Both the position numbers and the translations under genes were made by a program. 64,000 nucleotides of DNA from Glaciecola amylolytica. GTDB lineage: Bacteria > Bacteroidota > Bacteroidia > Flavobacteriales_D > Crocinitomicaceae. The notes beneath the pieces are model-generated. The model ran no database searches, was not told where the DNA came from, and worked only from the letters and a program-made list of their open reading frames with translations. This document shows positions 1-64,000 of this stretch, piece by piece. The stretch spans positions 2,852,001 to 2,916,000 of the forward strand of contig CP034120.1 in the NCBI GenBank assembly GCA_003856375.1, written 5' to 3'. Numbering within the stretch: position 1 is the stretch's first letter; the number at the start of each line of letters is the position of its first letter.

Positions 1-650
1 TGAGAGACGATTTAGCCTTCATTGCTGCAAAGGTTTATCAGTCGGGAAACAATTCACCGATGTCACCGGGTTATTTTGAAGAAAGCGGGAATTCTGTTTT
101 TATCAATACACCGGATATGATTGCTTATAATCCAATTCATAACAGAACCTATCTGGTCAACCAGAACATCAACAACGGTGGTTTTGACTTAAATGTATCT
201 TCCCTGTTTCAGCCGTCGAAATGCGAAAAAGTAGTTCAGGTGGTAACGTATAACGACCCGCATAATATCATTGGAATCGGAAATTTCAATCCACTTCCGA
301 TGTACGCCAATACTTATGACTCGCGCGATAAAAACCGCCCATGTTCAAATATTATACTTTGTCAAAGTGTTTCACCTACTTCCATAGCTGTCAATAATTC
401 ACGTGCTCCGGGTTCATTACTGGCTCCGAACCCTGCTGCTGAGAAGTTGACAATTACATTGGAAGAGGAAACTATTCAGAGTGTATTGGTTTATGATATG
501 AAAGGAAATCGCGTGCTTTCGCAACAAGCGACAGAGCACACATTAAATGAAATGACTCTTGGTGTCGGGAAACTGAATCAAGGTGCTTATATCATTGAAA
601 TTACGACCAAAGAAGGGATTATTCACCGCGAAAAATTCGTGAAGGAATAA
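1..650 (+). CDS. T9SS type A cargo protein, 3' part (5' end outside window)
   Basis: The reading frame is open from base 3 and continues upstream of the window, so only the last ~215 residues are visible. The final ~75 residues look like a T9SS type A sorting domain: an APNPAAEKL start, a VYDMKGNRV strand, a LNQGAYIIEI segment and a basic end (EKFVKE). Such domains direct outer-membrane export by the type IX system and are then removed. The part before it gives no recognisable catalytic motif; it may be the end of a beta-propeller or a beta-rich repeat protein. The gene ends in a strong hairpin. The ATG at 60 is probably internal. Confidence 0.8.
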   Translation, partial: RDDLAFIAAKVYQSGNNSPMSPGYFEESGNSVFINTPDMIAYNPIHNRTYLVNQNINNGGFDLNVSSLFQPSKCEKVVQVVTYNDPHNIIGIGNFNPLPMYANTYDSRDKNRPCSNIILCQSVSPTSIAVNNSRAPGSLLAPNPAAEKLTITLEEETIQSVLVYDMKGNRVLSQQATEHTLNEMTLGVGKLNQGAYIIEITTKEGIIHREKFVKE

Positions 651-675
651 CCTTCTATTCTTTCATTTACTCAGG

Positions 676-706
676 AACCTCGTTTGTATTCGCAAACGAG
701 GTTTTT
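676..706 (+). terminator. Intrinsic terminator
   Basis: An 11-bp stem (676-686 with 693-703), loop of six bases, runs into a T stretch on the + strand. It sits 26 bases after the stop of the first gene. Confidence 0.8.
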
Positions 707-721
707 ACAATCCGGGAATAA

Positions 722-753
722 CAAAAAAACGCCCCGGAATTCCGGAGCGTTTT
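722..753 (-). terminator. Intrinsic terminator, minus strand
   Basis: AAAACGC (726-732) pairs with GCGTTTT (747-753) around a self-complementary CCGGAATTCCGG core. Read on the minus strand it ends in a T run (A run 722-729 on +). It terminates the secreted-protein gene at 777-2969. Confidence 0.8.
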
Positions 754-776
754 CATGAATATGATTTGTAATATGC

Positions 777-2969
777 TTATTCAATGATCACCGTGATCGG
801 AGGAATTGTTCCTTCATCGCTGGTTAATTGCACGAAGTAAACACCTGTTGCCAATCCTGTTGCATTGATTGCCGCTTCAGACTGCGCACCCGACAATTCC
901 GTTGCAAAGCAAGTTACACCTTGAGCATTCACCAATGTGATCACTGCATTGGACAAGTTTTTACTGAATGCAAGTTTGAATGTTCCATTGTTAGGAACCG
1001 GATAAGCTGTCAGTGTCGTTGTTTGCAACTCATCCAATCCTAAAGAACAATCTACCGATATCACACTTACGTTGATCGTATCAACAAGCGTACATCCGAT
1101 TGAATCAACAACCTGCAGAATGTATTGACCACTGTTTTGAGCCGGGTAAACATTCCAGTTGTTGTTGTCATTATTCCATGTGTAAGACTGGTAACCAAGT
1201 CCTGCTTCAAGCATAAACAGCTGACCGTTATCTGCACAAACTGTTGTATCGTTACCAAGGTTTACGGAATTGAATGTGTATGTAATACTGGAAGGACAAC
1301 CAACCATATCACTACCTGGCAGCACAGACAAAGAATCAGTCATGTCGATATATCCTAATGCTTCTTCGTCTCCACCAAATTGACCATCACTTTCATAATG
1401 GAAATACAAACGCTGATTCATCGGGTGAGTCACGAACGAAGCAAGGTCGCTCACATCCGAAAACTGTGTTACCGGAGTAACCATATCCGTTGTCAGGTTA
1501 TGAGCAACGATCTCATTGACATCATTACTCATGTAAAATACCGTGTAATCGATACCATCGTAACCTGCAACTCCCCAATCAGCCCAGTTTTCTGATCCGT
1601 TCAACTCTAATGTAAAGATTCCAAGATCTTCTACATCACCGAAACTAATATCGATCGCATAGACATGATTGTCATTTCCGTTGTAGATTACCAATTTACC
1701 GGAACCTGCAAACATACCACAATTGGTATTGTCAGTTCCCAACTGAAGGGTTTCCGACAATGGAATAATCTCAGTTGTAGGATTCAGATCTGCATCCAGT
1801 GCAACCAAGGCATTACACGTAAAGTCGCTGCTATTGTCGTTATCCGGCATAGTTTCGTCGTCCATGTTATAGAGCGAGTAAATTTTGCGCTCACGAAGAT
1901 CTGTGAAAAGACCGTCGCGAATTGGTAACGATACTCCCGGAGTAAGCAAGTCAAGGTCAAAACGAACCGTTGCGTCGTCACCTATCATATAAACCGTTGA
2001 ATCCGTAATAGCAATTCCTCCGCGGTCATCTCCGGCAATATTATCGATGTCTACTACATAAGCACTGTCATTCGTGATCGTGTCAATCATGTAGTAAGTG
2101 CCTGGTCTAAAACGACCATAGAAATAAGTTGTCGGAGAATGTGTTATTGCCGGAAAGGCATAGGAATCTGTCGTATCAAAAGCCTGTGAAAGGTTTGGCA
2201 TCGGGGAGAATACATTAGTAGGTCCGCCGGGAGTAAAGATCGGTTCGCTGTTCAGACAAACCAATTTGGATACATCTCCCGGAGCTGATAAAACGCGCAT
2301 AGTCTGTGTTTTGGTAGTAATACAGCCGATTCCGTCCGTGTAGGTATAAGTGATCGGATAGTTTCCTGCCACCAATCCCGCAGGATTGAAATTGTTTCCA
2401 CTGACATACGTTCCGGAAAATGTTCCTCCGGTCGGAATTCCAGTCAGTGCCTGCGGTCCGCTTGTTGAACAAGTTTTGTTATTGAACGTGAAATCTGCAA
2501 AGTCCACCGGCTCTCCGAATGCACAATAATTGTATATCAAGCGCACTTTTACCATATTGAAATCCACACATCCGGGAATCATATCTTCGTTTGCAACAAG
2601 TTTAATCACGGCATTGGTTCCCCAGGTACTGATGTCGGAAGCAGCGAATGTCTGGATATTGATATTGTGCTCGCAAGTCGGAACATTTCCACCGATATCT
2701 GAGAGAAACACCATTCCCGGTAAAATGGGCGTGTAATACTGACTTCCCCAGTCAAAGTAACCGATATAGGACACTTCAATAGTGGCATTACCATATCCTG
2801 ACGGAGCCAGTCCGGAGAAATTGAAGTACAGTGTATCTCCCGGATTGTAGAGTGTATCGTATTCATGTCCGCTGTCGGATAAACCAAACGCATCGTACGT
2901 TTGAGCATGATTTTTGTTTATCATGCCGATCAGAATAAATACGGTCAGGATAGTAATGATTTTTTTCAT
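777..2969 (-). CDS. Secreted T9SS type A cargo protein, 730 aa
   Basis: An N-terminal signal peptide (about residues 1-22, ending NHAQ) is followed by a beta-rich ectodomain. Residues ~160-230 look like a gliding/PKD-type module; residues ~270-560 repeat strand-turn patterns with aspartates (YVVDIDNIAGDDRGG, YAIDISFGDVEDLG) typical of a beta-propeller. Another short Ig-like module (NLGNDTTVCADNG) precedes the last ~75 residues, a type A sorting domain (YPVPNNGTFKLAF ... ATGVYFVQLTSDEG). The protein is therefore predicted to be exported and surface attached or released. No enzyme motif was seen. A TAnnTTTG promoter and a 16-bp palindrome lie just upstream; the gene is monocistronic with its own terminator. 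Confidence 0.85.
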   Translation of the reverse strand: MKKIITILTVFILIGMINKNHAQTYDAFGLSDSGHEYDTLYNPGDTLYFNFSGLAPSGYGNATIEVSYIGYFDWGSQYYTPILPGMVFLSDIGGNVPTCEHNINIQTFAASDISTWGTNAVIKLVANEDMIPGCVDFNMVKVRLIYNYCAFGEPVDFADFTFNNKTCSTSGPQALTGIPTGGTFSGTYVSGNNFNPAGLVAGNYPITYTYTDGIGCITTKTQTMRVLSAPGDVSKLVCLNSEPIFTPGGPTNVFSPMPNLSQAFDTTDSYAFPAITHSPTTYFYGRFRPGTYYMIDTITNDSAYVVDIDNIAGDDRGGIAITDSTVYMIGDDATVRFDLDLLTPGVSLPIRDGLFTDLRERKIYSLYNMDDETMPDNDNSSDFTCNALVALDADLNPTTEIIPLSETLQLGTDNTNCGMFAGSGKLVIYNGNDNHVYAIDISFGDVEDLGIFTLELNGSENWADWGVAGYDGIDYTVFYMSNDVNEIVAHNLTTDMVTPVTQFSDVSDLASFVTHPMNQRLYFHYESDGQFGGDEEALGYIDMTDSLSVLPGSDMVGCPSSITYTFNSVNLGNDTTVCADNGQLFMLEAGLGYQSYTWNNDNNNWNVYPAQNSGQYILQVVDSIGCTLVDTINVSVISVDCSLGLDELQTTTLTAYPVPNNGTFKLAFSKNLSNAVITLVNAQGVTCFATELSGAQSEAAINATGLATGVYFVQLTSDEGTIPPITVIIE

Positions 2970-2991
2970 AGTCTTCTTTAATAATTGAGCG

Positions 2992-2999
2992 CAAAGCTA
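2992..2999 (-). promoter_or_regulatory. -7 promoter element (TAGCTTTG)
   Basis: On the minus strand the bases read TAGCTTTG, matching the Bacteroidota -7 consensus TAnnTTTG, 22 bases before the ATG at 2969. No clear -33 TTG was found. Confidence 0.55.
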
Positions 3000-3022
3000 C
3001 CTGTAATTAAAGGAGGCGGATA

Positions 3023-3038
3023 CAGGGGTTACCCCTTG
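3023..3038. promoter_or_regulatory. 16-bp palindromic element shared with 28452-28467
   Basis: CAGGGGTTACCCCTTG contains the inverted repeat GGGGT-T-ACCCC. Its exact reverse complement occurs at 28452-28467, also upstream of a T9SS cargo gene. It lies 24 bases upstream of the -7 box of the 777-2969 gene, a position expected for an activator or repressor site. The binding protein is unknown. Confidence 0.5.
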
Positions 3039-3195
3039 TTCTTTCACAAAAACAAAGCCTTGGTCGAATTCTGATTTCCCAGTAATAACAAGGTTTACAG
3101 GACGAGTAAAAGGGTAAGGCTATGATGTCTAAATAGTTAGAATTTGGTTCCTGATAAATTACGACAAAACGGTTCTTTCAGGGGTGATTTCCGGA

Positions 3196-4341
3196 TCACC
3201 AGCCTCGTTTCCATTTTTGAGCAATTCTCAGTGCCGTTTCCAGCATATAGGGCGACCAGTTTTCGGTTTGCCAAGCTGAATGCGCCAATGAAGAAGTGCT
3301 GAGCAACCGGGTTGCATCTTCATAATCGGCAGCATGTTCAAGTATGGAGGACAACTCAAGTTGCTGCTGATGCAATTCTAACGATTCGGGAACAGCTGCC
3401 TTCAGAGAAAGAGGTGCTTTGGGTAAAAAATCATTGTCGGGAAACAATTGATTTTGCGCATTGAAGGTATTTACAATTGCCTGCATGCGATCGAAATCCT
3501 GTTGAAACTGTAGTTGGCTTTCCACAGTATGAAGTGCAATTCCAAGTTGTTCCAACACCACAAATTTCAGATTTTTGCACAAAGGCAGCGCTTGTTTCAG
3601 CAATTCAAAAACAGCTTCCGGAACAGCATCGTCGTGCGTGTCTCTCCGGATTTTGCGCTCAGGCTGAATTCCGGAGGTTTCCCAACTTCCGCCGGAAATG
3701 TGGATTTCGCGTACACGATCAAGCGGATAAGCCTGAATCAACGTTTCAAAATCAAGTGAAAAATTCCGGAGCTGGCAATACAAATTGTGCAGGTCGAGAA
3801 TAATGAATCCGTTGACAGGTTCAATCAGCCGCGACAAAAATTCTCCGTGGTGCTGCACTTCTTCCAGCGAATAGGAAAATGCAAGATTTTCGAGCCCTAC
3901 AGGGCAAGAACACGCTTCCTGAATGCGCTGCAGGCGGTCGGTACCGATATTCAGCGTTTCAGTAGTATATGGAACAGAGATCGGTGCACCTTTGTGGAAA
4001 TCTTCACCGGTCATGAAACCAAAATGTTCCGTGACGTGGTCGAACGTGAAATTGGATGAAACTTTCCGCAAATGATCGAGCCATCGTTGTTGTTCAGCTG
4101 TCCATTTTCCTGAAAAAAGAGAGAAATATACGCCATGACCGATGAGCCTTCCTTCCTTGCCGAAAGCCTGAAGCAGTTCAACAAACCAGTCCGGAATATC
4201 GCGTACTTTGTACAAAGTATCAAAAGACCATTCGATTGCTTCAATTTTTTCTGCGGCAAACAAGGGCAATGCAGCTTGTAGAAGCTGATTGTCCAAATTA
4301 CAGGAAACTGCCGAACGGATTTTTACAGGTGTTTGATTCAT
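3196..4341 (-). CDS. DUF692-family MNIO enzyme (multinuclear non-heme iron oxidative enzyme), candidate RiPP-modifying enzyme
   Basis: Residues ~8-285 carry the DUF692 TIM-barrel pattern: HGVYFSLFS (H69), DHVTEHFGF (H106), ENLAF (E151), DLHNLYC (D183, H185), EIHISGG (H214), DTHDDAVP (D234, H236) and VLEQLG (E264). In this family (MbnB, TglH, ChrH) such His/Asp/Glu residues hold two or three irons that oxidise cysteines of ribosomal peptides. The start chosen is the ATG at 4341, which overlaps the stop of the precursor gene by 4 bases (ATGA), so the two are translationally coupled; an in-frame upstream ATG at 4362 is less likely. The protein is 381 aa, about 100 longer than the core; the helical tail (residues ~290-381) may replace the separate partner protein that other MNIO enzymes need (inference). 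Confidence 0.85.
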   Translation of the reverse strand: MNQTPVKIRSAVSCNLDNQLLQAALPLFAAEKIEAIEWSFDTLYKVRDIPDWFVELLQAFGKEGRLIGHGVYFSLFSGKWTAEQQRWLDHLRKVSSNFTFDHVTEHFGFMTGEDFHKGAPISVPYTTETLNIGTDRLQRIQEACSCPVGLENLAFSYSLEEVQHHGEFLSRLIEPVNGFIILDLHNLYCQLRNFSLDFETLIQAYPLDRVREIHISGGSWETSGIQPERKIRRDTHDDAVPEAVFELLKQALPLCKNLKFVVLEQLGIALHTVESQLQFQQDFDRMQAIVNTFNAQNQLFPDNDFLPKAPLSLKAAVPESLELHQQQLELSSILEHAADYEDATRLLSTSSLAHSAWQTENWSPYMLETALRIAQKWKRGW

Positions 4342-4571
4342 CCCATTCCACAAGCAGGACAAGAATCCCCAATCCCTTTATTCTTTTTTCCTTTGGATTC
4401 CGATTTTGTCGAAGTGTGCTCTTTTTCCTTAGATACTGAGTTTGTCGAAGTTTTCATTTTTGCCTCTTTCGTTTTACCTGAATTCGCATCATTTTGCTGG
4501 CAGGATGAGGACGAGGAAGTTACGGCAATACCAAATGTGATTGCCTGAAGCAAGGTGGAAGAAAGTTTCAT
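4338..4571 (-). CDS. Candidate MNIO-class RiPP precursor peptide, 77 aa, ending DSCPACGMG
   Basis: The peptide starts MKLSSTLLQAI like its neighbour at 4597-4788, which fixes the start at 4571 rather than at an earlier in-frame ATG (4610). It has a hydrophobic lipoprotein-like leader with a Cys at residue 24 (SSSSC), a Lys/Ser/Thr-rich linker of about 40 residues and a C-terminal CPACGMG. The two terminal cysteines are the likely sites of modification by the adjoining DUF692 enzyme, as in chryseobasin-type precursors of Flavobacteriia (family knowledge from memory, not checked). The stop codon overlaps the start of the enzyme gene. Confidence 0.75.
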   Translation of the reverse strand: MKLSSTLLQAITFGIAVTSSSSSCQQNDANSGKTKEAKMKTSTNSVSKEKEHTSTKSESKGKKNKGIGDSCPACGMG

Positions 4572-4596
4572 TGAAAGAAATATTACAAACCGGTTT

Positions 4597-4788
4597 TTAT
4601 CCCATTCCACAAGCCGGGCAACAATCCGGATTCGTTGTGTTTTGAGCAGGTTGACCTGATTGATTATTAGTAATTCGTTCTTTGTTTTTGCTGAAATCTT
4701 CCTTTTCGCAGGAAGTTACGGTAGCCGTTAGAGCCGTTACGGAAACACCCAAAGTAATGGCTTGTAGTAAAGATGATGACAGTTTCAT
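4597..4788 (-). CDS. Candidate MNIO-class RiPP precursor peptide, 63 aa, ending DCCPACGMG
   Basis: It is a paralog of the next gene: the leader begins MKLSSSLLQAITLG and has a lipobox-like TVTSC (Cys 27). A polar linker of about 27 residues follows and the end is CCPACGMG, with three cysteines. It is the first gene of the three-gene operon; 25 bases separate it from the second precursor. The shared leader and tail, with an unrelated linker between them, suggest that selection acts on the two ends: leader for recognition or export and tail for modification (inference). A TAAATTTG promoter box lies 42 bases upstream. Confidence 0.75.
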   Translation of the reverse strand: MKLSSSLLQAITLGVSVTALTATVTSCEKEDFSKNKERITNNQSGQPAQNTTNPDCCPACGMG

Positions 4789-4830
4789 AATAGAAATTTT
4801 CCAAAAGGTAAAACATTCAATTCAAAAGGA

Positions 4831-4838
4831 CAAATTTA
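4831..4838 (-). promoter_or_regulatory. -7 promoter element (TAAATTTG) of the MNIO peptide operon
   Basis: On the minus strand TAAATTTG matches TAnnTTTG exactly, about 42 bases before the first precursor ATG. A -33 motif is not clear. Confidence 0.5.
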
Positions 4839-4942
4839 TTATTTAGGGCGTGTCTTCAGATCGAAATCTGTCTGGAACAAATCACAAATTTCAGAGACTC
4901 TCTCCTTTTCATTTTTATGCACCAAAACAAGAATGCATTGCT

Positions 4943-4950
4943 TAATTTTG
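4943..4950 (+). promoter_or_regulatory. -7 promoter element (TAATTTTG), leaderless arrangement
   Basis: TAATTTTG matches TAnnTTTG and ends only 4 bases before the ATG at 4955. With the usual 4-7 base distance from box to start site the transcript would begin at or next to the ATG. Confidence 0.5.
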
Positions 4951-4954
4951 ACGC

Positions 4955-5473
4955 ATGAAAATAGCTTTGACAGGTGCTCATCGGGTTGGAAAAACAACAC
5001 TGGCTGAAAAACTTCACACATTCCTATCCGATTATATTTTGGTGCAGGAACCTTATGTGGAACTGGAAGAAAAAGGTTATTCATTCTCTGAAACACCGGA
5101 GCTGGAGGATTTTTCTGCTCAGCTGGAATATGCCATCGAACAAATCGGGATGGATGAACCCGATGTTATTTTCGACAGATGCCCGTTGGATTTGCTGGCC
5201 TACATTTTTGTGATCGGTGGCGCCAAAGTTTCTCAACATTTCTATACCAAAGTGATGGAAGCCATGACAGAAATTGATCTTTTGGTATTTGTGCCCATTG
5301 AAAATCCGGACAGAATCGGCTGTCCTGAGTCCGAATTTCCGCAACTCAGAAAACAAGTCAATGAATTGCTGGAAGAATGGATTAATGATTTTGACCTGGA
5401 AATCGTTCAAATCAACGGGGATTTATCGGAACGGGAAAATCAAATCCTCCGGACGATTTCAAATGCTTTGTGA
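4955..5473 (+). CDS. AAA-family P-loop ATPase/kinase-like protein, 172 aa
   Basis: A Walker A motif GAHRVGKTT is at residues 7-15. A possible Walker B-like strand (DVIFDRCPLDLL) lies near residue 70, and the R-rich LID region seen in nucleoside kinases is weak. The arrangement resembles the AAA_28/NadR-type P-loop proteins that bind ATP and phosphorylate small nucleotides or act in signalling. Substrate is not predictable. The gene is divergent from the RiPP operon with about 165 bases between them, and is followed by a copy of the dispersed TTAACCGTTAAA repeat. Confidence 0.7.
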   Translation: MKIALTGAHRVGKTTLAEKLHTFLSDYILVQEPYVELEEKGYSFSETPELEDFSAQLEYAIEQIGMDEPDVIFDRCPLDLLAYIFVIGGAKVSQHFYTKVMEAMTEIDLLVFVPIENPDRIGCPESEFPQLRKQVNELLEEWINDFDLEIVQINGDLSERENQILRTISNAL

Positions 5474-5530
5474 TTATCCGTTTCTTAACCGTTAAAAACG
5501 GTTAGAGGCTCACTGCCATTGAGTTTTACT
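5474..5530 (+). repeat. Dispersed intergenic repeat, copy 1
   Basis: The stretch ATCCGTT-n-TTAACCGTTAAAAAC ... TTAGAG ... GAGTTT recurs at 22663-22720 and 22866-22922. In this copy TAACCGTT (5486-5493) and AACGGTTA (5497-5504) form a perfect 8-bp hairpin after the ATPase gene. Confidence 0.65.
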
Positions 5531-5572
5531 GTAAAAACAATTACCTCATCCCAGAATTTCAGCACCAATTTC

Positions 5573-6655
5573 TTACTGGATCAATTTCCCTTCTTTGTTG
5601 AATTTATAGATTTTTCCATCTCCGTCCTTAACGGTAAACACTCCCGAACTGTAGGTGATTTTGGAATACTTTGTTTCTATAATTACTTTTCCGCTTTGAT
5701 CAATAACGCCTGCTCCACCGTCTCCTCCCATAAAGGCCTCCACGATTGCAAATCCGTCAGAGAATCCTTCCGAAGAGCCGGCATAATTTTTATCGTTGAT
5801 CAACTTTCCGGTTTTATCGATGTACTTGCATCTTGTGTAGTAAGATTCTTTGTAAAAAATCTGGGCAATCCCATCTTTAAAATCAGTTGCTCTCTCGTAA
5901 ACCGGTTCGATAATCACTTTACCGTTTACATCCATAAAACCGGTTTTGGAATCCTTCGAAAATCTCACAAGACCGCCGCTGAAAAAGCTGATAAATCCAT
6001 CTATCGGTTCAATAAGCTGCTTACCTGTTTTGTCTATTAGTGTATATTTTTCACCGATTGCTACGGATGCAAATCCTTCCGAAAAAAAGTCTGCCGAATC
6101 GTATTTGCAATCAATCACTTCTTTTCCTTCGCTATTCACAAAGCCCCATTTACCGTTGAGTTTCACAGCTGCCAACCCATTATTAAACGGGTAAGTTCTT
6201 TCGTATTTACATTCAACAACCAGCGTTCCTTTTGAATTGATAAATCCATACTTTTCTTTCATCTGTACTGAAGCGAACCCTCCGTAAAATGGCTGTGCAT
6301 TCTGGTAGATAAACTCACCCAATTTAGCGCCTGTTTTATCGATGAATCCAAACTTTCCTTTTTTCAGAGAAACGATAGCAAAACCTTCATGGAATTTATC
6401 TGCAAACGAATAAATCAATCCGATAACTTCATTTCCCTTCAAGTCGATAAAGCCCCATTTGTTGTTTTTGGAAACAGCAATAAGCCCTTCTCCATAACCT
6501 TCCCATTCTTCGTATTTGGTAGCAGGAATAATGACTTCCCCGTCTTGCTTAAACCCTATTTTCCCTGAGGTCTTGTCTTTAAATGCAGTGATTTTTTGTG
6601 CATTTGCCAGAATTGAGATTGAACAGATCCAACAAATTGTGATTAGTTTTTTCAT
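5573..6655 (-). CDS. Secreted WG-repeat protein, 360 aa
   Basis: A signal peptide (residues 1-20, ending NAQ) is followed by about nine WG/KWG-type repeats of 30-40 residues, for example KWGFIDLKGNEVI, KFGFIDKTGAKLG, KYGFINSKGTLVV, KWGFVNSEGKEVI and TGFMDVNGKVIIEP. WG repeats fold into beta-rich rods and are common in Bacteroidota surface or periplasmic proteins; no enzymatic role is known for them. There is no T9SS sorting domain, so it is expected to stay in the periplasm or be lipid-independent and secreted otherwise. It is convergent with the ATPase gene and monocistronic. Confidence 0.85.
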   Translation of the reverse strand: MKKLITICWICSISILANAQKITAFKDKTSGKIGFKQDGEVIIPATKYEEWEGYGEGLIAVSKNNKWGFIDLKGNEVIGLIYSFADKFHEGFAIVSLKKGKFGFIDKTGAKLGEFIYQNAQPFYGGFASVQMKEKYGFINSKGTLVVECKYERTYPFNNGLAAVKLNGKWGFVNSEGKEVIDCKYDSADFFSEGFASVAIGEKYTLIDKTGKQLIEPIDGFISFFSGGLVRFSKDSKTGFMDVNGKVIIEPVYERATDFKDGIAQIFYKESYYTRCKYIDKTGKLINDKNYAGSSEGFSDGFAIVEAFMGGDGGAGVIDQSGKVIIETKYSKITYSSGVFTVKDGDGKIYKFNKEGKLIQ

Positions 6656-6889
6656 GCAGCTTACTTTTTAAATTGAATTACTTGCTTTTACATTCATTTC
6701 GTAAACATTCACGAAGGAAACGCCCGTACAAGGACTTCACGATTATCCGGATTTTCAAATATTTAACGCGCTGAAAGTAGTTATATTAATCGACAAATTG
6801 CACTTTGACGTTAAGAGACCCGATGCGTCGAATTTCTTCCGATATTCAAATCGGATTAAACTTTTTTCGATCCTTTGCCTCTAAAAACC

Positions 6890-7519
6890 ATGAGCAGTCA
6901 AACAAACAACCATCCCGAATTCTGGGAGAAAAATTTCAGTGAGAAACAGGAAATGTGGGGCCTGGAACCGTCCAAATCTGCCCTGCTGACAAAAGATTTG
7001 TTTCTGGAACGATCCGTAAAAAATGTACTCATTCCCGGAATCGGTTACGGGCGGAATGCCCAACTCTTTCGGGAAAATGGAATGATCGTTACAGGAATTG
7101 AGATCTCAGAAACCGCTATTGAACTGCTCAAAAAGCATTACGGCCCGGAAATGACTGTTTATCATGGTTCTGTAACTGACATGCCTTTCGACAAACTCAA
7201 CTACGACGGAATTTTCTGTTATGCCTTGATTCATTTACTGGATGACAGCGAAAGGCAAAAACTGATTCAAGCCTGTTATAATCAACTGACGGAAAACGGC
7301 TGCATGGTTTTTACGGTTGTTTCGAAAGAAGCACCAACTTATGGAACAGGTAAATTGATCGGTAAAGACCGCTATGAGCAATTCGGTGGAGTAAATATAT
7401 TTTTTTACGATGAAGATTCTATTCAGGAAGAATTTGGTAAAGCCGGGTTGATTGAAATCAAAAAAGTCGAAGAAAACTACCCGTTTCACCTGATTATTTG
7501 TCAAAAACAGCGCGATTAA
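6890..7519 (+). CDS. Class I SAM-dependent methyltransferase, 209 aa
   Basis: The glycine-rich SAM-binding motif appears as NVLIPGIGYGRNAQLF (about residues 45-60), followed by the acidic end of strand 2 (VTGIEIS) and motif IV-like YDGIFCYALIHLL. The layout resembles the thiopurine methyltransferase/TehB-like branch of small-molecule methyltransferases. Substrate unknown. The ATG at 6890 is preferred over an in-frame TTG at 6875. It has its own hairpin downstream and is convergent with the S74 cargo gene. Confidence 0.85.
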   Translation: MSSQTNNHPEFWEKNFSEKQEMWGLEPSKSALLTKDLFLERSVKNVLIPGIGYGRNAQLFRENGMIVTGIEISETAIELLKKHYGPEMTVYHGSVTDMPFDKLNYDGIFCYALIHLLDDSERQKLIQACYNQLTENGCMVFTVVSKEAPTYGTGKLIGKDRYEQFGGVNIFFYDEDSIQEEFGKAGLIEIKKVEENYPFHLIICQKQRD

Positions 7520-7541
7520 ACGTACTTGTATTCAAATCAGA

Positions 7542-7566
7542 ACGCAGGAGTTCTGAATTCCTGCGT
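7542..7566. terminator. Bidirectional hairpin between convergent genes
   Basis: ACGCAGGA (7542-7549) pairs with TCCTGCGT (7559-7566). It lies between the methyltransferase stop and the end of the minus-strand cargo gene. T runs are short on both sides, so efficiency is uncertain. Confidence 0.5.
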
Positions 7567-7594
7567 CCCTTCTTGTTAAAGCAATATCTTGCCA

Positions 7595-9025
7595 TTAATC
7601 CGTAATGATCATGCGTTTGGAATCAATCAGTTTGTTGTTGGCAATGATTGCATACATGAACATTCCTGCCGAAAGACTGTTTGAAGCAACCGTAATCCTG
7701 TTTTCTCCTTTTTGAGTCAGAGGAACAGTCAGTAATTGCTTTCCTGTCATATCATACACTGCGATATAAGCTTCTCCGATACTTTCCGGAACATAGTAGC
7801 GAATCGTCGTTTCGCGGTTGAACGGATTGGGTTCATTCTGGTACAACCGAATCTTTGCTTCTACCGCATTACCCGTAAGCATGTCATTTGCCGGCAAACG
7901 GTTTTTCAATTCCGCAATGGTTGCATTTTGTTCATCAATCTGCTTTTGCTGCTCCTGAACAGCCGCGATCAGAACCGGAATTAACCCTTCATAATTCACT
8001 GCTTTCAATGAAGGCAGTTTTCCGCTCACTTTTCCGTTTTCATCAAACTGGTCCAATCCCGGAACTTCGCCTACCAATTCAGGAAATACTGTTTCCAATT
8101 CCTGTGCAATCAACCCGATTTGGTTTCCTTTCGGAAGATTCATCGCCTGGAACTCATCGGTGCGAAACACATAAGTACTTGGTTTTAATAACAACACTTT
8201 CTCCAAAGCATTGGTAAACGGTTCAATGTTATTTTTCAACTTGCGGTCTGAAGTCGTATAGGAACCTGAACAGTACGTATTTCCATTGAAATAAGCAGCC
8301 CAGCCGCTTGCTCCGGCAGATACCGTATAAGAAGCAACAATTCCGATAGCAGTTCGTGCCGTTCCGGATGCAGTCGCTTCAAAAGTACCGCCCACATTGT
8401 AATGTCCGCCTGTTGCAACACCGTAAACACCGTGATTGTAGGACGAAAAGTTTCCGCTGATATTCGGAGTTTGTGCAATTCCCCATACTCCACGACTGAG
8501 GTTTTGTGTTGCTCCAACCTGATTGGTAGCAACTCCTTTCACTCCGGTCGGAACTCCATCCACGCTCATATTCGCTTCAAAAAGTCCGGCAGTAAACACG
8601 CTCGAAGCACTGCTGATATTCAATGAGCTTTGCACACGAGCCGTCAGAGCTGAAGAACCTGTTCCAAATCCTACATTTCCTGTTCCAGCCTGGAAAAACA
8701 TACGGTATCCGCCGCCCGAGTAGTCGTAAAGTCCGAAATGTCCTGCTCCTTCTCCATTTCCCGGTCCGGTTGAAAAGAGCGCATAATTCCGTGCTCCTGT
8801 TCCGCTGTTAAATAAGCCCACCGAGGTTGCCGTTCCACCGGTTTGGTAGATACGCACACCATCGTTTGTAGAAGCAGTCTGAATGGTCAGGGAAGTTACC
8901 GGTGAAAGCGTTCCTATTCCTACATTCCCACTAGCCGGAAAAGTGTTTTGTGCCATTCCGTTCAGTTGGACACCAAGTCCCATAACTGCCAATGTCAGGA
9001 CACGATAATAATTGTTTGTTTTCAT
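7595..9025 (-). CDS. Secreted protein with S74 intramolecular chaperone domain and T9SS type A sorting domain, 476 aa
   Basis: A signal peptide (ending GMAQ, residue ~26) leads into a Gly/Ser/Thr-rich tail-fibre-like region containing GNVGIGTLSP. The motif TTSDRKLKNNIEPF near residue 255 begins a peptidase S74 (endosialidase-type) chaperone domain with IGLIAQELETVFPELV and VNYEGLIPVLIAAVQEQQKQI, the last being a coiled coil. S74 domains help trimers fold and often cut themselves off at the SD motif. The last ~80 residues are a type A sorting domain (NEPNPFNRETTIRYYVPE ... SAGMFMYAI). The order puts the sorting signal behind the self-cleaving domain, which is curious (see findings). Confidence 0.85.
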   Translation of the reverse strand: MKTNNYYRVLTLAVMGLGVQLNGMAQNTFPASGNVGIGTLSPVTSLTIQTASTNDGVRIYQTGGTATSVGLFNSGTGARNYALFSTGPGNGEGAGHFGLYDYSGGGYRMFFQAGTGNVGFGTGSSALTARVQSSLNISSASSVFTAGLFEANMSVDGVPTGVKGVATNQVGATQNLSRGVWGIAQTPNISGNFSSYNHGVYGVATGGHYNVGGTFEATASGTARTAIGIVASYTVSAGASGWAAYFNGNTYCSGSYTTSDRKLKNNIEPFTNALEKVLLLKPSTYVFRTDEFQAMNLPKGNQIGLIAQELETVFPELVGEVPGLDQFDENGKVSGKLPSLKAVNYEGLIPVLIAAVQEQQKQIDEQNATIAELKNRLPANDMLTGNAVEAKIRLYQNEPNPFNRETTIRYYVPESIGEAYIAVYDMTGKQLLTVPLTQKGENRITVASNSLSAGMFMYAIIANNKLIDSKRMIITD

Positions 9026-9370
9026 AAGTGTATACTGGTTATTTATTGCCTACTCTATCAGCTTTTCGGCATCCGCTGTTACATCCATCTTATCAAATCC
9101 GGATGAAAGGGAAAACTGTATCGCCCGAAGACAGTACAAAAAACAAATAACCTGGAAGTTTTCCGGGAATAGTGGTTCCTTTCATAAATAGTGGATTTGA
9201 GTTCAAGCTAATAAGGATCAGGCTATTCCAAAAAACCAAATAGAGGGAATTATTGTATTCTCAACGCATTCTATCCACTTTCAAAATCAGGTATTTATAC
9301 TCTTTTTATCTCTGATGATTTGTCCGATTATTGTCATACTAAACATTATTCACTTTAAACACTATTAGGT
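9026..9370. other. Intergenic region, nothing recognised
   Basis: This AT-rich stretch separates two divergently transcribed genes. I found no open frame with protein character, no good TAnnTTTG box and no strong hairpin. Confidence 0.5.
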
Positions 9371-9811
9371 ATGATTACAGACAATGCAACTGCCGTTCAG
9401 TCAAATGAAGAACTGGCAAAATTAGCAGATGGAAAGGTGGTGGTTGTGGCAAGATACAGCTTCCAGAATCCGTATTCGATCAACGGGCCTTTTGGCTCAT
9501 TGGAAGTAACCTTGTTGGAAGAACCGGCAGGACAAACTGCCGTTGGAAAAGTAACCATTCAAACCTTGTTTGGTATGGGAACTGAAACCAACCTGCAATA
9601 CAGCGGCCCTTCAGATTTCAATCCGAGCACAGGATACACTTCTGTGAAAGCAATTGGGAAAGGTACAATGAATGCCTGGCCAAATCCTCCAAAACCGATT
9701 ACAACTGAAGTCAGCTTCACATTAGCTCCAGGATTCAAATCGGGAACACTTTCTGTGGATGGTTTCTTCCAGGGATTTGCACTTACTGCAACTCTCGTTC
9801 AGATCGGGTAA
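9371..9811 (+). CDS. Small beta-rich protein, 146 aa, possibly DUF1842-like
   Basis: No signal peptide is visible. The sequence is beta-rich and polar, with RYSFQNPYSINGPFGSLEV near residues 29-47 and repeated glycine/threonine strands (KVTIQTLFGMGTE, TEVSFTLAPGFKSG). The pattern is reminiscent of DUF1842 proteins, but this is a weak resemblance. It stands alone, with a hairpin terminator 25 bases downstream and no partner gene. Function unknown. Confidence 0.65.
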   Translation: MITDNATAVQSNEELAKLADGKVVVVARYSFQNPYSINGPFGSLEVTLLEEPAGQTAVGKVTIQTLFGMGTETNLQYSGPSDFNPSTGYTSVKAIGKGTMNAWPNPPKPITTEVSFTLAPGFKSGTLSVDGFFQGFALTATLVQIG

Positions 9812-9836
9812 TTCACTTACAATTTTAACCGGAGTG

Positions 9837-9869
9837 AAAGAGCAATGAGGAATCGTTGCTCTTTTCTTT
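9837..9869 (+). terminator. Intrinsic terminator
   Basis: AAGAGCAA and TTGCTCTT form a stem with a 10-base loop followed by a T-rich stretch, shortly after the 146-aa gene. Confidence 0.75.
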
Positions 9870-9994
9870 TTGTTCAAACTGTGTCTGACAAATCAACATT
9901 CAATTTTTCTAACAAACGGTTTCCTTTTCAACTATTTTCACTAGTATTGGAGCTATTGAAAAACAAACGCTAACGAATACAATCCGGAATTTCG

Positions 9995-11581
9995 ATGCAT
10001 ACTATTTTACCTTTTCTGCTTGCCATGATAGCCATTATCGTGCTGCTGAACATGTGGGCTGTCAAACTTAGAATTGCTTATCCGATCCTGTTGGTCATCG
10101 GCGGATTGTTGATCAGCTTCATACCGGGGTTGCCAATCCTGAGAATCGATCCGGATCTCATCTTTTTTATTTTTCTTCCACCTTTATTGTTTGAGGCTTC
10201 CTGGAACATTTCATTCAAGGAAATGAAGAAATGGTGGCGCATCATCGGGAGTTTTGCCTTTTTGGTTGTCTTTTTCACTGCCTTGTCCGTAGCCGTGGTG
10301 ACCAATTATGCAATTCCCGGATTCACTCTGGCATTGGGATTTTTGCTAGGAGGAATTGTATCTCCACCCGATGCTGTGAGCACGGGAGCTATCACCAAAT
10401 TTGTGAAAATCCCCAAATCCACAACAGCTATTCTGGAAGGCGAAAGTTTACTCAACGACGCCTCTTCCCTCATTATTTTCCGCTTTGCTTTATTGGCTGT
10501 CGGTTCGGGTCAATTCATCTGGCAGGAAGCAGCACTCAGTTTTTTATGGATAATCATCGGCGGTGCCGGAATCGGTTTGATCCTTGCCTGGATTTTTGTT
10601 CAGGCGCATAAACGCTTACCAACCGATGCTCCGTCAGATATCGCTCTCACCTTAATCGAACCGTATTTCATGTACTGGATTGCAGAACAGCTGCATTGTT
10701 CAGGTGTGCTGGCAGTTGTGAGCGGCGGATTATTCATGTCGGCCAGAAGGCTCATTTTTTTAAACAGCGCCAGCCGGATCAGAGGTTTTAGCTTCTGGGA
10801 AAGCTTCATCTTCATCCTGAACGGAATCGTGTTTCTAATCATCGGATTGGAACTTCCCGAAATTGTAGCAGGCTTGCGAACAGATGGAATTTCACTGAGC
10901 ACAGCAATCGGTTACGGCGTACTGGTGACTGCCATATTGATCCTTGCCAGAATGATCAGCTCGTATGCAGCAATGATTTCCACACTTATTTTCCGACCGG
11001 GAGTTGCACCGAGAACCGGCCCCACTGCTAAAAGACAGCGCTTGTTACTTCCGCTAATGCTCGGCTGGACAGGAATGCGCGGCGTGGTTTCACTTGCCGC
11101 AGCCCTTGCAATTCCGGTGACTCTGAACGGCGCTCCTTTTCCTCACCGGAACCTGATCCTGTTCGTTACATTTATCGCCATCCTGCTTACTTTGGTGATT
11201 CAGGGACTCACACTTCCCTACCTGATTAACCGATGGGGATTGTTTAATCATTTCATCAATGAAGAATCGGAAGAAGCAACCCGAAAGGAAATGAAACAGG
11301 GGCTGAAACAGCATGTTTATGAGTTTTTGAAAGAGAAACATGAAAACGATGAGAATGGTCATGCCGGACTGGAAAAGTTTCTGAAGCAATGGGAAGAAAA
11401 ATCCAAATCCTCAGACGAGAGCGGAATCACTGAAAAAACGAAAGCCCTTTTTATAGAGGTTCTGGAAAGTCAGAGGGAATATCTGGCAGAACTCAACAAA
11501 GATCCGAAGATCAATGAAGAGATTATTCGCCGGCAATTGTACCAGATCGATCTGGAAGAAGAGCGTTTGAAGAGCATTTAA
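9995..11581 (+). CDS. Na+/H+ antiporter, CPA1 family (NhaP/NHE-like), 528 aa
   Basis: About twelve transmembrane helices fill residues 1-410. Family motifs are FFIFLPPLLFEASWN (residues ~55-69), GGIVSPPDAVSTGAI (~118-132) and LEGESLLNDASSLIIF (~147-162), which carries the ND pair typical of electroneutral CPA1 exchangers. A charged cytoplasmic tail of about 115 residues follows, probably regulatory. It would exchange internal Na+ or other cations for protons at the inner membrane, for pH and salt balance. It stands alone without antiporter partner genes. Confidence 0.9.
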   Translation: MHTILPFLLAMIAIIVLLNMWAVKLRIAYPILLVIGGLLISFIPGLPILRIDPDLIFFIFLPPLLFEASWNISFKEMKKWWRIIGSFAFLVVFFTALSVAVVTNYAIPGFTLALGFLLGGIVSPPDAVSTGAITKFVKIPKSTTAILEGESLLNDASSLIIFRFALLAVGSGQFIWQEAALSFLWIIIGGAGIGLILAWIFVQAHKRLPTDAPSDIALTLIEPYFMYWIAEQLHCSGVLAVVSGGLFMSARRLIFLNSASRIRGFSFWESFIFILNGIVFLIIGLELPEIVAGLRTDGISLSTAIGYGVLVTAILILARMISSYAAMISTLIFRPGVAPRTGPTAKRQRLLLPLMLGWTGMRGVVSLAAALAIPVTLNGAPFPHRNLILFVTFIAILLTLVIQGLTLPYLINRWGLFNHFINEESEEATRKEMKQGLKQHVYEFLKEKHENDENGHAGLEKFLKQWEEKSKSSDESGITEKTKALFIEVLESQREYLAELNKDPKINEEIIRRQLYQIDLEEERLKSI

Positions 11582-11600
11582 ACAATTCTGTTTCAAAGGT

Positions 11601-11632
11601 ATAATTACCTGTTTTTCGAATCAGGCAATTAT
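11601..11632 (+). terminator. Imperfect hairpin after the antiporter gene
   Basis: ATAATTACCTG (11601-11611) pairs with CAGGCAATTAT (11622-11632) with one mismatch. The following T run is weak (ACTCTTG), so it may only be a partial terminator. Confidence 0.4.
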
Positions 11633-11702
11633 ACTCTTGTACATGGAGTTAAAACTGACTTCCTTCACCGGGTTAAGTTTAAAAACTCTAAAAACAACAG
11701 AT

Positions 11703-12587
11703 ATGTCAAATTCAAACATCGCGGTTTACGCTGAAGGGTGTTTTTATCCGTCTCCGGGAGATACTATTTCTCAACTTCAGGAATCCGGTTTTACAACGCT
11801 CATTTTGAGTCTTTTTCACATTGGAAGGAATTACGATATCAAAACGCCTCAAATTATGGGGGATATCTACTTCAACGATACGAACATCATTTCGCAAGGT
11901 AATTACGTCGGAGATGCGGGCTGGCCTGCACTGATCAATAGTGTTATCGGTGGTACTGTTACACAAGTGTGTGCATCCATTGGCGGCGGCGGCGTGCAGG
12001 ATTACGAAACTATTCAGAAAATTTACAGCGACGGTGGTAATTCGTTCAGCGGTACAAACCTGGAAAAATGTTTCACTGCATTCAGAAAAACATTTCCATC
12101 CATTAGCATCATTGACATGGATTGCGAGGAAACATACGATCAGGAATCATTCGTGGCTTTTTGCCAAATGTTGATCGGAATGGGCTTCGGAATCACTTTT
12201 TGTCCTTATGACACTTTTGAGCAATCTTTTTGGGTAGGCTCTCTGGAAGCATTGAACAACTCCAATCCGGGCGCTGTCAAATGGTGGAACCTGCAGTGTT
12301 ATGACGGCGGAGGCGGAAACGATCCTCAAAACTGGGCAGACGCAATTACAAGCACAATCAGTGATTTTAATACGAATGGCTTCATCCTTGCCGGAGACTG
12401 GACCAATGTTGAAGCTTACGGAGTAAAGCAGCTTATGAAATCATTTAGCAATGAAGCGTGCGTTGCAGGAGGATTCATCTGGACGCTTGATAATATTATC
12501 AATCAATATCCTCACGATCCCCTTACCGGAATGAAAGCTTACGCCAATGCCATTTCTACCGGATTATCGGTTTCAATTCAAGTTTAA
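11703..12587 (+). CDS. GH18-like TIM-barrel protein, 294 aa
   Basis: Counting from the ATG at 11703, ASIGGGG at residues 91-97 matches the SxGG strand-3 motif of glycoside hydrolase family 18, and SIIDMDCEE at 135-143 matches the strand-4 DxDxE catalytic motif (D138, D140, E142). Later barrel-like strands include GFGITFCPYD, VKWWNLQCYDGGGG and GGFIWTLDNI. Chitinases and endo-N-acetylglucosaminidases use the final glutamate as acid. No signal peptide is evident from this start; an in-frame ATG at 11643 adds 20 residues that also do not look like one. A hairpin follows the stop. Confidence 0.65.
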   Translation: MSNSNIAVYAEGCFYPSPGDTISQLQESGFTTLILSLFHIGRNYDIKTPQIMGDIYFNDTNIISQGNYVGDAGWPALINSVIGGTVTQVCASIGGGGVQDYETIQKIYSDGGNSFSGTNLEKCFTAFRKTFPSISIIDMDCEETYDQESFVAFCQMLIGMGFGITFCPYDTFEQSFWVGSLEALNNSNPGAVKWWNLQCYDGGGGNDPQNWADAITSTISDFNTNGFILAGDWTNVEAYGVKQLMKSFSNEACVAGGFIWTLDNIINQYPHDPLTGMKAYANAISTGLSVSIQV

Positions 12588-12608
12588 AAAACCAATCAGC
12601 ATGAAGAA

Positions 12609-12640
12609 CAAGTGTCCGCTTTTCAGTGGACATTTGCGTT
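12609..12640 (+). terminator. Intrinsic terminator
   Basis: CAAGTGTCC (12609-12617) pairs with GGACATTTG (12628-12636) including one G-T pair; a short T-rich tail follows. Confidence 0.55.
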
Positions 12641-12748
12641 TATAGAAAGATTGAATCGACCTGAAAAAAGAAGCTTCTTTGCAAGCACATTCTTTCATTT
12701 TTTTTCGTTAATCTTGGTAACTCAAACAATCTTTTCAAACACCATCCC

Positions 12749-13294
12749 ATGAAAAAAGTAATTCTGGATTTAGCTGTAACCTTAGACGGATTTATCGAAG
12801 GCCCAAACGGAGAAATCGATTGGTGTATTATGGACGATGACATGGATTTTGACGGCTTTCTGTCAGGAATCGACACGATCCTTTACGGCAGAGTCAGTTA
12901 TGATGCCTGGGGAAATTTCCAACCGGATGCAACGGCGGATGAAGTGGAAAAAAGGATGTGGAAAGAAGTGCACTCCAAAGATAAATTCGTTTTTTCGAGC
13001 CAAATCAGAGAAGACGAACGAGCTGTTTTCATCCATTCCGATATTGCTGCGAAGGTAAGTGAAATCAAAAACCGGGAAGGAAAAGACATTTGGCTGTATG
13101 GCGGAGCGAGTCTGATCAAAACTTTCATCCAATTGAATTTGGTCGACATCTACAGAATATCCGTGCACCCAACGGTTTTGGGAAGTGGAAAACCCTTGTT
13201 TGAAGATTTAAAAGATCGCCTGGAATTGCACTTGCTCAAAACCAATGTTTTCAAATCGGGCGTTGTGCAATTGATTTATGAACCCAAAAACTAA
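12749..13294 (+). CDS. Dihydrofolate reductase family protein (RibD C-terminal type), 181 aa
   Basis: The opening MKKVILDLAVTLDGFIEGPNGEIDW is the typical start of YyaP/RibD_C-type reductases. DTILYGRVSYDAWGNF (about residues 42-57) and DIWLYGGASLIKTFI (~111-125, the nucleotide-binding GG loop) support the assignment. Length matches the stand-alone family (~180 aa). Such proteins bind NAD(P)H and probably reduce a pterin- or deazaflavin-like compound; the substrate is unknown. A TAATCTTG box (12714-12721) lies upstream of the ATG. Monocistronic. Confidence 0.85.
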   Translation: MKKVILDLAVTLDGFIEGPNGEIDWCIMDDDMDFDGFLSGIDTILYGRVSYDAWGNFQPDATADEVEKRMWKEVHSKDKFVFSSQIREDERAVFIHSDIAAKVSEIKNREGKDIWLYGGASLIKTFIQLNLVDIYRISVHPTVLGSGKPLFEDLKDRLELHLLKTNVFKSGVVQLIYEPKN

Positions 13295-13456
13295 CTGCTC
13301 CTACTCAGACCAAATACTCAAAACCGAAGGCAAAAGGCTATTGTTTTGAAAACCAACTTAAAATTCCGTTCTCCGGTCCGAGCCCTTTCATTCTTTCAAA
13401 ATTTCAAAACCACAAAGCAACTCCCGAAGGTTAGTTTATTTGACCTTTTACGGGTA

Positions 13457-13487
13457 TTGCTGTAGATTTTTCACGCCAATAATTTTG
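13457..13487 (+). promoter_or_regulatory. Bacteroidota-type promoter (-33 TTG, -7 TAATTTTG)
   Basis: TTG at 13457-13459 and TAATTTTG at 13480-13487 are 20 bases apart, the spacing expected for the primary sigma factor of Bacteroidota. It gives an untranslated leader of about 80 bases before the ATG at 13575. Confidence 0.6.
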
Positions 13488-13574
13488 TATCGCAGGATTT
13501 AGAACCGCTTTTAAAGCGTTTTTACAAGGCCATCCGGGCTGCTACTACTTTTTTAATCATTCAAAAAAGTAAAC

Positions 13575-15968
13575 ATGAAAAACAGTAACGTACAGGTATC
13601 TGGTAAATTCAAGGCCGTAAAAACCCTTGCTTTTATCAGCATTCAGATGTTCATTCTGAGCTTTAGTTCCAATGGATTCTCACAATCCGGATGTCTTCCC
13701 GCATTTCAATACAATGCAGACGGCAACATGATCACACAGGTTCAGTTTGGTACCATCAGCAACACTTCCCCTTTCACTTCCGGGACAACTCCCGTTTATG
13801 AAGATTTCACACCCATTTCTACGGATGTTACTATCGGCCAAACCTACACGATTTCAATCAAAGGACCTTCTTCCACATTTCCAAGCGATGTCACGGTTTT
13901 TATCGACTGGAATCAGAATGGTTTATTTGATGAAGCAGGAACTTATATCGGTTTGATTTCTCCGGCAAATCCGGCGAATGCTGTTACCATTACTGCACCA
14001 ATTACAGTTCCCGTAAGCGCATTAACCGGATCAACAAAATTGCGGATCGTAAAAAATACCAATGTGAATGCTTTGGGTAATCCGGCGGCTCCGAGTACCA
14101 TTTCTACCGCATGCGACCAAAATTTGAGAGCAGGTCAAACGGAAGATTATTCCTTAAACGTTTTGCCGGCAGCAATAAACTGTTCAGGAGATCCGGGACC
14201 GAATCCCGGAGATTTGGGATGTATCACACTCACTTACAAAGGTGTTTCTACGCAATATACCACGGTGCGGGCAGCAGACGGAAATGTCTGGATGCAGCAA
14301 AACCTCGGAAGCGGTCAAATTGCCACAGCTTCAAATGACGCTGCTTCTTACGGAGATCTTTTCCAATGGGGACGATGGGACGACGGACATCAATCACGCA
14401 CTTCAACACTTTCAACTCTTGCTCCTGCACCAAACAACCCGACAGGTTTGGCAGCAAATACTGAGTTTTTAAACAGTACTCCCGTTTGGTGGGATGCAGC
14501 AGCACTTTCCGACACCTGGCAAGCCGAAACTCCGAATGATGTTACAACGACCAATGGTTGTGATCCTTGCAAAGCACTTGGCAACGAATGGCATTTACCT
14601 TCTTCTGACGAATGGCAGGCAGTAATTACCGCAGAATCCATGACCAATATTCTTTCCGCTTTCCAGAGCAACCTGAAACTTGCAACAGGAGGAACACGTA
14701 ATGCCTCCGGAACATTTGATTTCGTGGGTCAGCGCGGTTATTACTGGTCAAATACAACCAGTTCTTCCGGTGGAAAAATGCTTTATTACAGTAATTTCAT
14801 TGTCAATCCGAATGCAGGATATCCGCGCAGACAAGGTGGTGCAATCAGATGTTTGAAAGCTTTGCCAGTGCCGGCAGTTGCGAGCATTGACGTAGTTACT
14901 CAAAACAACGTTCCGGCAACAATCACTACTAATGCAGGAACCTTACAGGTAGAAGCAATCGTTCTTCCTGCTGGAGCCATTCAGGATGTAACCTGGAGTA
15001 TTATCAACGGAACAGGAACTGCTTCCATTTCCACCACAGGTTTGGTAACTGCACAAACAAACGGAACCATTTGGACCAAAGCTGTTTCGGTAGCAAACAC
15101 CGCAATCAAAGATTCATTGCTGATCACTATTTCCGGGCAAGTTGTTCTTGTTCAGGGAATTGATGTCTTCACTCAAAACAACGTTCCGGCGGTAATCACT
15201 ACCAATGCAGGAACATTGCAAGTGGAAGCAATCATTCTTCCTGCAAATGCTACGAATCAAAACGTGATCTGGAGTATTGTGAACGGAACGGGAACAGCTT
15301 CGATTTCCACCACAGGTTTGGTGACTGCGCAAACCAACGGAACCATTTGGGCGAAAGCTGTTTCGGCAGCAAACACAGCTCTGAAAGATTCGATCATGAT
15401 TACTCTTTCCGGGCAGGCAATTCCTGTGCTTGCAATCGATGTGATAACTCAAAACAATGCTCCGGCAGCAATCACAACGAACGGTGGAACATTACAGGTT
15501 CAGGCTCTTTTCCTTCCTGCAAATGCTACGAATCAAAATGTCAATTGGAGTATCGTGAACGGAACGGGAACTGCAGCCATTTCTGCAAACGGTTTGGTTA
15601 GCGCACAAACGAACGGAACCATTTGGGCAAAAGCTGTTTCGGCAGGAAACCCGGCGATCAAAGATTCCTTGTTGATTACCATCAGTGGTCAATTTGGTTT
15701 GAGTGTAACGGAAGATGTTTTGTCAGCGATGGAGATTTATCCGAATCCGGCACAAACTGCAATCTACGTGCAATTGAATCAAAACCATGCAACTGTCAAT
15801 CTGAAATTGTCTGACAGCAAAGGAAGTATCGTTTACGAAAGCAAAGTTGCAGAAAATGAATTGTTTGAGGGTTTGAAAATAGATGTAACAAATCTGCAGC
15901 CCGGAGTTTATTACCTTCATTTAAACAGCGTTGATTTCCAAACGGTGAAAAAAGTGATTAAAGAATAA
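13575..15968 (+). CDS. Secreted multidomain T9SS type A cargo (GEVED, FISUMP, Big-like repeats), 797 aa
   Basis: After a long signal region (to FSQS, residue ~38) comes a GEVED-like domain (DVTVFIDWNQNGLFDE near residue 115). Residues ~210-430 form a Fibrobacter succinogenes major paralogous (FISUMP) domain: TVRAADGNVWMQQNLG, DLFQWGRWDDGHQ, EWHLPSSDEW, GYYWSNTT and GAIRCLK. Three nearly identical repeats of 91-92 residues follow (see the repeat entry), resembling bacterial Ig-like Big_2 domains. The last ~75 residues are a type A sorting domain (IYPNPAQTAIYVQL ... LQPGVYYLHL). The protein is probably a surface adhesin or carbohydrate-associated protein; no catalytic site is seen. It is monocistronic with a strong terminator. 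Confidence 0.85.
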   Translation: MKNSNVQVSGKFKAVKTLAFISIQMFILSFSSNGFSQSGCLPAFQYNADGNMITQVQFGTISNTSPFTSGTTPVYEDFTPISTDVTIGQTYTISIKGPSSTFPSDVTVFIDWNQNGLFDEAGTYIGLISPANPANAVTITAPITVPVSALTGSTKLRIVKNTNVNALGNPAAPSTISTACDQNLRAGQTEDYSLNVLPAAINCSGDPGPNPGDLGCITLTYKGVSTQYTTVRAADGNVWMQQNLGSGQIATASNDAASYGDLFQWGRWDDGHQSRTSTLSTLAPAPNNPTGLAANTEFLNSTPVWWDAAALSDTWQAETPNDVTTTNGCDPCKALGNEWHLPSSDEWQAVITAESMTNILSAFQSNLKLATGGTRNASGTFDFVGQRGYYWSNTTSSSGGKMLYYSNFIVNPNAGYPRRQGGAIRCLKALPVPAVASIDVVTQNNVPATITTNAGTLQVEAIVLPAGAIQDVTWSIINGTGTASISTTGLVTAQTNGTIWTKAVSVANTAIKDSLLITISGQVVLVQGIDVFTQNNVPAVITTNAGTLQVEAIILPANATNQNVIWSIVNGTGTASISTTGLVTAQTNGTIWAKAVSAANTALKDSIMITLSGQAIPVLAIDVITQNNAPAAITTNGGTLQVQALFLPANATNQNVNWSIVNGTGTAAISANGLVSAQTNGTIWAKAVSAGNPAIKDSLLITISGQFGLSVTEDVLSAMEIYPNPAQTAIYVQLNQNHATVNLKLSDSKGSIVYESKVAENELFEGLKIDVTNLQPGVYYLHLNSVDFQTVKKVIKE
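14878..15690 (+). repeat. Three tandem ~275-bp repeats encoding Big_2-like domains
   Basis: The repeat anchors (ACTCAAAACAA) occur at 14898, 15171 and 15447, giving unit lengths of 273 and 276 bases. The encoded copies share phrases such as WSIVNGTGTASIS and TTGLVTAQTNGTIW and are very alike at DNA level, which suggests recent expansion. Confidence 0.8.
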
Positions 15969-15989
15969 GTACAATCAATAACAAAGCTA

Positions 15990-16039
15990 AAATCCCGTAT
16001 GTCTTCCGGTAATAATCGGAATGATGTGCGGGATTTTTT
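15990..16039 (+). terminator. Intrinsic terminator
   Basis: AAATCCCG (15990-15997) pairs with CGGGATTT (16029-16036), with a nested TTCCG/CGGAA stem and a T run after it. Confidence 0.8.
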
Positions 16040-16128
16040 GTTTTAGATCATTGGAAAAGAAATGAACATTCAAACACCTGATAATCAAATAAAAAACTAT
16101 ATTTAATGTAAATTCAATTCTGATCACT

Positions 16129-16875
16129 ATGAGCTTTCAGATCCCGGAACAAGGACAGGATTTGCCTGTTTCAATTGACAAAACCAATATCAAGCAGATA
16201 CTGAATACGTTTTCCATGTTTTTACGGTACATCGCTTCCGGATTCATCGGCTTGATGGTTTATCTGTTTTTATTCTGGGATGATATCAAAGACCTGAAAG
16301 TTCCGCCCATACTAGAAAACATTTGGTTCTTGTTAATACTAGCCGCTTCATTGGGGCTAATCACTTATTCTGTTCACAAAGCTTATCTGGACGTTCAGTT
16401 ACATGCCCACCATCTAAAAGCTCTTTTGAGGAAGAAAAATTTTCATGTCACAGAATCCTTTAAAAACTATATGCTTCTGGGTTATCGTTGTTTCAGTTCG
16501 GGTGAAAATTTATCTTATGATGATTTAATCAAATCCCGCATGAAAATCCGGTTCAGCTGTAAATCTCAAAGCTTTCTGCGGGGCATTTCAACTGAGAAAA
16601 ACATCAGACGACTGGAACTGCAGTTGAACGAACGATATGCTTTTCTTGCATTTGTGTATTGTGCATTTTATCAATCCACCTTGGTTTTGTTGTACTTTTT
16701 TGCCGTGAAGTTTATTGTGGAAAGACAAATCTACAGTATTGAAGTTCTAAAATTCATTCTTACGGCGGCGATTGTTTCGTTTGTATTTTATTGTGCTTAC
16801 AAGTTTGACCGAAAAATCTGCAAGCGGGAAATTTGGGTTATTTCTGAGTTTGGACAAGATTATCCTGAAAAATAA
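16129..16875 (+). CDS. Integral membrane protein of unknown function, 248 aa
   Basis: Two hydrophobic helices lie near residues 33-50 and 64-82, and two more near residues 176-198 and 207-228. The ~90-residue region between the pairs is basic and soluble (HHLKALLRKKNF, KSRMKIRFSCKS). No domain was recognised. It stands alone between a T9SS cargo gene and the M28 peptidase gene. The arrangement could suit a small sensor or channel subunit, but nothing supports a specific role. Confidence 0.7.
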   Translation: MSFQIPEQGQDLPVSIDKTNIKQILNTFSMFLRYIASGFIGLMVYLFLFWDDIKDLKVPPILENIWFLLILAASLGLITYSVHKAYLDVQLHAHHLKALLRKKNFHVTESFKNYMLLGYRCFSSGENLSYDDLIKSRMKIRFSCKSQSFLRGISTEKNIRRLELQLNERYAFLAFVYCAFYQSTLVLLYFFAVKFIVERQIYSIEVLKFILTAAIVSFVFYCAYKFDRKICKREIWVISEFGQDYPEK

Positions 16876-16949
16876 GCGACTTTGATCAAGAAAACAGGGA
16901 GTTCACTCAATAGCAGGCAAAGGATCACCAACAACGATTTAAATATCCT

Positions 16950-16957
16950 TAACTTTG
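16950..16957 (+). promoter_or_regulatory. -7 promoter element (TAACTTTG)
   Basis: It matches TAnnTTTG, 59 bases before the ATG of the M28 peptidase gene. A -33 motif is not evident. Confidence 0.45.
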
Positions 16958-17016
16958 GAGTTCATTCTTCTTTTGAGATCATTGTGATGTCAAAAACGTT
17001 GAAGTAAAGGATCAGC

Positions 17017-18195
17017 ATGTTGCGTTTTTGTGGATTTTTAATGGTGTTTTTCCTGCTTCCGGATGCATTCGGACAGGATAGCCGTATCCGGGAAATTTTG
17101 CAGCACTTCAGTCCGGATTCCCTGCACATCGAATTGCGCAGACTGAGCGGTGAAATTCCGGTAAAGATCAATGGAAACACAGTCACGATTCAATCCAGAC
17201 TATACAATAATCCGGGAAACAATCAGGCATTTCAATACATCAAACAGCAGTTCACGAAATATGGTTTGCAAACGCAGAGTCAATCGTTCTCAACAAATGG
17301 AGTGAACCTGTTCGGAATCAAGTACGGAACGCTTTTTCCGGAAAGAGTTTGTATCATCGGAGCGCATTATGACAATTTGCCCACCGGACCTACGGCTCCG
17401 GGAGCAGACGACAATGCCAGCGGTTGCGCCGCAGTGCTGGAAGCGGCCCGGCTTTTATCCGGTGTCGATTTACCGAATACGGTCATTTTCGCGACCTGGG
17501 ACGAAGAAGAACTCGGACTCATCGGAAGTAATGCTTACGTATCGAATGGAATTCACGGAGCTTCTTTTCTAGGCTACATCAACCTTGACATGATTGGCTG
17601 GGACGGAAACGGTGATCGAAAAACAGAAGTTCACACCCGCCCCATTGCGCAGTCGGTTGATCTTGCTGAGAAAGTTTCGCAGTGCAACGAATGGTACGAT
17701 ATTAATCTCTTGTTGGAAATTGTCAATCCGGGCGCTATCAATACCGATCATTATTCGTTCTGGCAGGGCGGGCACACGGCAGTTGGAATCAACGAAGAAT
17801 ATGACGGCGATGAAAATCCGCACTACCATCAGGTAACGGATCAGTTTCAATACCTCGACACAGCTTATCTGAATGCCAATTCGCGTTTAGCAATTGCAAC
17901 ATTGGCAACACTGGCATTTGAAAAAAGTCAGTTTGGAAATCCTTCCGAGATAGCAGCACAAGCCGAATTATTCCCCAATCCGGCAAAAGATCTGCTGAAT
18001 GTAGAGTTTCGCCATGCGATCGTCTCCCCTTTTCAGATCGATATTTCAGATACACAGGGAAGAACCATTTTTTCGATTGTCAGGTCCGAAACAAAACAAG
18101 TCGTTATTTCCATTGATATGCTCTCAGCCGGGATGTATTCTTTGACCATCAGGTCCTCCGAATTTAAGTCGACTTTCCCGTTTGTGAAGCATTAA
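17017..18195 (+). CDS. Secreted M28-family zinc aminopeptidase with T9SS type A sorting domain, 392 aa
   Basis: A signal peptide ends at about residue 19 (AFGQ). The M28 fold shows all metal ligands and the catalytic residue: GAHYDN (H117), GADDNASG (D131), WDEEELGL (E163 catalytic, E164 ligand), INLDMIG (D191) and the final His in NPHYHQVTD (H271 or H269). Two zinc ions would be bound for removal of N-terminal amino acids from peptides. The last ~75 residues (FPNPAKDLLNVEF ... SAGMYSLTI) form a type A sorting domain, so the enzyme acts outside the cell, probably in nutrient scavenging. Confidence 0.9.
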   Translation: MLRFCGFLMVFFLLPDAFGQDSRIREILQHFSPDSLHIELRRLSGEIPVKINGNTVTIQSRLYNNPGNNQAFQYIKQQFTKYGLQTQSQSFSTNGVNLFGIKYGTLFPERVCIIGAHYDNLPTGPTAPGADDNASGCAAVLEAARLLSGVDLPNTVIFATWDEEELGLIGSNAYVSNGIHGASFLGYINLDMIGWDGNGDRKTEVHTRPIAQSVDLAEKVSQCNEWYDINLLLEIVNPGAINTDHYSFWQGGHTAVGINEEYDGDENPHYHQVTDQFQYLDTAYLNANSRLAIATLATLAFEKSQFGNPSEIAAQAELFPNPAKDLLNVEFRHAIVSPFQIDISDTQGRTIFSIVRSETKQVVISIDMLSAGMYSLTIRSSEFKSTFPFVKH

Positions 18196-18330
18196 TGCTT
18201 ATATACAAACCATTCGCAATTCATAATTATTTCACAAACTTGTCAATTTAGTTCTCCCGGAAAAGATCACCCAAATGTTAAGTTTTGTTTAAAAACACAT
18301 AATCTATAGAATTAGTAGACAAATAAATCC

Positions 18331-18338
18331 TATACTTG
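18331..18338 (+). promoter_or_regulatory. Candidate -7 element (TATACTTG) of the methionine leader
   Basis: TATACTTG differs from TAnnTTTG at one base. It would place the transcript start about 25-30 bases before the leader-peptide ATG at 18371. Confidence 0.4.
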
Positions 18339-18370
18339 CACAAAATTCAGAGAAACAAGTAAAAAACAGT

Positions 18371-18541
18371 ATGAAAAGTCCTATTAACATATTCGACAAG
18401 CATTTTGGAATCAGGATTCCCGTGCAATTTCATGCTTCAAATACAGGAAAAATGAAAACAGGTGCAATCAGACAGACAATGATGAGAAATTATCGCACGA
18501 TGCGCTGTTGTATGAACAACCATCTGTTATACCGTATATAA
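18371..18541 (+). CDS. Met/Cys-rich leader peptide, 56 aa, of an attenuator
   Basis: The short frame starts with ATG at 18371 and ends with TAA at 18539-18541. Its second half carries Met at residues 28, 37, 38, 44 and 48 and a Cys pair at 46-47; the densest part is TMMRNYRTMRCCM. It is followed 22 bases later by a strong intrinsic terminator placed before an EamA transporter gene and metN-metI-metQ. This is the arrangement of a translation-coupled attenuator in which ribosomes stalled at scarce Met or Cys would prevent termination. A 7-base antiterminator segment (TACCGTA, 18530-18536) overlaps the end of the frame. The peptide could alternatively have its own function. Confidence 0.65.
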   Translation: MKSPINIFDKHFGIRIPVQFHASNTGKMKTGAIRQTMMRNYRTMRCCMNNHLLYRI

Positions 18542-18562
18542 ATTCTTAGAAAACAACATTTC

Positions 18563-18599
18563 AAGGGCTTTACGGTAGTACGTGAAGCCCTTTTTTTAT
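18563..18599 (+). terminator. Attenuator terminator upstream of eamA-metNIQ
   Basis: AAGGGCTTTACG (18563-18574) pairs with CGTGAAGCCCTT (18581-18592), a 12-bp stem with one U-G pair and a 6-base loop, followed by seven Ts (18591-18597). It lies between the leader peptide and the first structural gene (18626). TACGGTA at 18571-18577 can instead pair with TACCGTA at 18530-18536. Confidence 0.8.
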
Positions 18600-18625
18600 T
18601 TCATCACAATTCAAAAACAACAATC

Positions 18626-19630
18626 ATGAGCAACATCAAAAACAACTGGTTAGTACCACTCGCTTTCACCAACATTTACGTCATATGGGGAATCACATTT
18701 CTCGCTGTTTCCTTCGGATTAACAGGCTTCCCTCCTTTTATTCTTTCGGGCTTGCGCTTTCTGGCTGCCGGAATCATGATCTTCGGATATTTAAGAGCAA
18801 AGGGAGAAAAAGCAAATTCCTTCGTCAACTGGCGTAAAAATGCCATTACCGGAATTCTGGTTCTTACCGGAGGAACGGGATTAGTTGGTTGGGGAGAACA
18901 ATATGTATCAGCTTCCGAAGCTTCAATTGCTATTGCAACGGGTCCGTTTTGGTTCATTGCAATTGACAAAAAGAATTGGAGATACTATTTTTCCAACAAG
19001 CTGATTCTGGTGGGACTTGTGATCGGGTTTGTGGGCTTGATTCTGTTTTTGAACGGCAGTGTCAGTGCTCCGGAAAATGCTCATGCTGCAAGCGGTTCGT
19101 TGCGAATTACGGCCTTTATTGTTCTGGCGTTGAGTTCCATCAGCTGGGTATTGGGATCTTTGTATTCTAAAAACAATCCGGGAGGTCATTCCACCTTCAT
19201 GAACATTGCTCAGCAATTGATCACCGCCGGAGTGGCTTCTCTGATCATTGCATCTTTCCGAAACGAGTGGAGTGGATTTTCCTTTGCAGCAGTCCCTTTA
19301 TCGGCTTGGTTTGGCTTGTTGTTCCTGATCCTGTTCGGTTCGGTCATTGCATACGTTTCTTACATCTGGTTGTTGTCCGTAAAACCGGCAGCTTTGGTGA
19401 GTACACATACGTACATTAACCCGATCGTAACCGTGATTGCGGGTTGGATTATCGTCAATGAAGTGATCAACAGCAGTCAGTTACTCGGACTCTTCGTCAT
19501 TTTGTCGGGAGTTTTGCTTACCAATGCAACCAAGTATCTGAAACTGTCCAATCGTTCCAAGGTGAAGATCCGAAGAACAATGCGATCATGGAACAAAATC
19601 AGCAAATCGTACAAGCACATTACAGGATAA
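18626..19630 (+). CDS. EamA/DMT-family transporter, 334 aa
   Basis: The protein has about ten transmembrane helices in two EamA halves; the first half opens with FTNIYVIWGITFLAVSFGLTG and the second holds STHTYINPIVTVIAGWIIVNE, both typical of drug/metabolite transporters of the RhaT/YedA type. A basic tail (SKVKIRRTMRSW) is cytoplasmic. It is the first gene after the attenuator and 40 bases before metN, so it is probably co-regulated with methionine uptake and may export or import a sulfur amino acid or related compound (inference from context). The exact substrate cannot be read from sequence. Confidence 0.85.
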   Translation: MSNIKNNWLVPLAFTNIYVIWGITFLAVSFGLTGFPPFILSGLRFLAAGIMIFGYLRAKGEKANSFVNWRKNAITGILVLTGGTGLVGWGEQYVSASEASIAIATGPFWFIAIDKKNWRYYFSNKLILVGLVIGFVGLILFLNGSVSAPENAHAASGSLRITAFIVLALSSISWVLGSLYSKNNPGGHSTFMNIAQQLITAGVASLIIASFRNEWSGFSFAAVPLSAWFGLLFLILFGSVIAYVSYIWLLSVKPAALVSTHTYINPIVTVIAGWIIVNEVINSSQLLGLFVILSGVLLTNATKYLKLSNRSKVKIRRTMRSWNKISKSYKHITG

Positions 19631-19670
19631 ATATCAAAAACAGGGATTCGGATCCCTTATTCAAAAGATC

Positions 19671-20696
19671 ATGATTGAAATAAAAAACATCAGTAAAACA
19701 TTCCTGCTGAAGAAACAGCCGCTGAAAGCTCTCGACAACATCAGTCTGAAAGTGGAACGCGGCGACATCGTAGGAATCATCGGATTTTCAGGAGCGGGAA
19801 AGAGTACACTTATCCGTTCGGTAAATCTGTTGGAAAAACCGGATCAGGGACAGATTATCGTCAACGGAATAGATTTAACAACTCTGAATTCGCGAGAATT
19901 AGCGCAGGAACGAAAAAAGATCGGAATGATCTTTCAACACTTCAACCTGCTTTCTTCCAGAACGGTTTTCGGAAATATTGCTCTGCCTTTGGAGTTGGAA
20001 AAAGTCAACAAAAAAGAGATTCACAGAAAAGTAAACGAACTGCTGAAAATTGTGGGCTTGAAAGACAAGGCAAACTTCTATCCCGATAGTCTTTCCGGCG
20101 GTCAGAAACAACGCGTTGCCATTGCAAGAGCTTTGGCCAACGACCCGCATTTGCTTTTATGTGATGAAGCAACAAGCGCTCTGGATCCTGCAACAACGCA
20201 GTCCATTTTGCAATTATTGAAAGACATCAACAAGCGATTGGGCATTACCATTTTGCTGATCACACATGAAATGGACGTCATTAAATCCATCTGTAATCAC
20301 GTGGCCGTGATCGATCAGGGGAAACTCATTCAAAAAGGAACTTTGGAAGACCTTGCTTTGGCAAAGGAAGATCCGATTATTAAACAATTTATATCATCAG
20401 AAAATATGACAATACCGCAATCATTCGACAGCAGACTGCAGCAGGAACAGCAGACAGGTTTGTTTCCTTTGATCGAAATAGAACTGAACGGAACTGTTCC
20501 CTTCGAAAAATTCCTGTCAGTTGTAAACGAATACCAGATTCCGCACAAAGTGATCAAAGCGAACATCGAATACCTCGGACATTCCAGTTTCGGGAAGCTA
20601 TTGCTGCATTTGCAGGGAAGCGCCGAAGAAAACACACAGGTCATTCATTACTTCAATCAAAATAACATTCAAAATACGGTAAAAGGTTATGCTTGA
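19671..20696 (+). CDS. metN: Methionine ABC transporter ATP-binding protein MetN, 341 aa
   Basis: Walker A is GFSGAGKST (residues 38-46), the signature LSGGQKQR is near residue 143 and Walker B LLCDEATSALD follows. The C-terminal ~80 residues form an NIL-type regulatory domain, which in MetN binds L-methionine and slows uptake (transinhibition). Length agrees with E. coli MetN (343 aa). It overlaps metI by 8 bases, and with metI and metQ makes a complete D/L-methionine importer at the inner membrane. Confidence 0.95.
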   Translation: MIEIKNISKTFLLKKQPLKALDNISLKVERGDIVGIIGFSGAGKSTLIRSVNLLEKPDQGQIIVNGIDLTTLNSRELAQERKKIGMIFQHFNLLSSRTVFGNIALPLELEKVNKKEIHRKVNELLKIVGLKDKANFYPDSLSGGQKQRVAIARALANDPHLLLCDEATSALDPATTQSILQLLKDINKRLGITILLITHEMDVIKSICNHVAVIDQGKLIQKGTLEDLALAKEDPIIKQFISSENMTIPQSFDSRLQQEQQTGLFPLIEIELNGTVPFEKFLSVVNEYQIPHKVIKANIEYLGHSSFGKLLLHLQGSAEENTQVIHYFNQNNIQNTVKGYA

Positions 20697-21345
20697 TCAA
20701 ACAACTATTTCATTATTGCTGGAGGGACTTTGGGAAACCGTTTTCATGACTGTTGTCTCAGGTTTCTTCGGCTTTTTATTGGGTTTACCGGTAGGAATTA
20801 CCTTGTTCGTTACCAGGAAAGGACAATTTCTCGAAAACAGGATCTTTAACCGGAGTTTATCGGTTTTGGTAAACGTTTTCCGTTCCATTCCCTTTATTAT
20901 TCTCATTGTATGGATGATCCCGTTTACACGCGAGTTGATCGGAACATCCATCGGTGTGTATGCGGCGCTGGTTCCTTTGAGCATTGGCGCCGCTCCTTTT
21001 ATAGCCAGATTGGTTGAAAACAGTTTGCTTGAAGTTCCATCCGGTTTGATCGAAACAGCGAGATCCATGGGAGCAAGTCCGCTGCAAATCATCCGGAAAG
21101 TATTGCTTCCGGAAGCCTTGCCTTCTCTGATCAACAATGCCACTATTACACTCATCACTTTAGTCGGTTATTCCGCTATGGGTGGAGCCGTTGGTGCCGG
21201 AGGATTGGGTCAGATCGGATATCAATACGGTTATATCGGTTACGACATCGTGATCATGAATCTGGTTTTAGCATTGCTGATTGCACTGGTTTTCCTCATT
21301 CAGTTTACCGGAGACAAACTCTCCAAAAAATTCAAGCACAAATAA
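20689..21345 (+). CDS. metI: Methionine ABC transporter permease MetI, 218 aa
   Basis: Five transmembrane helices and a typical EAA coupling loop (ETARSMGASPLQIIRKVLLPEALPS, near residues 123-147) identify a small MetI-type permease. Length equals the family norm (217). It overlaps metN by 8 bases, implying translational coupling, and is followed by metQ after 46 bases. Two copies would form the membrane channel with a MetN dimer. Confidence 0.95.
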   Translation: MLDQTTISLLLEGLWETVFMTVVSGFFGFLLGLPVGITLFVTRKGQFLENRIFNRSLSVLVNVFRSIPFIILIVWMIPFTRELIGTSIGVYAALVPLSIGAAPFIARLVENSLLEVPSGLIETARSMGASPLQIIRKVLLPEALPSLINNATITLITLVGYSAMGGAVGAGGLGQIGYQYGYIGYDIVIMNLVLALLIALVFLIQFTGDKLSKKFKHK

Positions 21346-21391
21346 GAACAAGCAATAGCTGATCAATAAATTAATTAAACCAAAAATTCAT

Positions 21392-22204
21392 ATGAAAACA
21401 ATCCAATACCTCTCAATAATAACTGCAGGCATCCTATTCCTGAATTCCTGTGCCGGTTCATCCCGGAAAAATGACCCGAATTACATCAAAGTCGGAATTA
21501 CCTCCGGTCCTGAAAGGGAAATTGCAGAAGCAGCCAAAAAAGTAGCCAAAGAAAAATTCAACCTCGAAGTAGAACTGGTTATTTTCAATGATTATGTGGT
21601 TCCGAACGAAGCTTTAAACAACGGCGACATTGATGCAAATGCTTTTCAGCACGTTCCCTATCTCGAAGAACAGATCAAACAACGCGGATACCAATTGGCG
21701 GCGGTTGGCAACACCTTTGTTTATCCGATTGTGGCATACTCCAAAAAAATAAAACACCTTTCGGAACTCAAAAACGGGAGTACGGTTGTTATTCCCAACG
21801 ATCCGACCAATGGCGGCCGTTCTCTGCTCCTACTCAAAAAAAACGGTTTACTGAAACTAAAAAGCAATATCGGTTTGCTCCCCAAAGTAACAGACATCGT
21901 TTCGAATCCCAAACAACTGCGCATCCTGGAAATCGAAGCGCCACAATTGCCAAGAGTTCTGGACGATAAAGAAGTAACGATTGCCGTAATCAATAACAAT
22001 TTTGCGGCACAGGCCGGATTGAATGCCGATAAAGACGGGCTTTTCAAAGAAGATAAGGAATCGCCTTATGTCAACATCATTGTTTCCCGGAAAGACAACA
22101 AAGACCAGGAGAAAGTCAAGAATTTCGTAAAAGCTTATCAATCAGAAGAAGTAGAAAAAGCGGCCGAAAAAGCATTCAAAGGTGGAGCTGTAAAAGGCTG
22201 GTAA
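21392..22204 (+). CDS. metQ: Methionine-binding lipoprotein MetQ, 270 aa
   Basis: A lipoprotein signal ends in LNSC (Cys 20). The mature part is a NlpA/MetQ-type periplasmic binding protein: IKVGITSGPEREI, NEALNNGDIDANAFQHVPYLEEQI and NNGSTVVIPNDPTNGGRSL-type strands are all family landmarks. It would capture methionine in the periplasm and pass it to MetIN. It is the last gene of the operon; no clear terminator follows before the peptide gene region. Confidence 0.95.
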   Translation: MKTIQYLSIITAGILFLNSCAGSSRKNDPNYIKVGITSGPEREIAEAAKKVAKEKFNLEVELVIFNDYVVPNEALNNGDIDANAFQHVPYLEEQIKQRGYQLAAVGNTFVYPIVAYSKKIKHLSELKNGSTVVIPNDPTNGGRSLLLLKKNGLLKLKSNIGLLPKVTDIVSNPKQLRILEIEAPQLPRVLDDKEVTIAVINNNFAAQAGLNADKDGLFKEDKESPYVNIIVSRKDNKDQEKVKNFVKAYQSEEVEKAAEKAFKGGAVKGW

Positions 22205-22351
22205 CAGGCCGGAATACCAAATAATGAAAAAACGAACCATCTGTTTGAACTTTTTTCTTTTAGTGATACATTGTAGGTAACATCAAACATGTCGGAGATG
22301 AAAATTCCCCTTTAATCTCTGACATCTGAAAATCAGACCAGCCACTTAGTA

Positions 22352-22363
22352 TTAACCGTTAAA
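22352..22363. promoter_or_regulatory. TTAACCGTTAAA element before peptide gene 1
   Basis: TTAAC-C-GTTAA is an odd-centred inverted repeat. The same 12 bases occur at 23177-23188 before peptide gene 2 and in the dispersed repeats at 5485-5496 and 22675-22686. It may be an operator or the seed of the repeat. Confidence 0.45.
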
Positions 22364-22372
22364 CTATGTATC

Positions 22373-22624
22373 ATGGAAAAGTTCATTTTTTCTAGCATTC
22401 TTGCAGCTGCTGCAGTTATCATAACGGCATTTACCTTCCGGTATTCGGATGAGGAGTCCAGTAAAAAACTTCCTCCGTGTAAAAAGATTTATCAGATGTG
22501 TCCAAGCGGAATCATCTATTACAAATGTTCCAGATCAGGCGGAGGCGAAGCTTCTCCGGACTGCTACGATGTAACAAACGGACCGAACAATAACGGATGC
22601 AACATCACACTTCGTCCTTGTTAG
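22373..22624 (+). CDS. Small secreted six-cysteine peptide, copy 1, 83 aa
   Basis: A signal-like N-terminus (MEKFIFSSILAAAAVIITAFTF) is followed by an acidic stretch and a mature part of about 50 residues with six cysteines: PCKKIYQMCPSG, YYKCS, SPDCYD, NGCN and RPC. The spacing suggests three disulfide bonds. It resembles the small secreted peptide families seen in Bacteroidota next to beta-propeller lipoproteins, but I cannot name the family. An inverted repeat TTAACCGTTAAA lies 10 bases before the ATG. Unlike copy 2 it has no following lipoprotein gene; an intergenic region with dispersed repeats follows. Confidence 0.7.
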   Translation: MEKFIFSSILAAAAVIITAFTFRYSDEESSKKLPPCKKIYQMCPSGIIYYKCSRSGGGEASPDCYDVTNGPNNNGCNITLRPC

Positions 22625-22662
22625 GAGTAGGTCTAAAATTCGCTTTTGCTTAAACTCTCAAT

Positions 22663-22720
22663 TTTATCCGTTGCTTAACCGTTAAAAACACTTAGAGTCC
22701 CGATATCAGTGAGTTTCAGC
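22663..22720 (+). repeat. Dispersed intergenic repeat, copy 2
   Basis: TTTATCCGTTGCTTAACCG then TTAAAAACACTTAGAG and TCAGTGAGTTTCA match copy 3 (22866-22922) almost base for base and copy 1 (5474-5530) more loosely. Confidence 0.75.
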
Positions 22721-22865
22721 AATTCCACGAAGAATCCTTCCTTATTAAAAAGACAAGCAGATATCCGACATTAGGAGAACAAGTTATATCTATTTAACCA
22801 GTGACAGCAAGGGATGCAGCGATCAAAAGAAATGTGTGGAGCTATAATTCCTCCACTCTCCTATA

Positions 22866-22922
22866 TTTATCCGTTGTATAACCGTTAAAAACACTTAGAG
22901 ATCCGGTATCAGTGAGTTTCAA
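22866..22922 (+). repeat. Dispersed intergenic repeat, copy 3
   Basis: It shares the 57-base pattern with copy 2 about 200 bases upstream, with a change to ATAACCGTTAAA in the core. Confidence 0.75.
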
Positions 22923-23006
22923 GCAAATCACCTATATTCTCATACAAGTCTTAATGGTAAAACTTAAACCATTCAACAAAGCCCTGAAAGCTTGGTCTAA
23001 AAGTCG

Positions 23007-23450
23007 GAATACCAAATAATGAAAACATGAACCACCCGTTTGAACTTTTTTCTTTTAATAATACATTTAGGAGCACATCAAATCAATCGGCGATGAAAAT
23101 GGGGCGACAAAAACTACTATTTACACTTTAAATGCTTCATTTCTGATTATTTGAACTCACGTCAACCAATCATGTATTAACCGTTAAACTATACAATCAT
23201 GAAAAAGTTCATTTTTTCTACTATTCTTGTTGCTTCTGCAATTGTCACAACAGCTTTCACCTTCCAACATTCAGATGAAGAGGTAAGCAAAAAAGCTATT
23301 CCTTGTAAAAAGATTTATCAGACCTGTCCAAGTGGGATCATGTACTATAAATGCTCCAAAACCGGCAGTGGTGATGCTTCTCCGGATTGTTACGAAGTAA
23401 CAAGCGGGCCTAGTAATGGCGGATGTAATATCACACAGTGTCCTTGTTAA
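23007..23450 (+). repeat. Duplicated unit, copy 2 (upstream region plus peptide gene)
   Basis: It matches the unit at 22209-22624 in its first ~50 bases and over the peptide gene, with more divergence between. Confidence 0.75.
23199..23450 (+). CDS. Small secreted six-cysteine peptide, copy 2, 83 aa
   Basis: It is a close paralog of the peptide at 22373: a signal-like start MKKFIFSTILVASAIVTTAF, then PCKKIYQTCPSG, YYKCS, SPDCYE, GGCN and CPC, with all six cysteines kept. Its TAA stop overlaps the ATG of the following lipoprotein gene by one base (TAATG), which implies translational coupling and a shared job. Peptides of this size next to propeller-type lipoproteins are a recurring arrangement in Bacteroidota whose function is, to my knowledge, unknown. 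Confidence 0.75.
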   Translation: MKKFIFSTILVASAIVTTAFTFQHSDEEVSKKAIPCKKIYQTCPSGIMYYKCSKTGSGDASPDCYEVTSGPSNGGCNITQCPC

Positions 23451-24616
23451 TGGCAAAAAAACAATCATTCAACTGGTGGGGAGCAATTTGCTCCCTGCTT
23501 TTTTTATCTGCCTGTTCGACGACCGAAACCAAAACCGTTAAGGAAGTATGCGACAGCTGCTCTGAAACAAATTCAGTGACTTTCAGTGAAACCAAATTAA
23601 AAATCAGCGATTCCTTACTTTTAAAAATCCCGGAGAATTGCGGTGAAATCAATTCAGACATTCCTCCAAAACTTTCGGGAAACAATCTCTATGTTTTAAC
23701 AAACAATAATGAGCTCCTGAAGTATCCGCTTGAATCAGGAAAACAACCCGAGTGCACCAAACTGGGAAAATTACCATCGGTTCTCCCCTACATTTCCGAT
23801 TATTTGGTTTTGAAGAATTCTGAAGTGCTGTTTTGCAGCAATGAAGGAACCAATTCCATTGTTCGATTCAATCTCCGGACGAAAAAATATACTCTGAAAC
23901 CAGATCCCGACACAACTTCTTTGGGCTCGATGCCTTACATGGGTTTGTCATTAACAGCTTACGGTCAGAATCAGTTTATTTTCCCGATGGTCAATCTATC
24001 CGAAGGAATTGAAAATCATCATTTTCTTGGCGTGTATGATTCTCAGTTGAATTACTGCTATGGAATCGGGAATTTCAGAACGTATGAAGCCGATTATTTT
24101 GCTCCTTATTTTGAAGCCGCTATCCTCTCACGGATCGAAAACCACTCTTTTTACGCCACTTCCAGTTCTTCACAAGGAGTTTTGAAATGCCAACTCACCC
24201 GGGAAGGAGAAAAACTGAACGTGGCTTACGGAGAACTGATTTGTTTCTCGGATGCTGTTAATCAGCGGATCAAACCAAAGATCAAACGGAAAGATTTAGG
24301 GAATTTCAAATTATTGGAACAAGCTTATATTTCCGACTCATACACGGTAGGAATCCATTCCTGTGGAAATGCACTGATTCGGATTACCAAGGAAAAACAA
24401 GCTGTTGTGGATCAGGCAACCCATTTGAAAAACAGGCTTATGGATGCGCCATGGACCATGGAAATCGTTGATCTGATTAAAAAAACAGGGGAATTCTCTT
24501 CTGTTGATGAATTCAGATTCCGGTTTACAAATGCTTTCACCTATCAAAACCGTTTTTATGTCTTGTCCAATCAATCAGATGATAAACAAATTACCTATTA
24601 TGTACTTTATGAATAG
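23450..24616 (+). CDS. Lipoprotein, DUF4221-like (probable beta-propeller), 388 aa
   Basis: A lipoprotein signal with lipobox LSAC (Cys ~22) precedes an extracytoplasmic domain of about 365 residues. Repeated strand pairs such as NLYVLTNNNELLKYPL, GTNSIVRFNLRTKKYTL and FLGVYDSQLNYCYGIG look like beta-propeller blades, and the overall pattern recalls DUF4221 lipoproteins. It is coupled to the Cys-rich peptide upstream and overlaps the next lipoprotein gene by 8 bases. A role as receptor or partner of the peptide is plausible but untested. The ATG at 23450 is preferred over an in-frame GTG at 23438. Confidence 0.65.
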   Translation: MAKKQSFNWWGAICSLLFLSACSTTETKTVKEVCDSCSETNSVTFSETKLKISDSLLLKIPENCGEINSDIPPKLSGNNLYVLTNNNELLKYPLESGKQPECTKLGKLPSVLPYISDYLVLKNSEVLFCSNEGTNSIVRFNLRTKKYTLKPDPDTTSLGSMPYMGLSLTAYGQNQFIFPMVNLSEGIENHHFLGVYDSQLNYCYGIGNFRTYEADYFAPYFEAAILSRIENHSFYATSSSSQGVLKCQLTREGEKLNVAYGELICFSDAVNQRIKPKIKRKDLGNFKLLEQAYISDSYTVGIHSCGNALIRITKEKQAVVDQATHLKNRLMDAPWTMEIVDLIKKTGEFSSVDEFRFRFTNAFTYQNRFYVLSNQSDDKQITYYVLYE

Positions 24617-25109
24617 AATTCTGATCCATTTATGCATCGCTGCAGTCTTCATTTGTTGTTCTTGCAGTGAAAATAAAACAGAGAACCAAATACCGGCTCC
24701 AAAAGAAGAGATTGCCTTGTTCGTTCCGTATGAACACATGCAAAACACCCATATTTATTTAGATCAGGTTTTCGATTCTGATTCAATTCCCTCAGACACC
24801 TTGTTTTTTATCCCGCTAAACAGCTGCGATAAGTGTATTGATCTGATTTTAAACTCACTTCTTGCAAATGAGTTTTCAGGAACGATCATTTTCGGCGGAA
24901 ATATTCAGGACAAACCCATTTTCGAAAAACAGTACAATACCTTGATGCTAAGACATTTTTGTTTGATCGATGAAAAGTATGCCATGTACAAATACGATCT
25001 GGACATTTACGGACCAACACTTTTGATCCGAAACGACAAATCTCCCACAATCGCACATTTGGATTTCACCAATTGGAAAGCTGTTTTGAAAGAGCTTCAC
25101 TGGAAATGA
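24609..25109 (+). CDS. Lipoprotein with NSCDKCI (CxxC) motif, 166 aa
   Basis: The ATG at 24609 gives a lipoprotein signal (MNRILIHLCIAAVFICCSC, lipobox ICCSC). The mature part contains FIPLNSCDKCIDLIL, a CxxC in a thioredoxin-like context, followed by strands FSGTIIFGG and YGPTLLIR, the second preceded by a Pro as in thioredoxin folds. It overlaps the upstream lipoprotein gene by 8 bases. A thiol-redox role toward the cysteine-rich peptide is a tempting inference from context. The gene ends 6 bases from a convergent gene. Confidence 0.6.
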   Translation: MNRILIHLCIAAVFICCSCSENKTENQIPAPKEEIALFVPYEHMQNTHIYLDQVFDSDSIPSDTLFFIPLNSCDKCIDLILNSLLANEFSGTIIFGGNIQDKPIFEKQYNTLMLRHFCLIDEKYAMYKYDLDIYGPTLLIRNDKSPTIAHLDFTNWKAVLKELHWK

Positions 25110-25115
25110 TTCAAA

Positions 25116-25514
25116 CTATAATTCGGTGGTTTTCTTCAACGTCTTTACTTTTCTGCCGGTTTTCACATGAAAAATAGCTCTTGTCTTTGATCCGTTTTCA
25201 ACAATGATGTAGTCATTCCATTTTTCACCGAATCCGTTCACACAAAATCCATCCGGATTCTTCCCTTCAAAGAATTCTTTCAAATCCCGTTTCCAAACTA
25301 CCTTCCCGTTTTTACTCATACTCAGCAAATGGCCCGATTTGTAAAGTGTACAGGTGTATTTCCAACCCGGGCCTGCATTCACCACAACCGTATCAGTGCA
25401 GCAATCACAACCGAAGAAGGATTCAAACTTCTTTTTAGGCACGCTGTCTGTATTTTGAGAAAACGACTGTAAATAAGTCGATAAAAAAACAATAAAAAGA
25501 ACCAAATACCTCAT
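25116..25514 (-). CDS. Secreted protein of unknown function, 132 aa
   Basis: A signal peptide (MRYLVLFIVFLSTYLQSFSQ) is followed by an acidic/basic small domain with a Cys cluster (FFGCDCCTD) and strands WKYTCTLYKSGHLL, DYIIVENGSKTRAIF. No family was recognised. It is convergent with the CxxC lipoprotein gene, 6 bases apart, and alone on its strand. Confidence 0.6.
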   Translation of the reverse strand: MRYLVLFIVFLSTYLQSFSQNTDSVPKKKFESFFGCDCCTDTVVVNAGPGWKYTCTLYKSGHLLSMSKNGKVVWKRDLKEFFEGKNPDGFCVNGFGEKWNDYIIVENGSKTRAIFHVKTGRKVKTLKKTTEL

Positions 25515-25627
25515 GAAGCAAAAACGATTGATGACATACCAATATTGTTTTCAAAAATGAAATTCCTCAAATGCATTTTCAGTAAAATTTCCTAAACTTG
25601 TTTTCTAAAAAATTTAATAGACTACTC

Positions 25628-26494
25628 ATGCTGCCACACATCGGAATAAGCGTTCAGGAACAGGAAGAAATTCACCAGCATCTGAAATCATTTTTCAAAA
25701 ACGACAAACTCGAATTCATGGATCAACTAGCTGCTTACTACAAGGGACAGCTGGAATTGGTTGAAAAATACGGTCGGGATGGCTTAATGGTATTCCTGGA
25801 TACGGAAACGCAGGTTTATGTCGGCGACGGCCCCAACCGCAGCCTCGAAATCATGCATTATACCGAAGTTCCGGAAACTTGTCCGTGGTATCATTTACGG
25901 GAATTACCGCGTAATGAAGCGATCCGGAAAGTATGGGAAAACTGGCCGATTCAATTTGTGAAGAGTTTGGAAGAATTCTGCATTGATCTTTTGGTGATTT
26001 TCGAAAACAACACCTGGTTTTTGATTTATCCTTACCTGGCAAAAGATTACGATGACGCGCGTTACTATGAATTTTTGGGAGGATCTCAGCCAAATCCGGA
26101 TGCACAATTGCCCAAAGAATTGGTTGACGCAGGATGGAAAATGCCGCGTGATCTGAAAGACCTGTATTCCGTTCATGGGCGTTTCGGAAATGCCAAAAGT
26201 GTGCTGCGCAATGACCGTTCAGACAACATCGTTTCTGCAGAAAAACTGGAAACATCGCTTACTTTTCTTGAAGAATATGTCAAAGAGTGGGAAGTCGATT
26301 ACAGCTTCTTTGATCTGCTTACCTTTTGCGAAGACAGCGGTGGAAATTCACAAAACTTTTTCAAACCGGAATGGGAAGTAGATACTTATGCAACGGTAGA
26401 TTGGGATCACGAAACGAAAGAAATTTCGGGCTACAGTTTTTTGGCAGAATTCATTGATTACCGCTTTGGTGAACCAGTACGCGGAGAATACTAA
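25628..26494 (+). CDS. SMI1/KNR4 (SUKH)-like protein, 288 aa
   Basis: No signal peptide. The region from about residue 160 (LPKELVDAGWKMPRDLKDLYSVHGRFGN) has the LPxDL-x-x-x-Y-x-x-hG pattern of the SUKH superfamily, members of which serve as immunity proteins against contact-dependent toxins. A conserved tail DLLTFCEDSGGNSQNFF fits the same fold. No toxin gene is adjacent, so an orphan immunity or housekeeping role is possible. The start is the ATG at 25628; an upstream in-frame TTG is unlikely. A TAAACTTG box lies at 25593-25600. Confidence 0.55.
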   Translation: MLPHIGISVQEQEEIHQHLKSFFKNDKLEFMDQLAAYYKGQLELVEKYGRDGLMVFLDTETQVYVGDGPNRSLEIMHYTEVPETCPWYHLRELPRNEAIRKVWENWPIQFVKSLEEFCIDLLVIFENNTWFLIYPYLAKDYDDARYYEFLGGSQPNPDAQLPKELVDAGWKMPRDLKDLYSVHGRFGNAKSVLRNDRSDNIVSAEKLETSLTFLEEYVKEWEVDYSFFDLLTFCEDSGGNSQNFFKPEWEVDTYATVDWDHETKEISGYSFLAEFIDYRFGEPVRGEY

Positions 26495-26566
26495 ATGAAG
26501 GTCAAATTGAAAATTGAAAAGGTAGAAGGTAAAAAAAATGAAAGGCAGTTAAAACAATCTTTTCAC

Positions 26567-27544
26567 TTAAAACCAATTCTTCTTCCAATCCAGAACCCAG
26601 CCGAAATAAACGACAACAGAATTGTATACGTTGCTGTAATTACTCGTTTTGACTTTACTGGTAGTGACCAGACTGTATGCTGCCAACCCTGAAAAGAAAC
26701 GTTTGTTGGTGTAAATAAATCCGGCTTTGAAGTGATTGACAAAACCTGCCGTGAAAAAGTATTTATCCGGACTGGCACTTGTGGCCCGCATAAAATTGAA
26801 GCCCAATTGCGGAATTTCAATAAAAGAAAGCGTCCAGTGCTTGCCGATCACCCAATTGTATCCGTAACCTCCTCCCAAATCAAAACCATTGATGATCAGA
26901 TTGGTGAATCCGTTAATGGAATCAAAAGCAGGTTTTGTAAGTGCGCTCAACTGATCCAGAGAAGCTCTGTCATTACTCACCGCACCCGAAACGATGAAAG
27001 AACCTGCACTTTTCAGTTGTCGGCTCACAGGTGTAAATCCGGCCGAGTAGGAATATTTCCGGTAATTGAACACATAGTCGACCTTCAGCTTAGAAGTAAT
27101 GATCCTGATTTCCTTCTCGCGCTGCGTGATGATTGTATCGTACGATTCTCCGTTTTTGCCGTAACTCAGCGTATAATCCAGATTTTGCAGATAGGAAAGA
27201 TTAAACTGAATCTGAAAAGGACGGTAAGCCGTTGAAAAACGGAAATCCATATTGCGCCTGGAGTTATTCGGACTCAAACTGAAACTGTATCCCAGGTTGA
27301 TCCACTTATAACTGATAGCTCCACCCAATTGAAACTGGCTTCCGGTGCCGAAATTCGCCTTCAGAAAAGTACTGTCACTGGTTTTGGTGGTAAAGGCAAT
27401 ATCCTGATTTTTATAAGTCCAGATTCCTCTGGGAACCATTTTCCGGTAATTGCTTTCGATATAATTCGTATCTGTCTGTGCCAAAATCCGTTTCCCGAAA
27501 GGAAACATAATTACCAAAAATACAATTACAATACTACTTTTCAC
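26567..27544 (-). CDS. DUF4421-family outer-membrane beta-barrel protein, 325 aa
   Basis: A signal peptide (ending ILAQ, residue ~22) is followed by alternating amphipathic strands with aromatic ends, for example YKWINLGYSFSL, FQIQFNLSYLQNLDYTLSYG, LGGGYGYNWVIGKHWTLSF and YNSVVVYFGWVLDWKKNWF, the last being a C-terminal aromatic strand suited to BAM recognition. This matches the DUF4421 family of Bacteroidota. Function unknown; probably a porin-like surface protein. Convergent with the SUKH-like gene, no partner. Confidence 0.8.
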   Translation of the reverse strand: MKSSIVIVFLVIMFPFGKRILAQTDTNYIESNYRKMVPRGIWTYKNQDIAFTTKTSDSTFLKANFGTGSQFQLGGAISYKWINLGYSFSLSPNNSRRNMDFRFSTAYRPFQIQFNLSYLQNLDYTLSYGKNGESYDTIITQREKEIRIITSKLKVDYVFNYRKYSYSAGFTPVSRQLKSAGSFIVSGAVSNDRASLDQLSALTKPAFDSINGFTNLIINGFDLGGGYGYNWVIGKHWTLSFIEIPQLGFNFMRATSASPDKYFFTAGFVNHFKAGFIYTNKRFFSGLAAYSLVTTSKVKTSNYSNVYNSVVVYFGWVLDWKKNWF

Positions 27545-27643
27545 CGATTAACGCTACAGACGAAGTTTTAAACGCATTTCAGAGCATAAAAGTATATTTG
27601 CGGCGTTTTTTATTGGTTTTGCACAAGAATTTAGAGTCTCACC

Positions 27644-28099
27644 TTACAAATACTTCGCATCAATGCCCTTAGCCTGAAACTCTTTCACCATTTTCTGTTC
27701 GTAATCATACAACAATATCACCTCTTTCAAGTTCGGGAGCCATTTCAGGTCTTCTACCGAAGTGATATTGAATTCGTTTCCTTCTCCGTCCCAGTAAGGA
27801 GTCACCTGATGGTAAGCTGTGTGATAATTCTGATCCAGAATAGTTACCTGATCCAGTAATTCCTGAGGAATTTCCAAATCCTTGAAAAACTTCTTCACTC
27901 CCGGAACTGCTTTGGAGGGATGTTTCTGATGATCGATTTTCTGCCATTTCTCCGGTCCAACAAAAGCCTTCACATCGAATTTGGGTTGCAATAGGTTATT
28001 GCGGTACATCAATTGCTCAATAACCGTCAGTTTAAAATTGAAATCTTTGAATTTGGGCATTTCTGTTGAGTTTGGGTTTCGAAATATCGCAAATTTCAT
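27644..28099 (-). CDS. DUF6892-like cytoplasmic protein, 151 aa
   Basis: The block PKFKDFNFKLTVIEQLMYRNNLLQPKFDVKAF followed by LPNLKEVILLYDYEQKMVKEF resembles DUF6892, a small domain of unknown role found in some Gram-negatives. Either the ATG at 28099 or the one at 28060 (MPKFKDF) could be the start. It stands alone. No signal peptide or catalytic residues were recognised. Confidence 0.55.
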   Translation of the reverse strand: MKFAIFRNPNSTEMPKFKDFNFKLTVIEQLMYRNNLLQPKFDVKAFVGPEKWQKIDHQKHPSKAVPGVKKFFKDLEIPQELLDQVTILDQNYHTAYHQVTPYWDGEGNEFNITSVEDLKWLPNLKEVILLYDYEQKMVKEFQAKGIDAKYL

Positions 28100-28451
28100 T
28101 CAAACTCCTGCTTACCCGGGCTAAAAAATCAGCGCTTTCGTGCCCGTGTTTAATTTTTTTGACTTGCCCGAGAATTTAGTTGATGATTTCTCAGAATAAT
28201 GGTGTTTAGACACGAATCATTTACATAAAAAATCACCAGCACTCTCGTACAAAACCTGTTTTTGGGGATCATCGTAAAAAAGGAAATATGCCTCTTTCTA
28301 TTCTTTACGTTTCACTGTTTTAAGTAATTCTATTTTTGGTTTCCCTTATTGTTTTTCCTACGATCTCTTCCTTGCAGCTGAAGCCCCAACCCTGCTCCTA
28401 ACCCGGTATTCTATCCGAAATAAATAGCTGAAAAACAACATTTTACAAACA

Positions 28452-28467
28452 CAAGGGGTAACCCCTG
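28452..28467. promoter_or_regulatory. 16-bp palindromic element shared with 3023-3038
   Basis: CAAGGGGTAACCCCTG is the exact reverse complement of the element upstream of the 777-2969 gene. Here it ends 50 bases before the -7 box. Confidence 0.5.
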
Positions 28468-28516
28468 AAATTCATCGTTTTTCGTTTCATCACTAAAATC
28501 AATCATAGTAGCACCG

Positions 28517-28524
28517 TATTTTTG
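28517..28524 (+). promoter_or_regulatory. -7 promoter element (TATTTTTG)
   Basis: It matches TAnnTTTG and ends 31 bases before the ATG at 28556. Confidence 0.5.
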
Positions 28525-28555
28525 TTTCTGAATTAAACACTAAAAAATACTATTT

Positions 28556-30214
28556 ATGAAAAAAATACTGTTACTTACTTTATTAACTTTTTTAGCAGTC
28601 GGTTTTCATTTTCACTCAGGTGCACAATGCACGGTAAGCATCAGTTCTACAGATTCATTAATCTGTGTTGGAGACACTCCAGTGTTAGTAGCAACAACCA
28701 TTGGAGAAGGCCATAATTTAGGTGCTGCCAATTTTGCAGGAAACAATCACCGTGGAAACATGTTTGATATTGTTGCTACCAACAGTGTAGTCATTACCTC
28801 TTTCGATGCATCCCCGATGGGAAACACGACTATTGAAATCTATTACAAAGCCGGAACATGGAATGGCTTTGCAAACAGTCCGTCCAACTGGACTTTAATA
28901 GGTTCTGCTCCTGTAATCGCTACAGGAGGAATTGTTCCGGTGCCCGTTCCGGTGAATATTACCATTCCGGCAGGTCAAACGTATGCGTTCTACGTCACTT
29001 CCAACACTTCAGCCGTTAGTTTGAATTACTCGAACGGTACGAATGTCGGAAACGTTTTCTCCAGTGACGCCAACATTACTTTCCTCGAAGGTGGTGGAAT
29101 GGAATATCCGTTCACACAGGGAACCGGTGCTGTATATCAGCCGCGTATCTGGAATGGAAACATCCACTATTCATTGGCAGATCAATCGAATACAACTTAT
29201 TTATGGGGGCAGGGAGAAACGAATGACAGCATCGCTCCTTCCATTTCGGCTACCACTCAATACACAGTAGAATCTACTTCTCCGGGTTGCCCGACAATGC
29301 ATGATACTTTGACGATAGCACTTTCCGTTCCTTTTGTAAATGCAGGAACTGATGTAGCTGTTTGTCATGGAGATTCTGTTACTTTAAGCGCTTCAGGGCC
29401 TTTCGACTACAATTGGGACAACTCAATAACGAATGATCAGGCTTTTCTTCCTTTAAGTCCTGCTAATTACATTGTAACAGCAACAGATTCTGCCGGATGT
29501 ACGATCTCCGATACCGTATTTGTGAATGTGTTTTCGCTTCCAAACGTCAGCGCCGGAACGGATCAAACCATTTGTCAGGGCTCGTCTCTTACGTTGTCCG
29601 GATCGGGAGCAACTACCTATGTCTGGGATAACAGCGTAACAAACGGCGTTTCATTCATTCCGAATCTAACCAACAGTTATGCCCTTGTGGGAACGGATAC
29701 AAACGGTTGCCAAAACTACGATACGATTGCGGTTACAGTTTATGAATTCACAAGCAGCATTACGGTCAGCGGAGAAATTATTCTGATCGGAAATCCCGGT
29801 GCCGGTGTGACTTACCAATGGATGAATTGTACAACCAATCAGCTTATTGCAGGAGAAACAGGTCAGGCATATCTGGTGGAAGAAAACGGATCCTATGCTG
29901 TTATCGTATCAAACGGACTTTGTACGGATACCACGAACTGCCTCACTGTAAGCACTGTGGGACTTGGTGAAAACACAGCAGATGATCTGATTTCGGTATA
30001 TCCGAATCCGAACAATGGTACATTCATCGTTAGCGGTGGAGCAGATTCGGAATTGGAGATCAGTGATCTGAACGGACGAATTGTAAAACAGATTCATTTA
30101 GCCGATGCAACAACGGAAATTGAATTATCCAATGAGAAAAACGGCGTTTACTTTGTGAAATGCATCAAGGATGGTCAGTTTACAATCAAACGAATTATCG
30201 TTCAAAAGAATTAG
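28556..30214 (+). CDS. Secreted Ig-like T9SS type A cargo protein, 552 aa
   Basis: A signal peptide ends near residue 23 (HSGAQ). The first ~180 residues look like a carbohydrate-binding or lectin-like beta sandwich (NTTIEIYYKAGTWNGF, AGQTYAFYVTSNTSAVSL). Then come three Ig/PKD-like modules with repeated motifs: CHGDSVTLSASG, CQGSSLTLSGSG and NAGTDVAVC, plus a short one (YQWMNCTTNQLIAGE). The last ~75 residues form a type A sorting domain (VYPNPNNGTFIVSGG ... NGVYFVKCIKDGQ). It is expected on the cell surface as an adhesin-like protein, with its own promoter and terminator. Confidence 0.85.
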   Translation: MKKILLLTLLTFLAVGFHFHSGAQCTVSISSTDSLICVGDTPVLVATTIGEGHNLGAANFAGNNHRGNMFDIVATNSVVITSFDASPMGNTTIEIYYKAGTWNGFANSPSNWTLIGSAPVIATGGIVPVPVPVNITIPAGQTYAFYVTSNTSAVSLNYSNGTNVGNVFSSDANITFLEGGGMEYPFTQGTGAVYQPRIWNGNIHYSLADQSNTTYLWGQGETNDSIAPSISATTQYTVESTSPGCPTMHDTLTIALSVPFVNAGTDVAVCHGDSVTLSASGPFDYNWDNSITNDQAFLPLSPANYIVTATDSAGCTISDTVFVNVFSLPNVSAGTDQTICQGSSLTLSGSGATTYVWDNSVTNGVSFIPNLTNSYALVGTDTNGCQNYDTIAVTVYEFTSSITVSGEIILIGNPGAGVTYQWMNCTTNQLIAGETGQAYLVEENGSYAVIVSNGLCTDTTNCLTVSTVGLGENTADDLISVYPNPNNGTFIVSGGADSELEISDLNGRIVKQIHLADATTEIELSNEKNGVYFVKCIKDGQFTIKRIIVQKN

Positions 30215-30291
30215 GATTTTTCATCAATAAATCAGAATAGTAATGAATAGTCATAGTAAGCAGAGTTCCTGTTCTGAGATGAAATCATAGG

Positions 30292-30320
30292 AAAGTGCCG
30301 GCACAAACCGGCACTTTTTT
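30292..30320 (+). terminator. Intrinsic terminator
   Basis: AAAGTGCCGG (30292-30301) pairs with CCGGCACTTT (30308-30317) and runs into six Ts. Confidence 0.85.
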
Positions 30321-30353
30321 GTTGCATTCGATTCGAAAGGCTGAGATCTATCC

Positions 30354-30384
30354 AGCAAAAAAGGGAACCAATATTGATTCCCTT
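30354..30384 (-). terminator. Intrinsic terminator, minus strand
   Basis: AAGGGAA (30361-30367) pairs with TTCCCTT (30378-30384), extended by CAAT/ATTG; read on the minus strand it ends in a T run (A run 30356-30362 on +). It closes the lipoprotein gene at 30411. Confidence 0.7.
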
Positions 30385-30410
30385 CCTTTCAGCGTCAAAA
30401 AATGAAACGC

Positions 30411-31064
30411 TTATTTTTCACTCAATGTAACAGAGATTTTTGAAGTATATGTGCTTATATCCGAATCATCGGTATAGACATTTTTTCCTTCTGCTTCCAT
30501 TTGTAACTCATCCTTCTTGGATTCTTTGATTGTAAAAATCATGGTGCTTTCACCAGTCAAATAAGTATCTGAACTCGTAGTGGTAGTTGCAGATCCCTGA
30601 TCGGTTTCAATAGTTGTATTCTTGACAGACAAAATATTGAACAAAACGCGCTCATTCTTTTTAAACTCATCTCCTTCAGTTTTTCCGATAAAGCTCCATG
30701 TTCCACTTTGGATATCTGTAGAAAGTTCCGTTGAGTTTCCGCTTCCGTAAAGAATTGTTTTCGTCCAGGTCCAGGTTCCGTCTTTCTCAATTTTCAAATC
30801 GTTGGTATTTATAATCCCTGTTTGAACACTTGTCATTTGAGGTCCAATTACAGGTGTATAAACGGTGGTTTTGCTAAGGGTCGTTGCAGAATAAGTTGTT
30901 GTCTCCTCAGTCTTATTACCATCCGCTTGAACAGATGTTGACGTTTCATTTTGGGACGTTACTTTCCATTCGTTCGCCATTTTCCCTTTAGTAGTTTTCG
31001 CACAGGAAACCAATCCGGCAGTTAAAAATGCAACGCTAAGTGCGTAGAAAAGAGTTCTTTTCAT
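30411..31064 (-). CDS. Lipoprotein of a tandem family, paralog 1, 217 aa
   Basis: The signal ends in the lipobox LVSC (Cys ~21). The mature part is beta-rich and Thr/Ser-rich, with NEWKVTSQ near the start, KDGTWTWTKT in the middle and the conserved SGTWSFIGKTEGDEFKKNERVLFN block; a C-terminal strand ISVTLSE ends the domain. It resembles lipocalin-like extracytoplasmic lipoproteins. Two paralogs lie directly upstream. Role unknown, probably outer-membrane lipoprotein. A terminator separates it from paralog 2. Confidence 0.75.
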   Translation of the reverse strand: MKRTLFYALSVAFLTAGLVSCAKTTKGKMANEWKVTSQNETSTSVQADGNKTEETTTYSATTLSKTTVYTPVIGPQMTSVQTGIINTNDLKIEKDGTWTWTKTILYGSGNSTELSTDIQSGTWSFIGKTEGDEFKKNERVLFNILSVKNTTIETDQGSATTTTSSDTYLTGESTMIFTIKESKKDELQMEAEGKNVYTDDSDISTYTSKISVTLSEK

Positions 31065-31120
31065 TTTCGTAAGTTATGATTAATATGATGCCAAATGTAT
31101 CAATTAAATTTTAACAAAAC

Positions 31121-31158
31121 CAAAACACCTCAAAAACTCTTCTGATTTTGAGGTGTTT
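31121..31158 (-). terminator. Intrinsic terminator, minus strand
   Basis: AAACACCTCAAAA (31123-31135) pairs perfectly with TTTTGAGGTGTTT (31146-31158); on the minus strand a T-rich tail follows. It ends the transcript through paralog 2 of the lipoprotein family. Confidence 0.8.
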
Positions 31159-31192
31159 CCATTCCTGCACACAGGAAAGTATAATCGTTCTG

Positions 31193-31852
31193 TTATTTTC
31201 CTTGCAAAGCAATTTTCTGAGAAAGAGTGGTCGTGCTGACCTTCGCACCTTCCGTATAAACCTTTTTCTCTTCCATTTCCATTTCCAGCAGATCCTTTTT
31301 CGATTCCGTAACAGTATAGACCATACTATTTTCTCCGGTTGCAAAAGTTATTGTATGCGTGTAATTATTTACAACTGCCTGATTCATCGTTTCAATCTCC
31401 GTTGTGGTTACGGATAATACATTAAAAAGAACGCGTTCATTCTTTTCAAAATCGTCTCCTTTTGTTTTTCCGACAAAACTCCAGGTTCCGCTCTGCACTC
31501 TACTTGTATTTGTTGAAATATTCCCGCTTACAAAAGTTGCATCGATTGTCCATGACCAGGTTCCATCTTTCTTAATCGTAAAATCATGTGTATTTACAGT
31601 TCCGGTTTCAGACTGAGTTGACGGAGCTCCGCCGGATGGTTCGGAAACGGTTTCATCAATAACAGTATTGTCTCTCGTCCAAAAAGTGGACGTATACTTA
31701 TCATTGAATATATTTACGACTGTTTCAACGCTTCTAAAAGAAGTGACCTTCCATTCATTGGTCATTTTTCCTTTCGTAGTTTTTCCACAGGATGTAATTC
31801 CAAAAAGAATTAAAAATGCTGTGCTTAGGGTATAAATTGAGATTCTTTTCAT
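31193..31852 (-). CDS. Lipoprotein of a tandem family, paralog 2, 219 aa
   Basis: Same layout as its neighbours: lipobox GITSC, then CGKTTKGKMTNEWKVTS, KKDGTWSWTID, the SGTWSFVGKTKGDDFEKNERVLFN block and a strand-rich end (TTTLSQKIALQGK). It lies 40 bases downstream of paralog 3 and is followed by a strong terminator. Middle regions between the conserved blocks have diverged most, suggesting variable surface loops. Confidence 0.75.
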   Translation of the reverse strand: MKRISIYTLSTAFLILFGITSCGKTTKGKMTNEWKVTSFRSVETVVNIFNDKYTSTFWTRDNTVIDETVSEPSGGAPSTQSETGTVNTHDFTIKKDGTWSWTIDATFVSGNISTNTSRVQSGTWSFVGKTKGDDFEKNERVLFNVLSVTTTEIETMNQAVVNNYTHTITFATGENSMVYTVTESKKDLLEMEMEEKKVYTEGAKVSTTTLSQKIALQGK

Positions 31853-31892
31853 TGCTGAATAATTATGTTTTAATGAATTTGTTAACCGGTGA

Positions 31893-32567
31893 TTACTTCT
31901 CTTTCAGCGTAATCTTTAAGGTACCTTCCTCCTTATTTACTCCACTGCTGCTTGATTCCGAAACGAAATTTGATTCCAGTTCCAATTGCAATTCCTTCTT
32001 TTTAGATTCCTTGATCGTATAGATCTGCATATTTTCTCCTGCAAGGAAAGTTGTATTACTTAAATCGTCAGAAACTACAACATTGTCTACGATATTGAGA
32101 GAACTCTCTTTTTTATTCAACACATTGAAAAGGAGGCGCTCATTTTTCTTAAAATCATCCCCTTTTGTTTTCCCCACAAAACTCCAGGTTCCGCTTTCCT
32201 CTGTCGAAATCCTATTGGTGCTGCCGCTATTGAAAACATAGGTAATATCTTTAGTCCAGGACCAGGTTCCGTCTTTTTTCATCGTCAGTACATGCGAATT
32301 CACCAATCCATCTTCATAATAATCAGTCACGACAGCTCCATTATTATCGACATGTGTGTTTTCATGTATAAAAGATGTTTCAGTCATGCTGATCTTTGAT
32401 GTGGTTGAGTTGGTTGAGCTGCCGGACTGATTTATCCCCACCCGGGTTTTCTCATAAGAAACGACCTTCCATTCTTTCGTTAATTTTCCTTTGGTTGTTT
32501 TTGCACAAGATGCCATTCCTGCAGCCAAAAACGCGATGCAGAATGTGTAAACAGTGATTTTTTTCAT
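31893..32567 (-). CDS. Lipoprotein of a tandem family, paralog 3, 224 aa
   Basis: The first lipoprotein after the type B cargo genes, 70 bases from the end of the 987-residue protein gene. The lipobox is GMASC, followed by TKEWKVVSYEKTRVG, KKDGTWSWTKDITYVF and SGTWSFVGKTKGDDFKKNERLLFN. It may belong to the same transcript as the four large cargo genes upstream, since no terminator was seen between them. Confidence 0.75.
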   Translation of the reverse strand: MKKITVYTFCIAFLAAGMASCAKTTKGKLTKEWKVVSYEKTRVGINQSGSSTNSTTSKISMTETSFIHENTHVDNNGAVVTDYYEDGLVNSHVLTMKKDGTWSWTKDITYVFNSGSTNRISTEESGTWSFVGKTKGDDFKKNERLLFNVLNKKESSLNIVDNVVVSDDLSNTTFLAGENMQIYTIKESKKKELQLELESNFVSESSSSGVNKEEGTLKITLKEK

Positions 32568-32637
32568 TTTTTGATTGTAAGATTGAATTAGTATTTATTT
32601 GATTTTTAATTATTTAACCCATAAAACAAACTGAAGA

Positions 32638-35601
32638 TCAACGCAGTAAATTCACGTGCCCGTTAAATACTGTCGGGATTCCGAAACAATCTTCGTAAAT
32701 CACTGAAACAGTATATATTCCTGTTGGACAATTTTCCCCTTTATACATTCCATCCCAACCACTAAAGTTTCCACTTTCACTGAAGATTTCTTCTCCCCAG
32801 CGATTGAAAATCCGAATGCTTTGAACGACAATATTTTCTCCATAAAACACATAACGTTCATTATGGGTGTCATCGTTGGGTGTAAATGAATTCGGGAGGT
32901 AAAAAAATTGTTCATTTTGCAAATTCACATAGATCGAATCCCGGATTTCTCCACATGGATTAAACGCCCGGATCGTGTACCAGCCTGATTCTGTGAGATA
33001 AGTTCCAACCAAATTTCCTTTTGGTGCAAAAATCTCCAGATTGTAATTTGTTTCAATGTGTAACAGTGAAACGGACAATTGTTTCTGACAATCGCGAATC
33101 GAATCTTCGGGGAAATACAAATCAACAGCCGTAATTCTGCGCACCTGCATCGAATCAGTGACGCTTCCGCAAACATTGGTCAAAGTACAGGAATACATTC
33201 CTTCCTGCACAATCCATTCAGTTGCGGACTGTGAGCCCGAATTCCATTCATAGGAACCGGCAGAACCTTGAGCAGTATATGCAAATCCCACTCCAAGCTC
33301 AAAACAGGTATCCAAAACTGCAGGAAGATCCAGTTCCGGAAAGTGATTAATCGTTACAGAACAGGTTGCGGAATCAGTCCCACAGAGATTGGAGGCAGAA
33401 ACCGTGTAAGAACCGGAAACAGAGACAACCAATTGGGTTCCTATGCTTCCATCCGACCAAAGAATATCCGTTGTTCCGGTAAAAATCGGAGTAAGCAGTA
33501 CTGATTGACCATTTTGAACGCAGGTATCTATTAAAGATGTAAGTGTCACTTCCGGAAGATCTGTTTGCGAAACAAGCAAGCTTGCATTGACCGTACCACA
33601 ACTATTGGTAGCTTCAATAGTAAATGTTCCCGGACCGGAAACACTTCGAGGAATGGTTGTACTGCCATCATCCCACAAAACAACAGCGCCCGCAGAAACT
33701 GCCGGATTCAAATCCACCGGAAAACTTCCTTCACACACCGTTACCGGATTTGTATTGGTAATAGTTGGCAAAGATCGTATTTCAACGACGATGGAATCCC
33801 GGATCGTTTTACAGCTGTCTGAAACTTCCACCCAATAAGTCCCGGATGTCGTTACTGATAAAGAAGCACCGATTGAATTGTTATTCCACAAGTATTGAAC
33901 CGCAGTATTCGGATTCGTAACAGTTGGCGAAAGCTGATATGAACTTCCGGGCTGCAAACAAACAATGGTATCTGCCGGAAGGCTCATTGTCATGGAAGAA
34001 GGAACAAAAAAAGGAACAATCGTATCGATCAGTTCACAACATTTGGTATCCAAAACCCTTAGAATAACGGTATCTGTTGTATTCACCGTTTCCAGGTTGC
34101 TTAACGTCGGATTTCCGGTTGACCAATAAAAGGTTGGAGCTGTGAATCCGTTGATATTGGCAACAATGGTTGACTGGCTGCACCCAGGAACTTGAAATAA
34201 ACTCAATGAAACGCTGTCGCAATAACTATGAATCGGAAGATCTTCCAACATGATTCCATTCTGAAAACTCATGTTTTGGGGAATCGTTGTTACGTTCAAT
34301 TGAACCAGCGAAGTAGCAACGGGCATTGTAACTACCGGAAGCGGTATTATTTCCGAGCAGTCATCTACAAACTCCAGGCTCTCATCCAGAACAAACTGGT
34401 TGATATCTCCGTTTTCACTCATGGTGAAATAATGCTGGTTATTCATAAATGCACTATTTCCTACCAAATGCGGTAACACAATTCCCAAGGGAGCATAACC
34501 CACATTTGGTTTATAAATATTCTTGCAAATCTGCACAATTCCGTTTTTATCAACCTGCATTACATACGGTCCGTCATGCGGCACCGCAACAAATGCTCCA
34601 TAGCCAAATAAAACATAACTTGTTGCTGTTTCATTCATCGCATCAACCGAACAAAACACATTTGATCCGATATTATAGTAGTTTGAAAAAAGAATGTTTC
34701 CGGTCTGATCACATTTTATAATCGCCGTATTTTCATTCTGCATATTGTTTCCCAGTATTTCGTATGCAGAAATGACCAGATTATCATCCATATCCCATCG
34801 GATTTGGGCTCCTTCATAACGGAATGTTGTATTTGGGGTATAAGGAAGCAGAAAATGTTTTTCTAAAAAAATGGAGCCCGTTTCAGTGATTCCAATCAGC
34901 AACGGCATCGCCAGCCAATTAGCAAGCATGGAACTATTTCCTTCCGCATATCCGGTCAGGTAAAATTTTCCATTTCTCACTTCTGTTGCATTCAGAAAGA
35001 ATACACGAGTTGCAGGACTTGTCACACTTAGCGGCATCACATACTTGAGTAAGGGAGTTTCCCAAATCAGGTTTCCCGTTTGGGAAGAAACAGCAATAAC
35101 TTTTCCATGTGTTTGTTGAACGGTAGCATACGTTCCACCGATCAGGAAAAATTTCCCGTTTGCATAGCGCATACAGGAAAAATATCCGTTCGAAACCAAT
35201 TCATACTTTGCCCAATACAGCGCACCTGTCTGTGCATTCATCTTAAAATAGAATGTTCCTTTCGGTTGATTGAACTGATGAATCTTTCCACAACCGAAAA
35301 CAGTGTCGCCTACCAAATCCAGAAAGGCAATCGTCACATCATCATTCGGATCAGTTGTAAATGCAAGAGTTTTACTCCAAAGAGTCTGACTCAGCGCATC
35401 TTGTTTGACAAGCAATCCTTTGTTGTCCGTGATTCCGGCAACATACGTATTTCCGGCATTGTCTGCCACAATGTTTGCAGCTTCGTCCTGAGAAGTCGGA
35501 CCTCCAATCAATCTGCTCTTATCATCATTTTGAGAAAATAACGGATTTGCTGTTAAACCAAACAGTAAAAACAATCCACCGATAAAAACTGCAATTTTCA
35601 T
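32638..35601 (-). CDS. T9SS type B cargo protein (CHU_C sorting domain), paralog A, 987 aa
   Basis: A signal peptide ends near residue 24 (LFSQ). Residues ~30-430 form an N-terminal beta-propeller-like domain with repeated AGNTYVAGI, GKFFLIGG and GKFYLTGYAEG phrases. About five Ig/PKD-like modules follow, with CNL-type strands such as CLQPGSSYQLSP and CVQNGQSVLLTP. The last ~90 residues are a CHU_C type B sorting domain: FYLPNSFTPN, IRIFNRWGEEIF, FSGWDGMYKGENCPTGIYTVSVIYEDC. Type B proteins are exported by the T9SS and need a PorP/SprF partner for surface attachment. It is the last of four tandem paralogs. Confidence 0.9.
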   Translation of the reverse strand: MKIAVFIGGLFLLFGLTANPLFSQNDDKSRLIGGPTSQDEAANIVADNAGNTYVAGITDNKGLLVKQDALSQTLWSKTLAFTTDPNDDVTIAFLDLVGDTVFGCGKIHQFNQPKGTFYFKMNAQTGALYWAKYELVSNGYFSCMRYANGKFFLIGGTYATVQQTHGKVIAVSSQTGNLIWETPLLKYVMPLSVTSPATRVFFLNATEVRNGKFYLTGYAEGNSSMLANWLAMPLLIGITETGSIFLEKHFLLPYTPNTTFRYEGAQIRWDMDDNLVISAYEILGNNMQNENTAIIKCDQTGNILFSNYYNIGSNVFCSVDAMNETATSYVLFGYGAFVAVPHDGPYVMQVDKNGIVQICKNIYKPNVGYAPLGIVLPHLVGNSAFMNNQHYFTMSENGDINQFVLDESLEFVDDCSEIIPLPVVTMPVATSLVQLNVTTIPQNMSFQNGIMLEDLPIHSYCDSVSLSLFQVPGCSQSTIVANINGFTAPTFYWSTGNPTLSNLETVNTTDTVILRVLDTKCCELIDTIVPFFVPSSMTMSLPADTIVCLQPGSSYQLSPTVTNPNTAVQYLWNNNSIGASLSVTTSGTYWVEVSDSCKTIRDSIVVEIRSLPTITNTNPVTVCEGSFPVDLNPAVSAGAVVLWDDGSTTIPRSVSGPGTFTIEATNSCGTVNASLLVSQTDLPEVTLTSLIDTCVQNGQSVLLTPIFTGTTDILWSDGSIGTQLVVSVSGSYTVSASNLCGTDSATCSVTINHFPELDLPAVLDTCFELGVGFAYTAQGSAGSYEWNSGSQSATEWIVQEGMYSCTLTNVCGSVTDSMQVRRITAVDLYFPEDSIRDCQKQLSVSLLHIETNYNLEIFAPKGNLVGTYLTESGWYTIRAFNPCGEIRDSIYVNLQNEQFFYLPNSFTPNDDTHNERYVFYGENIVVQSIRIFNRWGEEIFSESGNFSGWDGMYKGENCPTGIYTVSVIYEDCFGIPTVFNGHVNLLR

Positions 35602-35633
35602 TTTTCAATTCATTATTTCCAAGCCTGTTAAAG

Positions 35634-38600
35634 TTACCTCAACAGATTCACATGTCCGTTAAATTCTGTCGGTACTCCGAAACAATCTTCGTAAATCACC
35701 GAAACAGCATACATTCCATCAGGGCAATTCTCCCCTTTGTAGGTTCCATCCCAACCCGTGAAATCTCCGGATTGTGAAAAAATCTCTTCTCCCCAACGGT
35801 TGAAAATCCGGATGTTTCGAACTTCCACATTCTCTCCTTCAAATTCAAAGCGTTCATTGTGCGAATCGCCATTGGGTGTAAATGAGTTCGGCAGGTAGAA
35901 GAATATTTCGTTCTGCAAATTTACATGAATTGAATCCCACTTATGCCAGCATTTGTTGAAAGCATGAATGGTATACCAGCCTGTCTCTGTTAAGTAAGTT
36001 CCCACTACACCATAATAGGGAGCTAAGATTTCCAGATTGTAATTCGTTTCAATATGCAATAATGAAACCGATAACTGCCTTAGACAGTCACTGATCGAAT
36101 CTTCCGGGAAATACAAATCAACATCCGGAACTCTTCGAACATTCATTGAATCGGTAATACTTCCACATTGATTTGTCAAAGTACAAGCATAAATTCCTTC
36201 CTGAGAAATCCATTCCATGGCCGTTTGTGAGCCGGAATTCCATTGATAAGAACCTCCGGAACCTTGTGCCGTATAAGCAAATCCGACTCCAATCTCAAAA
36301 CAGGTATCCAAAACAGCCGGAAGGTCCAATTCCGGAAAATGATTGATCATTACCGAACAAGTTGCTGAACTGGTACCACATTCATTGGAAGCGAAAATAG
36401 TATAGGTTCCCGAAGCAGAGACCGAAAGCTGATTCCCCGTGCTTCCGTTCGACCAAAGTACGTTGCTTACATCTGTAAATACGGGAACAAGAACAATCAT
36501 TCCTCCGGTTTGAAGACAAGTATCCACATTGGAAATCAGTTGTACATCCGGTAAATTGTTCTGAGAAACTACTATCGTTGCATTCGTTGTTCCACATGAA
36601 TTAGTCGCAGCAAACGTATAACTTCCCGGACCGTTTACACTTCTGTGTGTTGTTATTGTTCCGTCATCCCACAAAACACTTGCTCCGGGAGAAACCGTCG
36701 GATTCAAAGTCGCTGGGAAATCGTCTTCACAAACTACTACGTTTGCAGTATTTCCGATGATTGAAAGTGAATTCAAGCTTACAACGATGCTTGCAGAATC
36801 AATTCCGCACGCATTCGAACCATAAACAACATACGTTCCGGAATTGGAAACCGTTAATTGATTTCCTGTACTTCCATTCGACCAAAGTACTGTATTCACC
36901 TGATTCAGTATTGGCGTTAAAACAATACTCCCACCATTTTGAATACAGGTATCAATGGATGATTCCAAATGAACATCCGGTAAATCGGCCTGAGAGACTA
37001 CAATTGTTGCATTCGTTGTTCCACATGAATTCGTTGCAGCAAGCGTATAATTTCCCGGACCGTTGATAAGTCTGTTTATGGTTGTTGTTCCGTCATCCCA
37101 TAAAACGGAAGCTCCGGAAGAAACCGTCGGACTTAGAGTCGCAGGAAAATCGTCTTCACAGACAGTTACATTCGCTGTATTTCCTATGAGCGGAAGGAAG
37201 TTTAAGACGACAACTATCGAATCTCTCTTTGTTGAACAATGATCTGTCACATCCACCCAATACGTTCCTGAATTGGTAATTGCCAAAGAAGAACCGGTGG
37301 AATTGTTGTTCCACGAGTATTGAACAGCTCCATTTGTCCCGGAAAAAGTCGGATTGATAGTAAACGAAGATCCCGTTTGAAGACAAATAGTTGTATCTGC
37401 AGGTAAGCTCATTGTAAAAGAATAGGGAACGATCACCGGAATAATTGTATCAATCAATTCGCAGCATTTGGTATCCAATACTCTCACAATGACAGTATCT
37501 GTTGTATTTACGGTAAGTGTATTTGTTGTCGAAACGGTTCCATCAGACCAATAAAATGTAGGCGAGGTAAATCCAGAAACATTGGCTGAAATAACGACTT
37601 GATTGCACATTGGATTTTGTACCAGATTCAATGACGAACCTGCACAAAGATCATTAATCACATGGTTTTCCAGGATTCCACCATCGGAAAAAGAAAGTTG
37701 TGACACAAAGTTAGTGACCCAAAGCTGCAATATGGAAACCGGAATATCACTTGCAACGAAACCTACTTCAGCCAATTCAGAGCAATCTTCAAGTGTATTT
37801 AACCCTTCATCCAAAATGAACTGGTTGATATCAGAGTCAGCAGAAGCATTGGGCACTTCTGTTACCGCGAAGTAATGCTGCCCATTTATAAAGGTACTAT
37901 TCCCCATGACGTATGGATAACAATACACAGGAGAATAAAGAGTATTTGGTTTTGTAATGGAAATACCTTTTTCAATACTTCCGTTTTTGGATACTTTTAC
38001 AACGAATGAACTCGAAGAGGGAGAAACCATAGAGGCATAAACCCCACTCATCACATAACTTGTCGATGTTTCATTGATACTTCTTATTAATGTATAATTA
38101 TTCGTCGAACTGTATCGTTTGGCGAAAATGAGATTCCCCAATGTATCACATTTTATAAGAAGTGAATTTAAATTCGGTGATACAGTACTATTAATACCAA
38201 TACAATTGACGGCCAGAATCAATTTTTTATCCTGATCCAGTTCGATTCTCACTCCTGAATAATCAAGCATGCCAGGCCCCGGATATGGTATATGGATTTT
38301 TTTTTCAAGGAAAATAGCTCCATTTTCATCAACCCCCATAATAAACGGGAATCCTCCGGTAGAAAAATAAGACGAAACCTGCCCGGTGATATACATCTTA
38401 CCATTCACCATTTCAGTAGAACTCAAAAATGTCGTATAAAAATTAGTAGTTAGAGGTAAAAAAGCACCATTAAGTTTCAAACTTTGCCAGATAATCTGAC
38501 CGGTTTGAGAAGAGACAGCCATGATTTTCCCATACCGATTCAGCGTGTTTTGATTGGTTACATCGTTATAGCTTCCGCCAATCAGAAAAAACTTTCCATT

Positions 38601-39062
38601 TGCGTAACGCATACAGGAAAGATAATTTACACCTGAAGTTTCATATTTGGACCAATACATGGCTCCGGTTTGTGCGTTCATTTTAAAATAAAATGATCCG
38701 ATTCCAAGCATGACACTCTGATGAATTTTTCCACAACCGAAAATGGTATCTCCAACAATATCCAAAAACTCTATACTTACCTCATCAACCGGATTGGAAG
38801 TAAAACGGAGTGCTTTAATCCATTGAGTTACATGAAGGGCATTTTGCTTGACAATCAAGCCCTTGCTATCCGACTTCCCTCCAATGTATTTATTTCCTGC
38901 AAGGTCTGCACAAATATTAGTGGCTCTTTCACGATCCCCTATATTACCGATTAAGGTTCTTTCCTGATCATTTTGAGAAAATACCGGATTCTTTATCAAA
39001 AGAAGCAAGGAAAGCAGCGTAAAAAAAAGTCCTTTGGTCATGGTGTTCGTATTTCTGTTCAT
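35634..39062 (-). CDS. T9SS type B cargo protein, paralog B, ~1142 aa
   Basis: It has the same layout as paralog A: signal peptide (ending PVFSQ), a propeller-like domain with GNKYIGGKSDSKGL and GKFFLIGGSYND, then Ig-like modules and a CHU_C domain (FYLPNSFTPNGD, NRWGEEIFSQSG, GWDGTYKGENCPDG). The Ig-like block is internally duplicated: units around GNTANVTVCEDDFPATL and GNTANVVVCEDDFPATL are about 427 bases apart. The start at 39062 (MNRNTN) is one option; 39041 (MTKGLFF) and 39080 are possible. Gaps to both neighbours are about 30 bases. Confidence 0.85.
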   Translation of the reverse strand: MNRNTNTMTKGLFFTLLSLLLLIKNPVFSQNDQERTLIGNIGDRERATNICADLAGNKYIGGKSDSKGLIVKQNALHVTQWIKALRFTSNPVDEVSIEFLDIVGDTIFGCGKIHQSVMLGIGSFYFKMNAQTGAMYWSKYETSGVNYLSCMRYANGKFFLIGGSYNDVTNQNTLNRYGKIMAVSSQTGQIIWQSLKLNGAFLPLTTNFYTTFLSSTEMVNGKMYITGQVSSYFSTGGFPFIMGVDENGAIFLEKKIHIPYPGPGMLDYSGVRIELDQDKKLILAVNCIGINSTVSPNLNSLLIKCDTLGNLIFAKRYSSTNNYTLIRSINETSTSYVMSGVYASMVSPSSSSFVVKVSKNGSIEKGISITKPNTLYSPVYCYPYVMGNSTFINGQHYFAVTEVPNASADSDINQFILDEGLNTLEDCSELAEVGFVASDIPVSILQLWVTNFVSQLSFSDGGILENHVINDLCAGSSLNLVQNPMCNQVVISANVSGFTSPTFYWSDGTVSTTNTLTVNTTDTVIVRVLDTKCCELIDTIIPVIVPYSFTMSLPADTTICLQTGSSFTINPTFSGTNGAVQYSWNNNSTGSSLAITNSGTYWVDVTDHCSTKRDSIVVVLNFLPLIGNTANVTVCEDDFPATLSPTVSSGASVLWDDGTTTINRLINGPGNYTLAATNSCGTTNATIVVSQADLPDVHLESSIDTCIQNGGSIVLTPILNQVNTVLWSNGSTGNQLTVSNSGTYVVYGSNACGIDSASIVVSLNSLSIIGNTANVVVCEDDFPATLNPTVSPGASVLWDDGTITTHRSVNGPGSYTFAATNSCGTTNATIVVSQNNLPDVQLISNVDTCLQTGGMIVLVPVFTDVSNVLWSNGSTGNQLSVSASGTYTIFASNECGTSSATCSVMINHFPELDLPAVLDTCFEIGVGFAYTAQGSGGSYQWNSGSQTAMEWISQEGIYACTLTNQCGSITDSMNVRRVPDVDLYFPEDSISDCLRQLSVSLLHIETNYNLEILAPYYGVVGTYLTETGWYTIHAFNKCWHKWDSIHVNLQNEIFFYLPNSFTPNGDSHNERFEFEGENVEVRNIRIFNRWGEEIFSQSGDFTGWDGTYKGENCPDGMYAVSVIYEDCFGVPTEFNGHVNLLR
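36340..37193 (-). repeat. Internal duplication of an Ig-like module in paralog B
   Basis: GTCGC-GGGAAATCGTCTTCAC near 36711 recurs near 37138, an offset of about 427 bases (142 codons). The two units encode near-identical CEDDFPATL and LWSNGSTGNQL modules. Confidence 0.65.
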
Positions 39063-39090
39063 CGGTAAAATCGTTATCATTCATTGAGGA

Positions 39091-42000
39091 TTAGCGAATC
39101 AGATTCACATGTCCGTTAAACTCTGTCGGCATTCCGAAACAATCTTCGTAAATCAGCGAAACAGCATACATTCCGTCGGGGCAATTCTCCCCTTTGTAGG
39201 TTCCGTCCCAACCTGTGAAAGATCCTGCCTGTGAAAAAATCTCTTCTCCCCAACGGTTGAAAATCCGGATGTTTCGAACTTCTACATTCTCTCCTTCAAA
39301 TTCATAACGTTCATTGTGCGAATCGCCATTGGGTGTAAATGAATTCGGCAGGTAAAAGAATTGCTCATTTTGCAAATTCACGTAGATCGAATCCCAAACT
39401 TCTCCGCATGGATTAAATGCATGGATTTTATACCAGCCGGATTCGTTTAAGTAAGTTCCGACCAAATTTCCGTTTGGTGCAAAAATTTCCAGATTGTAAT
39501 TCGTTTCCACATGCAGCAATGAAACAGACAATTGTTTCTCACACTCACGAATGGAGTCTTCCGGGAAATACAAATCCACAGCTGTGTAACGACGAACCCG
39601 CATTGAATCCGTAATGCTTCCGCAGACATTGGTCAAAGTACAGGAATACATTCCTTCCTGGGAAATCCATTCCGTAGCCGTTTGTGAACCTGAACTCCAT
39701 TGATAAGATCCTCCGGAGCCTTGAGCCGTATATGCAAATCCTACTCCAAGCTCAAAACACGTATCCAAAGTTGCAGGAAGATTCAATTCCGGAAAATGCT
39801 TAATTGTTACAGAGCAAGATACTGAACTGGTGCCACAGACATTGGAAGCGAAAACAGTATAGGTTCCCGAAGCAGAAACCAAAAGCTGATTCCCGGTGCT
39901 TCCATCTGACCAAAGAATATTGCTTGTTCCTGCAAAAAGCGGTGTAAGCACTATCGATGCTCCGTTCTGAATACAAGTATCAATCAGAGAATCGAGTGCT
40001 ATTACCGGAAGATCGATTTTAGAAATGGAAATAGAATCTGTGACACTTCCGCAGACATTGGTCAAGGTACAGGAATACGTTCCCTCCTGAGTAATCCATT
40101 CCGTAGCAGATTGCAAACCGGAACTCCACTGATAAGAACCTCCTGAACCATGGGCAGTATACGCAAATCCTGCTCCGATCTCAAAACAGGTATCCAACGC
40201 AGCCGGAAGATCCAATTCCGGAAAATGACTGATCGTTACAGAACACGTTGCTGAATCCACTCCACAGGAATTGGACGCATAAACCGTATACGAACCGGAA
40301 GTTGAAACTGACAATTGATTTCCGGTACTTCCATCCGACCAAACAATGTTCGTTGTTCCTGTAAAAGTCGGAGATAAAACAACTGATGCTCCGTTTTGAA
40401 CACAGCTATCCAGTGACGAAACAAGCACTGCTTCCGGTAAATCAGTCTGATTAACCGTGATGGCCGTATCTATGGTTCCGCAACTATTTGTAACCGATAA
40501 GGTATATGTTCCAACTCCTGAAACACTTCTGGGAATGGCCGTACTTCCATCTTCCCACAAGACAGTTGCCCCGGCAGAAACAATTGGATTCAGATTCACC
40601 GGAAAACTTCCTTCACAAACCGTTACCGAACCTGCATTGGTAACACCTGGCATAGATTGTACCGTAACGACAATGGAATCCCGGATGGTTTTACAACTGT
40701 CAGAAACTTCCACCCAATAGGTTCCGGATGCTGTTACGGACAGCCATGGAAACGTGGTGTTATTACTCCAGAGGTATTGAACCGGAGTTACATTCGGATT
40801 TGAAACCGTTGGCAGCAAAATATACGCCCCTCCGGTCTGAAAACAAACAATGGTATCAGCCGGTAAAGTCATTGTCATAGCCGAAGGAGTAATGAACGGA
40901 ACAATCGTATCAAACAATTCGCAGCATTTGGTATCCAAAACCCGCAGGAATAAAGTATCCGTTGAATTCACGGTCAAGGTATTTGTTGTTGAAACTGTTC
41001 CGTCGGACCAATAAAACGTAGGACCGGTAAACCCGGTAGTATTTGCAGTAATTACCGATTCCTCACAACCGGAATTTTGCACCAGGTTGAGTGATGTATT
41101 GGTACAATACTCAAAAGGAGGAAGATCATCCAGAATGATTCCGTTCTGAAAACTCATAGTATTTGGAAAATTCTCCACCAATAAGGGTTCTACACTTGTA
41201 GGCACATCATGCACCGGAGTTGGAAGCTCCACTAATTGAGAACAATCTTCTTCGATTTCATCCAAATCTTCATTCAGAATAATTTGATTGATATCACACT
41301 CCAAAATAGTACCCTGTGATACTTCCGGGGAAACAAAATAATGTTTGCCGTTTACGAAGCTGCTGTTTCCGCTTGAAATGCCATAGAAAGACCATGACCA
41401 CCAACCATTCGACCAGGCCCACCATATCCATGAATACACACCTCCACCGGCTCCCAAATGAAAGGTATTCGGTTTGACGATTTCAGTGGATCTCTGCAAG
41501 TTTCCGTTCTTATCTGTTTTAAAGACATAAAGTCCCTGATTTGTATTGTTAGAAAAAAGCGTTCCGAAAATCACATAACTGTCTGCTGTTTCATTAAAAG
41601 CTTCAATACTTCCCAAACCATGAGAACCTACATGATAATTTTTAGAAAACAACACATTTCCTGCTGTATCACATTTGGTCATGATTAACAAATTGTCAAA
41701 CACATTCGAATAGGAATATCTTCGGGAAGATGTAATGATCAGGTTGTGATCCTCATCCAGGTGAATTTTGGTTCCCACATAATTTCTGGTGATATCAATA
41801 TCCGGCAAATTGAGCCATTTTTCCATAAATACAGTTCCATTCTCGGTAATTCCAATCAAAAGAGGCATTGTTACCGGACCTGTCAAATTACTTCCAGTCA
41901 TAACGGATGGACTGCAATAACCTGTTATATAAAATTTACCGTTGTATACCTGTGTTGCGTTTAAAAAAATGTTCCCCTCACCAACCGAATCAATTGCCCC

Positions 42001-42567
42001 CGGAAGCAGATAACGTTTTAACGGTGTTTCCCAGATCTGATTTCCCGTTTGAGAAGAAACCGCGATGGCTTTACCAAATAATTTCTGTGCACCATTGTGA
42101 ATTCCGCCGATCAAAAAGAACTTACCATTTGCATAACGCATACAAGAAAAAAAGCTGTTTGAAGCAGGTGCGAATTTAGACCAATACGGAACTCCTGTTT
42201 GTGCATTCATTTTAAAATAGAATGCCCCAACCTGACTCGATTGATGAATCACTCCACAGCCAAATACCGTATCTCCGACCAAATCCAGGAAATTGATAAC
42301 AACCTCATCATTCACATTCGTTGTAAACCGGAATGTTTTCGCCCAAAGCGTCTGATACAATGCATTTTGCTTGACAACCAAGCCCTTCTTATCCTGAATA
42401 CCGCCTACATAGGTATTTCCAGCTCCGTCGGCTACAATATTCAGCGCTTTTTCATTTGCTGTAGGAGTTCCAATCAGTGTTCTTTGCTTGTCTTCCTGAG
42501 AAAAAAACGGGTTTCCTGCCAAAACGAGCAGGAACACCACCACATAAAAAAAGACCGGCTTATTCAT
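39091..42567 (-). CDS. T9SS type B cargo protein, paralog C, 1158 aa
   Basis: Layout as in the other paralogs: signal peptide (ending PFFSQ), propeller-like domain, Ig-like modules with one PELDLP module duplicated, and a CHU_C domain (FFYLPNSFTPNGD, NRWGEEIFSQAG, GENCPDGMYAVSLIYEDC). A tryptophan-rich segment near residue 382 (SWIWWAWSNGWWSW) has no counterpart in the other copies. It is 23 bases downstream of paralog D. Confidence 0.9.
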   Translation of the reverse strand: MNKPVFFYVVVFLLVLAGNPFFSQEDKQRTLIGTPTANEKALNIVADGAGNTYVGGIQDKKGLVVKQNALYQTLWAKTFRFTTNVNDEVVINFLDLVGDTVFGCGVIHQSSQVGAFYFKMNAQTGVPYWSKFAPASNSFFSCMRYANGKFFLIGGIHNGAQKLFGKAIAVSSQTGNQIWETPLKRYLLPGAIDSVGEGNIFLNATQVYNGKFYITGYCSPSVMTGSNLTGPVTMPLLIGITENGTVFMEKWLNLPDIDITRNYVGTKIHLDEDHNLIITSSRRYSYSNVFDNLLIMTKCDTAGNVLFSKNYHVGSHGLGSIEAFNETADSYVIFGTLFSNNTNQGLYVFKTDKNGNLQRSTEIVKPNTFHLGAGGGVYSWIWWAWSNGWWSWSFYGISSGNSSFVNGKHYFVSPEVSQGTILECDINQIILNEDLDEIEEDCSQLVELPTPVHDVPTSVEPLLVENFPNTMSFQNGIILDDLPPFEYCTNTSLNLVQNSGCEESVITANTTGFTGPTFYWSDGTVSTTNTLTVNSTDTLFLRVLDTKCCELFDTIVPFITPSAMTMTLPADTIVCFQTGGAYILLPTVSNPNVTPVQYLWSNNTTFPWLSVTASGTYWVEVSDSCKTIRDSIVVTVQSMPGVTNAGSVTVCEGSFPVNLNPIVSAGATVLWEDGSTAIPRSVSGVGTYTLSVTNSCGTIDTAITVNQTDLPEAVLVSSLDSCVQNGASVVLSPTFTGTTNIVWSDGSTGNQLSVSTSGSYTVYASNSCGVDSATCSVTISHFPELDLPAALDTCFEIGAGFAYTAHGSGGSYQWSSGLQSATEWITQEGTYSCTLTNVCGSVTDSISISKIDLPVIALDSLIDTCIQNGASIVLTPLFAGTSNILWSDGSTGNQLLVSASGTYTVFASNVCGTSSVSCSVTIKHFPELNLPATLDTCFELGVGFAYTAQGSGGSYQWSSGSQTATEWISQEGMYSCTLTNVCGSITDSMRVRRYTAVDLYFPEDSIRECEKQLSVSLLHVETNYNLEIFAPNGNLVGTYLNESGWYKIHAFNPCGEVWDSIYVNLQNEQFFYLPNSFTPNGDSHNERYEFEGENVEVRNIRIFNRWGEEIFSQAGSFTGWDGTYKGENCPDGMYAVSLIYEDCFGMPTEFNGHVNLIR
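39690..40545 (-). repeat. Internal duplication of an Ig-like module in paralog C
   Basis: The string CAATTCCGGAAAATG near 39787 recurs near 40216 (offset about 430 bases). The encoded FPELNLPATLDTCFE and FPELDLPAALDTCFE modules are copies. Confidence 0.6.
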
Positions 42568-42590
42568 TTTAAATTATTTATATTAAAAAA

Positions 42591-45551
42591 TCAGCGCAAC
42601 AGGTTCACATGTCCTTTAAATTCTGTCGGCATTCCGAAACAATCTTCGTAAATCACCGAAACTGCATACATGCCATCGGGGCAATTCTCCCCTTTGCAGG
42701 TTCCATCCCAACCCGTGAAATCTCCGGATTGTGAAAAAATCTCTTCTCCCCAACGGTTGAAAATCCGGATGTTTCGAACTTCCACATTCTCTCCTTCAAA
42801 TTCATAACGTTCATTGTGCGAATCGCCATTTGGTGTAAATGAATTCGGCAGGTAGAATTGCTCATTTTGTAAATTCACGTAGATTGAATCCCACTTATCC
42901 CAACATTTGTTGAAAGCATGAATGGTATACCAGCCTGTCTCAGTTAAATGAGTTCCCACCACCCCATGATAAGGAGCTAAAATCTCCAGATTGTAATTCG
43001 TTTCAATATGCAGCAATGAAACCGATAACTGCCTTTGACAGTCGCTGATCGAATCTTCCGGGAAATACAAATCAACATCCGGAACTCTTCGAACCTGCAT
43101 GGAATCAGTAATACTTCCGCACACATTGGTCAAAGTGCAGGAATACGTTTCCTCTTGCGAAATCCATTCTGTTGCAGATTGTGAACCTGAACTCCATTGA
43201 TAAAATCCTGCTGAACCCTGAGCAGTATACGCAAATCCTACACCTATTTCGAAACAGGTATCCAACATTGCCGGAAGGTCCAGCTGCGGAAAATAATTGA
43301 TCGTTACCGAACAAGTGGCTGAATCTACTCCACACTGGCTGGAAGCATAAACGGTATACGAACCGGAACTTGAAACACTCAATTGCGTTCCTGTGCTTCC
43401 ATCCGACCACGTTATATCGGTTGCATTACTGAAAGTTGGAATAAGTACGATACTTGTTCCGGTTTGAATACAGGAATCAATACCAGAAACTATTTGTACA
43501 TCCGGCAAACTACTTTGAGAGACCGAAATGACGGCGCTTACCGTACCACAACTGTTTGTAGCAGAAATCGTATAAGTCCCAGGGCCGTTCACAATCCTAT
43601 TCGGAAGGGTTGTTCCGTCATCCCATAAAACACTTCCTCCTCCGGAAACTGCCGGATTCAATGTTGCCGGAAAATCATCCTCACAAACAGTTATATTTCC
43701 AGTGTTTCCAATCACCGGAAGAGAATTTACAAGTACACTAATGGAATCTCTTTTTGTTGAACAACTATCCGTAACATCTACCCAATACGTGCCGGAACTG
43801 GTAATTGCTAAAGAAGAACCTGTAGAATTGTTACTCCATAAATAATGAACAGTACCAGTTTCTCCGGAAAAAGTTGGTGTGACCTGGTAAGAATTTCCGG
43901 GCTGCAAACAAATAGTCGTATCCGCCGGAAGATTCATGGTGAATACTAATGGCACCAAAACCGGAACGATCGTGTCGATCAATTCACAGCATTTGGTGTC
44001 TAAAACCCGCACAAAAACAGTATCCGTGGTACTTACATAAATTGAATTCGCAGTACTGTTTGTCCCATTCGACCAATAAAAAGTAGGATCGGAAAAACCG
44101 GTAACTTCTGCAGTAATTTCAACACCGACACACTTCGGGCTTTGCTGCAAATCCAAAGTGACATTGCTACACCATTCAAAGAGAGGCTGATCTACCAGAA
44201 TTCCCCCATTGGAAAACGATAGAGGACTTGGATTTACAACCACTGCAAGGCCCAACAAATCATGATACACTCCTACCTGAAAAGTAGTTGGGAATAGTTC
44301 TGTCAGCTCAGAACAATCTTCCGTAAAATCCAGGTTTTCGTCCAATATAATCTGATTGATATCCGGGGCGAAAACAGAGGCTGTATTTTCAGTAGCCGGA
44401 AAATAGTGCCGGCCGTTCACATAAGAACCGTTTCCTATCGCAAGCCCAGTGTACGACAAAGGAATGTAGTGTGAATTAGGTTTAAAAATAGACACGCATT
44501 TTTCAAGATTTCCATTCTTGGCAATTTTCATGGCATACATTCCATCAATTACGGAATTATAAAAACCATATATCACATATCCCGTTGCTGTTACATTCAG
44601 TTCTGTAATAAACTGCACCAAACTTGGGGTGATGCGATAGAATCTTGCATAAGAAATGATCGCGTTTGTATCGCATTTAATAAAGACTGAATTCGGTTGG
44701 TTCAACGAACCTAGTCTGGAAAAAACACCCATAACCAGGTTCAAGTCCGAATCGTATTCGATTTTTGCTCCAACATAATCATTCAGTGTGGTTGTCGGGA
44801 AAGAATAGCATCTGTTCAAGAAAATATTACCGGTTTCGGATATCCCTATTAAAAAAGGTATGGATGTAACGAGAACTCCCATATTATAGCCTTCAGCAGC
44901 ACCTGTGATAAACATCTTCCCGTTCACCATTTCCGTCGCAGCTAAAAAAGTTGCACGAAAATTAGTAGCGGAAGAAGGATAAACCAAATTGATCGGGTTC
45001 GTTTGCCAAAGAACATTCCCGTTTTGAGATGAAACCGACGTAACTCGTCCACAATACCCTGTATTTGTGTTTGGTAAATAGTTTCCTCCAACAAGAAAAA
45101 ACTTTCCGTTTGCATAACGCATCGTAGAAAAATAGTTGGGTCCGCTTGTTTCGTATTTTGCCCAATACATGGTTCCGGTTTGAGCATTCATCTTAAAATA
45201 AAACGATCCTATTCCCTGACTGACCTGATGGATTTTTCCACAACCAAATACCGTGTCTCCGACAACATCCAGAAAACCAATTGAAACTTCATCTGCCGGG
45301 TTGGAAGTAAAAGTGAGTGTTTTACTCCACTGAACAACCTGAAGTGAGTTCTGCTTCACAAGCAATCCTTTGTTGTTCATTTTACCTCCAACATATGTAT
45401 TTCCGAAATTATCAGCAACTACATTTAATGTACTTTCAGCATTATTCGGACTGCCGATCATCGTTCTCTCTTCATCATCTTGAGAAAACACAGGCTTCGT
45501 CAACGAAACTGACAAAAGGGTCAGTAAAAGAAGTAGTATCGATTTTCTCAT
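42591..45551 (-). CDS. T9SS type B cargo protein, paralog D, 986 aa
   Basis: This is the first gene of the tandem set in transcription order. Start at 45551 gives the signal peptide MRKSILLLLLTLLSVSL ... PVFSQ; an upstream in-frame ATG (45605) adds a non-signal-like extension. The propeller-like domain has GNTYVGGKMNNKGL and GKFFLVGGNYLP. Three to four Ig-like modules follow, then a CHU_C domain. Its last ~270 bases are nearly identical to those of paralog B, indicating recent duplication or gene conversion. Confidence 0.9.
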   Translation of the reverse strand: MRKSILLLLLTLLSVSLTKPVFSQDDEERTMIGSPNNAESTLNVVADNFGNTYVGGKMNNKGLLVKQNSLQVVQWSKTLTFTSNPADEVSIGFLDVVGDTVFGCGKIHQVSQGIGSFYFKMNAQTGTMYWAKYETSGPNYFSTMRYANGKFFLVGGNYLPNTNTGYCGRVTSVSSQNGNVLWQTNPINLVYPSSATNFRATFLAATEMVNGKMFITGAAEGYNMGVLVTSIPFLIGISETGNIFLNRCYSFPTTTLNDYVGAKIEYDSDLNLVMGVFSRLGSLNQPNSVFIKCDTNAIISYARFYRITPSLVQFITELNVTATGYVIYGFYNSVIDGMYAMKIAKNGNLEKCVSIFKPNSHYIPLSYTGLAIGNGSYVNGRHYFPATENTASVFAPDINQIILDENLDFTEDCSELTELFPTTFQVGVYHDLLGLAVVVNPSPLSFSNGGILVDQPLFEWCSNVTLDLQQSPKCVGVEITAEVTGFSDPTFYWSNGTNSTANSIYVSTTDTVFVRVLDTKCCELIDTIVPVLVPLVFTMNLPADTTICLQPGNSYQVTPTFSGETGTVHYLWSNNSTGSSLAITSSGTYWVDVTDSCSTKRDSISVLVNSLPVIGNTGNITVCEDDFPATLNPAVSGGGSVLWDDGTTLPNRIVNGPGTYTISATNSCGTVSAVISVSQSSLPDVQIVSGIDSCIQTGTSIVLIPTFSNATDITWSDGSTGTQLSVSSSGSYTVYASSQCGVDSATCSVTINYFPQLDLPAMLDTCFEIGVGFAYTAQGSAGFYQWSSGSQSATEWISQEETYSCTLTNVCGSITDSMQVRRVPDVDLYFPEDSISDCQRQLSVSLLHIETNYNLEILAPYHGVVGTHLTETGWYTIHAFNKCWDKWDSIYVNLQNEQFYLPNSFTPNGDSHNERYEFEGENVEVRNIRIFNRWGEEIFSQSGDFTGWDGTCKGENCPDGMYAVSVIYEDCFGMPTEFKGHVNLLR

Positions 45552-45866
45552 AATTAAGTAGTTAAATCCGTAATTAAAGCTAGGTAAAACCACAGTTATT
45601 CCCATATGAGCAGCTTTCCGATAGAATCAACGAAAAAGTCCGGAAAACGTTGGATAAAAAGGAACAAACAAGAGCTAAACAACTGATTTGCAAAACAAAG
45701 GCATTTAAACTTTTTAATTGAAGTATCAATCAATTGGAAAACACCTTCATTTCTTCTGTCAGAATCGTTTAGCCAACCCTGTGAATCATTGATTCTGGGA
45801 TTCTGCACATCAATTAGTTGATTTTAAGGGAAAAATGACCATTTTTGTCGAAAGAATTTCACTCTC

Positions 45867-46280
45867 ATGTATCGACTCCTTTTTTTCATTCCCGCTATTC
45901 TGCTTATATGGAGTTTCCGGGAAAAACAAGAGATTACGCCGGTTGCCAGCCAAAAATCAATGATCCATCAATCGCATTCAGGTGACACACTGCGAATCAA
46001 CGATCTGGTGTTCGCAGACTTTTTTTCTCCGAACAATGACGGATACAATGATCAGTTCATTATTCTGAATGTGCTCAACTATCCGACAAATTATCTGAAG
46101 GTATTCAATCGCTGGGGAGAAATGGTTTATCATGCTTCTCCTTACAAAAACGAGTGGGACGGAAAAAGTAATCAGGCAAATGCGATGCTTGGAGAAGAAT
46201 GCTCCCCGGGAGTTTATTACTTTGAGTTCGGCGACGGAACCGGAAATATTGCAAGTGGAAAAATAACCCTGAAACGATGA
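45867..46280 (+). CDS. Minimal CHU_C (type B sorting domain) protein, 137 aa
   Basis: A hydrophobic N-terminus (MYRLLFFIPAILLIW) is followed by about 25 linker residues, and then almost the whole protein is one CHU_C-type domain: DLVFADFFSPNNDGYND, YLKVFNRWGEMVYHASPY and GEECSPGVYYFEFGDG. There is thus essentially no cargo. The gene overlaps the PorP/SprF gene by 4 bases (ATGA). A helper or docking role for type B export is possible (inference). It is divergent from the four-paralog cluster. Confidence 0.85.
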   Translation: MYRLLFFIPAILLIWSFREKQEITPVASQKSMIHQSHSGDTLRINDLVFADFFSPNNDGYNDQFIILNVLNYPTNYLKVFNRWGEMVYHASPYKNEWDGKSNQANAMLGEECSPGVYYFEFGDGTGNIASGKITLKR

Positions 46281-47212
46281 GAAAAACAATATTCCTTTCG
46301 GTGTTACTCGCTTTCACCTTTCATTCCAATGCACAACAACGAAGTTCGTATAATCAGTACATGCTCAACCAAGGACTTTTTAATCCCGGGTTCATGGATA
46401 TTACCACGCGTTTCAGCGCCACGGTGAATTTCAGAAAACAATGGGTAACCGGTCTGGAAACTCCTTTGACTTTTTCGGCAAACGGGCATTATCACATTAC
46501 TCCGAATCATGGTGTCGGGATGGTCGCTCTGACTGATCTAACGGCAGGAGTAAATACGATTGAAATCAGCGGAATTTACAATTATCATATCTGGCTGGGA
46601 GAAAAAACGACTTTGGGTCTGGGTTTGAAAGTCGGTTACCAGCAGCGTTCGCTCCAAACGGATTACATTTACTTCAGTGAAAAAGAACCCACTTTGGACA
46701 ACCGTATTACACGCGGATTGAATTTAGGTGTCGGAATGTCGATCCAATCTCAGAATTTTGATTTCGGGGTTTCCCTTCCAAGTTTGTTCGACAATGCTTT
46801 GGCCGATTCATCCACCTTGTTCGCAACGACATACAACCACATCTTTTCACATATCGGATATAAAATCCGTTTCAATGACAACATTATCCTCTATCCTACT
46901 GTGATGGCGCGAATGGTCAAAGGATCAAAGCTAAACATGTCGTTTGACGGACATTTTCTCTTTGGGCAGCTTGTTTGGGTTGGCGGCGGATATCAATCGG
47001 ATAACTCTGCAAGTGCAAGTCTGGGACTTTTCCTTGAAAAAGGATTACGCATCGTTTACAGTTATCAGACAAGTGTATTTACTCCTCACAAACGTTTGGA
47101 AAATACGCATGAAATAACTTTGAATTTTGCACGAACTATTGACGATCTCCCTTTTGCGAAACGAAAATACACCACCCGAAAAGGCGGACAGTTCAGAAAG
47201 AAATTGAGATAG
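46277..47212 (+). CDS. T9SS membrane protein PorP/SprF family, 311 aa
   Basis: A signal peptide (ending SNAQ, residue ~20) is followed by the characteristic SSYNQYMLNQGLFNPGFMD opening of PorP/SprF proteins and by regular beta strands (TVNFRKQWVTG, TTLGLGLKVGYQQRS, YNHIFSHIGYKIRF). These proteins sit in the outer membrane and are needed for delivery of type B cargo such as SprB. It is translationally coupled to the minimal CHU_C gene and neighbours four type B cargo genes, so it is the probable partner of that set. Confidence 0.9.
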   Translation: MRKTIFLSVLLAFTFHSNAQQRSSYNQYMLNQGLFNPGFMDITTRFSATVNFRKQWVTGLETPLTFSANGHYHITPNHGVGMVALTDLTAGVNTIEISGIYNYHIWLGEKTTLGLGLKVGYQQRSLQTDYIYFSEKEPTLDNRITRGLNLGVGMSIQSQNFDFGVSLPSLFDNALADSSTLFATTYNHIFSHIGYKIRFNDNIILYPTVMARMVKGSKLNMSFDGHFLFGQLVWVGGGYQSDNSASASLGLFLEKGLRIVYSYQTSVFTPHKRLENTHEITLNFARTIDDLPFAKRKYTTRKGGQFRKKLR

Positions 47213-47213
47213 A

Positions 47214-47978
47214 TTAGTTCTTTTTCTTCGCCTTTGATTTGTGAAACAAAATCGGAACAACGAAAATAGCGAGTGTAATTATTGAAACACACAAATCAAA
47301 GTGTTCGGATTCGATCCACTTAGTAGATGGGACGAAATGAACCAAAAGAGCCAAACAAAGTTTAATTCCAAGAATTCCGATCACTAAAAATGCGGAGTTT
47401 TCCAGGAACGGATATTTCTCCATTAAAACCACGAAATACTTCGCAACATAACGCATTGCCAGAATTCCGATAAACACACCGATGCAGATCAAAATAATGT
47501 TTTCGGAATAAGCTACAACGGCAAAAATATTGTCAATGGAGAATACGATATCCATGAATTCCACCGCTAAAACTGTTGACCAGAAAATTCCGATGACTCC
47601 AACCGTCCCACGATAAATAAAACTCTTTTTGGTATCCTGAACTTCTTCGTCGATCTCAGCCTGAATGCTTTTTGCGCGGAAATGTTTAATCGCCATGTAG
47701 ATCAGATAAGCTCCGCCGATCGGCTTAAACCACCAGATACTTAGAATCGATTCCACCAGAATCAAAGCCAGACCGCGGAAAAGGTAGGCTCCCAAGATTC
47801 CGTATTTCAAAGCTTTTGCCTGTTGCTCCTTTGGCAAATCTTTCACCATAGTCGCCAAAACCGCAGCATTGTCAAACGACAAGATGATTTCCAATAGTAA
47901 AATTCCAAGAATTAAGAAAACAGCATTCAACGGATGCTCCGTCATTAAATTCACAAATTCATGAAATTGTTCCATCAT
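47214..47978 (-). CDS. TerC/Alx-family membrane protein (DUF475-like), 254 aa
   Basis: About seven transmembrane helices carry two conserved acidic repeats: LEIILSFDNAAVLATM (residues ~26-41) and VEFMDIVFSIDNIFAVV (~124-140). These DN motifs are typical of TerC-type proteins, several of which export Mn2+ (for example Alx and MeeF). A Mn2+ or other metal exporting role is therefore likely. The gene ends 1 base from the PorP/SprF stop (convergent). The start at 47978 follows a TATCTTTG box. Confidence 0.85.
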   Translation of the reverse strand: MMEQFHEFVNLMTEHPLNAVFLILGILLLEIILSFDNAAVLATMVKDLPKEQQAKALKYGILGAYLFRGLALILVESILSIWWFKPIGGAYLIYMAIKHFRAKSIQAEIDEEVQDTKKSFIYRGTVGVIGIFWSTVLAVEFMDIVFSIDNIFAVVAYSENIILICIGVFIGILAMRYVAKYFVVLMEKYPFLENSAFLVIGILGIKLCLALLVHFVPSTKWIESEHFDLCVSIITLAIFVVPILFHKSKAKKKN

Positions 47979-48017
47979 AGCTTCAAAAATATTCCGGTTT
48001 ATTTTTTATTCGAAATG

Positions 48018-48025
48018 CAAAGATA
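48018..48025 (-). promoter_or_regulatory. -7 promoter element (TATCTTTG)
   Basis: Minus-strand TATCTTTG matches TAnnTTTG, about 40 bases before the terC-like ATG. Confidence 0.5.
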
Positions 48026-48312
48026 CGCTTATATTCAATTGAGGATACTTCCGCTTGAATATCTTGTTTAAGGCACGAATATTCTTTGTTGTCATTCAGG
48101 TTATTTTCCAGGTCTCCAAGAATTTACCAGGGTAATTTCTTGCAATATTGCGATATTGAAAAAATCACGAACCAAAAAGCATTAATCACTGATTACAAGG
48201 CAATTAAATAGACCCCCTAAAACCTGACACCCTAATTGATTGCCAAATGGCAAACTGGCAAATTGACAAATTTCCTTCCTTCCCTGGAAGCACTACCAGA
48301 ACCAGAATTTTG

Positions 48313-48320
48313 TATATTTG
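48313..48320 (+). promoter_or_regulatory. -7 promoter element (TATATTTG) of uvrB, leaderless arrangement
   Basis: TATATTTG matches TAnnTTTG and ends 5 bases before the uvrB ATG, so the transcript should have almost no untranslated leader. Confidence 0.55.
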
Positions 48321-48325
48321 TTTAT

Positions 48326-50344
48326 ATGGATTTCCAACTCGTTTCAGAATTTAAACCTACCGGTGATCAACCAGTCGCTATTCAACAATTAGTCGCAGGA
48401 ATTCGCGACGGACAATTTGCACAAACCCTTTTGGGTGTTACCGGAAGCGGGAAAACATTTACAATGGCCAATGTGATTCAGGAAGTCGAAAAACCGACCC
48501 TGATTCTTTCACACAACAAAACACTTGCGGCACAGCTTTACGGAGAATTCAAACAATTCTTTCCGAATAATGCGGTCGAGTACTTCGTAAGTTATTACGA
48601 TTATTATCAACCGGAAGCATATTTACCCGTAACCGACACCTATATTGAAAAGGATTTGCAGATCAACGATGAAATTGAAAAATTGCGTCTTTCCGCAACA
48701 TCCTCTTTGCTTTCAGGCCGAAAAGACGTGATCGTAATTGCTTCTGTGAGTTGTATTTACGGTATTGGAAATCCGAATGAATTTGCCAATTCGATTATCG
48801 GAATCAAGGTCGGACAAAACATTTCCAGAAATAAATTCCTATTGCGTTTGGTGGAAAATCTTTATTCCCGAACGGAAGCAGAGTTTAAACGCGGAACTTT
48901 TCGCGTAAAAGGAGATACGATCGACATTCATTTGGCCTATGCGGATTATGCTTTGCGCATTGAGTTTTGGGGAGACGAGATAGAACGCATCCGAACCATC
49001 GATCCGGAAACCAATTCGGAACTTGAAGTCTTTCAGGAAATCAATATCTATCCGGCAAACATTTTCGTTTCCAGTCCTGAAACGACGCGAAGAGCGCTTG
49101 ATCAAATCGGTGAAGACATGGTTATTCAGGTCGAAAATTTCAAACGGGAAAAGAAAGTACTGGAGGCAAAGCGTTTGGAAGAGCGCACTTCTTACGATAT
49201 GGAAATGATGCGCGAACTAGGGTATTGCTCCGGAATTGAGAACTATTCCAGGTATTTTGACCAACGCGATCCGGGAACACGGCCTTTCTGTTTGTTGGAT
49301 TATTTTCCGGATGATTATTTGATGATTGTCGATGAAAGCCACGTGACGATGCCTCAGATTAGAGCAATGTATGGCGGCGACCGCGCACGAAAAATCAATC
49401 TTGTAGAATACGGGTTCCGTTTGCAGGCTGCAATGGACAACCGGCCTTTGACTTTTGATGAGTTTCAGACGCTGATCAATCAAATCGTGTATGTCTCGGC
49501 TACTCCGGCAGATTTTGAGTTGGAACAGTCCGAAGGAGTTGTCGTGGAACAGTTGATTCGCCCGACCGGTTTGCTCGATCCTGTGATTGAAGTGCGTCCA
49601 AGTTTGAATCAAATTGATGATCTGATTGAAGAAATACAGCTTCGGATTGAAAAAGAAGAACGCACACTCATTACTACTCTGACAAAACGGATGGCGGAAG
49701 AATTGCAGAAATATCTGGATAAACTGGGAATTCCCTGCCGATATATCCATTCAGATATCGATACCATTGAACGAGTAGAAATTCTGCGTCAGCTGCGTTT
49801 GGGTGAATTTGACGTCCTGATCGGTGTAAACTTACTTCGTGAAGGATTGGATTTACCGGAAGTGAGTTTGGTTGCAATCATCGATGCCGACAAGGAAGGT
49901 TTCCTCAGAAACGAACGTTCTTTGGTACAAACTGTGGGAAGAGCCGCTCGAAATGTAAACGGACGCGTGATCATGTATGCCGATAAAATGACGGATTCGA
50001 TGGCCCGAACTATTTCGGAAACGGAACGAAGAAGAGCCATGCAGATTGCTTACAATGAAGAACATGGAATGGTTCCTACTCCGCTGAACAAATCGAAAGA
50101 AGTAATTCTTAAATCGACAAAAGTGGCAGATGGTGATCCGGAAACGCGTTCTCAAAAAGGATATTATACTTCGGAATCAGATTCCATGGCTGCAGAACCA
50201 AAGGTAAATTATGCAGATCCGGAGGAATTGGAAAAAGCGATCGCGGCCAAACGCAAACAAATGGAAAAAGCAGCCAAAGAACTGGATTTCATTGAAGCAG
50301 CACGTTTGCGTGATGAATTATTTGAACTTCAGGCAAAAAGATAA
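48326..50344 (+). CDS. uvrB: Excinuclease ABC subunit UvrB, 672 aa
   Basis: The canonical start MDFQLVSEFKPTGDQP fixes the ATG at 48326; an upstream in-frame ATG at 48236 would add a non-homologous leader. Walker A GVTGSGKTF is at residues 37-45, the DNA-clamping beta-hairpin YYDYYQPEAYLP near residue 91, DESHVTMPQ (Walker B-like) near 335, and helicase motifs SDIDTIERVEI and QTVGRAARN later. The C-terminal UVR domain (AKELDFIEAARLRDELFEL) contacts UvrC/UvrA. UvrB verifies damage in nucleotide excision repair and loads UvrC. Confidence 0.97.
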   Translation: MDFQLVSEFKPTGDQPVAIQQLVAGIRDGQFAQTLLGVTGSGKTFTMANVIQEVEKPTLILSHNKTLAAQLYGEFKQFFPNNAVEYFVSYYDYYQPEAYLPVTDTYIEKDLQINDEIEKLRLSATSSLLSGRKDVIVIASVSCIYGIGNPNEFANSIIGIKVGQNISRNKFLLRLVENLYSRTEAEFKRGTFRVKGDTIDIHLAYADYALRIEFWGDEIERIRTIDPETNSELEVFQEINIYPANIFVSSPETTRRALDQIGEDMVIQVENFKREKKVLEAKRLEERTSYDMEMMRELGYCSGIENYSRYFDQRDPGTRPFCLLDYFPDDYLMIVDESHVTMPQIRAMYGGDRARKINLVEYGFRLQAAMDNRPLTFDEFQTLINQIVYVSATPADFELEQSEGVVVEQLIRPTGLLDPVIEVRPSLNQIDDLIEEIQLRIEKEERTLITTLTKRMAEELQKYLDKLGIPCRYIHSDIDTIERVEILRQLRLGEFDVLIGVNLLREGLDLPEVSLVAIIDADKEGFLRNERSLVQTVGRAARNVNGRVIMYADKMTDSMARTISETERRRAMQIAYNEEHGMVPTPLNKSKEVILKSTKVADGDPETRSQKGYYTSESDSMAAEPKVNYADPEELEKAIAAKRKQMEKAAKELDFIEAARLRDELFELQAKR

Positions 50345-50372
50345 GCCTTACGATTAACACATGATAAATACT

Positions 50373-50759
50373 ATGAAAAAACGATTCTATATTATTCCCC
50401 TGTTTTTATTGATCCTCGTTTCATCCTGTAATAAACCGCTTCTGAAATACAATTCCGATTTTGAAGGAACCTGGTACAGCGAAGCACAATACAATTCAGT
50501 GATGGGAAAATTTGTCTGTGATGAATTAACCTTTTCGGGAACAAGCGGAACGTATCAGGTCGATTGTCAGGATACCTGCGCAACGAATTTATGTGTTTGC
50601 ACTGGAAAACTTACCGGAAAAGCGGAAATCAATCAACAGCGCAACAAGATCCGTTTGAATTCCCAAACGCCGAGAGTTTTCGTTCTGGACACAGAACCAT
50701 ATGAACAAGGCGGATACTGGTTCATGGAGGTCGACGGAAAGACATACAAAAAGCAATAA
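50373..50759 (+). CDS. Lipoprotein of unknown function, 128 aa
   Basis: The ATG at 50373 gives MKKRFYIIPLFLLILVSSC, a lipoprotein signal. The mature part holds a Cys cluster (VDCQDTCATNLCVCTG) and strands FEGTWYSEAQY, KIRLNSQTPRVFVL, GGYWFMEVDGKTY. No family was recognised. It follows uvrB by 28 bases, so it may be on the same transcript. Confidence 0.65.
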   Translation: MKKRFYIIPLFLLILVSSCNKPLLKYNSDFEGTWYSEAQYNSVMGKFVCDELTFSGTSGTYQVDCQDTCATNLCVCTGKLTGKAEINQQRNKIRLNSQTPRVFVLDTEPYEQGGYWFMEVDGKTYKKQ

Positions 50760-50795
50760 TCGGTGAACGGTACCTTTCCAAACCTACTTAAACCG

Positions 50796-50803
50796 TAAAT
50801 TTG
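50796..50803 (+). promoter_or_regulatory. -7 promoter element (TAAATTTG)
   Basis: Exact match to TAnnTTTG, 14 bases before the ATG at 50818. Confidence 0.5.
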
Positions 50804-50817
50804 CAAACAAAAAAATC

Positions 50818-51129
50818 ATGAATTTCAAGTCAGCTTTAGGTGCTTTACGCATAGTCGGAATACTCGAAGGGATTTCCTTTTTATCATTTTTGATCACCAT
50901 GCCATTAAAATACATGATGGATATCACTGCTCCGAACAAAATTGTCGGAATGGGTCATGGTATTTTATTCATTGCATATGTGTTTTTGGTTTTCTGGGCT
51001 TCCACTGAAACCAAATGGGATTTGAAAACCAAATTCTGGGCATATTTGGCGTCCCTATTGCCTTTCGGAACATTTGTCGCAGACGCGAAGATCTTCAAAC
51101 CAACACAGGAATCTTTAAAATCAATCTGA
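50818..51129 (+). CDS. DUF3817-family membrane protein, 103 aa
   Basis: Three transmembrane helices occupy nearly the whole protein. GALRIVGILEGISFLSF, the conserved polar opening and GMGHGILFIAYVF are hallmarks of DUF3817, and the length matches the family (~90-110 aa). DUF3817 proteins are small integral inner-membrane proteins without a known biochemical role. It precedes comB by 19 bases. Confidence 0.85.
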   Translation: MNFKSALGALRIVGILEGISFLSFLITMPLKYMMDITAPNKIVGMGHGILFIAYVFLVFWASTETKWDLKTKFWAYLASLLPFGTFVADAKIFKPTQESLKSI

Positions 51130-51135
51130 TTTTAG

Positions 51136-51143
51136 TACCTTCG
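51136..51143 (+). promoter_or_regulatory. -7 promoter element (TACCTTCG) of comB, leaderless arrangement
   Basis: It matches the TAnnTTCG variant seen repeatedly here and ends 5 bases before the comB ATG. Confidence 0.45.
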
Positions 51144-51148
51144 CATTT

Positions 51149-51880
51149 ATGTCAGATACAAGAAAGCTTATTGAAGTTTGCTACACTCCGGGCGAGTATG
51201 CTTACTTCAAAGACGAATTTGAAATCGTAGTTGTTATTGATGTATTAAGAGCTACTTCTGCTATTTGTGCCGCTTTTGATAATGGAATAGCCTCAATTAT
51301 TCCTGTTCCAACGGTTGAAGAAGCATGGGAATACAAGCAAAGAGGGTTTCTGGCAGGAGCAGAACGTAAAGGACAAATCGTTGAAGGTTTTGACTTTGGA
51401 AATTCTCCTTTTTCTTACATGAAAGAAGAATTCAAAGGTAAAGACGTTGTTTTGACCACTACTAACGGAACCAAATCGTTGGACGTTGCAAAAGACGCTG
51501 AAGTGGTTGTCGTGGGTTCATTTCTGAATTTGAACTACCTGAATGAATGGTTGGAAAAACAAAACAAGAACATTTTATGTTTGTGTTCCGGATGGCAGGA
51601 TAAATTCAATCTGGAAGATACCATTTGTGCCGGAGCCATTTGTGATCACCTGATAAATACTGGAAATTTCACCTCTGTGGAAGATTCTTCCATCGCTGCA
51701 AAATACTTATATCTCTCAGCAAAAGACAATTATCTTGGATTTTTGAAGTCAAGTTCGCACAGAAGACGATTAAAAAACCTAAATTTGAATGAAGACATCA
51801 AGTATTGTTTGACTCCGAATCAAACAAACGTGATTCCAATTTTGAGAAATGGTAAACTCGTCAACATTTCGGACAACTAG
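51149..51880 (+). CDS. comB: 2-phosphosulfolactate phosphatase, ComB family, 243 aa
   Basis: VVVIDVLRATSAICAAFDNG (about residues 26-45) is the ComB signature with the Arg and Asp used for Mg2+-dependent phosphate release. LAGAERKGQIVEGFDFGNSP and VLTTTNGTKSL, CSGWQDKFNLEDTICAGAI complete the family pattern. The enzyme removes phosphate from 2-phosphosulfolactate; in archaea this serves coenzyme M, while in Bacteroidota the role is less clear and may relate to sulfonates or sulfonolipids (inference). It overlaps the next gene by 32 bases. Confidence 0.9.
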   Translation: MSDTRKLIEVCYTPGEYAYFKDEFEIVVVIDVLRATSAICAAFDNGIASIIPVPTVEEAWEYKQRGFLAGAERKGQIVEGFDFGNSPFSYMKEEFKGKDVVLTTTNGTKSLDVAKDAEVVVVGSFLNLNYLNEWLEKQNKNILCLCSGWQDKFNLEDTICAGAICDHLINTGNFTSVEDSSIAAKYLYLSAKDNYLGFLKSSSHRRRLKNLNLNEDIKYCLTPNQTNVIPILRNGKLVNISDN

Positions 51881-52880
51881 TATCATACTACTGCTTTCAC
51901 TGTTTATTTCAAACCTTGGAAACGCAGGTCCTTTACCCTATTCAAAGCTTCCGAATCCTGCATTGTGGGGATTTTTCGGTCATAAACGCATCAATCGTGT
52001 AGCGGTTTTTACACTTCCACCCGAAATGTTCGGTTTCTTTAAGGAAAATATCGAATTTGTAACCGAACATGCCGTTGATCCGGACAAACGCAGATATGGT
52101 GTTGACGGTGAAGCTCAAAGGCATTACATCGATATTGATCATTATGCGGTCAACGGGCAAAATCCTTTTGAAATTGTTCCCAGAAAATGGGAAGATGCCG
52201 TGGCCAAATTTTCGGAAGACACACTTCAGGCATACGGCATTGTTCCCTGGCATATTTTGGTCATGAAATACCGGCTTCAGAAAGCTTTTGAGTCGAAAAA
52301 CATCGACCTGATTCTGAAAAATGCAGCTGAAATCGGTCATTACATCGGCGATGCACATGTTCCTCTGCACACAACTGAAAATTACAACGGGCAGTTAACA
52401 GGTCAGCGCGGAATTCACGGTTTGTGGGAAAGCCGCATCGTGGAACTCAATTCCGAAGAATACGATTATTTCGTGGGAAAAGGAAAATATGTCACTCGTG
52501 TTCTTGATTTTGCCTGGGAAGCAGTTCAGGCTTCCAACGCAGCAGTTGACTCCGTTTTGAGAATCGAGAAAGAGCTTACGGCAGAATTTCCAAGCGATCA
52601 GAAATACACCTATGAAACACGCGGAAATACCGTCATTCAAACTTATTCCAAGGCTTTCTGCGACGAATATCAGCTGCGGATGAACGGAATGGTGGAACGC
52701 CGGATGCGTCAAGCAATTATTGCTGTCGGCTCCATTTGGTACACCGCCTGGGTCGATGCCGGACAACCGGATTTATCCAAACTGACTCATAATCCACCCT
52801 CTGCCGAATTGTTAAAAGAACTAGAAGAATTGGAGAATTTGTACCAACACTCCGAACATAAAGGCACTATTTGTGACTAG
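51849..52880 (+). CDS. Secreted zinc-dependent phospholipase C/S1-P1 nuclease-like enzyme, 343 aa
   Basis: A signal peptide (ending GNAG, residue ~26) is followed by WGFFGHKRINR (a first zinc-binding Trp/His), HYIDIDHY, EIGHYIGDAHVPLHTTENYNG and RGIHGLWESRI. These His and Asp residues form the three-zinc site of zinc-dependent phospholipase C and S1/P1 nucleases. It would cleave phosphodiester bonds of phospholipids or nucleic acids outside the inner membrane. The 32-base overlap with comB suggests coupled translation, and context offers no further hint. Confidence 0.8.
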   Translation: MVNSSTFRTTSIILLLSLFISNLGNAGPLPYSKLPNPALWGFFGHKRINRVAVFTLPPEMFGFFKENIEFVTEHAVDPDKRRYGVDGEAQRHYIDIDHYAVNGQNPFEIVPRKWEDAVAKFSEDTLQAYGIVPWHILVMKYRLQKAFESKNIDLILKNAAEIGHYIGDAHVPLHTTENYNGQLTGQRGIHGLWESRIVELNSEEYDYFVGKGKYVTRVLDFAWEAVQASNAAVDSVLRIEKELTAEFPSDQKYTYETRGNTVIQTYSKAFCDEYQLRMNGMVERRMRQAIIAVGSIWYTAWVDAGQPDLSKLTHNPPSAELLKELEELENLYQHSEHKGTICD

Positions 52881-52914
52881 TTTCATTACCTTTATACCCA
52901 AATAATTCATTTTT

Positions 52915-53421
52915 ATGACAGTAGACACAAACACGGTGGTTTCCTTGCATTACAAGTTGACCAATCACAAAACGGGTGAACAGATTGAGGAAACATCTGA
53001 AAACCAACCAATGGAGTTCTTGTATGGAGTGGAACGTATTATTCCTGCATTCGAGGTGAACATTCATGGTTTGAAAGCAGGTGACGCGTTTGAATTCTCA
53101 ATCCCTTCAGCAGAAGCATATGGCGATAAGCAAGACGATCATGTAGCGCTTATTCCTCTTTCCGTATTTTTTGATGAATCAGGAAAAGTGGACGAAACAC
53201 AGATCAAAGTCGGAGCAATTTTGCCAATGACAGATAACGAAGGAAATCATTTAAGAGGAACCATTCTGGAAATCACTCCGGAAAATGTAACCATGGATTT
53301 CAATCATCCTTTGGCTGGAACCGACTTATTTTTCCAGGGAACAGTATTAGAAGTTCGCCAGGCAACTGCTGATGAAATTGCTCACGGGCATTCTCACGGT
53401 GCTCACGGACATCATCACTAA
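52915..53421 (+). CDS. slyD: FKBP-type peptidyl-prolyl isomerase, SlyD-like, 168 aa
   Basis: The fold is shown by VVSLHYKLTNHKTGEQIEET, PMEFLYGVERIIPAFEVNIHGLKAG (FKBP core) and the inserted IF chaperone domain around EAYGDKQDDHVALIPLSVF. The active loop resumes with HPLAGTDLFFQGTVLEVR. The C-terminus is rich in His (HGHSHGAHGHHH), as in E. coli SlyD, where it binds Ni2+. It assists protein folding and perhaps metal delivery. A strong terminator follows. Confidence 0.9.
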   Translation: MTVDTNTVVSLHYKLTNHKTGEQIEETSENQPMEFLYGVERIIPAFEVNIHGLKAGDAFEFSIPSAEAYGDKQDDHVALIPLSVFFDESGKVDETQIKVGAILPMTDNEGNHLRGTILEITPENVTMDFNHPLAGTDLFFQGTVLEVRQATADEIAHGHSHGAHGHHH

Positions 53422-53440
53422 AATAACACCCAGTTTAAAG

Positions 53441-53486
53441 AGTTCAATTGTTCAACGAATTAAAACCTGAACAATTGAACTTTTTT
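53441..53486 (+). terminator. Intrinsic terminator
   Basis: AGTTCAATTGTTCA (53441-53454) pairs perfectly over 14 bases with TGAACAATTGAACT (53468-53481) and runs into six Ts. Confidence 0.9.
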
Positions 53487-53514
53487 AAATCTCTTGAATC
53501 TTTTAAACTTTCCT

Positions 53515-54201
53515 ATGAATCGCATCTTTATCATTCTATTATTTATTTCAATCGGAAATAACTCTAAGCTATACGCACAAAACAGTATGTTTGATCTTGG
53601 TCTGGAAGGCGGACCGAATCTGAGTACAATGTTTGTCAACAGCAACAATCCTTTTTTTGATTTCGATCCGAAACCGGCAATTTTCGGTTCAGGAGGTTTT
53701 ATCTTCCAATACAATTTCAAAAACTTTCTTTCTCTCAAAACCGGACTTTCCTATCAACGAAAGGGTTATCAATTATCGAATATTCCTTTCCTTGATGCCA
53801 ACGGTAATATCGCCGGAACCGGGAAAACAAGTTTTCGGTTTGACTACCTGACTTTCCCTGTTTTAGTGAAAGCAAGTTTTGGAAAAAAAGTCAATTTCTT
53901 CGTCAATGCAGGTCCATACGTTGGATACCTTCTGGCGAAAACAGACCGTACAAAATTAAATGGCAGCGAAACAATTTACACCAATGATCTGAACTACAGC
54001 GGTATTAACCGTTGGGATTTTGGGGTTGCAAGCGGAGTCGGAATCGCCATTCCGATCAGAACATACTGGGTTATTTCGGTTGAAGCACGTAATTATTCCG
54101 GTTTGATGGACATCACAGAATCAAGTATGACTAAATGGTTGACAAACACAACCGATTTGCGCATTGGTGTTGCTTATAAGTTGGGATTCTACGCAGAGTA
54201 G
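53515..54201 (+). CDS. PorT-like outer-membrane beta-barrel protein, 228 aa
   Basis: The ATG at 53515 gives a signal peptide MNRIFIILLFISIGNNSKLYAQ. The mature part has regular amphipathic strands (LGLEGGPNLSTMF, FLSLKTGLSYQRKGYQL, FDYLTFPVLVKASF, FFVNAGPYVGYLL, WDFGVASGVGIAI) and ends with an aromatic strand (IGVAYKLGFYAE). This is the OMP_b-brl_2 (PorT) pattern. The role of this copy is unknown; the true T9SS PorT is usually elsewhere. Confidence 0.8.
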   Translation: MNRIFIILLFISIGNNSKLYAQNSMFDLGLEGGPNLSTMFVNSNNPFFDFDPKPAIFGSGGFIFQYNFKNFLSLKTGLSYQRKGYQLSNIPFLDANGNIAGTGKTSFRFDYLTFPVLVKASFGKKVNFFVNAGPYVGYLLAKTDRTKLNGSETIYTNDLNYSGINRWDFGVASGVGIAIPIRTYWVISVEARNYSGLMDITESSMTKWLTNTTDLRIGVAYKLGFYAE

Positions 54202-54232
54202 ATCAAAGTTCATTATTGCTTAACTTTTCCAA

Positions 54233-54904
54233 ATGGAAAAACCGGCATGTTATATTTTGTCAGGTCTCGGCGCTGACGAACGCGTCTTCGACAAGATTGA
54301 TTTCGGAGCTTATAAACCAATTTTTATTCCATGGGAATCGGTTGATCGGGAACAATCTTTCGAATCCTATATCAAGCAGCTTTGCAAGCATGTTCAGAAA
54401 CCCAACCCCATTCTGATCGGGATTTCATTCGGTGGAATCGTTGCACAGGAAATGAGTGTATTCCTAAACAATTGTCCTGTTTTGATCCTGGCAAGTGTAC
54501 AGACAAAAGCGGAATTACCGTTATGGATGAAAGCAGGCGGAAAAATTGGTTTGCAAAAACTGATTCCGGTGAAGAAACTCCTGAAGCACCAAAAAGGAAA
54601 TCATTGGTTCTTCGGAACAAAAACAAAAGAAGAGAAAATCATTCTGGATCAGATTCTGGCAGATTCTGACCCGCTGTTTACCAAATGGGCCATTCATCAA
54701 ATCGTTTGCTGGAAAAGAAAAACTCCCGTTTCATCCAAAGTGCTTCATATTCACGGAACCAAAGACCGGATTTTCAAAATCAAAAAGCTTCATCCCGATT
54801 ACATCATTGAAGGCGGCACCCATTTCATGACCGTTTCCAAACACGATGAATTAAGCAGAATCATCCGGGAAGCTCTGGACAAACTCTCTATTGAAGTTCA
54901 ATAG
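54233..54904 (+). CDS. Alpha/beta hydrolase, 223 aa
   Basis: ILSGLGADERVFD (oxyanion region) opens the fold, the nucleophile elbow is GISFGG (Ser near residue 65), HGTKDRIFKI carries the acidic residue (~184) and GGTHFMT the catalytic His (~201). It is small for the family, lacking a large cap domain. Substrate unknown. No signal peptide, so it acts in the cytoplasm. It follows the PorT-like gene with no partner. Confidence 0.85.
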   Translation: MEKPACYILSGLGADERVFDKIDFGAYKPIFIPWESVDREQSFESYIKQLCKHVQKPNPILIGISFGGIVAQEMSVFLNNCPVLILASVQTKAELPLWMKAGGKIGLQKLIPVKKLLKHQKGNHWFFGTKTKEEKIILDQILADSDPLFTKWAIHQIVCWKRKTPVSSKVLHIHGTKDRIFKIKKLHPDYIIEGGTHFMTVSKHDELSRIIREALDKLSIEVQ

Positions 54905-55059
54905 TAAAAAGGTTCAAAGAGTTTAAAGTCAAATTGAACTATTTTCCAGGCACAAAACGGTATCAAAATAAAACCTTTCATCACGAAAAAGCCAACTTCA
55001 ATGCATTTTGCATCGCAGGCTCACCGCATCTTGTTAACTTAGTGAAATAATCGCTCACT

Positions 55060-55836
55060 ATGATACAAGTTTCTAATCTCAGTAAGTCTTTTAGCTTAAA
55101 CAGACAGCAAAAGAAAGAACTGGGAACGAAGCAAGATTCGGTTCTTGCAGTTGATAATATCAGTTTTGAATGTATGCCCGGCAGAGTTCATGCGCTTCTT
55201 GGACCGAACGGTGCAGGAAAAACAACCACACTTCGCATGTTGTCGACTATTTTCAAACCTTCGAAGGGAAGTATTCTCATCAATAATATTGATGCTGTTG
55301 CGGATCCGCAGGAAGCCCGAAAACACATCGGATTTTTGACAGGATCGGCAGGTTTGTATGCCCGTTTGACTCCCAATGAATTGATTTCGTATTTCGGAGA
55401 ACTATACGGCGTTTCAAAAAATGACATCGAAATGCGTAAAAAGCGGCTTTTCGATTTATTGGATATGCATGATTTCCAAAACAAACGTATCGGAAAACTG
55501 AGTACCGGAATGAAACAAAAAGTTTCTATCTGCAGAACAATGATTCACGACCCGCAAGTAGTGATTTTCGATGAACCGACAAGTGGTTTGGATGTCATTA
55601 CCGCTGAAAATATCATTCAATTAATCCGCGATTGTAAAAATCAGGGGAAAACGGTGATCTTTTCAAGCCACATTATGGGAGAAGTTGATTTGTTGTGTGA
55701 CGATATCACCATCATTCACAAAGGAAAAGTATTGTATAACGATACCATGGAAGCATTCCGGACACAACAACAAGCTCCGAATCTAACCGCAGAATTTATC
55801 CGAATTGTTCACGATCAAAAACCTGAATTAGCATGA
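55060..55836 (+). CDS. natA: ABC transporter ATP-binding protein, NatA-like, 258 aa
   Basis: Walker A GPNGAGKTT is at residues 48-56, the LSTGMKQKVSICRTMIHDPQVVIFDEPTSGLD stretch combines signature and Walker B, and SSHIMGEVDLLC is the H-loop region. It pairs with the permease encoded next door through a 4-base overlap (ATGA). The NatA/NatB exporter of Bacillus removes Na+; here the substrate is inferred from similarity only. Confidence 0.9.
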   Translation: MIQVSNLSKSFSLNRQQKKELGTKQDSVLAVDNISFECMPGRVHALLGPNGAGKTTTLRMLSTIFKPSKGSILINNIDAVADPQEARKHIGFLTGSAGLYARLTPNELISYFGELYGVSKNDIEMRKKRLFDLLDMHDFQNKRIGKLSTGMKQKVSICRTMIHDPQVVIFDEPTSGLDVITAENIIQLIRDCKNQGKTVIFSSHIMGEVDLLCDDITIIHKGKVLYNDTMEAFRTQQQAPNLTAEFIRIVHDQKPELA

Positions 55837-57023
55837 TTTTCACTGTATTTAAAAAGGAATTACGCGATACCTTGCGCGATAGAAGAACAGTCATGATGAT
55901 GATTGTGATCCCGACACTTGTATTTCCATTGATCATGAGTGTTTTCATGTCCATTTCCGCAAGTTTTCAAAAGGAAGCAGCAGAAAAAAAGGTAAAAATC
56001 GGTTTGGTGAGCAATCAGGTTGGTAGTTTGGAAGCTGATTTACTGAAAGTTCCCGAAACACTTGGAAAAAGAGAATTTATTCCGTTCACAGATACGCTTT
56101 CATTGATCAAAGCCCTTCGTTCGGATTCTATTCAAGTAGGAATTTACATCCCAAACAACGCAGAAGAACTTAAAAAAGAAATGAAGCCTATTTCAGTAAC
56201 CGTTTTTCACGATGGTACGGATTTAGGAATGAAAGATCGCGCCGATACATATCTTTCCTACATTCAGGAAAACTGGAAAAAACAACGCTACTCTGAACTG
56301 AAGATTGACGAAGCGAAAATCACTCCGTTTGTAATGGCCTATTCGAACGTGGCATCCAGTAAGGAAATGATCGGAAAACTGGCTGGCGGATTTTTACCTT
56401 ATCTGTTCATTGCTTTCGGATTCATGGGTTGTATGTTCCCTGCAATCGACTTGTTTACAGGAGAAAAAGAACGTTCTACAATCGAAACATTGCTTACAAC
56501 ACCAGTTCCGAGATGGAAGATCTTATTCGGAAAAATGGGAGTTGTTGTACTTTCCGGTTTGCTTGCAGCATCATTCAATCTTTTCGGAATTTACCTTTCG
56601 ATTGAAGTTTTGAATATTGTGAAGGATCCGGTTGTGCTTCAGGCTATTAAGGATATTTTATCTCCGACCTTCATCGTAATGCTTTATGCCCTACTTTGCC
56701 CGCTGATTATTTTCTTCGCAGGAATCATGATTCCGATCGCAGTTCGGGCGAAAAGTTTCAAGGAAGCCCAAAGTATTATTTCTCCGCTCAATCTTCTGAT
56801 CATTCTGCCGGCAATGGTTGGTTTTTTCCCGGGAGTTGAACTGAATGAAATTACAGCTTTGATTCCGGTGGTAAACATTGTACTTGCAACCAAAGAACTG
56901 ATTGCAGGAACGCTGGAATGGCACTTGGTAGCAATGGCTTTCGGAGTGATGGTACTACTTGCAACTGTTGCAATCATGCTTTCTTACCGCAAATTTGAGA
57001 ACGAGAATAATGTGATCTCCTAG
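55833..57023 (+). CDS. natB: ABC transporter permease, NatB-like ABC-2 type, 396 aa
   Basis: One N-terminal transmembrane helix (~20-42, DRRTVMMMIVIPTLVFPLIM) is followed by a large extracytoplasmic domain (residues ~43-175) and five to six helices at the C-terminus. DLFTGEKERSTIETLLTTPV is the conserved ABC-2/NatB coupling motif. It forms an exporter with the NatA-like ATPase encoded just upstream. A perfect inverted repeat follows the stop codon. Confidence 0.88.
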   Translation: MIFTVFKKELRDTLRDRRTVMMMIVIPTLVFPLIMSVFMSISASFQKEAAEKKVKIGLVSNQVGSLEADLLKVPETLGKREFIPFTDTLSLIKALRSDSIQVGIYIPNNAEELKKEMKPISVTVFHDGTDLGMKDRADTYLSYIQENWKKQRYSELKIDEAKITPFVMAYSNVASSKEMIGKLAGGFLPYLFIAFGFMGCMFPAIDLFTGEKERSTIETLLTTPVPRWKILFGKMGVVVLSGLLAASFNLFGIYLSIEVLNIVKDPVVLQAIKDILSPTFIVMLYALLCPLIIFFAGIMIPIAVRAKSFKEAQSIISPLNLLIILPAMVGFFPGVELNEITALIPVVNIVLATKELIAGTLEWHLVAMAFGVMVLLATVAIMLSYRKFENENNVIS

Positions 57024-57031
57024 TTTTTGTT

Positions 57032-57069
57032 CCCGCAGATTGGCAGATATTCACTGTACAATCTGCGGG
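57032..57069. repeat. Perfect inverted repeat after natB-like gene
   Basis: CCCGCAGATTG (57032-57042) and CAATCTGCGGG (57059-57069) form an 11-bp stem with a 16-base loop. No T run follows, so it may be a weak terminator or a dispersed palindromic element. Confidence 0.65.
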
Positions 57070-57090
57070 AAATTCTATTAAACTACTCCT

Positions 57091-57098
57091 TATCTTCG
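57091..57098 (+). promoter_or_regulatory. -7 promoter element (TATCTTCG)
   Basis: It matches the TAnnTTCG variant, 17 bases before the ATG of the helicase gene. Confidence 0.45.
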
Positions 57099-57115
57099 CA
57101 AGCTAAAAACGAATC

Positions 57116-58894
57116 ATGCACGTGATACACCCACATTTGGAACAAGCCGTTCAGGCAGAAATAAGCTATTCTCAGCAACTGGTTTCTGAGAACTTAAAAG
57201 CGGCTCCAAATGAATTACGAAAGCAAGGATTGAGTGTTTTCCCTTGTGATGTGAGTGAAATCCGGACAGGGATCAATGGCGATTTTTACCTTCTTGAAAC
57301 CTCATTCGTTATCAATAATTCGTTTTTCAAACGAGGAGTCAGCGTCTTACTTCACGTTGAAAACAAGCAGTATAAAGCGCGGATTGTCGAGCTGAATGCC
57401 TATTCAATCTTATTATTCTGCAAAGAAGAAATTGAAGGAAATATTCTGGAAAATCCGGTGCGGGTAGATTTCACTCCCGATGACAGAACCTTGGAATGCA
57501 TGCAACTGGGGCTTCGTTTTCTAAAAGAACAAAAGCATTTACAAGAGTTTGCCAATGATTTCGGGAATGTAAAGGAAGAATCTGCATTTCCTTCCGAGCA
57601 GCTCAATCTATCACAGCAAAAGGCGGTTGGCGCAATTCTCAGCAAGGATTTGACGACCGTTATTCAAGGTCCTCCAGGAACAGGAAAAACACATACACTT
57701 GCCATTGCGATTGAAGAATTGGTTCGACAAGGAAAAAAAGTACTGATCACCGCTCCAAGCAATACGGCGGTAGATAATCTTTGCCGAAAACTTGTTTCAA
57801 CGAAAATTTCACTGCTTCGTGTGGGAAACAATGAAAAAGTTTCTCCAGACCTGCTTCCCTACACCATTGACGCTTATCTGGAATCGGGGAAAATGGCTCA
57901 GTACAGCCAATCGCTGAAAAAACAGATTCAAAAGGCAGAACAAACGGCCAATCGGCACATCCGCAATTATACCAAAGAAGCCGCTGACGAAAAACGGCAA
58001 GCCAGACGCGATCTTCGTGAATTGCAGAAAGAATTACGCAAACTGGCTCAGGATACGGAACAACAACTCATTGATTCCAGTTCGGTAATTGCGGGAACTC
58101 CGGTTGGATTGTTCAATGAGCTTTCAAAAAACCATTCATTTGATGCCCTGATCATGGACGAAGCCGGACAAGCGCTCGCTCCTTTGACCTGGCTGGCTGC
58201 CAGTTTCGGGAAGAAGCTTGTTTTATGTGGTGATCCGCAGCAGCTGCCTCCGGTGGTTTTAAGTGACAAGGCCAAAGGGCTCGGTTTGACAAAAAGTTTA
58301 TTGGAAAGCGTTTGTGAGATTCAACCTCCGATCTTACTGAATGAGCAGTATCGCATGCCTCAGGAAGTTGTTTCGGTAATCAATCCATATTTCTACGAAA
58401 ACCAATTGCAGACTGCCGTGAGCGTTCTTCCGGGGCAAGTTCAATTCATCGACATGGCCGGTTTTGGAGAAGGTGAAACAGAAAACGAAACTACCGGCAG
58501 TTTTGAGAATCGGGATGAATTGAAAATCGTTCAAAAACTCATTGAGACAGAAGCTCTGAATTCAAAAAAGACAGTGATTTTAGCTCCTTACTCGGCGCAA
58601 ATTGCTTTACTACAGAAAGAACTTGGGAGTGAATGGAATGTTTCAACTATTGACGCTATTCAGGGTCAGGAGGAAGAAAATGTGGTTATCAGCCTCACCC
58701 GCTCCAATCCGGAAGGAATCATCGGCTTTTTGAGTGATTACCGCAGAACCAATGTTGCGATTTCCAGAACTCAGAAAAACTGTTACCTCATCGGAGACAG
58801 CGCTACTTTGGGAAATGATGATTTTTATGCCGTTTTGCTTCAGGAAATAGAGCAGCACGGAATTTACAGAAGCGCGTGGGAATTTGAAGTGTAA
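57116..58894 (+). CDS. Upf1/IGHMBP2-type superfamily 1 helicase, 592 aa
   Basis: The N-terminal ~165 residues form a beta-barrel-like 1B region. Motif I GPPGTGKTHT is at residues 185-194, motif Ia APSNTAVDN follows, motif II is DEAGQA, motif III GDPQQLPPVV, motif IV LNEQYRMP, motif V TIDAIQGQEEENVVISLTRSN and motif VI YRRTNVAISRTQ. A helical insertion (residues ~260-320) holds a coiled coil (QKAEQTANRHIRNYT, RRDLRELQKELRKL). This set defines SF1B 5'-3' helicases of the Upf1/IGHMBP2 type acting on RNA or DNA. Its cellular role in Bacteroidota is not established. Confidence 0.92.
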   Translation: MHVIHPHLEQAVQAEISYSQQLVSENLKAAPNELRKQGLSVFPCDVSEIRTGINGDFYLLETSFVINNSFFKRGVSVLLHVENKQYKARIVELNAYSILLFCKEEIEGNILENPVRVDFTPDDRTLECMQLGLRFLKEQKHLQEFANDFGNVKEESAFPSEQLNLSQQKAVGAILSKDLTTVIQGPPGTGKTHTLAIAIEELVRQGKKVLITAPSNTAVDNLCRKLVSTKISLLRVGNNEKVSPDLLPYTIDAYLESGKMAQYSQSLKKQIQKAEQTANRHIRNYTKEAADEKRQARRDLRELQKELRKLAQDTEQQLIDSSSVIAGTPVGLFNELSKNHSFDALIMDEAGQALAPLTWLAASFGKKLVLCGDPQQLPPVVLSDKAKGLGLTKSLLESVCEIQPPILLNEQYRMPQEVVSVINPYFYENQLQTAVSVLPGQVQFIDMAGFGEGETENETTGSFENRDELKIVQKLIETEALNSKKTVILAPYSAQIALLQKELGSEWNVSTIDAIQGQEEENVVISLTRSNPEGIIGFLSDYRRTNVAISRTQKNCYLIGDSATLGNDDFYAVLLQEIEQHGIYRSAWEFEV

Positions 58895-58910
58895 TGAGGG
58901 ATTTGTTTTT

Positions 58911-59055
58911 TCCTCCCGTCTCAAAGGGGGAAGATTTTAAAACCTCTTTCAAAAAGAGAATTTCATCATCTGTATATTGATTTTTCGAAGTAAGATTTAG
59001 TCTTTACAGAGAGATCTTCGTTTTCCCCCTTTGGAGGGGGACCAAGGGGGAGGAC
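58911..59055. repeat. Inverted CCCCCTTTG-type repeat pair
   Basis: CAAAGGGGGAA near 58923 is mirrored by TTCCCCCTTTGGAGGGGGACCAAGGGGGAGGA near 59022. Such TCCCCCTTTGGAGGGG elements recur in many Bacteroidota genomes. The pair flanks ~90 bases of AT-rich sequence between convergent genes and could serve as a structured terminator. Confidence 0.55.
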
Positions 59056-59071
59056 ATGAAAAATGTCTTAA

Positions 59072-60289
59072 TTACTGAGAGAAAATCTGCGAATTGGCTT
59101 TGTAATCAATCACCTTAATCTGGATAAAAACTCCCGGTTTGTCCGGATTATTTTTTCCAAAAATGAAACTGGCATCAATTTGTTCACATAAAGAGCGAAT
59201 CAATTCGAAACCGAGCGTGTTGTTGTTTTGTTTATCCGATTTAATTCCCGGACCATTATCAGAAAGTTCTATCTGCAGGGAATTTCCGACCTGAGCTACG
59301 TGAATATTCACAATCAGTTTTTGATCCGGCAAGCTTCCGTGTTTATATGAATTCGTAATGAGTTCATTCATGATCAAACCAATCGGAACTGCTTTAGAAA
59401 TCGGAAGGATCAATTCATCCGATTCGACTTCCAGTATTACATCTGCATCGCCTCCAAATGCGTGTTCCACATTTCGTATCAATTCCACCAAATAATCCAT
59501 CATGTTCAGATTTCCGACCCGCGATCCGGAGTACATCTGTTGATGAACCAAAGCCATCGAATACACCCGGCCTCTGCAATCTTCCAATGCATCAATTACC
59601 TCCTGAGAATTGGAATTGTTTTTTTTGATGTTGATCAAACTCGTAACAATATTCAGATTATTTTTCACCCGGTGATACAACTCCGCCAAAAGCAGTCTTT
59701 TTTCCTCAACCACATTCCGGATCTGTTCTTCCTGTTTAATATTCATCCAGGTAATGATGGTAATCTGCATCAAACCACAGAAAAAAGCAAAAAGCCCGTT
59801 GAAGATCCGAAGAGAATTCAAATGCTCTTCTTTAATCGCATGCGGATAATATTTGTGTCCGAAAAGTACAAGAAAACTGATCGTGAGAAAATAAACAAAT
59901 CCCCAAACGATCAAATGCTTAAAGAGCTCTTTTCTGCCATAAATCTGAACGATGGAGAGTGTCAGCGGAAAAAAGTACATCAGCACATTGCTTTCCAACT
60001 GCATGTAAAGCGTGGCAATCCCCAAAATGTAAACCCCGATTGCAAAAAAAAGATAAGAAGCCACGACATACATTCGAAAACGAATCAGGATAAAAACACC
60101 CAAAGCCAAGGCTAAAACAACGAAAAAATGAATATTAAGAGACTGAAATCCAATAATATTAAATACAATCAGGCAGACAATCACATTGAAGCTTCCTATC
60201 GCGGTAAGAAACCCAACTTTTTGAACTAATTCTTTCTCCCATCCGAGTATTGTCTCAGGCCATTTTAGTCCTAATTTGTTGCTTATCAC
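59072..60289 (-). CDS. Sensor histidine kinase with membrane-embedded N-terminus, 405 aa
   Basis: Six hydrophobic helices fill about residues 25-185. A coiled linker leads to LAELYHRVKNNLNIVTSLI with the phosphoacceptor His (H206), typical of the HisKA_2 group. The ATP-binding domain shows the N box GLIMNELITNSYKHG, the G1 box LSDNGPGIKSD and the G2-like LGFELIRSLCEQID. It autophosphorylates and presumably passes phosphate to an unlinked response regulator. GTG at 60289 is the start. A TATATTCG box lies upstream. Confidence 0.88.
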   Translation of the reverse strand: MISNKLGLKWPETILGWEKELVQKVGFLTAIGSFNVIVCLIVFNIIGFQSLNIHFFVVLALALGVFILIRFRMYVVASYLFFAIGVYILGIATLYMQLESNVLMYFFPLTLSIVQIYGRKELFKHLIVWGFVYFLTISFLVLFGHKYYPHAIKEEHLNSLRIFNGLFAFFCGLMQITIITWMNIKQEEQIRNVVEEKRLLLAELYHRVKNNLNIVTSLINIKKNNSNSQEVIDALEDCRGRVYSMALVHQQMYSGSRVGNLNMMDYLVELIRNVEHAFGGDADVILEVESDELILPISKAVPIGLIMNELITNSYKHGSLPDQKLIVNIHVAQVGNSLQIELSDNGPGIKSDKQNNNTLGFELIRSLCEQIDASFIFGKNNPDKPGVFIQIKVIDYKANSQIFSQ

Positions 60290-60305
60290 GCGATTCTGTT
60301 TAGCA

Positions 60306-60313
60306 CGAATATA
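60306..60313 (-). promoter_or_regulatory. -7 promoter element (TATATTCG)
   Basis: Minus-strand TATATTCG fits the TAnnTTCG variant, 17 bases before the kinase GTG start. Confidence 0.45.
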
Positions 60314-60332
60314 CCAACATTTTTGAAAAAAA

Positions 60333-60365
60333 TTGACGGATATTCAGATAAGCTGTATACATTTG
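60333..60365 (+). promoter_or_regulatory. Promoter (-33 TTG, -7 TACATTTG)
   Basis: TTG at 60333-60335 and TACATTTG at 60358-60365 are 22 bases apart. It drives the gene at 60382. Confidence 0.5.
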
Positions 60366-60381
60366 GGGCAAAATACGATTC

Positions 60382-61083
60382 ATGCCTATTCAAAAGACGA
60401 TACTGCATTCAGTCTTACTTGTTACTATGTTGTTACTCTCCAATTTTGTTGATGCGCAACCCTTCGCTTTTACTAACCGGAAACCCTATTCGTGGATGAT
60501 TGGTATCAGCTGGACTGCAGTAGAAGATGACGGACGTGGATTATGTCAGCCTTTTGATGTGAATCAATCGTGGAATTACGAGTATTTCCCTACCCGTCTT
60601 TTTGTCGACAAGTATTTCAAGTACGGACTCAGCGCTGAATTTTCGGGTGCTTTCGTAACTTACCGTGCAGGAAAATTAATCAATGATTCCATCAATCGTT
60701 CAGGAGTATTCTTAGCTCTTGATCTGAATTGCAAATACAGTTTTTATCCCTTAATCACTCCGAAATGGCTGGATCCTTATGTTTCATTGGGAATCGGGAT
60801 GACACAACGAACAGCTATGCCGGGCGTAAGTGCTCTTACCGGAAATGTTGGTTTGGGAGTGAATTTATTTTTCTTCCGTGGATTAGGATTTCAGTTTCAA
60901 ACATCCGGAAAATTCGCCTTTACCGGCGGTGCTTTAGCCGGAGGAAATTATTTACAGCACAACATAGGCCTTGTTTACAGGTTCAATTCAGGCAACCGCG
61001 GAAGCGATAATTTCAACAAGAAACGCTACAAGTGGACTGGTAAAAAAGTGAAATTCAAAGGAGGAAATAAACGCGGAGGATAA
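60382..61083 (+). CDS. Outer-membrane beta-barrel-like secreted protein, 233 aa
   Basis: A signal peptide (ending VDAQ, residue ~26) is followed by alternating amphipathic strands (WMIGISWTAVEDDG, YGLSAEFSGAFVTYR, LDLNCKYSFYPL, DPYVSLGIGMTQRT, GLGVNLFFFRGLGFQFQTSG, HNIGLVYRFNSG). The tail is basic (YKWTGKKVKFKGG). This fits a small barrel of the porin/OmpW-like type. Exact family not assigned. Monocistronic. Confidence 0.7.
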   Translation: MPIQKTILHSVLLVTMLLLSNFVDAQPFAFTNRKPYSWMIGISWTAVEDDGRGLCQPFDVNQSWNYEYFPTRLFVDKYFKYGLSAEFSGAFVTYRAGKLINDSINRSGVFLALDLNCKYSFYPLITPKWLDPYVSLGIGMTQRTAMPGVSALTGNVGLGVNLFFFRGLGFQFQTSGKFAFTGGALAGGNYLQHNIGLVYRFNSGNRGSDNFNKKRYKWTGKKVKFKGGNKRGG

Positions 61084-61180
61084 TATTTTAGAGACAGCAC
61101 TTTAAGAGGGAATACAAAAGACTTGATTTGGATAAACCAAAACGGTCTTGTCTCCTGACTCTAAAAATCTCAAAGTCCAA

Positions 61181-62407
61181 TTATCCTTTCAAGCCCATCA
61201 TTAACAAGTCGATATCCTTATATTTCAAGTCGAAAACACGTCCCAGAACTTCGCTTACAAGAATTCCTTTGTAGATATAAACTCCGGAGCGGAAACCGTG
61301 ATCGTTGCGAATCAAATCCAAACAACCTCCGGACTCTCCCATATTCATCAAAATCGGTGAGAAGATGTTTGACAGAGCAAAAGATGCCGTACGCGGAACT
61401 CTTGATGCAATATTCGGAACACAGTAATGAACAACCCCGTGTTTCACGAAAGTCGGATTGTTGTGATTGGTCACACGTGAAGTCTCAAAACAACCGCCCT
61501 GATCAATACTCACATCTACGATTACAGAACCTTCTTTCATGTTTTCCACCATTTCCTCGGAAACAACACAAGGTGTTTTCCCCAATGGAGAACGAATAGC
61601 GCCAATTACGACATCTGCCCGCATGATCGACTTTGCCAGAACTTTCGGCTGCAATACAGAAGTATAAATACGCGAACCCAAATCGTTTTGAAGACGACGC
61701 AGACGCGATAAACTATTGTCAAAAACTTTAACGGAAGCTCCCAATCCCATTGCAGCACGGGTAGCGAATTCGCCAACGGTTCCTGCTCCCAAAACCACCA
61801 CTTCGGTAGGCTGAACACCTGCAATTCCACCCAGCATAATTCCTTTTCCTTCATTAAACGAAGACAGTAATTCGCCGGCAATCAAAATGGAAGTTGTTCC
61901 CGCAATTTCTCCCATGGTGCGAACCACCGGAAAAACTCCCTGCTCATCACGAATGTAATCCCAGGCAATTGCTGTTACTTTTTTGTCGATTAATTTCTGA
62001 AGAATGCTTTTGGGCTGAATGCTCAGCTGCAATGCGGAAATCAAGGTCTGATTCCCTCTCAACAAATCCACTTCTTCTTCCGAAGTGGGTGTAACTTTCA
62101 AGATAATATCACACTCAAAAATCTCTTTGTTGGAAGGACATAATTCAGCTCCTGCTTCGGAATATTCGCGGTCACTGAATTTACTTGACTCCCCTGCTCC
62201 TCTTTCAACACGGACATCATGACCATTTGCTACTAAAAACGAAACTGCTTCGGGAACCAATGCCACTCTTCGCTCCTGAAAACTCTGCTCTTTCGGAATT
62301 CCGATTAATAAGCGTCCTTTTTTCTTCGCAATTTCAAGCATTTCTTCCATCGGAAGAATGTTTCCTTCTTTCAACAGTTGTTTCAGTAATTCTGGGTCCT
62401 TTACCAT
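61181..62407 (-). CDS. Alanine dehydrogenase family protein, 408 aa
   Basis: The N-terminal domain contains IGIPKEQSFQERRVALVPEAV (alanine dehydrogenase/transhydrogenase signature). The NAD-binding domain has VVVLGAGTVGEFATRAAMGLGA with the GxGxxG motif. DVSIDQGGCFETSR and PNIASRVPRTASFALSNIFSPIL are the other family signatures. The enzyme would interconvert L-alanine and pyruvate with NAD+. The N-terminus is about 35 residues longer than the common 370-aa form. It precedes tsaE and porX in the usual order seen in Flavobacteria. Confidence 0.9.
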   Translation of the reverse strand: MVKDPELLKQLLKEGNILPMEEMLEIAKKKGRLLIGIPKEQSFQERRVALVPEAVSFLVANGHDVRVERGAGESSKFSDREYSEAGAELCPSNKEIFECDIILKVTPTSEEEVDLLRGNQTLISALQLSIQPKSILQKLIDKKVTAIAWDYIRDEQGVFPVVRTMGEIAGTTSILIAGELLSSFNEGKGIMLGGIAGVQPTEVVVLGAGTVGEFATRAAMGLGASVKVFDNSLSRLRRLQNDLGSRIYTSVLQPKVLAKSIMRADVVIGAIRSPLGKTPCVVSEEMVENMKEGSVIVDVSIDQGGCFETSRVTNHNNPTFVKHGVVHYCVPNIASRVPRTASFALSNIFSPILMNMGESGGCLDLIRNDHGFRSGVYIYKGILVSEVLGRVFDLKYKDIDLLMMGLKG

Positions 62408-62431
62408 AATTCGCGTCCGATTTTAGCCAAA

Positions 62432-62439
62432 CGAAGATA
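62432..62439 (-). promoter_or_regulatory. -7 promoter element (TATCTTCG) of the alanine dehydrogenase gene
   Basis: Minus-strand TATCTTCG matches the TAnnTTCG variant, about 25 bases before the ATG at 62407. Confidence 0.45.
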
Positions 62440-62578
62440 CGAAAAATATAGATATGAGAACAGAGGAAAAGAGGATGCTTTTTCAGGAATTTTTCGTTGA
62501 AAAATATATTGATAGGGATTTTCCAAAAACCCAAATTCCCAATTTCCCAATATTGGGACGAGGTTGAAAATCAAATGA

Positions 62579-62995
62579 TTAATCAATAGAAATTAATCGC
62601 TCCCCCATTTCATTCACCACAATCTTCACTTTCATCAAATCATCCGGCAATAGCGGTTCGATTATCTCTGCCCATTCCACCAAACAATAAGCTCCGGAAT
62701 AAAGCATTTCCTCCACACCTGCATCCATAGCCTCTTCCACCGAATTCAAGCGGTAAACATCGAAATGAAAGACTTCGCCATAATAGGCAGATTCATATGA
62801 ATTCACCAAAGAATAGGTCGGAGAACCTTCCGGATGTTCAATTCCCATTGCACGCAAAACAGCTGTAATGAGCGTCGTTTTTCCCGAGCCCATTTCAGCA
62901 TAAAATGCAAGTACTTTTCTGTTTCCCAATTGCTCGAGGAGTTCTTTTGCAACAAAGGGAATATCTTCTAAACTGTGGGCAATCAATTCTTTCAC
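62579..62995 (-). CDS. tsaE: tRNA threonylcarbamoyladenosine biosynthesis ATPase TsaE, 138 aa
   Basis: Walker A AEMGSGKTT is at residues 33-41. SPTYSLVNSYES, FHFDVYRLNS and CLVEWAEIIEPLLP are TsaE signatures; length is typical. TsaE is the ATPase of the t6A-forming complex (TsaB-TsaD-TsaE) that modifies A37 of ANN-decoding tRNAs. It overlaps the upstream porX gene by 4 bases (ATGA), hence a two-gene operon with translational coupling. Confidence 0.95.
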   Translation of the reverse strand: MKELIAHSLEDIPFVAKELLEQLGNRKVLAFYAEMGSGKTTLITAVLRAMGIEHPEGSPTYSLVNSYESAYYGEVFHFDVYRLNSVEEAMDAGVEEMLYSGAYCLVEWAEIIEPLLPDDLMKVKIVVNEMGERLISID

Positions 62996-64000
62996 TTCGA
63001 CTGTAAAATGATAAACGGAATCAATAATTCTTCCATCGAAATACCTCCATGCTGGAAAGTATCGTTGTAATAGTTCACGAAGTGATTGTAATTATTCGGA
63101 TATACGAAATAATCCTGCTCTCTGGTAAATACAAATTCGGCAGACAGGCTGGATTTCGGAAGTCCCACTTTATCCGGATGCTTCACCGTAAAAACTTCTT
63201 TTTCCTTATAGCTTAAATTGCGACCTGTTTTGTAACGCAGATTCGTATTGGTAGAACGGTCTCCTACAATTTTCACCGGATTCGTTACGCGAACAGTTCC
63301 GTGATCCGTTGTAACAACAACCTTTCCTCCTTTTTCAGCGATTTTCTTAAACATTTCCTGCAACGGAGAATGTTCAAACCAGGAAACAGTCAGAGAACGA
63401 TATGCCGCTTCATCAGCCGCCAATTCTTTGATCATATCCATTTCGGTTCTTGCATGTGAAAGCATATCGACAAAATTGTAGACAATTGCATTCAATTGGT
63501 TGTCCCAAAGTGTGTGAAACTGATCCACCAGTCTTTTTCCGGCATCGAGGTTCGTGATTTTATTGTAGGACCACTTCACATTTTTTCCGTTGCGCTTCAG
63601 ATTTCCTTCCAGAAAAGTTGCTTCGTGCATGTTTTTTCCTCCTTCATCTTCTTCGTTCAACCATTGATTCGGGAAACGTTTTTCAATCTCAGAAGGCATT
63701 AATCCTGCAAATAAAGCATTCCGCGCATAATGCGTTGCTGTAGGCAAAATCGAATACACCATTTCTTCCTTTTCAATCGTGAAATAATTGGAAATGATCG
63801 GTTTCAGAACCTGCCACTGATCGTAGCGTAAATTATCGATGACGATGAGGAAAACCCGTTCGTTCAACAAGGGAAAAACCTGTTCTTTCAACAAGTGATG
63901 CACCATATCCGGAGCTTCTTCCTGCCCGTTGAACCAATCTTCGTAGTTATTTTCGATGAAACGACAAAACAAATCATTTGCTTCTTTGCGCTGTGCATTC
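62992..64000 (-). CDS. porX: PorX, PglZ-domain T9SS regulator, C-terminal part (start outside window)
   Basis: The frame continues past base 64000, so the N-terminal receiver domain is not visible. The visible ~335 residues form the PglZ phosphodiesterase domain: FLIVIDNLRYDQW, ILPTATHYARNALFAG (catalytic Thr), NFVDMLSHAR and VVTTDHGTVRV carry its zinc-binding and catalytic residues, and the end is GGISMEELLIPFIILQSK. PorX with PorY and SigP controls T9SS genes in Porphyromonas and Flavobacterium. Its position next to tsaE and an alanine dehydrogenase gene fits the flavobacterial order (family knowledge). Confidence 0.9.
   Translation of the reverse strand, partial: NAQRKEANDLFCRFIENNYEDWFNGQEEAPDMVHHLLKEQVFPLLNERVFLIVIDNLRYDQWQVLKPIISNYFTIEKEEMVYSILPTATHYARNALFAGLMPSEIEKRFPNQWLNEEDEGGKNMHEATFLEGNLKRNGKNVKWSYNKITNLDAGKRLVDQFHTLWDNQLNAIVYNFVDMLSHARTEMDMIKELAADEAAYRSLTVSWFEHSPLQEMFKKIAEKGGKVVVTTDHGTVRVTNPVKIVGDRSTNTNLRYKTGRNLSYKEKEVFTVKHPDKVGLPKSSLSAEFVFTREQDYFVYPNNYNHFVNYYNDTFQHGGISMEELLIPFIILQSK

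Follow-up and report, generated by a model that had tools for sequence, protein, structure and literature searches.

The closest described relatives of the operon analysed here are the DAG-RiPPs DybA/DybH (Dyadobacter crusticola), ChsA/ChsH and HymA/HymH, treated in a 2025 preprint (PMC12636315). According to the passages of that source devoted to them, DybA is lipidated, DybH and its relatives work alone, without a partner protein, and the DybH-type product carries a macrocycle and a hydantoin at -4 Da; -4 Da products were obtained with DybH, ChsH and HymH, whereas a further relative, ArlAH, yielded methylated and unmethylated forms side by side. The same passages describe the fused C-terminal domain of the ChrH subfamily and report that a C-terminal CPACGMG is enough for recognition and sufficient alone for modification in E. 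coli. Besides PMC12636315, no account devoted to the DybA/DybH branch was found in our literature search, and its main text makes no mention of Fluviicola, Saprospir-, surface, zinc or "two precursor".

Two further groups of MNIO-modified peptides have to be considered. Chryseobasin (ChrA/ChrH(I), Chryseobacterium) shares with the present locus a CPACGMG core and an enzyme of the ChrH subfamily, as described in the relevant part of PMC10214503, where its product is S-methylated (+10 Da) and the chr operons carry ChrI, ChrE and ChrP, none of which is found among the four neighbouring genes scanned here. ChrA has a secretion (SPI) signal without a lipobox in the account of PMC12636315, whereas both precursors of the present locus have a lipobox Cys. 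The lipidated bufferins and oxazolins (BufA, HvfA/NedA) are likewise MNIO-modified exported or lipidated peptides, as is proposed for the products discussed below, but they have other core motifs and chemistry (EGKCG; 4, 6 or 12 Cys) and use partner proteins.

The locus described here is a DybA/DybH-type system, a kind already described in 2025, and since that branch is characterised in the sections of PMC12636315 cited above, the operon adds a member to a known kind. As in DybA/DybH, ChsA/ChsH and HymA/HymH, as far as that source portrays them, the precursors have a lipobox Cys and end in CPxCGxG, the MNIO enzyme has a fused C-terminal domain and no obvious partner protein, and its gene lies directly downstream of the precursor. 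The differences are in the precursors: the published figure legend shows one dybA, whereas two precursor classes are present here, A1 carries a further Cys next to the motif, and the A2 linker is long, basic and partly duplicated. The Dyadobacter enzyme aligned here in place of DybH, L043, is 60% identical to the enzyme of this locus.

The operon and its two precursor classes

The window, that is, the whole stretch of 64,000 nucleotides analysed (G000:C1:2852001-2916000), comes from a single-contig genome of 4.6 Mb. The operon consists of three genes, all on the minus strand, in the order A1, A2 and MNIO enzyme (ORF list and sequence), with a gap of 25 bp between A1 and A2 (Table 1). The original prediction had placed an MNIO/DUF692 RiPP operon at 3196-4788, limits that are exact by the ORF list. 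Its description of two short genes sharing MKLSS-LLQAIT and ending in CPACGMG, directly followed by a DUF692 enzyme whose start overlaps the last precursor stop, is likewise borne out, the overlap being an ATGA formed by the A2 stop (4340-4338) and the enzyme ATG (4341-4339). Two of the listed ORFs are longer than the genes given here, A2 running over 4338-4610 from an upstream GTG and the enzyme over 3196-4362 from an upstream TTG.

Table 1. Coordinates of the operon, its parts and flanking features in the window
Feature	Position	Strand	Remarks
Precursor A1	4597-4788	minus	63 aa, C-terminal end DCCPACGMG; signal MKLSSSLLQAITLGVSVTALTATVTS, lipobox Cys27, CEKED start, linker with extra Cys56, C-terminal CPACGMG
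A1 lipobox Cys27 codon (VTS-C)	4708-4710	minus	predicted lipid attachment site, followed by E-K-E-D; from sequence
A1 CPACGMG	4600-4620	minus	predicted macrocycle and hydantoin site; from sequence, chemistry as reported in part of PMC12636315
Precursor A2	4338-4571	minus	77 aa from the homologous start MKLSSTLLQAIT, C-terminal end DSCPACGMG; signal MKLSSTLLQAITFGIAVTSSSSS, lipobox Cys24, lysine-rich linker, C-terminal CPACGMG
A2 lipobox Cys24 codon (SSS-C)	4500-4502	minus	from sequence
A2 CPACGMG	4341-4361	minus	from sequence
36-nt tandem duplication in A2 linker	4383-4418 and 4419-4454	minus	copies 75% identical
MNIO enzyme, DybH/ChsH-like	3196-4341	minus	381 aa, ATG start at 4341, MNQTPVK
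Extra C-terminal domain of the enzyme, ChrH-subfamily hallmark	3199-3444	minus	about residues 300-381; predicted helical domain
TAAATTTG, candidate -7 box of the operon promoter	4831-4838	minus	50 bp before A1 start
Downstream T9SS protein	777-2969		domain scan

Both peptides were searched against MNIO-associated precursor families, as the original prediction had proposed, and both pass the cut-off of 40 bits of NCBIfam model NF050125 ("chryseobasin-related MNIO class RiPP peptide"), A2 with 54.0 and A1 with 52.3 bits. Against the curated ChrA model they stay under the cut-off of 50 (A2 19.7 and A1 15.4 bits), and a Pfam scan gave no family for either. A lipobox Cys, a residue absent from the original prediction, is found after a hydrophobic signal in both A1 and A2 (by eye and with a loose regular expression), and both are therefore likely to be lipoproteins. 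The mature A1 would have 37 residues with a computed net charge of about -1, and the mature A2 54 residues with about +5. The extra Cys of A1 stands directly before the motif (CCPACGMG), the A2 linker is free of extra Cys, and the tandem duplication accounts, in the alignment, for 12 residues of the extra length of this A2 compared with other A2 peptides.

Among 103 precursors, counted after removal of two ORFs (in L065 and L099) whose start was unclear, a lipobox-type Cys is present in 100 by the loose regular expression, the exact CPACGMG terminus occurs in 70, and the core is nearly invariant across many genera. The three without a lipobox Cys (in L063, L082 and L086) were excluded from the lipobox counts given below; in L063 and L082 such a precursor adjoins lipobox precursors.

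The original prediction of two precursors with different linkers is right as to their number, but they are two old paralogue classes rather than mere linker variants. The A1 class, with a CEK start and a short polar linker, is found in all nine Fluviicola loci and the A2 class, with its lysine-rich linker, in eight of them, L021 having A1 only, so that both classes are kept in 8/9; at least one extra Cys precedes the motif in seven of the nine A1 peptides. The Crocinitomix relative L026 has a single, A1-like precursor gene. This distribution fits a single duplication predating the divergence of the sampled Fluviicola. Both A1 and A2 are under purifying selection: raw pN/pS, pooled within each class (10 A1 including the Crocinitomix gene of L026, and 8 A2), is 0.26 for A1 and 0.29 for A2 over signal and motif and 0.51 and 0.39, respectively, over the linkers, with pS of 0.58-0.76 and thus near saturation.

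The MNIO enzyme and its linkage to CPACGMG peptides

The enzyme matches Pfam PF05114 with 112 bits (cut-off 25). Its best NCBIfam model is NF050165 (ChrH), with 382.1 bits below a cut-off of 600, and the bufferin and oxazolin maturase models match weakly (93.2 and 76.6 bits). A ChrH/ChrA-type locus (L118) taken as a positive control gave 686.6 against 600 for ChrH and 117.2 against 50 for ChrA; no enzyme in the 59 genomes searched reaches the curated ChrH cut-off. The chryseobasin-type operon originally proposed thus stands in the wide sense of an MNIO/DUF692 RiPP operon and falls as to chryseobasin (ChrA/ChrH) proper, since the scores are below the ChrA and ChrH cut-offs. The ChrH model spans residues 15-378 of the 381 of the enzyme (model positions 9-361 of 363), and an alignment of 18 sequences reveals a conserved block in the C-terminal region.

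Nine positions expected to bind iron (H69, H106, E151, D183, N186, H214, D234, H236 and E264) are invariant in these 18 sequences. They follow the iron ligands of TglH as given in part of PMC10880893; E151, D183, N186, H214, D234, H236 and E264 were mapped from TglH by the 8hci alignment, and H69 and H106, which on our reading would correspond to TglH His71 and His107, were placed by the 3bww alignment. The nearest named relatives of the enzyme are those of Fluviicola (Crocinitomicaceae), and it is 60-64% identical to the aligned Dyadobacter, Hymenobacter, Chitinophaga and Spirosoma enzymes, three of these genera being the sources of DybH, ChsH and HymH. In a midpoint-rooted tree of 43 enzymes, with L010 left out and 13 of 40 inner branches open, it falls among Fluviicola within a set of 17 rows that also holds Crocinitomix and Saprospiraceae-type enzymes (97/92). 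The Dyadobacter, Chitinophaga, Spirosoma and Hymenobacter enzymes lie on its side of the tree, and the ChrH-type pair L118/L119 is split off at 100/100.

The pairing of peptide and enzyme, put forward beforehand as refutable, was upheld: the DNA pattern for CPxxCGx(M/L/V)G followed by a stop occurs in 9 of the 59 genomes (the window's own included), which are the same nine that have a ChrH-like enzyme match of at least 373 bits, and the two are always adjacent, all 16 places of the pattern lying within about 0.5 kb of such an enzyme. Eight further genomes have distant MNIOs only (at most 71.2 bits) and no such pattern, and G043 has a ChrH-like enzyme of 310.8 bits, with the C-terminal domain outside the match, and again no peptide pattern. 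A draw of 395 genomes from the phylum gave five pattern genomes including the window's own, the other four all having the enzyme in the locus (± 1.5 kb), and 150 genomes of the family of G120 gave 22, with the enzyme in 22/22; the two draws share one pattern genome, and the enzyme is present by tblastn in all 28 loci from both (L116-L143).

In the reverse direction, all 82 enzyme loci counted, Fluviicola included, have at least one precursor ORF upstream on the same strand (one in 64, two in 16, three in 2); L038, in which two CGMG precursors were seen and the enzyme motif was not found, was left out. This count covers close relatives only: a similarity search with the window enzyme found 115 loci, of which the best 80 were used (54% identity and up). 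These 80 loci (1,235,658 bp) hold 92 ORFs of at least 30 residues ending in CP.CG.G, none of them opposite to the enzyme strand. The association of CPACGMG ORFs with the enzyme is more than chance. Clustering of the ORFs of at least 80 residues, with the precursors, most of which are shorter, counted apart, found the enzyme in 79 of the 80 loci as the sole near-universal cluster, followed by a TonB-receptor plug (16), a sigma factor (13) and a histidine kinase (11), and hence no conserved partner beyond the enzyme. Within the genus, 9 of 14 genomes, two of the 14 being under 90% complete, have a ChrH-like gene, which is therefore accessory.

Signal peptides, mature starts and linkers of relatives

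The signal peptides of the precursors are more alike than those of the controls. Mean identity over the first 14 residues is 58% in 22 precursors, hand-picked from different taxa and including two identical signals, compared with 25% in 11 GldK and 22% in 18 BamD proteins, the only two control lipoprotein families used (GldK from the best 12 of 30 loci, 11 of which gave a signal; BamD from 30 loci, 18 of which gave one, some rows lying outside the class). The consensus over 119 distinct precursors is MK(L/I)SKxLLxA(I), with Lys2 in 96%, Leu8 in 91%, Leu7 in 87% and Ala10 in 85%. The signals are also less hydrophobic: the best 12-residue mean has a median of 2.15 in 114 precursors versus 2.51 in the GldK and 2.55 in the BamD controls, which never fall below 2.11, with 1.73 for A1 and 1.82 for A2, a gap that may in part be one of selection because the rule for picking controls demands hydrophobic residues. 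Such a signal may be tuned so that modification precedes export, or may act as a docking element.

The optimal surface export signal (LES) of Capnocytophaga is C-X-K-(D/E)2, and the consensus signals of Bacteroides and Flavobacterium differ from it (PMC5080379, in the part treating these consensus signals). The start of mature A1, CEKED, fits this rule exactly and that of A2, CQQND, does not, the rule being that of Capnocytophaga and perhaps not that of Fluviicola. Lys at +3 is found in 48 of 100 lipobox precursors versus 13 of 59 other lipoproteins of these loci, which were taken as controls by our own regular expression, and an acid at +4 or +5 in 72/100 versus 21/59; in a thinned set both remain significantly enriched (40/82 and 59/82). 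The Lys excess is modest, as a window shifted by nine residues inside the precursors still gives Lys in 32/100, with acids also in 32/100. The looser CxK(x)(D/E) is also enriched (33/82 against 7/59, P = 0.0003), and neither the strict K-(D/E)2 or QA-(D/E)2 (12/82 versus 3/59, P = 0.097) nor at least two acids at +2 to +6 (40/82 versus 19/59, P = 0.058) is significantly enriched, all these P values being inflated by relatedness since thinning removed only identical first eight mature residues. A hand-picked set of 21 loci from different taxa includes 10 that fit CxK(x)(D/E) and 12 with Lys at +3. We take the start of A1, which resembles a surface export signal as do those of many relatives, as a lead; for A2 surface display is only weakly suggested.

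The linkers of some relatives contain a further motif. An exact CxxxCxxxH is found in 16 of 114 distinct lipobox precursors, whereas 2000 shuffles within the linkers gave 0.098 on average and never more than 2. By eye, all but that of L089 (15/16) can be extended to H-x3-C-x3-C-x3-H, the last His being preceded by D, N or E. Their source genomes are named Saprospiraceae, Flavilitoribacter, Bacteroidetes or Chitinophagales bacterium or belong to the family of G120, and the peptides are related rather than independent, yet much of the remaining linker has diverged. The extended motif suggests that these relatives have a metal site close to the modified ring; CxxxCxxxH is absent from A1 and A2 of the window.

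Proposed products and competing readings

We read the locus, with a probability of about 0.83, as a three-gene Fluviicola operon making two lipid-anchored DybA-type RiPPs (DAG-RiPPs), ring chemistry and display on a tether included. The modification, which had been called unknown, is not wholly so, as the chemistry of relatives is solved in the part of PMC12636315 that deals with them; by analogy with these relatives, at about 60% identity, the adjoining iron enzyme very probably closes the identical CPACGMG tails into a ring, and lipidation would follow the same precedent. The MNIO enzyme would act in the cytoplasm, using iron and O2 but no partner protein; it would remove four electrons from each tail and build a sulfur-closed macrocycle and a hydantoin (-4 Da, no methylation). 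The computed monoisotopic masses of full-length A1 and A2 are 6588.14 and 7969.89, which a loss of 4.03 Da would lower to 6584.11 and 7965.86. The modified precursors would be exported, lipidated by Lgt at the lipobox Cys, cleaved by LspA and N-acylated. The lipopeptides would end up in the outer membrane, each holding its modified ring out on a short tether, and at least A1 might reach the cell surface, as its sequence alone suggests. As paralogues retained over a long time, A1 and A2 would present one kind of ring on two tethers that differ in charge.

The shared CPACGMG motif and enzyme subfamily, together with the 382-bit ChrH match, could also point to a true chryseobasin type, in which the enzyme also S-methylates with SAM (+10 Da) and the peptides are secreted and not anchored, and the methylated and unmethylated mixture given by ArlAH in the cited part of PMC12636315 would agree with it. 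However, the enzyme is far under the ChrH cut-off and lies across the 100/100 split from the ChrH-type pair, the lipobox Cys of both precursors is absent from ChrA as that source describes it, and none of the four neighbours scanned with NCBIfam and Pfam matches the DUF1772 of ChrI, so that we hold methylation and secretion to be very improbable. The notion that small CPACGMG ORFs merely happen to lie beside an unrelated enzyme has a negligible probability given the linkage and strand counts and the purifying selection, with no unlinked peptides or peptide-less enzymes among the close relatives counted. As to function, antagonism or signalling, by an anchored antimicrobial or contact signal that acts through its ring and has two tethers for different targets, would be in line with the likeness of the ring to the lipid II-binding B ring of nisin and related lantibiotics that is drawn in a passage of PMC12636315. 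It would also suit the accessory occurrence of the ChrH-like gene in the genus, but nothing immunity- or export-like is found among the four neighbouring genes scanned, and the core barely varies among the many genera that have it, whereas peptides used in antagonism commonly diversify. We consider this role improbable.

Metal handling is a further reading of what the lipid-anchored DybA-type peptides would do: they would bind copper or another metal at the envelope, which could hold together with the main explanation. Among MNIO products whose function is known, several (methanobactin, bufferins and oxazolins) chelate copper according to the parts of PMC12452194 and PMC12636315 that treat them, the linker motif of relatives is far above its shuffles, and extra Cys precede the motif in most Fluviicola A1 peptides. 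On the other hand, the window peptides are without CxxxCxxxH, A2 is without an extra linker Cys, no metal transporter or metal sensor is found among the four neighbouring genes scanned, and the recurring neighbours are a TonB-receptor plug, a sigma factor, a histidine kinase, T9SS and SusD, each in at most 16 of 80 loci; metal handling is a tentative possibility. A fuller surface display system, in which a sequence-specific signal peptide serves as a second element of recognition or timing, an export signal flips the peptide outward, the ring and the extra thiols and imidazoles of the linker make up a head that captures a metal or ligand, and Fluviicola keeps two versions, appears rather unlikely as a whole. 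If it held, slow export would let the enzyme finish the tail, and Fluviicola would run one slightly acidic, often thiol-bearing version and one basic version.

For the preferred reading, of two anchored DybA-type RiPPs, the locus is a compact test bed, with one enzyme and two natural substrates that share their core and contrast in their tethers, and some genomes of the genus have the operon while others lack it. The conserved signal, the export-like start and the H-x3-C-x3-C-x3-H linkers of a sister group make the function of CPACGMG lipopeptides directly testable.

The divergent AAA_28 gene (4955-5473) was considered as a part of the system and rejected: it is found in only four of nine genomes of the genus (G000, G012, G013 and G006), lies about 10 kb away from the operon in G013, is accompanied by no ChrH-like enzyme in G006 and is missing from G011, where the operon is present. 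A SAM methyltransferase gene (6875-7519), conceivably an S-methylase, is two genes away on the opposite strand. Upstream of A1, the candidate -7 box matches TAnnTTTG, which we take to be the Bacteroidota -7 consensus and which occurs 44 times in the window against 60.9 expected by chance, so that the pattern alone is no evidence. The full 8-mer TAAATTTG stands at -50 to -52 in six of ten upstream regions, nine from Fluviicola and one from Crocinitomix.

Cys/His motif in the linkers of relatives

The linker between the lipid-attachment Cys and CPACGMG contains a CxxxCxxxH motif in 16 of the 114 distinct precursors, all from Saprospiraceae-type relatives, and 15 of these 16 carry the fuller form H-x3-C-x3-C-x3-H. 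The motif is likely a metal site. No mention of such a motif was found in the sections covered of PMC12636315, which describes DybA/DybH-type lipidated MNIO RiPPs.

Features and their positions
Feature	Position or loci
CxxxCxxxH-bearing precursors	L028, L031, L032, L033, L034, L056, L066, L089, L094, L096, L098, L117, L130, L131, L143
Mixed lipobox/non-lipobox precursors	L063:6981-7373; L082:7363-7704
ChrH-like enzyme region, contig listed under G043	L010:123-1500
A2 36-nt tandem duplication	window 4383-4454
Fluviicola locus with A1 directly before the enzyme and no A2	L021:7767-8010
WG-repeat protein	window 5573-6655

Mixed precursors and a possibly split enzyme

At two loci, L063 and L082, a precursor without the lipobox Cys adjoins lipobox precursors in the same operon; the L063 variant ends in CPPCGRG. 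Because both kinds share an operon, a single enzyme may feed secreted and anchored products alike. The ChrH-like enzyme on the contig listed under G043 ends ahead of its C-terminal domain and is followed by an overlapping ORF, which by eye resembles that domain; an upstream ORF ends in SETGACGMG, the CPACGMG-type motif minus its first Cys.

Variation in the A2 precursor

A tandem duplication lengthens the linker of the window A2, and the seven other aligned A2 peptides are at least 16 residues shorter. One Fluviicola locus (L021) lacks A2, and its A1 is joined directly to the enzyme by a TAAATG junction. Close to the window operon lies a gene for a WG-repeat protein (Pfam PF14903, 228 bits over 8 stretches).
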